A stretch of DNA of 20,967 nucleotides, taken from positions 1 to 20,967 of the IMG/VR virus record IMGVR_UViG_3300043470_000404; one strand, given 5' to 3'. The position numbers were made by a program, and so were the translations under genes. Position 1 is the stretch's first letter. Each line of letters opens with the position of its first letter. The DNA is from a virus. The notes beneath the pieces are model-generated. The model saw only the letters and a list, made by a program, of their open reading frames with translations. It ran no database searches and was not told where the DNA came from. Positions 1-20,967 of the stretch are shown here, piece by piece.

Positions 1-52
1 TTTATTTCCGCTCGTGGCTTTGTTGAGTAGCCCTGTATTCGGATAGTATATA

Positions 53-84
53 TTGTATGTATTAACCGGGACGTACTCTATAAT
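53..84 (+). promoter_or_regulatory. Possible sigma70-type promoter upstream of the leader peptide gene
   Basis: A perfect TATAAT lies at 79-84. The best -35 candidate, TTGTAT at 53-58, is 20 bases away, which is longer than the usual 16-18, so the promoter is only tentative. It would transcribe the 34-codon gene at 147 and possibly the whole amidoligase cluster. It is much weaker than the two perfect promoters at 8049 and 13124. Confidence 0.25.
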
Positions 85-100
85 AGTATTATACCACACT

Positions 101-121
101 TTGTCACTGTTGTCAAGACAA
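101..121. promoter_or_regulatory. Inverted repeat, operator candidate
   Basis: TTGTCAAGACAA at 110-121 is a palindrome with 5-base arms around AA. The half-site TTGTC also occurs at 101-105. It lies just downstream of the TATAAT at 79-84 and before the ribosome binding site at 132, where a repressor would block a transcript. The arms are short, so chance is a real alternative. Confidence 0.2.
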
Positions 122-146
122 ATCGTATTGTAAGGAGTTAATATTA

Positions 147-251
147 ATGTTTGGACGTTATAAACCTCTCCGTTGGAAGTCATTTAATGTGACTTTGTGT
201 ATCATGCCTCTAACAATGTTTTCATATGCTTTAATTCTTAGCCTGCTCTAA
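147..251 (+). CDS. Small hydrophobic leader peptide, 34 residues
   Basis: ATG at 147 is preceded by a strong AAGGAG at 132-137 with 9-base spacing, and the frame stays open for 34 codons to TAA at 249-251. The N-terminal half is basic (FGRYKPLRWKS). From about residue 15 to 34 the peptide is almost wholly hydrophobic (TLCIMPLTMFSYALILSLL), like one membrane segment with the positive end inside. No family is recognised. The final codons overlap a 6-bp hairpin, CTGCTC-TAATA-GGGCAG at 243-259, which has no following T-run. It could be a membrane peptide or a translated leader. The strong ribosome binding site is the main support. Confidence 0.42.
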   Translation: MFGRYKPLRWKSFNVTLCIMPLTMFSYALILSLL

Positions 252-269
252 TAGGGCAGTGCTTTGCAA

Positions 270-346
270 GGGGATGCGGAGTTAGCCACGTAAATCGTAG
301 TATAAACGGCGTTGTGTAAGGGTTTGACTCCCTTAATTCCCAACCA
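270..346 (+). ncRNA. tRNA-like element, probably degenerate
   Basis: The 3' half reads like a tRNA. A 5-bp T-stem at 318-322/330-334 closes a 7-base loop TTTGACT (compare the canonical TTCGANY), followed by AATTCCC and a sequence ending ACCA at 343-346. GGGGAT at 270-275 pairs with ATTCCC at 336-341 (five Watson-Crick or six with one G-U) to give an acceptor stem. I could not fit a convincing D-arm or a 5-bp anticodon stem, so no anticodon is assigned. It may be a decayed tRNA, a tRNA mimic, or only a hairpin ahead of the T6 run at 348-353 acting as a weak terminator. The CCA-adding-like gene at 8132 makes it more interesting. Confidence 0.25.
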
Positions 347-386
347 ATTTTTTAATGTAGTAACTTTAATAGAAAGGTAATTAGAT

Positions 387-1235
387 ATGGTTAGTTTAAA
401 AGCACACGGGGGACACTGTTGTGGTGCCCAACATATTCATGGTTTCACACACGGTCGTGCGGCAGACATTTTAGAATTGTATCAGTTCACACAACAGCGT
501 AACCCTTGTTTACATGAAGTTATTTTAAATGAAAGCCAATGTCGCGCTAACCCAGTACTGCTCAATAAATTAGCTCAATTAGGTTATGTTTTGACTACAG
601 GGTTTGTCAACGGCAATCACGACTCTTCTGTGTATGTTTTTCATCGGGCCGGTCGGCGGCTTCCTCTTAACAACCTTAATTTTGATTGGACTGGGCAGAT
701 TGTTTCACCGTCCATTGCCGGTGTTTTACCTCGTTTACCTGTATGTTCGCCTGAAATACGGATGTTTACGGCTGTTCGTGGTGCTTATGTTTCACCCCTA
801 CACATCCGTCCCGGTGATGTATTCACATACCACAACCCACAAAATGATTTACACGGTGCCCAACTCGTTTATTTTGGCCCTAATGTTCCATCGCCGGATG
901 ATAGTAGAGTAACTTTGAGAGTTCGAGGGAATCGTCGTGTTGTTAGACGTGCAATTTCTTGTTTACGTTGGTATGAACAAGCTAATCCTCCGACTGTGGA
1001 CCAGTTGCCTTTAATTCCTTTGCAGCGTCATACCCAAAACGATAATGATATCCCTGCTCCTGTAGAGCCTCCTCAAGTGGTGTATAGCACTTATCACAAC
1101 GTCTTTAGAGACGGTCGAGTTGGTCCCGGCTACCCTAGCCTAGAAGAGGCCCGTAATGGCGCTCCACGGGTCACTGTGAGGCATCGGCAGGATGTTTACA
1201 GCGATGGGACTGTCGAGACTACTGTTTTACCATAG
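387..1235 (+). CDS. Phage protein of unknown function with a His/Cys-rich N-terminus
   Basis: This gene encodes 282 residues from ATG 387, with AAAGG at 373-377 as ribosome binding site. The N-terminus is rich in possible metal ligands (HGGHCC at 8-13, then HIHGF and HG). Residues of about 40-90 read like a domain I recall from many phage and large-virus proteins of unassigned function: EVILNESQ, then LAQLGYVLT and a VFHR end. The middle is basic (RVRGNRRVVRRAISCLRWYEQ), and a Pro-rich linker near 210-235 leads to a short C-terminal segment with two similar phrases (VFRDGRVGPG and VYSDGTVETT). There is no signal peptide or membrane segment. It opens the operon that leads into the amide-ligase cluster, so a link to that pathway is possible but unproven. 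Confidence 0.8.
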   Translation: MVSLKAHGGHCCGAQHIHGFTHGRAADILELYQFTQQRNPCLHEVILNESQCRANPVLLNKLAQLGYVLTTGFVNGNHDSSVYVFHRAGRRLPLNNLNFDWTGQIVSPSIAGVLPRLPVCSPEIRMFTAVRGAYVSPLHIRPGDVFTYHNPQNDLHGAQLVYFGPNVPSPDDSRVTLRVRGNRRVVRRAISCLRWYEQANPPTVDQLPLIPLQRHTQNDNDIPAPVEPPQVVYSTYHNVFRDGRVGPGYPSLEEARNGAPRVTVRHRQDVYSDGTVETTVLP

Positions 1236-1247
1236 GAGACTTGTATT

Positions 1248-2207
1248 ATGCTCATTAAAGACCTTGAGTTTAACCCCACGTTTACTGATACTCAATATGA
1301 TAAGTGTATCGAGTTTTTTGAAGAAGGTCCTGAAATAGTAATCGATTACTGCACTAAATACATTATTGTAGGTGACACAGTATTAATAAATGCTCCTGCC
1401 GCTTGTCACCAGGCTCTCGGCAGCCATACAGTCAAAAACGTAACTCTTGTTGCTACAGAAATAGCCTTGGTTCGTCGTAATCTACAAAATTGTGATGGTG
1501 CGATGGAGTTTTTAGATTGGATGCTTAATCATTCATTCGCCAGTAGGTTTATTGTCAACAAACCAGAGCATCGCACTCTTGAGTGGGTATCTAAAAACGG
1601 CATAATTGTATCCTCCGATGTTATGCAACCATTATTTCAAATGATTATGATTTTCTCTCGCTCTCATTCAGAGCGCAGCAGTACGCAGTTTGCTAAATGG
1701 AAAGAATTGGTCGACGATGGGTTTGACCCACATTTTGCATATCAAGTATGTATGTGTGTAACGGCAGGTGGCGGTTTGCAAACTTTTCCTGATGAAGGTA
1801 CTGTAACGACACGCACAGGCCACACAACAACCTATCTGCTAACTTTAAATAGTATGAAGATGTTTTGTGAAGGAGAGTTAGGTTCTTGTAAATACGAGAC
1901 TCGTGCTTATAAGGTCAACAAGTCTATTTATGGATGCTTTGATTTGTTTCAAGAACAAACGAGAAAAACCTACAAAGATAATTTTGTAAAAGATTTGTTT
2001 AATCAGTGTCCTGATTTCAGATTGCGAATGAAAGCGTTTCGCAACGAGGACACAGCTGTTGAAGCGTATCGTCCACCAAATCCATTCAAACGTCCTTCTA
2101 TGGTTTATGAGAAAAACCCTGACGACGTAACTTATCAAGAGTATTTTAACGTAGTAATCCCTTACATGAAAGAGAAAGGTTTGTTTTATAATGCCCCCAA
2201 CAACTAA
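1248..2207 (+). CDS. Phage protein of unknown function, 319 residues
   Basis: ATG 1248 follows AGGAG at 1234-1238 and lies 12 bases after the previous stop. I do not recognise the family. The protein is soluble and mixed alpha/beta in appearance. It has several cysteines, including a CMC at about residues 169-171 that leads into a Gly-rich turn (TAGGGLQTF). The C-terminal third is rich in charged and aromatic residues. It overlaps the next gene by 17 bases, which suggests translational coupling to the class I amidotransferase-like enzyme. The most one can say from context is that it belongs to the same transcription unit as the amidotransferase and amidoligase genes. Confidence 0.8.
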   Translation: MLIKDLEFNPTFTDTQYDKCIEFFEEGPEIVIDYCTKYIIVGDTVLINAPAACHQALGSHTVKNVTLVATEIALVRRNLQNCDGAMEFLDWMLNHSFASRFIVNKPEHRTLEWVSKNGIIVSSDVMQPLFQMIMIFSRSHSERSSTQFAKWKELVDDGFDPHFAYQVCMCVTAGGGLQTFPDEGTVTTRTGHTTTYLLTLNSMKMFCEGELGSCKYETRAYKVNKSIYGCFDLFQEQTRKTYKDNFVKDLFNQCPDFRLRMKAFRNEDTAVEAYRPPNPFKRPSMVYEKNPDDVTYQEYFNVVIPYMKEKGLFYNAPNN

Positions 2208-2934
2208 AGCACAAGAGCCCCGTAAGTGGGAACGTATTGATTTACCTGACTTTAACGGTCGAAAGGTTTTTGTTACTAACGGCGCTTTTTATTCACAGAT
2301 TATATCTTTGATGGCTTCTTGTGGAATGGAACGAGCCTCCACTGTCAAAGACGCTGACATAGTGGTGTTTTCTGGTGGTGCTGACGTTAATCCAGCTCTT
2401 TATGGACAAGAGTCTTTGCGTGAAACATCTTGGTCTGTTGACCGTGATGACGCAGAAAGAGCTGTATATAATGAAGCAGTGGAGTTGAACAAAATATTGT
2501 TCGGCATTTGTCGTGGTGCACAGTTCATTCATGTTATGAACGGTGGTCAGTTATGGCAGCATGTTGAAGGACATGGAGGCACGAACCATCTTATCACTGA
2601 CGTTGAGGACAACTATCAGGTAGTCTCCAACTCTATTCACCATCAGATGTTGATGGAGAATGAAGACATTGAGATTGTGGCAGTTTGCTCTACTCAAGTA
2701 TCTTATAAGTTTTTGTGTGACAGTATGTCGGAAGAGTTGTTTGATAATGAGACCATGCTTGAGATTGAAGCAGGGTATTATACAGATGACCGCTCGTTCT
2801 TTGTTCAAGGTCATCCAGAAGTAGGTTCTGACGCCTATCGTTCATGGTCTATGAATAAACTTTACGACCACGTTCTTGAGTGGGAGGTGTTCGACGAAGA
2901 AGATTTATACACAGTATCGGAGGAAGTAAACTAA
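2191..2934 (+). CDS. Class I glutamine amidotransferase-like hydrolase (peptidase C26, PuuD-like)
   Basis: This is a 247-residue single-domain protein of the class I GATase fold, closest in motif style to gamma-glutamyl-GABA hydrolase. FSGGADVNPALYG (60-72) is the family's Gly-rich oxyanion and substrate loop. The nucleophile elbow GICRGAQ holds Cys107, and His208 in GHPE with Glu210 completes the triad. NSIHHQ at 147-152 matches the loop before the C-terminal half in PuuD-like proteins. Such enzymes cleave gamma-glutamyl amides or release ammonia from glutamine. It overlaps the upstream gene by 17 bases and its TAA overlaps the next ATG (TAATG), so it is translationally coupled to a class II amidotransferase. 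Having both amidotransferase classes side by side is unusual. It could trim a gamma-glutamyl product made by the ligases downstream (inference). Confidence 0.88.
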   Translation: MPPTTKAQEPRKWERIDLPDFNGRKVFVTNGAFYSQIISLMASCGMERASTVKDADIVVFSGGADVNPALYGQESLRETSWSVDRDDAERAVYNEAVELNKILFGICRGAQFIHVMNGGQLWQHVEGHGGTNHLITDVEDNYQVVSNSIHHQMLMENEDIEIVAVCSTQVSYKFLCDSMSEELFDNETMLEIEAGYYTDDRSFFVQGHPEVGSDAYRSWSMNKLYDHVLEWEVFDEEDLYTVSEEVN

Positions 2935-4370
2935 TGTGTGGTATTGTAGGTATGGCCGGCAAGATAAATCTTCTTGCTAAGAACACATTGTTCAAGGACA
3001 TGATGGACGTCTGTCAAATACGTGGTCGTGACAGTGCTGGTGTAATCAAGGTCCGCAACGACGCAGACCAGTCATATACATGGGTCAAGGCTGTTGGACC
3101 GCCGTCTAATCTGTTTGACTATCGCAAGTATGAGTCAGAGATTGAGCGTGGTGATGCAGTCGCACTCATTGGTCACACTCGTTCACGCACAGTGGGTGAT
3201 ATCAACCTTAAGAACGCCCATCCTTTTGATTATCCTGATGAGGCGATTGTAGGTGTTCATAACGGGACTTTGCGAGAGCATCACACTTTAGACGGCCATG
3301 TTTATGGTAAAGTAGATAGCGATATCTTGTACGGACATCTTGCTAAAAACGGTGCAGAAGAGACTTTTAATGTGGTCAAGGGAGCCTACGCTTGCGTGTG
3401 GTGGGATGGCACTAAAAAGACTCTTAACTTTATCCGCAATAATGAACGACCTTTGTGGTTTACTTGGTCTAAAGACATGGAAATGATGTTTTGGGCTTCT
3501 GAAATCTGGATGTTTGGTGCAATTGAGCGTAAGCTAGATTTATGGAACGGTATTAAGGACGACGGAGAGGGCAAATATATACAGATAAAACCTCATTCGT
3601 GGTGGGCTTTTACTATCAATCCTAAAGCAGTAAAAGACGAAGCCGTCCTTACAATGAAGCCTCAACGGACTATTGAACCTAAGGCCGAGCCTGTCCGTTA
3701 CACTGGTAATTATGGAGTGCAAGGAGGTAAGAGTTGGACTCGTGACCCCCTAGATGGAGACTGGAAGCCGAATACAGGAGGAGAGGTAACTAACCCTTTT
3801 CGGGTAAACAATCTCGACGACGAGGTAGAGGACATACTTCCGTGGACGGCGGAAGGACCGCCACCCCACCTCGACCTAAAGGCTACCATTGGCAATCCGG
3901 CAGAGTCTGGGAATACAAACATTGGCAACGTATCTTTCATGAAGACTTCAGTGAAAGACTCGGCTTCCTCAACGGACACGAGTTCTTCGCCTCGATTTCC
4001 GAAAAAGATTCTTTGCCTTCCTCCCAAGAATTTGCAGAACTCTCCGCCAATCAGCAAAAGAAAGCCCTTAGGCGAATTAATAAAGTCGCCCGGAAACATC
4101 GTATCTCTTTCCGAACAACGGAAACCCCCCCTGCTGCCAGTGTCGGTTAGAGAAGTTAAAAAAGTTGGCATGTTTATCCGAGATAACCTCAAGGGTATTG
4201 AGTATAGTGTTGAGGAGTTTGAACAAAACACTAAAGGTATCTGCTGTCACTGCAAGGAACCAGTAGGAGACCTATCTGAAGTTCATGAATTTATTAATGA
4301 ACGTAATTTTATTTGTACGACTTGCGTAACACCTAATGAAGTAGTAGTTCCCACTTTTGTTTATAAATAA
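2934..4370 (+). CDS. Class II glutamine amidotransferase (Ntn hydrolase) with disordered linker and zinc-ribbon tail
   Basis: The correct start is ATG 2934 (GGAGGA at 2919-2924), because the protein must begin Met-Cys so that Cys2 becomes the N-terminal nucleophile. An in-frame upstream start would bury it. The protein has 478 residues. Residues 2-230 form a GlmS/PurF-type glutaminase domain: MCGIVGMAG, RGRDSAG (31-37), GHTRSRT (80-86), NAHPF (94-98), VHNGTL (108-113) and DSD (128-130). This domain hydrolyses glutamine and channels ammonia. The tail ends in a CxxC pair at 437-440 and another at 461-464, a likely zinc knuckle. No synthase domain of GlmS, AsnB or PurF type follows, so the ammonia acceptor must be another protein, probably a neighbouring ligase. 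The linker at about residues 310-400 is low-complexity in this frame while another frame looks coding (see 3842-4150). Confidence 0.87.
   Translation: MCGIVGMAGKINLLAKNTLFKDMMDVCQIRGRDSAGVIKVRNDADQSYTWVKAVGPPSNLFDYRKYESEIERGDAVALIGHTRSRTVGDINLKNAHPFDYPDEAIVGVHNGTLREHHTLDGHVYGKVDSDILYGHLAKNGAEETFNVVKGAYACVWWDGTKKTLNFIRNNERPLWFTWSKDMEMMFWASEIWMFGAIERKLDLWNGIKDDGEGKYIQIKPHSWWAFTINPKAVKDEAVLTMKPQRTIEPKAEPVRYTGNYGVQGGKSWTRDPLDGDWKPNTGGEVTNPFRVNNLDDEVEDILPWTAEGPPPHLDLKATIGNPAESGNTNIGNVSFMKTSVKDSASSTDTSSSPRFPKKILCLPPKNLQNSPPISKRKPLGELIKSPGNIVSLSEQRKPPLLPVSVREVKKVGMFIRDNLKGIEYSVEEFEQNTKGICCHCKEPVGDLSEVHEFINERNFICTTCVTPNEVVVPTFVYK
3842..4150 (+). other. Alternative-frame protein-like segment inside the class II amidotransferase gene
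   Basis: The frame starting at GTG 3842 is open for 102 codons to TAG 4148-4150 and reads like a real globular sequence rich in Trp, Tyr, Phe and charged residues (GYHWQSGRVWEYKHWQRIF, then LGFLNGHEFF). The host gene's own frame over the same bases is Ser/Pro/Lys-rich and unfolded-looking. There is an AGAGGA at 3827-3832, 9 bases before GTG, so it could be a nested gene. It could instead be part of the amidotransferase. One extra C in the C4 run at 3864-3867 and one fewer in the C7 run at 4125-4131 would join both frames smoothly. I cannot tell which from one sequence. Confidence 0.4.
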
Positions 4371-4382
4371 GGAAGGTATATT

Positions 4383-5285
4383 ATGAGTGCATTTACAATT
4401 GGAGCTGACCCTGAGTTGTTTCTTCGGGAGAATGGTAAAGCAATTAGTGCTTTTGGAATGGTCGAAGGTACTAAAGAAAGTCCCCATAAAACTTCTAACG
4501 GAGCATACCAAGTAGACGGTATGGCACTAGAGTTTAACATTGACCCAGTTAGCACTGTTGGTGCGTTTGAACAGTTCAATATCAACATCATCAAAACTAT
4601 TCAAGAAATGAAGCAACGGGTATCTCAGAACAGTGATGTCAAGAAGTATACGTTCGCCATTCAACCTACTCAAGATTTTGATGAAAAGTACCTTGAGAGT
4701 CAGCCTGCTGCTGCGCTTGAATTGGGTTGTGACCCTGATTTTAACGCATACACTGGTGAAGAGAACCCTCGTCCAGACGGCACTCGCACTTTCCGTACCG
4801 CGGCAGGACACATTCACGTAGGATGGGGTGCCAACATTCCGACTGACAATGAAGAACACCGTGAAATTTGTAACAACTTTGTCAAGATGTTGGACGCTAC
4901 TGTAGGTATGTTCATGACGTTTATTGACCGCGACCCTCGTCGGCGTGAGATGTATGGTAAAGCCGGAGCATGTCGTTACAAACCATACGGAGTAGAGTAT
5001 CGGACACCATCTAACGTGTGGATTATTAATCGTGACCGCCGTGAAGTAATGTATACACTTGTTCAAATAGCCATTGGAAAGATGCGTAATGACATGTCTG
5101 TAATTGATGTCACTGGTTTGAACGAGGAAGAGATACAATTTGTGATAAACACAGGAGACTATAAGACAGCAAAACGTCTAGTGGACCGTCAATTAGGATT
5201 TGTACCAGTGTGGAAGAAGATTTGTGAAGACAAGCGTCTCGTGAATCCAGTAAAAGAAACTGTCGAAATTGAGGATGCGTTCTAA
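4383..5285 (+). CDS. phiEco32-type COOH-NH2 ligase (amidoligase, type 2)
   Basis: This 300-residue protein has the hallmark N-terminus GADPELFL (7-14), followed by the family's conserved acidic beta segment QVDGMALEFN (43-52), AAGHIHVGW (140-148) and the basic loop around GACRYKPYGVEYRTPSNVW (195-213). These Glu/His/Arg motifs match the glutamine-synthetase-fold carboxylate-amine ligases first noted in phage phiEco32. They use ATP to join a carboxylate to an amine through an acyl phosphate. The start at ATG 4383 has GGAAGG at 4371-4376. The stop overlaps the next ATG (TAATG at 5282-5287). It has its own place between the class II amidotransferase and a second, more distant amidoligase. The substrate is unknown; a glutamate- or peptide-containing product is inferred from family behaviour. 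Confidence 0.88.
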   Translation: MSAFTIGADPELFLRENGKAISAFGMVEGTKESPHKTSNGAYQVDGMALEFNIDPVSTVGAFEQFNINIIKTIQEMKQRVSQNSDVKKYTFAIQPTQDFDEKYLESQPAAALELGCDPDFNAYTGEENPRPDGTRTFRTAAGHIHVGWGANIPTDNEEHREICNNFVKMLDATVGMFMTFIDRDPRRREMYGKAGACRYKPYGVEYRTPSNVWIINRDRREVMYTLVQIAIGKMRNDMSVIDVTGLNEEEIQFVINTGDYKTAKRLVDRQLGFVPVWKKICEDKRLVNPVKETVEIEDAF

Positions 5286-5950
5286 TGGCTGACATTTTCT
5301 GGACTGATTCTAATCAAGCGCGTGAGCGATTAGCCGGCACTGTTGTTTTGTATGATGGGCTGCCTGTTTTTATTTCTAACGTAGAGGATGGTGAAAACTT
5401 TAACGATGGTGTTCCCCGCGCCAACATTACTTTTTGTGGAGACACAGAAGGAAATCGTCAACGTAAGCGTCTTGACTCTCCTAAATTTAATAAGTTCCGT
5501 AGTTTACCTGAATTAGGTTGGTTGAATACTACCAAGTACGGGGCTATTTTACTTTCTCGTAAGGCTACTCGCAGTAGATTACACGGCCTTAATTCTAGTA
5601 ACATTAGAGGGCAGTTCTTTCATAATATTGGAGAGTATTCACTTGCGCCCTATGAACGTGTATGGGATGCTTTTTACAACTCATCTTCTTTTGTAGATTT
5701 GTGTAAAGATATATACCCCGCACTAGGAGATGTGCTACTTAATGTGCAAGAAGAAAGCGCCCTTGCTTTCTCACGCAAGTTTGTTGTGTATCGTGACACA
5801 TTAGGGTTACGATGGTTGTATCGTGAGACAGAACGTATTGGTATTTTTACTAACTCCAATTCTCTTAATCTTCTTGAGAAGTTCAAGTTCTATCGTGAAG
5901 AAATAATGAACGACCGCAAATTTACACTTGACAACATACAGGAGTATTGA
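5285..5950 (+). CDS. Conserved amidoligase-cluster protein of unknown function
   Basis: This gene encodes 221 residues, translationally coupled to the amidoligase before it. The N-terminal half has a small beta-rich look: LAGTVVLYDGLPVFISNV near residues 16-33, then a basic RQRKRLDSPKFNKFR and a GWLNT turn near 78, followed by RSRLHGLNSSNIRGQF near 97-112. I recall a phage family with this pattern of phrases lying next to amidoligases, but it has no known activity. The C-terminal half is helical and hydrophilic. No metal-binding cluster, signal peptide or membrane span is present. Its fixed place between two ligases suggests an accessory subunit or substrate-recognition partner. That is inference from position alone. 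Confidence 0.8.
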   Translation: MADIFWTDSNQARERLAGTVVLYDGLPVFISNVEDGENFNDGVPRANITFCGDTEGNRQRKRLDSPKFNKFRSLPELGWLNTTKYGAILLSRKATRSRLHGLNSSNIRGQFFHNIGEYSLAPYERVWDAFYNSSSFVDLCKDIYPALGDVLLNVQEESALAFSRKFVVYRDTLGLRWLYRETERIGIFTNSNSLNLLEKFKFYREEIMNDRKFTLDNIQEY

Positions 5951-5954
5951 TATA

Positions 5955-6947
5955 ATGTCTGATGGAAATACAGAGTTTTTTAAAAATTATCGCAAAGCTT
6001 TTGCCAAGAAGCCTGGTATTCCAGGTCTAGATCTTAATCGTCCTTTGTATACAGGCAATGTTCCTGTAGGAACTATCGGACTTGAACTGGAAATTGAGGG
6101 TCGCAATCTTATTAATAATAGTGGCGATTTATTTGATATTACGGGACCTACTACCGCAGCACGTTGGCTAGCTAAGGCAGACGGGTCATTGCGCAACGGA
6201 GGTATTGAATATGTTTTGTCTGTTCCTTGCGCAGTAGATGAGACAGCCGACCTTGTCAAAGGATTGTTTAAGAAGTTTAAGTCAGCTGGTTCTAGGATTG
6301 AGAATAGTAATCGTTGTTCAACTCATGTTCACATAAACGTAGGCGAACAGCGTATCAATGTCCTAACATCTATTCTTATATTGTGGGCAGTATTTGAGGA
6401 ACAACTTATCAAATGGCACGGTATAAACCGTACTCGTAACCACTTCTGCCTAGGTTTTAAGGACAGTAATACCACACTTAACATGTGGAAAACACTTCTT
6501 CGTCACGGTCAATTACCACGAGAAGAAGGTGGTAAGTATTCTGCTTTGAATATTCTAACTTTGTGGCGCTTTGGTTCGTTCGAGTTTCGCTGTGGTCAAG
6601 AACCTAATGACCCAGAAAAGGTAATTATTTGGGCAAAGTTCTTGCATTACTTTGTTAAGTATGCTATTTCTAATTACACTAATCCGTATCAAATTGCTTA
6701 CGACATTTCTGAGCAAGGAGCTATGTTGATGCTTGAGAATATCTGCAAGCAAGACGAAGAACTAGCTTCCTTTTACAAAGACATTATCGGCGAACAATTT
6801 GAACGACAGTTCAACGAGAGTTGCATGGAGTCTTTCCGAATTGTGCAATCCTTGTGCTTTGAGTTTCCTTGGAATGACTGGAACCCTTTGATTAACAAGC
6901 AGTATGTCCCAAACCCTTTCAGCAAAGCAAAGAGACCGGTCATGTAG
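5955..6947 (+). CDS. Amidoligase (Amidoligase_2-like COOH-NH2 ligase)
   Basis: The start is ATG 5955, chosen because AGGAG at 5940-5944 lies 10 bases upstream; a TTG at 5928 in frame has no good site. The protein has 330 residues. After a 35-residue N-terminal extension containing GIPGLD (21-26) comes the catalytic pattern of the glutamine-synthetase-like amidoligases: GLELEIEG (42-49), KADGSLRNGGIEYVLSVP (74-91), STHVHINVG (122-130), then FEFRCGQEPNDPEKVIIW in the last third. The two Glu-rich strands and the His pair should bind magnesium-ATP. It is only distantly similar to the ligase at 4383, so the phage has two different amide-forming enzymes that probably act on different steps or substrates. 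The GIPGLD motif recurs, even at DNA level, just before the small peptide gene at 6986. Confidence 0.87.
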   Translation: MSDGNTEFFKNYRKAFAKKPGIPGLDLNRPLYTGNVPVGTIGLELEIEGRNLINNSGDLFDITGPTTAARWLAKADGSLRNGGIEYVLSVPCAVDETADLVKGLFKKFKSAGSRIENSNRCSTHVHINVGEQRINVLTSILILWAVFEEQLIKWHGINRTRNHFCLGFKDSNTTLNMWKTLLRHGQLPREEGGKYSALNILTLWRFGSFEFRCGQEPNDPEKVIIWAKFLHYFVKYAISNYTNPYQIAYDISEQGAMLMLENICKQDEELASFYKDIIGEQFERQFNESCMESFRIVQSLCFEFPWNDWNPLINKQYVPNPFSKAKRPVM

Positions 6948-6966
6948 GTACTAGGCGGATACGTTA

Positions 6967-6984
6967 TGGTATTCCAGGTCTAGA
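6967..6984 (+). repeat. 18-base direct repeat of a segment of the preceding amidoligase gene
   Basis: TGGTATTCCAGGTCTAGA occurs exactly at 6014-6031, where it encodes GIPGLD in the amidoligase N-terminal extension, and again here just before the ATG of the small peptide gene. In the peptide's own frame it again reads GIPGLD. The flanks differ, so this is a short duplicated or recombined block, or a conserved coding motif, not an assembly overlap. Confidence 0.85.
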
Positions 6985-6985
6985 C

Positions 6986-7084
6986 ATGTTTGAAGAATTG
7001 GCTCAAAGATTAGAACAACAGGAACGACCACAAATTCGTGAGGAACGACCACAAATTCGTGACATCTGGTTCAACCAGACCTAG
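6986..7084 (+). CDS. 32-residue repeat-containing peptide, possible substrate of the adjacent ligases
   Basis: ATG 6986 opens 32 codons ending at TAG 7082-7084. The peptide begins MFEELAQRLEQQ, an amphipathic acidic helix, and is followed by two exact copies of a seven-residue unit (ERPQIR plus E or D) and a short aromatic tail IWFNQT. The ribosome binding site is weak (AGGT at 6976-6979). The frame also continues upstream as YGIPGLD without an ATG, so the true product may be longer. It ends 12 bases before the ATP-grasp gene and follows an amidoligase. A leader helix, then repeated cores rich in Glu, Gln and Arg, encoded beside an ATP-grasp enzyme, is the layout of ribosomally made modified peptides. 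The role is inference; the gene could also be a decayed remnant of a longer one. Confidence 0.45.
   Translation: MFEELAQRLEQQERPQIREERPQIRDIWFNQT
7020..7061 (+). repeat. Two tandem copies of a 21-base unit
   Basis: The unit AGGAACGACCACAAATTCGTG is present at 7020-7040 and again, identically, at 7041-7061. Its length of exactly seven codons keeps the small peptide's frame and doubles an ERPQIR-type motif. Perfect identity at the DNA level implies a recent duplication or slippage. Confidence 0.95.
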
Positions 7085-7096
7085 GAGAGTTAGGCG

Positions 7097-7843
7097 ATGT
7101 CGATTAAAATTTATCCATACAAGCAGGGTTCTCGCTCTGCCCGTGCCCTTGCCGATGCTCTTGGGGGTCGCGTTTTGCGGCTCCAAGGGTCCACTTACAG
7201 ATACCGTGAGCGCGATACAATTATCAATTGGGGTAATTCTACTGCTTTTAGATTTGATGAACAAATGATTAATTTTATAAATAAAAGTCATTTGTGTAGA
7301 GGTGCTTCAAATAAATTATCAGCATTTACTCAGATGTCTTTTGAAGGTGTACAAATCCCAGAGTTCTGGACTAATAGAGAAGATATTCCTGACGATGCGT
7401 TCCCTATAGTATGTCGTACCATTCTTAATGGTCATTCCGGTGCTGGTATTGTTATTGCTAACAATCGCGGAGAAATTGTAAACGCTCCTTTGTATGTAAA
7501 ATATATGAAGAAGCGTGACGAATACCGTATTCATGCCGGTTTGCATGGTATCATCTCAATACAACGAAAGGCTACACGCAATGGTGAACCACCTCTTGAT
7601 ACTCGCATTCGTAATCATAATAATGGTTATGTTTTTATACGTGGTGACGTTGCTCCTCCAGAACAAGTTATTGAACAAGCTAGATTTGCAGTTAACAGCC
7701 TCGGCCTTGATTTCGGCGCTGTTGATATTATTTACAATCATCATTATCAATTAGCAACCGTTCTTGAAGTGAACACAGCGCCGGGGCTTGAGGGCCAGAC
7801 AGTTATTGACTACGCCAATTATTTTAGGGAACATTACACATGA
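7097..7843 (+). CDS. ATP-grasp ligase (RimK-like fold)
   Basis: This 248-residue protein has the ATP-grasp plan. The pre-ATP-grasp N-terminus carries GSRSARALADALGG (11-24) and an INWGNS turn (43-48). The Gly-rich nucleotide loop is NGHSGAGIVIA (111-121), followed by the lysine strand YVKYMKKRDEYRIH (133-146). FGAVDII (206-212) and LEVNTAPGLEG (223-233) supply the acidic and Asn ligands for magnesium. Enzymes of this kind activate a carboxylate with ATP and join it to an amine or hydroxyl, as in RimK glutamylation or peptide macrocyclisation. AGGAG at 7083-7087 gives a good start at 7097. The last codon overlaps the next gene (ATGA). The neighbours are two amidoligases and a short repeat peptide, which suggests a peptide or amino-acid polymer as substrate. 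Confidence 0.88.
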   Translation: MSIKIYPYKQGSRSARALADALGGRVLRLQGSTYRYRERDTIINWGNSTAFRFDEQMINFINKSHLCRGASNKLSAFTQMSFEGVQIPEFWTNREDIPDDAFPIVCRTILNGHSGAGIVIANNRGEIVNAPLYVKYMKKRDEYRIHAGLHGIISIQRKATRNGEPPLDTRIRNHNNGYVFIRGDVAPPEQVIEQARFAVNSLGLDFGAVDIIYNHHYQLATVLEVNTAPGLEGQTVIDYANYFREHYT

Positions 7844-8052
7844 GATGCCACATTTGCAACGCCGTTTTAAGTGAGAGAGAAATACAAATCAATCGTGACC
7901 ACGGGGACTTTGACCCATGTGGAACATGTCTTGAAGTAATTGATGAAGTATTTAGCAATGAACCAGAAGAAGTGATTGATGAGCAGATTGATTTCGAACT
8001 TTTATTCTCACAATCTCAAGACGTTACGGATCTGGAGGAAGATAGTGCTTGA
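7840..8052 (+). CDS. Small zinc-ribbon protein with acidic tail
   Basis: This gene encodes 70 residues. CHIC at 3-6 and CGTC at 27-30 form two CxxC knuckles, a likely single zinc site. From residue 34 on the protein is strongly acidic and probably helical or unfolded. It is coupled to the ATP-grasp gene through ATGA at 7840-7843. Its stop codon TGA at 8050-8052 lies inside the -35 box of the next promoter, which makes the transcription unit boundary exact. The zinc-knuckle style resembles that at the end of the class II amidotransferase. The function is unknown; it may be a small adaptor or nucleic-acid-binding protein. Confidence 0.75.
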   Translation: MRCHICNAVLSEREIQINRDHGDFDPCGTCLEVIDEVFSNEPEEVIDEQIDFELLFSQSQDVTDLEEDSA

Positions 8053-8077
8053 CAAAACAGCTGATGCAGGATATAAT
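8049..8077 (+). promoter_or_regulatory. Perfect sigma70 promoter
   Basis: TTGACA at 8049-8054 and TATAAT at 8072-8077 are separated by exactly 17 bases, which is the full bacterial housekeeping consensus. Transcription should begin near 8084. It overlaps the end of the zinc-ribbon gene and lies within what would be the upstream part of the nucleotidyltransferase frame, so it drives the nucleotidyltransferase and the replication genes after it. It shows the phage relies on host RNA polymerase here. Confidence 0.88.
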
Positions 8078-8131
8078 ACCTATATAGGGTACAGCGAGGT
8101 TAATTACATTCATACTACTAAGCTTAGAAAT

Positions 8132-8788
8132 ATGTCAAATAACACAATGATTGACCTTATGTCTTTGTCTAAAAGCCTTGATAAACTTACAGACAAATAT
8201 AATACTAGACCTGTCATTGCAGGAGGGGCTGTTCGAGACCTGCTGATGGGCTACTGCCCAAAAGACTTTGATGTATTTGTTGACATATCAGCTGTTGAAG
8301 ATGAGGATGAACAACAAGACTTTATAGACTCTTTCTTGTACGATTTTTGCGTGGACATGAGTGGTAATTATTTTTATAATCTAAATAATATAGGTTGGCC
8401 TTATTCGATTTTACCTACTGATACCAGTAAGACCCCTTTAGAATACATAAACATGGAAAACACGTTTCAAGTATATGAATGGGGAATGTATCAGTTTATT
8501 TTTATGAAGGACCCTATGATACAGGAGAACCCTGGTCAATGGATATTAGACAGGTTTGACTACTCTCTTGTCAAATGTTTTATTGACCCTTCTACACACA
8601 AAGTATACGCATCCGATGAGTTTATGCGAGACAGAGAAGCTAAACATATTGAAGTTAAAGACATGACGACATACGCACGAGTAATGAAATGGACAAAACG
8701 TAATGGTATAGACATTACTCCTAACCTATTATATGTAGAGAAAGATAAGAATGAGAGCTACGAAGCAAAGCCATCTGCCATGCCCTAA
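8132..8788 (+). CDS. Nucleotidyltransferase, pol-beta superfamily, CCA-adding-enzyme head domain
   Basis: The frame opens at 7976, but a perfect promoter with start site near 8084 lies inside it, so the start should be ATG 8132 (218 residues) or ATG 8147. The ribosome binding site before either is poor. VIAGGAVRDLLMGYCPKDFDVFV (28-50) has the GG...RD substrate loop and the DxD metal pair (Asp45, Asp47) of tRNA nucleotidyltransferases and poly(A) polymerases. The later phrase RFDYSLVKCF matches the strand after the catalytic core. It is about half the length of a full CCA-adding enzyme and lacks the neck, body and tail helices. It may modify tRNA ends or another RNA or protein. The gene overlaps the primase-helicase by 38 bases. 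Confidence 0.78.
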   Translation: MSNNTMIDLMSLSKSLDKLTDKYNTRPVIAGGAVRDLLMGYCPKDFDVFVDISAVEDEDEQQDFIDSFLYDFCVDMSGNYFYNLNNIGWPYSILPTDTSKTPLEYINMENTFQVYEWGMYQFIFMKDPMIQENPGQWILDRFDYSLVKCFIDPSTHKVYASDEFMRDREAKHIEVKDMTTYARVMKWTKRNGIDITPNLLYVEKDKNESYEAKPSAMP

Positions 8789-10391
8789 ATGTTCCTCGAC
8801 GGACGCCTACAGCATCCAAGAAAATGGGTGGGGCAAATGCTTTTCATGCGGCACACGAGTATCACCTAACAGCAGCGGCCACGCTGCGGCTAAACAGAAA
8901 GAAACTATGACAGAAACAGCAGCAGCTAAAGAAACCAAAACAACACCATTTACCCCCCTAACGGAAGTCTTTCGTGCCTTCACCGAGAGGGGTTTTTCGA
9001 AGGAGACACTCCAACGGTTTAAGGTACACGCTGGTCACGAGGGTGATAACTTTGAAGCCAAGTATCCTCTGTTCAACGCAGAGACAGGCGAACATATTGG
9101 TAATAAGATACGATACAAGAACAAGAGTTTCTCTGTTGAGGGGACTATAAAAGGGGCAGGCCTGTTCGGGAAGTTTTCATTCCCTCCGGGTTGCGCTAAG
9201 GCAATAACTATTGTAGAAGGACAAGACGATGCACTTGCAGCCTATCAAATCATGGGCAGTAAATATCCCGTGGTATCCGTACACAGTGCGTCGACAGCAG
9301 AACAAGATATTCGTAGAGATTTCGAGTATCTCAATTCCTTTGACACGATTGTCATTTGTTTTGATAGTGACGAGCCCGGAAAAAAAGCGGCTAAGGCTGT
9401 CTCTGGTATTGCTTTCCCTCTAGGCAAAGTAAAAGTCCTAACACTACGTAAGTTCAAGGATGCTAACGACTATCTTTTAAACGGTGTCTCGGATGAGTTT
9501 ACTAAGGAGTGGTGGCAAGCACCGACCTACAAGCCAGACGGCCTTAAGCTAGGCTCGGACATGTGGGAGGAGACTATCAATCGTAAGTCTTCCTTTACTG
9601 TACAGTACCCGTTCAACGGACTTAATGATTTGACATTCGGTATTCGTTTGTCAGAAATGGTCATCGTTACCGCGGACACAGGGGTTGGCAAGACTGCCCT
9701 ACTCAAGCATATTGAACATAGTCTTTTAATGAACCCAGAAGTTATTGAGAAAGGATATGGTGTTGGACTATTACACCTTGAAGAACCTAATGGTGATACT
9801 ACTCTTGGCCTCCTTAGTATCCACAATCGTATTCCGTATCACATTCCGGGTATTGAAAGGAACGAAGCTGAGCTTAGGCAAGCTTTTGACGACGTGGTTA
9901 ATCACAACCGGCTTGTTCTTTGGGACCATTTTGGCAGTAACTCTGTCGATAAAGTTATTGACAAAGTTCGACATATGGCTGCTCTTGGGTGCAAATACAT
10001 TGTCCTTGACCACCTTTCTATTGTTGTCTCGGACCAATCTGGTGACGAAAGAAAACAATTAGATGAAATTGCAACCAAACTCAAGACGCTCACGATGGAA
10101 CTGGACATTGCCGTCATTGCTGTCATACATACAAATAGACAGGGTCAGATTAGGGGAACGGCAGGTGTCGAGCAACTGGCTAATATCGTTGTTCGATTGG
10201 AGAGAGATAAGATTGACCCATCTGAGTGGCGACGTAACATCACTAAGATTACGGTGGAAAAGAATAGGTTCTGCGGATATACGGGACCTGCGTGTTACCT
10301 TTGGTACAACAAAGATACAGCTCGGCTCACAGAACTAGACCGTGAAGAAGCAGAAACATATGAAAACGGAGGATCAATCGGTGACGATTGA
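8751..10391 (+). CDS. T7 gp4-like primase-helicase
   Basis: This bifunctional replication protein of 546 residues has all expected parts. The zinc-binding primase domain uses Cys11, Cys14, Cys30 and Cys33. The TOPRIM RNA polymerase core has the catalytic IVEGQDDA (153-161, Glu156) and FDSDEPG (204-210). The RecA-like hexameric helicase starts near 285, with Walker A ADTGVGKTALL (308-318), Walker B IVLDHLSIV near 420, and the VIHTNRQ and RGTAGVEQLANIVVRLERD stretches that match T7 helicase motifs 3-4. The length is close to the 566 residues of T7 gp4. It makes primers and unwinds DNA at the phage fork with the polymerase gene just downstream (9-base gap). The C-terminus is acidic, as in T7, where the tail contacts the polymerase. 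The start at 8751 overlaps the nucleotidyltransferase. Confidence 0.95.
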   Translation: MRATKQSHLPCPKCSSTDAYSIQENGWGKCFSCGTRVSPNSSGHAAAKQKETMTETAAAKETKTTPFTPLTEVFRAFTERGFSKETLQRFKVHAGHEGDNFEAKYPLFNAETGEHIGNKIRYKNKSFSVEGTIKGAGLFGKFSFPPGCAKAITIVEGQDDALAAYQIMGSKYPVVSVHSASTAEQDIRRDFEYLNSFDTIVICFDSDEPGKKAAKAVSGIAFPLGKVKVLTLRKFKDANDYLLNGVSDEFTKEWWQAPTYKPDGLKLGSDMWEETINRKSSFTVQYPFNGLNDLTFGIRLSEMVIVTADTGVGKTALLKHIEHSLLMNPEVIEKGYGVGLLHLEEPNGDTTLGLLSIHNRIPYHIPGIERNEAELRQAFDDVVNHNRLVLWDHFGSNSVDKVIDKVRHMAALGCKYIVLDHLSIVVSDQSGDERKQLDEIATKLKTLTMELDIAVIAVIHTNRQGQIRGTAGVEQLANIVVRLERDKIDPSEWRRNITKITVEKNRFCGYTGPACYLWYNKDTARLTELDREEAETYENGGSIGDD

Positions 10392-10400
10392 AGGATTCTA

Positions 10401-12242
10401 ATGTACCTAACTCCTACTGATAAATACTGGGCCATCGACATCGAAGGCGATGACCTACCCTCTAACCGCATCTGGTGTTTGACTGCTAAGAATGTGGTAA
10501 CAAAAGAACGCATTTCTCTGGTAGGGGCTAACCCTATTCGTGAATGGGTCGATGAGAAGTTGAAGGTAGATTGTAAGTTTATAGGCCATAACATTATTGG
10601 CTATGATGCACCTACTCTTAATCGTTTACTAGGCACACGTTTAGGAATGGCCGATATAATTGACACTATGATATTGTCAATGATATTCTCTCCGTCTCTC
10701 ACAGGAGGTCATTCATTAGAGTCATGGGGTATACGCCTCAAGTCTCCTAAAGGAAAGCACGTAGACTTCTCACAGTTCACTCCAGAGATGCTAGCATATT
10801 GTGAACAAGACACAGCCTTGTGTTGTGACATCTACACCACTCTTCTTACTCGTATGAAACGACTTGGGTTCACAGACATGGGTCTTGAACTTGAGCATCG
10901 GTCATGGTATCTGATACAGAAGCAACAGCAGACTGGTTTTGCATTCAATATTGCAGAAGCCCACGTCCTGTATTCCAAGCTGAGACAGGAAGAAAACAAA
11001 CTACAGGAGAAAATACATGAGCAGTGGCCACCCACACTCGAACTTATCCGAACGTATAAGAAGCCTTACAAAAACGATGGAAGTCCTACTGCCAACCTTG
11101 CCCGACATACCGCGGAGTATGTCAGAGTTGATGTACATGGACAAGACAGATATGACTGTTTTGACTACGTTGCATTTAACATCGGCAGCCCTGACCAACG
11201 AGTTGAAAAACTTCTTGGACTTGGTTGGGAGCCTAGAGAATTTACCAAAACCGGTAAACCTAAGCCCACTGACAAAGGACGGCTTTCTCCTTCCTTAGAG
11301 GAATTCGTACAGGAGACTGACGACCAAGGCGCACGATTAATAGCTCGTTGGATTGAGTATAACTCTCGTGCTAACATGATTAACACATGGATTGAGGCAT
11401 ACAATGAAAACACGAAATGCATTCACGGGAATCTATGGTATGCTAATACCTTGCGGTATCGCCATAGCAATCCTAATACTGCTAACATACCTGCTGTAAG
11501 AGTAGGTAAAGTAAACGACATTGAAGTCCCTCTTATGGGAGAACAAGGTGTCTACACATATGAAGCGCGAGACCTCTGGACAGTCAGAGATTTAACTAAC
11601 CGAGTTCTTATCGGTGTTGATGCCAAAGGTATCCAACTACGGGTTCTCGCCCACTATCTTAACAACAAGAAATTTACGGAGGCAGTATTAGATGGAGACC
11701 CGCACTCATACAACCAACAGGTGGGAGGATTTAGATCACGAGCTATTGCTAAGACTTTCATCTATGCTTTCCTACTCGGAGCAGGAGATGCTAAAGTTGG
11801 GCAAATCATTGGCGGAACGACAAGAGATGGTAAGCAAATTAAAGAAAGGTTTATTGGAAACTTCCCAGGTCTTAAACAATTACTCGATGGCCTTGAGAGA
11901 CAGGTCCAGAGAACTGGGCGCATTAGACTTTGCGACGGGACTCCCCTTATTGTCACCGCAATGCACACTCGGCTCGGCTATCTCTTGCAAGGTGATGAGT
12001 CAAGAATAATGAAGAAGGCTGCCATCATTACGGCAGAACAAGTACGACGTAGAAAATTAGACATACTTAAAGTAGGAGATATCCACGATGAATGGCAAAA
12101 TGATGCCCTTAAAATACATGCTGACGAATTTGTTGAAGACGTATGCCCCCAAGCTTTCAATGCTTCTGGCCAGTTCTTTAACTACAGGCTTCCTATTGAC
12201 TGCGATAGTAAGGTGGGCTTGACTTGGGCGGAAACACACTAA
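10401..12242 (+). CDS. T7-like family A DNA polymerase with 3'-5' exonuclease
   Basis: This 613-residue replicative polymerase has a proofreading domain with Exo I DIEGDD (13-18), Exo II GHNIIGYDAP (62-71) and Exo III YCEQDTA (133-139), all with acidic residues intact. Motif A is GVDAKGIQLR (405-414, Asp407). The O-helix reads AKTFIYAFLLGAG (450-462) with Lys451 and Tyr455, equivalent to T7 Tyr526. Motif C is HDEW (562-565). Two differences from T7 stand out: motif A has Gln412 where T7 and E. coli Pol I have Glu, and the second O-helix Tyr is Leu459. It is about 90 residues shorter than T7 gp5, so the thioredoxin-binding insertion is probably absent. AAGGA at 10391-10395 precedes ATG 10401. 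Confidence 0.95.
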   Translation: MYLTPTDKYWAIDIEGDDLPSNRIWCLTAKNVVTKERISLVGANPIREWVDEKLKVDCKFIGHNIIGYDAPTLNRLLGTRLGMADIIDTMILSMIFSPSLTGGHSLESWGIRLKSPKGKHVDFSQFTPEMLAYCEQDTALCCDIYTTLLTRMKRLGFTDMGLELEHRSWYLIQKQQQTGFAFNIAEAHVLYSKLRQEENKLQEKIHEQWPPTLELIRTYKKPYKNDGSPTANLARHTAEYVRVDVHGQDRYDCFDYVAFNIGSPDQRVEKLLGLGWEPREFTKTGKPKPTDKGRLSPSLEEFVQETDDQGARLIARWIEYNSRANMINTWIEAYNENTKCIHGNLWYANTLRYRHSNPNTANIPAVRVGKVNDIEVPLMGEQGVYTYEARDLWTVRDLTNRVLIGVDAKGIQLRVLAHYLNNKKFTEAVLDGDPHSYNQQVGGFRSRAIAKTFIYAFLLGAGDAKVGQIIGGTTRDGKQIKERFIGNFPGLKQLLDGLERQVQRTGRIRLCDGTPLIVTAMHTRLGYLLQGDESRIMKKAAIITAEQVRRRKLDILKVGDIHDEWQNDALKIHADEFVEDVCPQAFNASGQFFNYRLPIDCDSKVGLTWAETH

Positions 12243-12802
12243 CAAAACAGAAAGCTGGAAGGACGTGGGTATATAGCGACCCTCATTTCTATCATCAAAA
12301 TATTTGTAAGTTTACAAACTATGATGGTACCAAGGTTCGCCCTTGGGATGACGCCGAAAAAATGACTAACCAGATGATTAACTGGTATAATGAAATGGTT
12401 CATCCAGAGGATAGGGTATATATTCTTGGTGACGTAGCTTTTAGTGCTGCTAACATGGAAAAATCTGTTGGTCGCATGAATGGTCGTAAAGTTCTTGTTC
12501 CCGGCAATCATGACCCGGTTAAAATGCGAAAGTATTTTCACCTGTTTGATGATGTACGTGGGTATGTTGTGAAGAAGGGTTTTATTATGTCTCACATACC
12601 TATTCACTCTCAAAGCCTGTCGCGTTGGCAGCTTAACATTCACGGACACCTACATAACAATCAGGTAATGTCATATCCGGAAGATTTTGACGTCAACCAA
12701 GAGGAAGTTCCAGACGAACGCTATTACTGTGCTTGCGTCGAACGGACAAACTTTCGTCCAATTCTACTTGACACCATTCTTAAAGAGAGAGGAATAGTAT
12801 GA
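12224..12802 (+). CDS. Calcineurin-like metallophosphoesterase
   Basis: This 192-residue protein has the dimetal phosphoesterase signature in order: SDPHFYH (18-24, Asp19 and His21), LGDVAF (68-73), GNHD (94-97), SHIPIH (123-128) and HGHLH (140-144). The close spacing and small size match the YfcE/lambda-phosphatase-like single-domain class, which acts on phosphoesters of nucleotides, proteins or RNA. The likely start is TTG 12224, with AAGGTG at 12210-12215 giving 8-base spacing; this start lies inside the polymerase gene, overlapping its last 19 bases. No ATG occurs in frame before the first motif. The TGA overlaps the next ATG. The target is unknown; a role in nucleotide metabolism or host takeover fits its neighbours. 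Confidence 0.88.
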   Translation: MGGNTLTKQKAGRTWVYSDPHFYHQNICKFTNYDGTKVRPWDDAEKMTNQMINWYNEMVHPEDRVYILGDVAFSAANMEKSVGRMNGRKVLVPGNHDPVKMRKYFHLFDDVRGYVVKKGFIMSHIPIHSQSLSRWQLNIHGHLHNNQVMSYPEDFDVNQEEVPDERYYCACVERTNFRPILLDTILKERGIV

Positions 12803-12963
12803 CAAATACACAAATGTCTCTGATAGTTTTGTTTGAGGACCTTACTACAGAACGTGTGAATGTAGACAGTCTTGACGAGGCTCGGTACAGAGCAGAGAAC
12901 CATTACAAGGATAGTATCATTGACTGGTACGTAGTCGATGGAAAAGGAATGAGATTGCGATGA
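12799..12963 (+). CDS. Small phage protein, 54 residues
   Basis: ATG 12799 overlaps the previous stop (ATGA) and has AGAGGA at 12788-12793. The frame stays open to TGA 12961-12963. The peptide MTNTQMSLIVLFED, then ERVNVDSLDEARY and IIDWYVVDGKG, has a beta-alpha-beta look and resembles the small phage proteins that extract parameters or inhibit host factors only in size. No family is recognised. Ordered codons, a good ribosome binding site and stop/start coupling on both sides support it as a gene. Confidence 0.72.
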   Translation: MTNTQMSLIVLFEDLTTERVNVDSLDEARYRAENHYKDSIIDWYVVDGKGMRLR

Positions 12964-13115
12964 TAGAGAAAGTTTCTTTCCGACCTAATGAAACATTTTA
13001 TTTTATAGGCCATGGTTTGCGACGTCCATATTGGACAGCTACTCGTTTTACTGCTTGTAAGATTGGCACAAAATGGCAGTTTTCGTTGCGTATTCTTGGT
13101 AAGAAATTAATTTAA
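12960..13115 (+). CDS. Small basic protein, 51 residues
   Basis: ATG 12960 overlaps the previous stop (ATGA) and runs to TAA 13113-13115. The product is basic and aromatic (FYFIGHGLRRPYW, then KWQFSLRILGKKLI). It has no membrane segment and no recognised family. It is the last gene before the perfect promoter at 13124, so it probably ends the transcription unit. The start relies on coupling because the upstream site is weak. Confidence 0.62.
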   Translation: MIEKVSFRPNETFYFIGHGLRRPYWTATRFTACKIGTKWQFSLRILGKKLI

Positions 13116-13123
13116 TATAAGTG

Positions 13124-13152
13124 TTGACATTTGTATAAAAACTTGATATAAT
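13124..13152 (+). promoter_or_regulatory. Perfect sigma70 promoter for the single-stranded DNA-binding protein gene
   Basis: TTGACA at 13124-13129 and TATAAT at 13147-13152 have the ideal 17-base spacing. The transcript should start near 13159, giving a leader of about 48 bases before ATG 13207. That leader contains AGGA-AATC-TCCT, a small hairpin at 13166-13177, and GAAAGG before the start. The surrounding 91 bases between the genes hold nothing else I can see. Confidence 0.9.
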
Positions 13153-13206
13153 ATGTTATAGGGTTAGGAAATCTCCTGCTCTATGGTGAAAGGTAATTGA
13201 TTAGAT

Positions 13207-13812
13207 ATGACTACTAGTAAACCACAAACCGCAGTATTCCGCGGCAAAGCACAATACGCTAAAGTTCTTGGCGAACCTATGTTGAACTACAACAAGGATG
13301 GCAAGGAGTGGAAGATTGACGTTGTCTTTGCTGATGAAAAGGGAATCAAGGCGGAGGCTAAGAAGCTCGGCATCGCTGACCGAGTGAAGCAGAAAGACAC
13401 GTACATGGATGGGCAACCTTACATGACGTTCAAGCAAGCTGAGTATAAGCGCAATGGCGAGGCTAATGAACGTATTAAAATTACGGACATCCTCGGCAAC
13501 CCTTGGCCACAAGACAAGTTGATTGGTAATGGTTCAGACATTGACGTTAAGTTTGTTGTTGTTGACTACGGCCCCGGCAAGAAGCACGGTATTTATATTC
13601 GCTCTATTCGTGTTTTGAAACTTGTCGAATACAGTAAGCAAGAGTTTGATGCTATCCCCGATGACGATGAATTTGCAGCAGAAGCTAAGGCTCTTGCTGA
13701 ACAACGTGCACGGGAAGATGCTCAGTTCAAGAAGGACTTTACCGTTGATGAGACTCCCTCTTTCAAGGGAACTACGAATGATCTCGACGACGACGTAGAC
13801 GAAGTCCTATAA
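13207..13812 (+). CDS. T7 gp2.5-like single-stranded DNA-binding protein
   Basis: This 201-residue OB-fold protein protects single-stranded DNA and coordinates the replisome. The phrases PMLNYNKDGKEWKIDVVF, YMTFKQAEYKRNGE, ITDILGNPWP, IGNGSDIDVKF and GIYIRSIRVLKLVEY follow the pattern of phage gp2.5-type proteins in order. A long acidic tail from about 172 ends NDLDDDVDEVL, the feature that contacts polymerase and helicase. T7 gp2.5 ends with Phe, whereas this one ends with Leu, which may weaken or alter that contact. GAAAGG before ATG 13207 and a dedicated perfect promoter imply high expression, as expected for a binding protein needed in bulk. Confidence 0.88.
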   Translation: MTTSKPQTAVFRGKAQYAKVLGEPMLNYNKDGKEWKIDVVFADEKGIKAEAKKLGIADRVKQKDTYMDGQPYMTFKQAEYKRNGEANERIKITDILGNPWPQDKLIGNGSDIDVKFVVVDYGPGKKHGIYIRSIRVLKLVEYSKQEFDAIPDDDEFAAEAKALAEQRAREDAQFKKDFTVDETPSFKGTTNDLDDDVDEVL

Positions 13813-13945
13813 GGTCCCTGACTAAGGTCAGGTCTCCTAGTCCTAGGGAGTACAGCAGGGGAGGTCCTGTCTGATTGAAGGACAGAGGGTGAACGCGTAG
13901 CCCCCAGTAGGTGAGAGGCCTACACTATATAGGAATTATATAAGA
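13813..13945 (+). ncRNA. Structured intergenic RNA with four adjacent hairpins
   Basis: The 133 bases between two genes fold locally: CCTGAC-TAAG-GTCAGG (13817-13832); CTCCTA with TAGGGAG, one base bulged (13834-13850); CTGTC around a 9-base loop to GACAG (13867-13885); and GTAGG-TGAGAGG-CCTAC (13907-13923). CAGG/CCTG at 13856-13870 would compete with the third hairpin, so two alternative folds exist. Composition is richer in G and C than the flanks. There is no T-run, so a simple terminator is unlikely. It sits in the 5' leader of the gene at 13946 and ends just before AGGA at 13931. A cis-regulator, an RNA processing site or a small RNA are all possible. It does not match a riboswitch I know. 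Confidence 0.5.
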
Positions 13946-14155
13946 ATGGCTAAGAAGAAACATCGATACTATTTTTCTTTTGTACGTAAAGCAGAAACAG
14001 TTGAAACAGGACATGTATCAGTAGATGCGTACAATGATAGTGAGGCGCAAGACCAAGCTTTACAAGGAAAGTTTTCAGAGTTTCTTTGTGAGTCCAAAGA
14101 ATATAATAATAGCGACTGGGAATTTACTCCAGTAGAAAGTCCCAAAGATGGCTAA
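13946..14155 (+). CDS. Small phage protein of unknown function, 69 residues
   Basis: ATG 13946 follows AGGA at 13931-13934. The product starts with a basic stretch (MAKKKHRYYFSFVRK) and continues with beta-like sequence (GHVSVDAYNDSEAQDQAL) and an acidic C-terminal half. It resembles in style the small phage proteins that carry an alternating beta-strand and helix and a SEAQ/EAE motif, but no function is known. It overlaps the exonuclease gene by 8 bases, which suggests coupling. Its leader is the structured RNA described above. Confidence 0.7.
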   Translation: MAKKKHRYYFSFVRKAETVETGHVSVDAYNDSEAQDQALQGKFSEFLCESKEYNNSDWEFTPVESPKDG

Positions 14156-14987
14156 ACAAATCGAAACACTCGTCGAAGACATATACAAGCTTTTCGACCC
14201 TAACGAAACACATGTTCCTTGCGAGGATAACTTAGATGAATTTGCAGACAGCCTTAAGGATATACTACGAAAGCGGCTTAGTGAACGTGAAGAAAGAACA
14301 GGAGCCCTTCGGTTTTCGTCCCTTGGTCGCCCTGACAGACAAGCTTGGTATGCCTCAAAAGGATATGCTCAAGAAGAGTTTACAAGCAAGACCTACTTCA
14401 AGTTCCTTTATGGAGACATCATTGAACTGATGCTGTTGTTCCTAGCTAAAGAAGCAGGACACAGTGTAGAAGCTTTGCAAGCAGAAGTAGAAGTAGATGG
14501 AGTCAAGGGACACATTGATGCTATTATTGATGGTGTAGTAGTAGACGTAAAGTCTGCATCACCATTTGGCTTTAAGAAGTTTGAGAGTAACAGCGTAGTA
14601 CAAGAAGACCCTTTTGGATATACACAACAGTTAGCAGGATACGCTGACGTATTAACTCCGGGAGAGTCTGCTGCATGGCTGGCTCTCAACAAGGTAGACG
14701 GAGACATGTGTCTCTCTACACTATCTTCCTCTATTATTGCAGACCATAAACCTGCGCCCCGCATCACCCACCTCAAAGAGGTCATCGCATCTGACGAACC
14801 ACCTGAGCGTTGCTATCCTGCTGTAGAGGATGGTAAGTCTGGCAACATGAAGCTTGGAACAGGTTGTTCCTATTGTGCTTTCAAGAAACATTGCTGGCCT
14901 GGGTTGCGTGGCTTCGCTTATAGCGGTGGTCCAAGATACCTAACTAACGTAGTTAAGACACCTGACGTGCCGGAGTTTGAGTTATGA
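14148..14987 (+). CDS. RecB/Cas4-like PD-(D/E)XK exonuclease
   Basis: This 279-residue nuclease has the catalytic core GHIDAIIDGVVVDVKS (121-136), giving the family's D...DxK pattern (Asp124, Asp133, Lys135), then QQLAGYA (160-166) with the conserved helix glutamine and tyrosine. The N-terminal SSLGRPDRQAWY (57-68) matches the basic RecB-type motif but has Pro-Asp where Cas4-like proteins have Cys. A C-terminal set of four cysteines (222, 240, 243, 249) with CSYC spacing may bind an iron-sulphur cluster or zinc. It lies where T7 has its gene 6 exonuclease and endonuclease I, so it probably degrades host DNA or processes recombination ends. It overlaps both flanking genes. Confidence 0.87.
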   Translation: MAKQIETLVEDIYKLFDPNETHVPCEDNLDEFADSLKDILRKRLSEREERTGALRFSSLGRPDRQAWYASKGYAQEEFTSKTYFKFLYGDIIELMLLFLAKEAGHSVEALQAEVEVDGVKGHIDAIIDGVVVDVKSASPFGFKKFESNSVVQEDPFGYTQQLAGYADVLTPGESAAWLALNKVDGDMCLSTLSSSIIADHKPAPRITHLKEVIASDEPPERCYPAVEDGKSGNMKLGTGCSYCAFKKHCWPGLRGFAYSGGPRYLTNVVKTPDVPEFEL

Positions 14988-15178
14988 GTTTAGCCGATAC
15001 CTTATTGAAAGCAGCTAAGGCTTACTATTGGAACGATGACCCAATAATGTCTGACTACGAGTATGAGAAACTTTGGCGAGAGTTTAATGCTTCGGATGAA
15101 ACTCATCCTTTGATAACTACTAAAGGAGATAGTTGTTCTTCTTTGTTTTATATTCGAGAGGAAGACTATTCTACATGA
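14984..15178 (+). CDS. Stand-alone NAD-dependent DNA ligase Ia-domain-like protein
   Basis: This gene encodes 64 residues. The stretch AAKAYYWNDDPIMSDYEYEKL (10-30) and the following REFNASDETHPL match the Ia domain at the start of bacterial LigA (compare [21 protein letters not shown] in E. coli). Of the residues that hold the nicotinamide end of NAD in LigA, the first Tyr, the Asp before EY and the Tyr are kept, His is replaced by Tyr and the last Asp by Glu. The adenylation domain with the catalytic lysine is absent, so it cannot seal DNA by itself. Another gene elsewhere may supply the rest, or the domain may bind NAD for another purpose. It is coupled by ATGA on both sides. Confidence 0.72.
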   Translation: MSLADTLLKAAKAYYWNDDPIMSDYEYEKLWREFNASDETHPLITTKGDSCSSLFYIREEDYST

Positions 15179-15561
15179 AGAAAGATAAAGAACCTACGTT
15201 TCGTTCAGGGTTTGAGCGTACAATATGGGAAGAAGCCAAGGCTACTGACGCTGGCATAGAGTTTGAGCCAGCGGACCTTAAGATTAATTATGTGATACCT
15301 TACAGATACATAGCAGACTTTCGTTTGTCTAACGGCATCATCATTGAGGCCAAAGGTTATCTACGTCCACGAGACCGGACAAAGATGCGTAAGATTAAGG
15401 AACAGAACCCGTCTCTCGATATTCGATTTGTTTTTCAAGTAGCAAACAAACGTCTCTCGAAATCTAAGAACAGTGAGACATATTCAGAATGGGCGGAGCG
15501 ACTGGGATACCAGTGGGCTGAGAAAACTATTCCCCTATCATGGATAGAAGAAAAAGGATAG
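15175..15561 (+). CDS. T7-type endonuclease I (Holliday junction resolvase)
   Basis: The start is ATG 15175, coupled to the previous stop by ATGA; an in-frame GTG or ATG-less extension upstream is not needed. The 128 residues follow T7 gp3 closely: FRSGFERTIWEEAK with Glu14, YVIPYRYIADFRLSNGIIIEAKG with Asp48, Glu58 and Lys60, then DRTKMRKIKEQNPSLDIRFVF and a C-terminal KTIPLSWIEE. In T7 the matching catalytic residues are Glu20, Asp55, Glu65 and Lys67. It resolves branched DNA before packaging and helps break host DNA. The neighbours, an exonuclease and a ligase-like fragment, form a DNA recombination block. Confidence 0.95.
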   Translation: MKKDKEPTFRSGFERTIWEEAKATDAGIEFEPADLKINYVIPYRYIADFRLSNGIIIEAKGYLRPRDRTKMRKIKEQNPSLDIRFVFQVANKRLSKSKNSETYSEWAERLGYQWAEKTIPLSWIEEKG

Positions 15562-15616
15562 TACATGCAGTTATGTTAATGAGACGCTGGCCGCGGCAGC
15601 TCTTTGTTTAAGCTCT

Positions 15617-15919
15617 GTGATACATCATGAAGCCAAAGGAGAATCGCTGGAAGGTCAGATAGCAGTGGCTAATGTTGTATTGAATAGGGTTAAGTCAAAC
15701 AAGTTTCCAAACACAGTATGTGGTGTTGTTAAACAGCGTGGACAATTCTCTTGGTACGGTAAAAAGCCGATGACTAATCAGAAGCAGCAACTTGCTTTAG
15801 AAGTTTTAAAAGGAAGACACCCTAACAACGTAAAAGGGGCTTTGTTTTTTACTAACTTTAGTATTAGATTTAATAAAAGAATTTTATATGTTGTCGGGAG
15901 ACACAGATTTTATGGATAA
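15617..15919 (+). CDS. SleB-like cell wall hydrolase, N-terminal start uncertain
   Basis: From GTG 15617 there are 100 residues beginning VIHHEAKGES, which is the catalytic motif of SleB/CwlJ-type peptidoglycan hydrolases (HEAxGE), followed by GQIAVANVVLNRVKSNKFPNTVCGVV, QFSWYG and a C-terminal GRHRFY, the usual end of the domain. The frame is open upstream and reads NETLAAAALCLSSVIHHEA, which looks like the genuine family N-terminus, but it has no ATG, GTG or TTG; CTG 15587 is the only weak option. The best ribosome site (AAGGA 15554-15558) serves ATG 15565, which is in another frame and stops after four codons. Removing one T near 15576 would join them. It is probably a lysis or entry enzyme, acting outside the membrane after transport. 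Confidence 0.82.
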   Translation: MIHHEAKGESLEGQIAVANVVLNRVKSNKFPNTVCGVVKQRGQFSWYGKKPMTNQKQQLALEVLKGRHPNNVKGALFFTNFSIRFNKRILYVVGRHRFYG

Positions 15920-16085
15920 CGAAGACCACGAAAAAGGCTATCGTGCCGGCGAAGAAGCTGCACAAGCGTTAATAAAAAACTATTACTATTTGTTAGAGAC
16001 ACAACAAATTCAGCCATCTCATTATGAGAAGAAGGGTTTTATTGAAGCCTTCAAAAACACGATTGGTCAATGGAATGCCGAGTAA
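15912..16085 (+). CDS. Small phage protein of unknown function, 57 residues
   Basis: I prefer ATG 15912 because GGGAGA at 15895-15900 precedes it, although ATG 15888 in the same frame would add eight residues. It overlaps the end of the hydrolase gene and its TAA overlaps the next gene. The product is hydrophilic and helical (EDHEKGYRAGEEAAQALIKN, then KGFIEAFKNTIGQW). The KGYRAGEEAA pattern is common in small phage proteins without a known role. No membrane segment is present. Confidence 0.65.
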   Translation: MDNEDHEKGYRAGEEAAQALIKNYYYLLETQQIQPSHYEKKGFIEAFKNTIGQWNAE

Positions 16086-16794
16086 AATATTATTTTTAGA
16101 CATTGAAACAAAACCTGCAAAGGTTTATACGTTTCGTATGTGGGATACTTCAATCAACCCTGAACAAGTTATAGAGCCGGGCGGCACCATATGTGTCGGC
16201 GCTAAATGGATGGGAAGTAAAGAAACAATATTCTTTTCAGATTGGGACCACGGACATGAAGCAATGTTACGAGAGGTTCATGCTCTCATTACAGAAGCCG
16301 ACGCAATTGTCACTTACAATGGAGACAAGTTTGATTTACCTAAGTTATGGGGTGAGTTTCTTCTTAACGGAATGAAGCCTCCTCAGCCCCCAACGTCCAT
16401 TGACATTCTTAAGGCGGTGAAGAAGCTAGGGTTTGACATGAACCGACTGGCCTACATCGGCCCTCTATTGAAGATTGGTAAGAAACTGAAACACGAAGGC
16501 TTCGGCCTTTGGCGTTCAGTGATGGAAGGTGACGCTAAGGCACAAGGTCGTATGGAAAAGTATTGCGTACAAGACGTAGTGCTTCTCGAGAAATTGTACA
16601 AGGTTGTGAAACCTTTCATTAAGAACCACCCTCACCTTGGAGACAAGGGCGGTAACGTTTGTGGAGCATGTGGTTCTAAACATGTTCAAAGCCGCGGCCA
16701 TCGCCGCACTAAGTTCTTTAAAATACAACGCCTTCAATGCCAAACCTGTGGTTCATGGTCAGAAGGAAGCAGAGAGAAAATAAAAGTCGCATGA
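16075..16794 (+). CDS. DnaQ/RNase H-like 3'-5' exonuclease with zinc ribbon
   Basis: From ATG 16075 the 239-residue protein starts MPSKILFLDIETKP, with the Exo I pair Asp9 and Glu11 right at the N-terminus, which sets the start. Exo II is VTYNGDKFDLPKL (79-91, Asp87), and Exo III is KYCVQDVVLLEKLY (162-175, Asp167), the DEDDy style with Tyr163. From residue 190 a zinc ribbon follows: CGAC (196-199) and CQTC (222-225) around a basic GHRRTKFFKIQR loop that should bind nucleic acid. Because the phage polymerase has its own intact exonuclease, this one likely acts on RNA or DNA ends elsewhere. It overlaps both neighbours. Confidence 0.87.
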   Translation: MPSKILFLDIETKPAKVYTFRMWDTSINPEQVIEPGGTICVGAKWMGSKETIFFSDWDHGHEAMLREVHALITEADAIVTYNGDKFDLPKLWGEFLLNGMKPPQPPTSIDILKAVKKLGFDMNRLAYIGPLLKIGKKLKHEGFGLWRSVMEGDAKAQGRMEKYCVQDVVLLEKLYKVVKPFIKNHPHLGDKGGNVCGACGSKHVQSRGHRRTKFFKIQRLQCQTCGSWSEGSREKIKVA

Positions 16795-17168
16795 ACAAGA
16801 TTGAATACATAACCATGGGTTCTTGGCCAGTGTTGGTAGGGTTTACTGACAGCAAGAAAGCTTTCAATAAGTTAGTGAAAGATATTGAATGCCAAGAACA
16901 CCTCGGTTGGATGGCGACTTCTACAGCTATGGCTACAACCCATTGTTTTGTAGACGATGAAGGAACTAACGCATTTATTGTTACGTTTGACCCAGATATT
17001 TCTGTAGATGCTCTTCCTTCAATTATATCTCACGAAGTATGGCACGTAGTAGAAGGTATCTATGAGTATTTAGGTGAGAAAAAGTTTGGCAGTGAGGCCA
17101 CTGCTTACTTAATACAATACCTAGTAGAAAGTATGTATAAAGGATTAGTCAATGGAAGAACTGCATAA
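16791..17168 (+). CDS. Putative zinc metallopeptidase (HExxH motif)
   Basis: The start is ATG 16791, coupled by ATGA. The 125 residues include SHEVWHVV (80-87), an HExxH zincin helix (His81, Glu82, His85), and a downstream Glu102 in FGSEATAYLIQYL that fits the third ligand of gluzincin-type sites. The N-terminal half forms strands around SWPVLVGF and CFVDDEG, and FIVTFDP precedes the helix. There is no signal peptide, so it would act inside the cell. Small phage proteins with this motif exist in related podoviruses as I recall, but their substrate is unknown. Host protein cleavage is possible, but a structural zinc protein cannot be excluded. Confidence 0.72.
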   Translation: MNKIEYITMGSWPVLVGFTDSKKAFNKLVKDIECQEHLGWMATSTAMATTHCFVDDEGTNAFIVTFDPDISVDALPSIISHEVWHVVEGIYEYLGEKKFGSEATAYLIQYLVESMYKGLVNGRTA

Positions 17169-17340
17169 AGCTATCCTCGACCGCCTTGAGCCTTGGGAAC
17201 TGGTAGACTTTTTGCAGATTCCTATGGTCGAAATCATTGATGCGTTCGAAGAGTTAATTGAAGATAAAATGGTAGACCTACAAGATTTTGTAGGACTAAC
17301 TATTGATGATGAAGAAATGGATACAGATTTTAATGGATAA
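17152..17340 (+). CDS. Small acidic phage protein, 62 residues
   Basis: ATG 17152 follows AGGA at 17141-17144 with 7-base spacing and overlaps the preceding gene by 17 bases. The product is strongly acidic and helical (LDRLEPWELVDFLQIPMVEIIDAFEELIEDKMVDLQ), ending DDEEMDTDFNG. The WELVDFLQIP-like helix pair resembles DNA-mimic or helix-turn-helix-sized proteins only in a general way. I do not recognise the family. The acid content would suit a protein that binds a host DNA-binding or polymerase surface (inference). Confidence 0.68.
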   Translation: MEELHKAILDRLEPWELVDFLQIPMVEIIDAFEELIEDKMVDLQDFVGLTIDDEEMDTDFNG

Positions 17341-17479
17341 GAAAGAACCAATGAATTTCTTTTTTTGGATAGGAGACGACGACAGTCCAGAGTCTCTTAC
17401 AGAAAAAGATTTTAATGATCGTATAGAAGCTAAGCAAGAGGCAGAAAGGAAATGGCGCAATGTCGAAGTCGACGGCTAA
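17333..17479 (+). CDS. Small hypothetical protein, 48 residues
   Basis: ATG 17333 overlaps the previous stop and runs to TAA 17477-17479, overlapping the next gene's start at 17460. The product begins MDKKEPMNFFFWIGDDD and ends in a charged helix (DRIEAKQEAERKWRN). A second in-frame ATG is at 17351. The ribosome site is weak, so it depends on coupling. No family is recognised. Support is codon order and packing only. Confidence 0.48.
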   Translation: MDKKEPMNFFFWIGDDDSPESLTEKDFNDRIEAKQEAERKWRNVEVDG

Positions 17480-17828
17480 AAATGAAACAGACCCTACAGG
17501 AAAAAACCCTCATGAACCAGGCGCTAAGTTGGACGAGGGCAAGCCGTGTCTTTACCGAGGACTCATTGATTATTTCCCACGAGCAATTGAACAAGTGGCT
17601 ACAGTCTCAACCTTCGGGGCATCTAAGTACGCTTGGAAAGGATGGGAAACGGTCGATAATGGAGTGGAAAGATATAGCGACGCAATGGTTCGCCACCTTA
17701 CCAAAGAAGGAAAGGGTGAAGTATTCGACCCTGATTCTGGGTTGCTTCACGCTGCCCATACGGCTTGGGGAGCTCTTGCCCGTCTCGAACTCCTCCTTCG
17801 TAAAAGGGAACAAGACGTAGGTGGCTGA
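17460..17828 (+). CDS. MazZ-like dATP/dGTP pyrophosphohydrolase
   Basis: This 122-residue all-helical protein has the pattern of the phage dNTP diphosphohydrolase family (MazG/MazZ type): GAKLDEGKP (21-29), LIDYFPRAIEQVA, FGASKYAWKGW (52-62), ERYSDAMVRHL (70-80), and DSGLLHAAHTAWGALARLEL (92-111). The Glu, Asp and His residues spaced along the helices bind magnesium and the triphosphate; the reaction gives dNMP and pyrophosphate. AAAGGA at 17446-17451 serves ATG 17460. In phages that replace adenine with 2-aminoadenine, MazZ supplies dGMP for PurZ. In ordinary phages relatives simply control dNTP pools. The neighbouring HD enzyme makes the first option worth testing. Confidence 0.82.
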   Translation: MSKSTAKNETDPTGKNPHEPGAKLDEGKPCLYRGLIDYFPRAIEQVATVSTFGASKYAWKGWETVDNGVERYSDAMVRHLTKEGKGEVFDPDSGLLHAAHTAWGALARLELLLRKREQDVGG

Positions 17829-18369
17829 GCAAACCGCGTCTTCAATAAGTGTAACTGGCGGGGAGTATTTTGATATACTAAACCCCGCCGCTTACGACTA
17901 TCCAATAGAGGTGATTGCTAACGCCCTTTCTAATATTTGCAGATATACTGGCCATGTTGACCGTTTTTATAGTGTTGCAGAGCATAGTGTACTTGTATCA
18001 AAAGCTATTACAAAAAAATACGCCCTAGAAGGTCTTCTGCACGATGCCTCCGAAGCATTTGTAGGTGACGTATCTAGTCCACTTAAGAAACTGCTGCCGG
18101 AGTATCAGAAAATTGAAGAAGCCGTCCAAGAAGCCATTGCTAAGAGCTTTAATCTTGTGTATCCTTTTCCTCACGACGTACACGAGGCAGACAAAAGACT
18201 TTATTGGGCGGAGAGAGCGACAATCGCTCCAGGTAAAGACACACTTTGGCACCAAGAACTAAGGGCATCACGTAAGGTAACTCCTTCTGGTATGTCGCCT
18301 ATTATGGCAAAGCGTATGTTCTTGGCGCGATACAAAGAACTGACGAGTGAACGAAAGATAGCCACATAA
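17821..18369 (+). CDS. HD-domain dNTP hydrolase, YfbR/DatZ-like
   Basis: GTG 17821 starts 182 residues, overlapping the MazZ-like gene by 8 bases. Metal ligands are His55 (YSVAEHSVLVS), His74-Asp75 (LLHDASEAFVGDVSSPLKKLLP) and Asp123 (HEADKRLYWAE). The FDILNP phrase near 17-22 and the RYTGH turn are typical of phage HD hydrolases related to YfbR and to DatZ, the dATP triphosphohydrolase that removes dATP in 2-aminoadenine phages. Its pairing with a MazZ-like enzyme suggests coordinated shaping of the dATP/dGTP pools. Many ordinary phages carry similar HD proteins, so the dATP specificity is not shown. It abuts the ribonucleotide reductase without a gap. Confidence 0.85.
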   Translation: MAEQTASSISVTGGEYFDILNPAAYDYPIEVIANALSNICRYTGHVDRFYSVAEHSVLVSKAITKKYALEGLLHDASEAFVGDVSSPLKKLLPEYQKIEEAVQEAIAKSFNLVYPFPHDVHEADKRLYWAERATIAPGKDTLWHQELRASRKVTPSGMSPIMAKRMFLARYKELTSERKIAT

Positions 18370-20298
18370 ATGACAATGACGATTAGCAATAGTCCTTTTA
18401 AGAACCAGTTCCAAGAATTTATTTTTAAGAGCCGATATGCAAAGTGGAAACAAGATGAAAAACGACGAGAAGATTGGAACGAGACTGTTACCCGTCTTGT
18501 TGAGTACTACAAGTCACAAATCTCTAGCACAGTCGATGTTGATAAACATGCAGAAACATTTAGAGAAATTTACGACGCAGTCTATGGACTAGAAGTGATG
18601 CCCTCCATGAGGGCGCTAATGACAGCAGGTCCTGCGTTGGACCGTTGCCATGTGCCAGCTTACAACTGTGCTTACCTACCAGTAGACAGTCCCCGGTCTT
18701 TTGACGAGGCAATGTACATACTGATGTGCGGCACAGGAGTAGGTTTTAGTGTAGAGAATAAATATGTCCAGCAGTTGCCGAAGATTTCTGAGAAGTTTGA
18801 AAAGACTGATACTGTTGTCAAGGTGGCGGACTCTAAAGAAGGTTGGTCAAAGGCTTTCCGAGAAATTATCAGCCTTCTTATTGCAGGCCAGATTCCTTTA
18901 TGGGATGTCTCTAATGTCCGCCCTGCTGGTGCCCGTCTCAAAACCTTCGGAGGTAGGGCAAGCGGGCCTGCTCCTTTGGTTGATTTATTTAAGTTCTCTG
19001 TCGATATGTTCACGAACGCAGCCGGTCGCCGTCTTACTTCATTGGAGTGCCACGACCTTATGTGTAAGGTGGCTGACATCGTCGTTGTAGGTGGAGTACG
19101 TCGCTCCGCTATGATTAGTCTGTTCGATGTGACAGACGACCGTATGTCTACATCCAAGACAGGAGCTTGGTGGGAAGCAGCAGGTATTCGTCGACTAGCT
19201 AACAACTCTGCTGTGTACGAACATCGGAAACCGGACGTTGGTTTCTTTATGAAGAAGTGGAAAGAACTGTATGACTCAAAATCAGGAGAACCTGGACTAT
19301 TCAGTCGATATGCTTGCCAAAACATTGCTGCACGAAATGGACGCCGTGATCCGTCACATGATTTCGGCACAAATCCTTGTTCAGAAATTATCTTACGACC
19401 GTTCCAATTCTGTAACCTCACTGAAATTGTTGTCAGAAGTACAGATACAATTGAGAGCCTTGAACGAAAAGCTACGGTCGCTGCAATCCTTGGAACGATT
19501 CAATCGACATTCACAGATTTCAAATACTTAAGGAAAATATGGCATGATACGTGCAATGAAGAACGCCTTCTTGGAGTCTCTCTTACCGGAATCCAAGATA
19601 ATCCTCGACTACTCGGAGACAGCGGAGTTCTCGTACGTCTACGAGATATCGTGGTTGAGACAAATAAGCTTTGGGCAGAACACCTTGGAATTAATCAGTC
19701 TACCGCTACTACTTGTGTCAAGCCTTCTGGGACAGTTAGTCAACTTGTTGATTCTGCCAGCGGTCTACATACTCGCCATAGTCCTTACTACATACGTACT
19801 GTTAGAGCGGACAATAAAGACCCTCTTACAGTGTTTCTCAAAGACGAAGGAGTCTACTGGGAAGAAGATGTAATGGCACCAGCCAATACGTCAGTATTCT
19901 TTTTTCCTGTTAAATCTCCAGAAGGAGCGAGGACACGACACGATGAGACTGCGATTAGTGCGTTGGAAGGATGGAAACGTCTCCAAGACAATTGGTGTGA
20001 ACACAAACCTTCTGCAACCGTTAATGTTCGTGAAAACGAATGGATGGATGTTGGAGCTTGGGTCTATAACAATTTTGATACACTCTCCGGCGTCGCGTTT
20101 CTCCCGTACGATGGAGGAACATACAAGCAAGCTCCGTACACAGAAGTAACGGAAGAAGAATACAACCAGTGGATACAAGAAAAGCCCACCCCAGTAATTA
20201 ACTGGAGCAGGCTTTCGGAATACGAACAAGAGGACAACACCACAGGTTCCCAAGAGCTAGCTTGCTCTGGTGGAGTTTGTGAGGTAGTCGCTATTTAA
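18370..20298 (+). CDS. nrdJ: Adenosylcobalamin-dependent (class II, monomeric) ribonucleotide reductase
   Basis: The 642 residues follow the Lactobacillus leichmannii ribonucleoside-triphosphate reductase plan. MPSMRALMTAGPAL (77-90) is the N-terminal hallmark. YNCAYLPVD holds Cys100 of the active-site redox pair, GTGVGFSVE follows, and NPCSEI (335-340) carries the thiyl-radical Cys337 and Glu339. The partner Cys348 is in FQFCNLTE. The C-terminal swinging-arm pair is CSGGVC (Cys632, Cys637), the CxxxxC seen in class II enzymes. It is about 100 residues shorter than the Lactobacillus enzyme. It reduces ribonucleoside triphosphates with host adenosylcobalamin and needs no oxygen or second subunit, so the phage depends on a host that makes or imports B12. 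With the MazZ-like and HD genes it forms a dNTP module. Confidence 0.93.
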   Translation: MTMTISNSPFKNQFQEFIFKSRYAKWKQDEKRREDWNETVTRLVEYYKSQISSTVDVDKHAETFREIYDAVYGLEVMPSMRALMTAGPALDRCHVPAYNCAYLPVDSPRSFDEAMYILMCGTGVGFSVENKYVQQLPKISEKFEKTDTVVKVADSKEGWSKAFREIISLLIAGQIPLWDVSNVRPAGARLKTFGGRASGPAPLVDLFKFSVDMFTNAAGRRLTSLECHDLMCKVADIVVVGGVRRSAMISLFDVTDDRMSTSKTGAWWEAAGIRRLANNSAVYEHRKPDVGFFMKKWKELYDSKSGEPGLFSRYACQNIAARNGRRDPSHDFGTNPCSEIILRPFQFCNLTEIVVRSTDTIESLERKATVAAILGTIQSTFTDFKYLRKIWHDTCNEERLLGVSLTGIQDNPRLLGDSGVLVRLRDIVVETNKLWAEHLGINQSTATTCVKPSGTVSQLVDSASGLHTRHSPYYIRTVRADNKDPLTVFLKDEGVYWEEDVMAPANTSVFFFPVKSPEGARTRHDETAISALEGWKRLQDNWCEHKPSATVNVRENEWMDVGAWVYNNFDTLSGVAFLPYDGGTYKQAPYTEVTEEEYNQWIQEKPTPVINWSRLSEYEQEDNTTGSQELACSGGVCEVVAI

Positions 20299-20320
20299 TT
20301 GTTCTAGTGGAGTGATTAAA

Positions 20321-20719
20321 ATGCCTAAGGGTCCGCAAGGACAGAAACGACCTGCCGACGCCATCGCACGTGCTGTGATGGTGGCGCAGATCGCTACGGG
20401 TGAAATTGAAGATACAACCGGCGGGATTGGCCGTTCTGCTGGAGGTAAGGCTAGAGCAATGGTGCTTTCGCCTAAAAAACGCAAGGAGATAGCTAGCGCG
20501 GCGGCCAAGGCGCGTTGGCAGAAAAAGGAATTGGACATGAGTGAACTGAGCATCTTGAAAAGAGAGCTGTTCGGCGATTCGAGCAGCTCCATTTCTGACA
20601 TTAAATTTTATCCGGGTGAAAGCACCGAGTTCTCGCCGGATGATATTGCGTGCGCAATCCGCGCCACAATTAGTGATGTCGCACAAGGAAATGGCGAAGA
20701 TATTGACCTTTCGTTCTGA
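20321..20719 (+). CDS. Basic Ala/Lys-rich nucleic-acid-binding-like protein with an unrelated C-terminal half
   Basis: ATG 20321 has GGAGTG at 20309-20314; a GTG at 20312 is less likely. The 132-residue product begins PKGPQGQKRPADAIARAV and has GRSAGGKARAMVLSPKKRKEIASAAAKARW at about 37-66. I know this pattern from small alphaproteobacterial and plasmid proteins (KARAxxLSPxxRxEIAxxAAxARW) of unproven function, which look histone-H1-like. Family members usually end soon after ARW. Here an acidic, Ser-rich half continues, and the internal ATG 20537 has its own AAGGA at 20525-20529, so two products may be made. The gene is visibly richer in G and C than its neighbours, suggesting recent transfer. 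Its end forms a long hairpin with the next gene's leader. Confidence 0.75.
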   Translation: MPKGPQGQKRPADAIARAVMVAQIATGEIEDTTGGIGRSAGGKARAMVLSPKKRKEIASAAAKARWQKKELDMSELSILKRELFGDSSSSISDIKFYPGESTEFSPDDIACAIRATISDVAQGNGEDIDLSF

Positions 20720-20756
20720 ATAGTCTTAGAGGCTATCCTCAGAACGAAAGGTCAAT
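20702..20756. promoter_or_regulatory. Perfect 18-bp hairpin overlapping the stop codon and burying the next ribosome binding site
   Basis: TTGACCTTTCGTTCTGA at 20703-20719 pairs without mismatch with 20739-20755, and A20702 with T20756. An inner stem ATAGTC/GGCTAT (20720-20725/20731-20736) closes a TTAGA loop with two bulged C. The left arm contains the last codons and TGA of the gene before; the right arm contains AAAGG at 20747-20751, the ribosome binding site of the TTG start at 20759. It has no T-run, so it is unlikely to be a simple terminator. Ribosomes ending the first gene would open it. Confidence 0.85.
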
Positions 20757-20758
20757 TC

Positions 20759-20967
20759 TTGCCGTTTAAAGCACTTTATAATCGCAGACAGACTGAAGCT
20801 ACTTGGCTACCCTTGCAATGGTATGTCGATGACGCTCTAAATCTATCTTGGGTAGATGATGTCCAAATCAAACGGACTTCTGCCTTACCTAAAACACATC
20901 TTAGGGGCATGATTATCCGTCACAATACGGGCAACATGCCCCATGCTCTGACATTCACCTACTCAAT
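20759..20967 (+). CDS. Partial phage gene, unknown function, runs off the window
   Basis: TTG 20759 is the first start in a frame open to the end of the window, following AAAGG at 20747-20751 with 7-base spacing. Sixty-nine residues are visible, starting PFKALYNRRQTEATWLPLQW, then DALNLSWVDDVQIKR and ending HALTFTYS. They are globular and aromatic-rich, with no signal peptide or membrane span. I do not recognise the family. The frame reaches back to the previous stop at 20717-20719, so an ATA or other rare start cannot be excluded. The hairpin makes its translation depend on the gene before. Confidence 0.7.
   Translation, partial: MPFKALYNRRQTEATWLPLQWYVDDALNLSWVDDVQIKRTSALPKTHLRGMIIRHNTGNMPHALTFTYS

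Follow-up and report, generated by a model that had tools for sequence, protein, structure and literature searches.

Gene content of the amide-bond enzyme cluster

The window, by which we mean the whole stretch of 20,967 nucleotides analyzed here, carries a cluster of genes for amide-bond enzymes. The genes of this region are organized as follows:

1248-2207, + strand: P2 (phrog_27195), a protein without assigned function upstream of the class I GATase, with a homologue in several relatives
2191-2934, + strand: class I GATase/peptidase C26-like hydrolase (Pfam, E = 6.5e-20; triad C107-H208-E210)
2934-4370, + strand: class II (Ntn, Cys2) GATase (GATase_6, E = 1.1e-15), with a frame 0 product of 478 aa
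4383-5285, + strand: phiEco32-type COOH-NH2 ligase (E = 4.6e-10)
5285-5950, + strand: P6 (phrog_11055), a conserved sixth member of the module
5955-6947, + strand: Amidoligase_2-like enzyme (best start ATG at 5955, stop at 6947; E = 4.4e-8)
7097-7843, + strand: RimK-like ATP-grasp ligase (phrog_2599, E = 6e-68)

All five enzymes, identified by Pfam and PHROGs profile matches, are encoded on the + strand between 2191 and 7843. The first-pass annotation of this DNA had described five enzymes with intact catalytic residues in a tightly coupled + strand unit, and this description holds: the genes abut or overlap one another and the catalytic residues are kept across relatives. Specifically, C107, H208, and E210 of the class I GATase are found in 38 of 38 relatives; C2, R83, N110, G111, and D128 of the class II GATase, comprising the N-terminal Cys nucleophile and residues of the glutamine site, in 45 of 45; and E224 and N226 of the ATP-grasp ligase in 44 and 43 of 44, respectively. 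The closest named relatives of the class I enzyme are gamma-glutamyl hydrolases. In frame 0, the class II enzyme consists of a GATase domain, a linker, and a C-terminal zinc ribbon.

The unit had been drawn from 387 to 8788; the genes at 387-1235 and ~8050-8788 (nucleotidyltransferase) give no sign of belonging to it. A tRNA-like stretch near 270-345 has no ARAGORN or Rfam match. The gene for P6 had been overlooked. Its product has a mostly beta-strand fold and is without known homologue; comparison of the fold with the PDB yielded weak matches only, to small barrels such as eIF5A/EF-P (TM ~0.2), which we do not interpret.

Distribution of the cluster among phages

Each of the genes for the class II GATase, the COOH-NH2 ligase, Amidoligase_2, and the ATP-grasp ligase is present in 307 to 319 of 50,697 GenBank phages, mostly in one fixed order and with P6 as a conserved sixth gene. 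The common order is class I GATase, class II GATase, COOH-NH2 ligase, P6, Amidoligase_2, ATP-grasp, and primase. The co-occurrence survey that the earlier reader had named as decisive is thus positive. The window has the COOH-NH2 ligase, Amidoligase_2, class II GATase, and RimK-like ATP-grasp genes co-located and so counts as an amidoligase cluster, and no near-identical phage is present in GenBank. This region is a known phage amidoligase module, and the cluster itself is not new: the arrangement has already been published, together with the idea that it decorates the cell wall against superinfection (Iyer et al. 2009, cited by PMC10580990 and PMC4431377; also PMC3890496 and PMC6209634).

We consider it improbable that decoration of the host wall by these enzymes serves to block superinfection, although this would be compatible with the frameshifting discussed below. 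The ATP-grasp and amidoligase families do include peptidoglycan-type ligases, and wall decoration is cited for phiEco32 in PMC10580990. However, nothing in the window links the cluster to the wall, and in almost every relative the gene block sits beside genes for DNA replication. Moreover, gamma-glutamyl hydrolases such as PuuD and gamma-glutamyl-CDP-amidate hydrolase come closest to the class I enzyme, which small-molecule conjugates would fit equally well. The protein encoded at 2191-2934 shares its fold and catalytic triad with these two enzymes but scores far under the curated cut-offs.

A conserved slip site and an out-of-frame domain in the class II GATase gene

Inside this gene lies a second, out-of-frame coding region that the first-pass annotation did not report. 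The following features are involved:

3776-3781, + strand: AGGAGG, a Shine-Dalgarno-like element and candidate frameshift stimulator located 12 nt ahead of the slip site
3794-3800, + strand: slippery heptamer C_CCU_UUU, kept in frame wherever a relative has the -1 domain
3794-4150, + strand: -1 frame ORF (118 codons and a stop) that overlaps the linker; a slip would yield a transframe GATase of 405 aa
3890-4096, + strand: helical domain predicted within the -1 ORF (pLDDT mostly 87-93, residues 41-100)
4242-4325, + strand: frame 0 zinc ribbon with conserved C437, C440, C461, and C464

The slip site and the out-of-frame domain are kept in 13 diverged relatives, and frame 0 is intact in all 14 contigs. 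Eight of the 13 relatives were retrieved via the neighboring class I GATase gene and not via the -1 ORF itself. All eight of these new loci (GATase identity of at least 43%) have C_CCT_TTY followed by a -1 ORF of 104 to 128 codons, with profile E-values from 2e-17 to 1e-3. CCCTTT is the sole invariant block across 11 aligned sequences. The base ahead of CCTTT is always C and the proline is always encoded by CCT, while the residue encoded just before it can be N, H, S, D, or A. In E. coli, H_HH.U_UU.Y belongs to the most efficient heptamer types (PMC4066793).

Several tests indicate that the -1 frame is under selection. A profile built from four sequences of the -1 ORF finds relatives L034 (E = 2.4e-15) and L049 (E = 3.6e-13), with 56.5 and 49.1 bits observed against at most 29 and 20 bits after synonymous recoding of frame 0. 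Within the overlapping stretch, codon position 2, the wobble position of the -1 frame, gains substitutions at the expense of position 3 (p = 7.6e-8 for the window and L002, 9e-6 for L034-L152, 2.4e-5 for L148-L149, and 0.006 for L150-L151). By the recoding test, a -1 frame this open is expected by chance at 0 to 0.004 per gene. Given the -1 peptide, the corresponding values for an open frame 0 are just moderately low (0.07-0.5 per gene). The zinc ribbon is kept, and therefore frame 0 is used as well. The core of the -1 domain folds confidently (pLDDT ~90) in structure prediction from only six sequences. No homologue emerged above chance level from Pfam, PHROGs, GenBank phages (tblastn), or BFVD, and no in-frame copy of the domain was found in the GATases of other phages. 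The sequences are single contigs from metagenomes, which might suggest an assembly or sequencing artefact or a chance overlap; this is excluded in practice, since 14 diverged contigs share the architecture while keeping frame 0 intact, and the selection signals recur in independent pairs.

A GGAGG or AGGAG element lies upstream of the slip site in 11 of 14 long-ORF sequences; it reads GGGGG in L148 and L149, is weak in L003, and is absent in L155. No stable or conserved RNA structure was detected 3' of the slip site, neither in six single folds (z from -0.98 to +0.98) nor in one alignment fold, which gave no consensus pairs. The Shine-Dalgarno-like element is therefore the only visible stimulator. 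A downstream stem-loop or pseudoknot is frequent in bacterial -1 frameshifting, but not universal.

The same element could instead serve an internal start, the -1 ORF then being an independent overlapping gene and the heptamer incidental. Overprinted genes do occur in phages, and codon 17 of the -1 frame is GTG in the window and TTG in L002, where internal initiation is possible. We nevertheless consider an independent gene unlikely. L003, L004, L034, and L049 have no ATG, GTG, or TTG ahead of the conserved core, and the Shine-Dalgarno-like element is without a start codon at normal spacing. Its distance is instead kept relative to C_CCU_UUY, a heptamer that is invariant in sequence and phase.

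Programmed -1 frameshifting thus remains the preferred reading, and we consider it very probable that the class II GATase gene gives rise to two isoforms in this way. Most ribosomes would stay in frame 0 and produce the 478-aa protein with GATase domain, linker, and zinc ribbon. Some would slip back one base at C_CCU_UUY, presumably helped by the internal Shine-Dalgarno sequence ~12 nt upstream, and produce a 405-aa protein in which the GATase domain is followed by a basic linker and the small helical domain. We infer the slipping itself and its efficiency, as opposed to the conserved site, the -1 domain, the selection on the -1 frame, and the zinc ribbon, which are observed. The two tails may dock an ammonia-releasing or gamma-glutamyl-hydrolysing domain onto different partners, in a module that would build or trim an amide-linked conjugate.

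A second heptamer and the short ORF behind the amidoligase gene

A similar element is found at the 3' end of the amidoligase gene:

6914-7084, + strand: C_CCU_UUC heptamer with a -1 tail of 56 codons, containing the 32-codon ORF at 6986-7084 (a lead only)

The first-pass annotation had included a 32-codon repeat peptide in the unit as a candidate peptide. The ORF exists on the + strand and does contain a 21-bp tandem duplication, but it is not a conserved gene, being absent as such from L001, L002, L003, L004, L034, and L049. RimK-like ATP-grasp enzymes modify peptides, and the ORF is located between the amidoligase and ATP-grasp genes with its duplication in frame, as might be expected of a dedicated RiPP-like substrate that the ligases elongate or tag. 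We regard such a role as very unlikely. In the closest relative, L001, whose neighboring proteins are 96-100% identical, the C-terminal half of the ORF is not the same, and after a change of frame the ORF continues into the ATP-grasp start; an equivalent ATG is lacking in L002; and the other four relatives carry in-frame amidoligase tails instead. We found no conserved precursor gene beside the ligases, and the non-conservation largely refutes the peptide idea. The ORF starts inside the open -1 tail from C_CCU_UUC, and we prefer to see in it the final part of this -1 frame tail of the amidoligase.

Slippery heptamers in cultured phages

Slippery heptamers are enriched at the matching position of the class II GATase in cultured phages. 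LUZ24-like Pseudomonas phages have C_CCA_AAG with a basic tail LSKKQRRKLRRK, and Klebsiella Zobellviridae and P. aeruginosa PA11-like phages have G_GGA_AAG. Frameshifting may therefore be general in phage class II GATases, with a set ratio of isoforms being needed, the -1 tail having grown into a domain in the lineage of the window, and the amidoligase of the cluster perhaps using the same heptamer. We judge the chances of this broader reading to be evenly balanced. It rests on the heptamer enrichment, because the codon-position shift in the short tails of the cultured phages is mostly not significant.

Comparison with known systems

Phage frameshifting is known chiefly from tail-chaperone and capsid genes, and we found no report of frameshifting in a phage amidotransferase in the literature searched. 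A conserved frameshift that adds a whole overprinted domain to a metabolic enzyme would be unusual, and such a domain escapes annotation confined to frame 0. The binding partners of the two forms of the GATase presumably differ, and the forms may thereby offer a handle on the function of an amidoligase cluster present in hundreds of phages.

Phages of the phiEco32, LUZ24, and Zobellviridae types (CVT22, CW02, TC6, GP100, tf, and UFV-P2) encode the same families as the window, mostly in the same order. The class II GATase of the cultured relatives has a beta-rich middle domain, which the enzyme of the window has lost; in its place is the linker that is overprinted by the -1 frame domain.

A close parallel in organization is E. 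coli dnaX, which likewise has an X_XXY_YYZ heptamer with a Shine-Dalgarno-like element 10-15 nt upstream and yields two products that differ at the C terminus (PMC5009743; PMC4066793). Unlike dnaX, the gene in the window encodes a glutamine amidotransferase and no downstream stem-loop was found, and the shift would not lead to quick termination but would carry translation through a long conserved domain that shares its DNA with frame 0. Among phages, the gpG/gpGT tail assembly chaperones and the capsids of T7 (10A/10B) and Privateer also derive two products in a fixed ratio from one gene by a -1 slip (PMC5009743; PMC7881722). Those are structural or assembly genes, whereas the gene in the window encodes a metabolic enzyme in a block beside replication genes.

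Enzymes of the amidoligase cluster

Pfam and PHROGs assignments recovered the enzymes named in the first-pass annotation at the places it had given for them. Their catalytic residues are essentially invariant among 38-45 relatives.

Cluster genes in the window: coordinates, strand, assignment and residues essentially invariant among relatives
2191-2934, +, class I GATase/peptidase C26 (C107, H208, E210)
2934-4370, +, class II GATase (C2 and glutamine-site residues)
4383-5285, +, COOH-NH2 ligase (H143, H145, R187, R198, E205)
5285-5950, +, P6, phrog_11055, between the COOH-NH2 ligase and the amidoligase
5955-6947, +, Amidoligase_2 enzyme, best start ATG 5955, stop 6947 (E53, E55, E94, H133, H135)
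7097-7843, +, RimK-like ATP-grasp protein (K73, E142, D210, E224, N226)

A profile search among the viral and genome contigs that contain the cluster detected P6 in 33. Structure prediction gives the protein a mostly beta-strand fold with high confidence, and no PDB entry matches it clearly. A small ORF with CxxC pairs (7840-8052, 70 aa), without a family match in Pfam or PHROGs, lies directly 3' of the ATP-grasp gene. Upstream of the cluster there is a tRNA-like 3' half (GGGTTTGACTCCC...CCA; 270-345), which was called by neither ARAGORN nor Rfam. The same phage also encodes a B12-dependent class II ribonucleotide reductase (18370-20298), a family A polymerase, a T7-type endonuclease I and a SleB-like cell wall hydrolase.

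A second reading frame in the class II GATase gene

Sequence comparison strongly supports a recoding of the class II GATase gene. When this gene was read in all frames, a -1 frame ORF of 118 codons (3794-4147) came to light over the Ser/Pro-rich linker, and three relatives have a matching ORF that is likewise out of frame. A profile of these four sequences found two more out-of-frame copies, in the related loci L034 (E=2.4e-15, 56.5 bits) and L049 (E=3.6e-13, 49.1 bits), whereas the best of approximately 2700 synonymous recodings of frame 0 reached 29 and 20 bits, respectively. In every case, the openness of the -1 frame was equalled in at most 0.4% of recodings. From six sequences, AlphaFold2 predicts a helical -1 domain, with a pLDDT of mostly 87-93 over residues 41-100.

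As an independent test, viral contigs were searched with the neighbouring class I GATase. This search yielded eight new loci whose class II GATase shares at least 43% identity with that of the window. Each of the eight carries the slip site, and in each a -1 ORF of 104-128 codons matches the profile. Among 11 genes at greater distance, six keep C_CCT_TTT and have a short -1 tail (14-28 codons; phages L156-L160 and L162); the tail common to L158, L159 and L160 is conserved.

Every gene with the long -1 ORF enters it at an in-phase C_CCT_TTT or C_CCT_TTC. The residue preceding Pro-Phe is variable, but the last base of its codon is C in every case, and proline is encoded only by CCT. When 11 diverged sequences are aligned, CCCTTT is the sole block without variation. 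In E. coli, the X_XX.U_UU.Y type (X = A, C or U) ranks with the most efficient -1 motifs (PMC4066793). In the window, a -1 frame TAA immediately precedes the heptamer, and the -1 frame is thus open from the slip site only. AGGAGG is located 12 nt upstream of the slip site, and of the 14 sequences with a long -1 ORF, 11 likewise have GGAGG or AGGAG; a search for RNA structure downstream found none.

Substitutions between the window and L002 fall mostly on the third codon position outside the overlap (56, 36 and 168 at positions 1, 2 and 3), but inside it the second position changes as often as the third (20, 36 and 33; p=7.6e-8). The same shift occurs in the independent pairs L034-L152 (p=9e-6), L148-L149 (p=2.4e-5) and L150-L151 (p=0.006), and in the 28-codon tail of L158-L159 (p=7e-5). 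Past the overlap, substitutions return to the third position and the frame 0 zinc ribbon cysteines are conserved, indicating that both frames are used.

A single mRNA most likely gives rise to two GATases in a fixed ratio, which would operate in a module with three ATP-dependent ligases. Both forms would share a Gln-hydrolysing (or gamma-glutamyl-cleaving) domain and differ in their docking tails. We infer this docking role, as we would any product of the module; the literature searched gives none for the amidoligase cluster.

Slippery heptamers in the wider GATase family

Efficient -1 heptamers occur within codons 200-300 in 17 of 32 class II GATase genes outside the window lineage, against 6.4 expected under synonymous recoding (0/300 recodings as high), and are depleted in codons 0-200 of the same genes. 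Three control genes showed no enrichment. Fourteen further cultured phages gave a count of 8 versus 3.1 expected. LUZ24-like phages combine C_CCA_AAG with basic -1 tails containing LSKKQRRKLRRK, which resembles the -1 domain's LSAGKQRKHLRK. For most pairs, a direct test for selection on these short tails gave no significant result. Since the heptamer list and codon range were picked after the first genes had been seen, frameshifting across the wider family is only a lead. Cultured TC6, tf, Klyazma and CW02 have efficient heptamers (GGGAAAG, CCCAAAG, CCCTTTT) directly past the GATase domain, at class II GATase codons 265, 250, 222 and 245 of the loci L132, L135, L133 and L130.

The 3' end of the amidoligase gene

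The 32-codon ORF (6986-7084), previously proposed as a candidate peptide, is not conserved in the related locus L001, and we do not retain the proposal. Near the amidoligase gene end, C_CCU_UUC (6914-6920, an NPF motif), common to the window, L001 and L002, opens a 56-codon -1 tail. In L003, L004, L034 and L049 the amidoligase instead continues into a long in-frame tail, the form seen in relatives with C_CCC at this site. A second frameshift may take place here. An exact 17-bp repeat, GGTATTCCAGGTCTAGA (zero expected by chance), occurs in the amidoligase 5' region (6015-6031) and just 5' of the 32-codon ORF (6968-6984), reading GIPGLD in the former and, in the -1 tail, in the latter; L001 lacks the second copy.

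Comparison with known phages

The amidoligase cluster itself is already known (PMC3890496, PMC6209634), and PMC10580990 and PMC4431377 attribute a cell-wall/superinfection reading of it to Iyer et al. 2009. The class II GATase, COOH-NH2 ligase, amidoligase and ATP-grasp genes each match 307-319 GenBank phages, with a nearly identical make-up by organism; the class I GATase was detected in 57. Zobellviridae (CVT22, CW02, GP100, TC6, Klyazma and others) keep the genes in an almost fixed order; in LUZ24-like and phiEco32-like phages the order is shuffled to some extent. Where the window lineage has the -1 domain, cultured relatives appear, judging from their sequences, to have a beta-rich middle domain.

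Follow-up and report, generated by a model that had tools for sequence, protein, structure and literature searches.

A recurrent junction hairpin, probably from a transposon-cargo operon captured by a phage, with a probable role in coupling translation of two genes

Translational coupling by RNA unfolding has been established for other gene pairs including phage f1 VII-IX, MS2 coat-lysis and E. coli rpmI-rplT, in which the downstream ribosome site is hidden by a hairpin and the upstream stop codon is within reach of the left arm of that hairpin (PMC12548453). The spacing in these systems also lets a new ribosome bind while the first is still at the stop. The hairpin described here is itself a device of this known kind, with the ribosome site of the downstream gene hidden, the upstream stop within reach of the left arm and a spacing of 39 nt. 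It differs from the described RNA-unfolding systems in belonging to a mobile three-gene cargo, in having a stem sequence that varies from copy to copy and in being terminator-like in some copies.

The window, meaning the whole stretch of 20,967 nucleotides analysed (IMG/VR record IMGVR_UViG_3300043470_000404), carries the hairpin near its end between a 60-aa gene (gene 2) and an ORF with a TTG start (gene 3 relic) (Table 1). As the original prediction had it, the stem was perfect over 18 bp, with two fully complementary 18-nt arms separated by 19 nt, and both the AAAGG site and the TTG start were located. The predicted inner stem was also present, although the minimum free energy (MFE) structure gave 7 bp with one G-U pair rather than 6 bp. 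The left arm finishes, on its inner side, with the UGA stop codon of gene 2 (20717-20719). A bulged outer extension, absent from the original prediction, pairs about 20690-20701 with 20757-20767, and the nearly continuous duplex exceeds 25 bp. The MFE was -44.5 kcal/mol compared to a shuffle mean of -16.4 (z -8.8, 0 of 200 shuffles as low). Within the window this was the sole perfect stem of at least 11 bp (loop of 3-40 nt), and about 645 kb of related loci contained only two other distinct stems of at least 15 bp, its own copy aside, perfect stems of that length thus being very rare there. An unrelated perfect stem, 20 bp long and closed by a 3-nt loop, lies in the phage contig G002 (L097:1915-1957). 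A second contig, IMGVR_UViG_3300042296_000310 (47.5 kb), carries the same hairpin sequence and matches the end of the window exactly, which makes a single misassembly unlikely. The view that the structure does not resemble a terminator was upheld: there was no T-run on either strand, AATTCTTGCC follows 3' of the stem, and no intrinsic terminator (a GC-rich stem followed directly by a U-tract) was predicted around the insert. A search of Rfam gave no match. An integron attC site was considered and rejected, as bulges were present but the GTTRRRY/RYYYAAC ends were not found on inspection by eye.

Table 1. Positions of the insert features in the window
Feature	Position	Strand	Remarks
Gene 1, 72-aa AKARW-motif protein	20321-20536	+	GTG start at 20312 also possible
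Module common to window and G002	20503-20728	+	226 bp, 98% identity, blastn
Gene 2, 60-aa protein MSELSILKRELFGD...DIDLSF	20537-20719	+	ATG start, AAGGA at 20525-20529
Left stem arm	20702-20719	+	Final five sense codons of gene 2 plus its UGA
Inner stem-loop	20720-20736 (20720-20726 with 20730-20736)	+	MFE structure
2-nt bulge CC	20737-20738	+	3' of inner stem-loop
Right stem arm	20739-20756	+	Contains ribosome site AAAGG, 20747-20751
Gene 3 relic, TTG start (20759-20761)	20759-20965, past window end	+	Homology to L182 gene 3

The hairpin had been described as a phage intergenic structure, and this was not supported: it is part of a captured transposon-cargo operon and lies outside the phage backbone. 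The backbone gene upstream of the insert encodes a phage ribonucleotide reductase, and 3' of it the window phage has the ORF at 20312-20719, the hairpin and the TTG ORF. Inspected relatives, including L016 (92% protein identity), have the reductase gene followed by nothing or by a few small genes, and then mostly by a GC-rich terminator and converging genes. Such a terminator between the converging operons was present in relatives, but the window phage lacks it (L096:4980-5030). The module shared with G002, an unrelated phage contig, sits there in a different context. Homology between the two ends inside the hairpin loop at AGAGGCT and is followed in G002 by GACACTACC, leaving that contig with the left arm and loop and without the right arm.

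Gene 1 showed 47-55% identity over about 70 aa with small proteins on alphaproteobacterial plasmids, including about 51% with its homologue in the Sphingomonas contig L182, and matched phrog_2384 weakly. Gene 2 was 95% identical in phage G002, 65% in L182 and 58% in L184, and neither gene 2 nor gene 3 had a match in the phage and plasmid collections. The arrangement of the start of gene 2 varied: gene 1 runs in frame into gene 2 as a fusion in the window phage (20312-20719), ends just before the gene 2 start in L182, and in G002 the start of gene 2 overlaps an unrelated gene at ATGA. L182 contains homologues of gene 2 and of the TTG ORF in the order AKARW gene, gene 2, hairpin and gene 3, and searches with gene 3, by sequence and then by profiles, identified a dozen further bacterial copies. 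The insert is a remnant of a three-gene operon, so far unannotated, that is found in alphaproteobacteria and comprises gene 1 (AKARW), gene 2 (60 aa), the hairpin and gene 3. No description of the operon was found in the open-licence literature, and in the sources searched the operon, its carrier and the phage relic appear to be novel.

Downstream of the operon, an IS1-type transposase homologue was located in L182 (partial), L204, L207, L211 (at the contig end) and L213. The operon in L207 was flanked by 26-nt terminal repeats (GGTAGTGTCTCAGTTTGAATTT...) and an 8-bp target duplication, and that in L204 by a 12-nt shared end and an 8-bp target duplication. Inverted ends, 8-bp duplications and a DDE_Tnp_IS1 transposase 3' of the operon in L207 and L204 agree with IS1-family elements, which are defined by terminal inverted repeats, target duplications of 8-9 bp and an IS1 transposase. 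Compared to known IS1-family elements with passenger genes, the cargo here is AKARW-gene 2-gene 3, and both ends and the transposase have been lost from the phage copy. The same IS end sequence was present 5' of gene 1 in L098 and L213. Apparent IS1-family elements with this cargo were L207:4741-7197, L204 (reverse strand), L213:285-2909 and L182:4424-6254, while in L217, an Acidiphilium plasmid, the AKARW gene also accompanies other cargo close to an IS1 transposase, and in L098, a Hoeflea plasmid, it follows an IS end. An IS1595-type (ISXO2-like) transposase adjoins the operon in L205 and L214, suggesting transfer of the cargo from one transposon family to another. GACACTACC, the IS end in reverse complement, has its single copy in 19.9 kb exactly at the G002 module edge. 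At the window insert neither an IS end, within one mismatch, nor a transposase match was found. The phage copies are most simply read as relics of captured elements, the window copy being at most a relic. The operon would accordingly have been cargo of alphaproteobacterial IS1-family elements, some beside an IS1595-type transposase, acquired by the phage via such an element and then shortened.

Over 52 aa the gene 3 relic was 42% identical to its L182 homologue, and its TTG start and AAAGG site were homologous to the gene 3 starts of the bacterial copies L182 and L184. In the longer contig its reading frame ends at 82 codons (seen in L004/L096) compared to about 190 in bacterial homologues, the stop preceding the IrrE/CapP-like core, and its codon-usage score was between those of coding and non-coding sequence. 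The 82-aa ORF had been suspected to resemble a G002 protein, and this was not supported. Read-through of the gene 2 UGA into gene 3 was also rejected as not conserved, since the frames agree in the window but not in L182 (gene 2 at 5001, gene 3 at 5230); a first genome scan with the read-through query had given no match. The L182 gene 3 product, modelled with AlphaFold2 (mean pLDDT 85.8), resembled CapP (7t5t; Z 13.2, rmsd 3.2, 146 aligned) and PprI/IrrE (8sln; Z 9.9, rmsd 3.7, 139 aligned), and gene 3 is accordingly predicted to have the overall fold of IrrE/CapP-like (ImmA/IrrE) proteins. The zinc motif was degenerate, with KELMH or KEMMH in the aligned copies where ImmA/IrrE proteins have HExxH, the Pfam M78 score was below the family cut-off, and the neighbouring genes differed from those of CapH/CapP. 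PADLOC and NCBIfam gave no hits, a PDB sequence search no meaningful match, and a viral scan using the gene 3 alignment no match.

A hairpin at the gene 2/gene 3 junction was significant relative to shuffles in 11 of 14 bacterial operons, the window being left out of this count (Fisher p 6e-14, mean z -3.4). The stems of these bacterial copies have no sequence in common. Most bury the ribosome site or start of gene 3 and some are terminator-like instead. The mean z of 21 ordinary co-directional junctions from two alphaproteobacterial plasmids was -0.3, and within the operons themselves neither the gene 1/gene 2 nor the gene 3/transposase junctions were significant. With a control set that was small and gene 3 starts that were placed by eye, the gene 2/gene 3 junctions differed from all 28 control junctions together (Mann-Whitney p 5e-6). 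In part against the original proposal, the stem was missing from G002 and from the bacterial copies L184, L196 and L197, where the gaps are only 24, 8 and 11 nt. That the position recurs with a different sequence in almost all copies is good evidence that selection acts on the structure.

The region around the gene 3 start of the window (-15 to +3) had an unpaired probability of 0.01, consistent with a buried ribosome site. The left arm lies within the last codons of gene 2, where an upstream ribosome could open the hairpin; in silico, the cost of opening the gene 3 start dropped from 29.9 to 5.7 kcal/mol when the gene 2 stop was occupied, in a model in which the terminating ribosome covers RNA up to 13 nt past that stop. 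Similar drops were computed for L182, L190, L191 and L198. A ribosome at the gene 2 stop did not free the site in L185, L192 and L203 because their stems are farther from the stop. In the intact operon, free mRNA would fold and bury the gene 3 ribosome site, and a ribosome that is translating gene 2, or terminating there, would remove the left arm and permit gene 3 initiation. Gene 3 may require its dosage to be low or coupled. Gene 2 translation probably controls gene 3 in the operon family, a reading drawn from sequence and folding; for the window, as for most copies lacking a U-rich tail, coupling is the interpretation that fits best. Our preferred explanation, to which we assign a probability of about 0.6, is that the hairpin is the regulatory junction of a captured three-gene cargo in which gene 3 is coupled to gene 2. 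The original proposal that translation of the first gene opens the stem for the second thus held in part: comparison across the operon family, with its recurrent hairpins and the in silico opening, supports it well for that family, while the truncated phage gene 3 and several terminator-like relatives speak against it. The switch in the phage is probably vestigial and the hairpin a relic, since the phage gene 3 has been cut to 82 codons.

The terminator-like copies raise the alternative of a transcriptional role, in which the junction would be an attenuator or terminator that limits how much transcription continues past gene 2 into gene 3 and the transposase, and the window a version without the U-tract. 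U-rich tails are located directly past the stem in L182, L192, L194, L202 and L203, the last four of which look like terminators while L182 has both features, and phage relatives have a terminator in the same slot past the reductase gene where none was predicted in the window. Against this, the window and L185, L190, L191, L195 and L198 have no U-tract, and most of these tail-less copies have the ribosome site or start inside the stem, making a purely transcriptional account rather unlikely. As some copies have a terminator-like hairpin in the same place, restraint of gene 3 expression, either by coupling or by a terminator, may be the function shared across copies.

Coupling would be irrelevant if the phage stem did no more than stabilise the transcript end of the reductase-gene 1-gene 2 message or provide it with an RNase III site, and the length of the duplex, the broken phage gene 3 and the location of the hairpin at an operon end ahead of converging genes are in keeping with such a role. 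We consider it improbable, as it leaves unexplained the recurrent, unrelated hairpins in bacterial copies with an intact gene 3. A functionless origin of the right arm as a recent fold-back copy of the left arm by template switching would account for the right arm being a perfect inverted copy of the last gene 2 codons in the window and L195, and for the G002 homology stopping at the loop with no right arm. However, a deletion that stops at the element end GACACTACC accounts better for G002, most other copies also carry hairpins and such an origin would be compatible with a function, and this explanation therefore seems very improbable to us.

Two unrelated phages have gene 2, one of them also with gene 1, and no working gene 3. 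The operon could be a toxin-antitoxin-like or defence-like module in which the hairpin restrains a dosage-sensitive effector, gene 3; we regard this as a doubtful reading, and if it were true gene 2 would be a phage-borne antidote, since phages kept gene 2 without a working gene 3. The coupling reading makes the junction a switch that is directly testable, and the analysis has uncovered a previously unannotated mobile three-gene cargo with an IrrE/CapP-like protein. It also indicates that a phage can inherit an unusual hairpin as a fragment of a bacterial mobile element.
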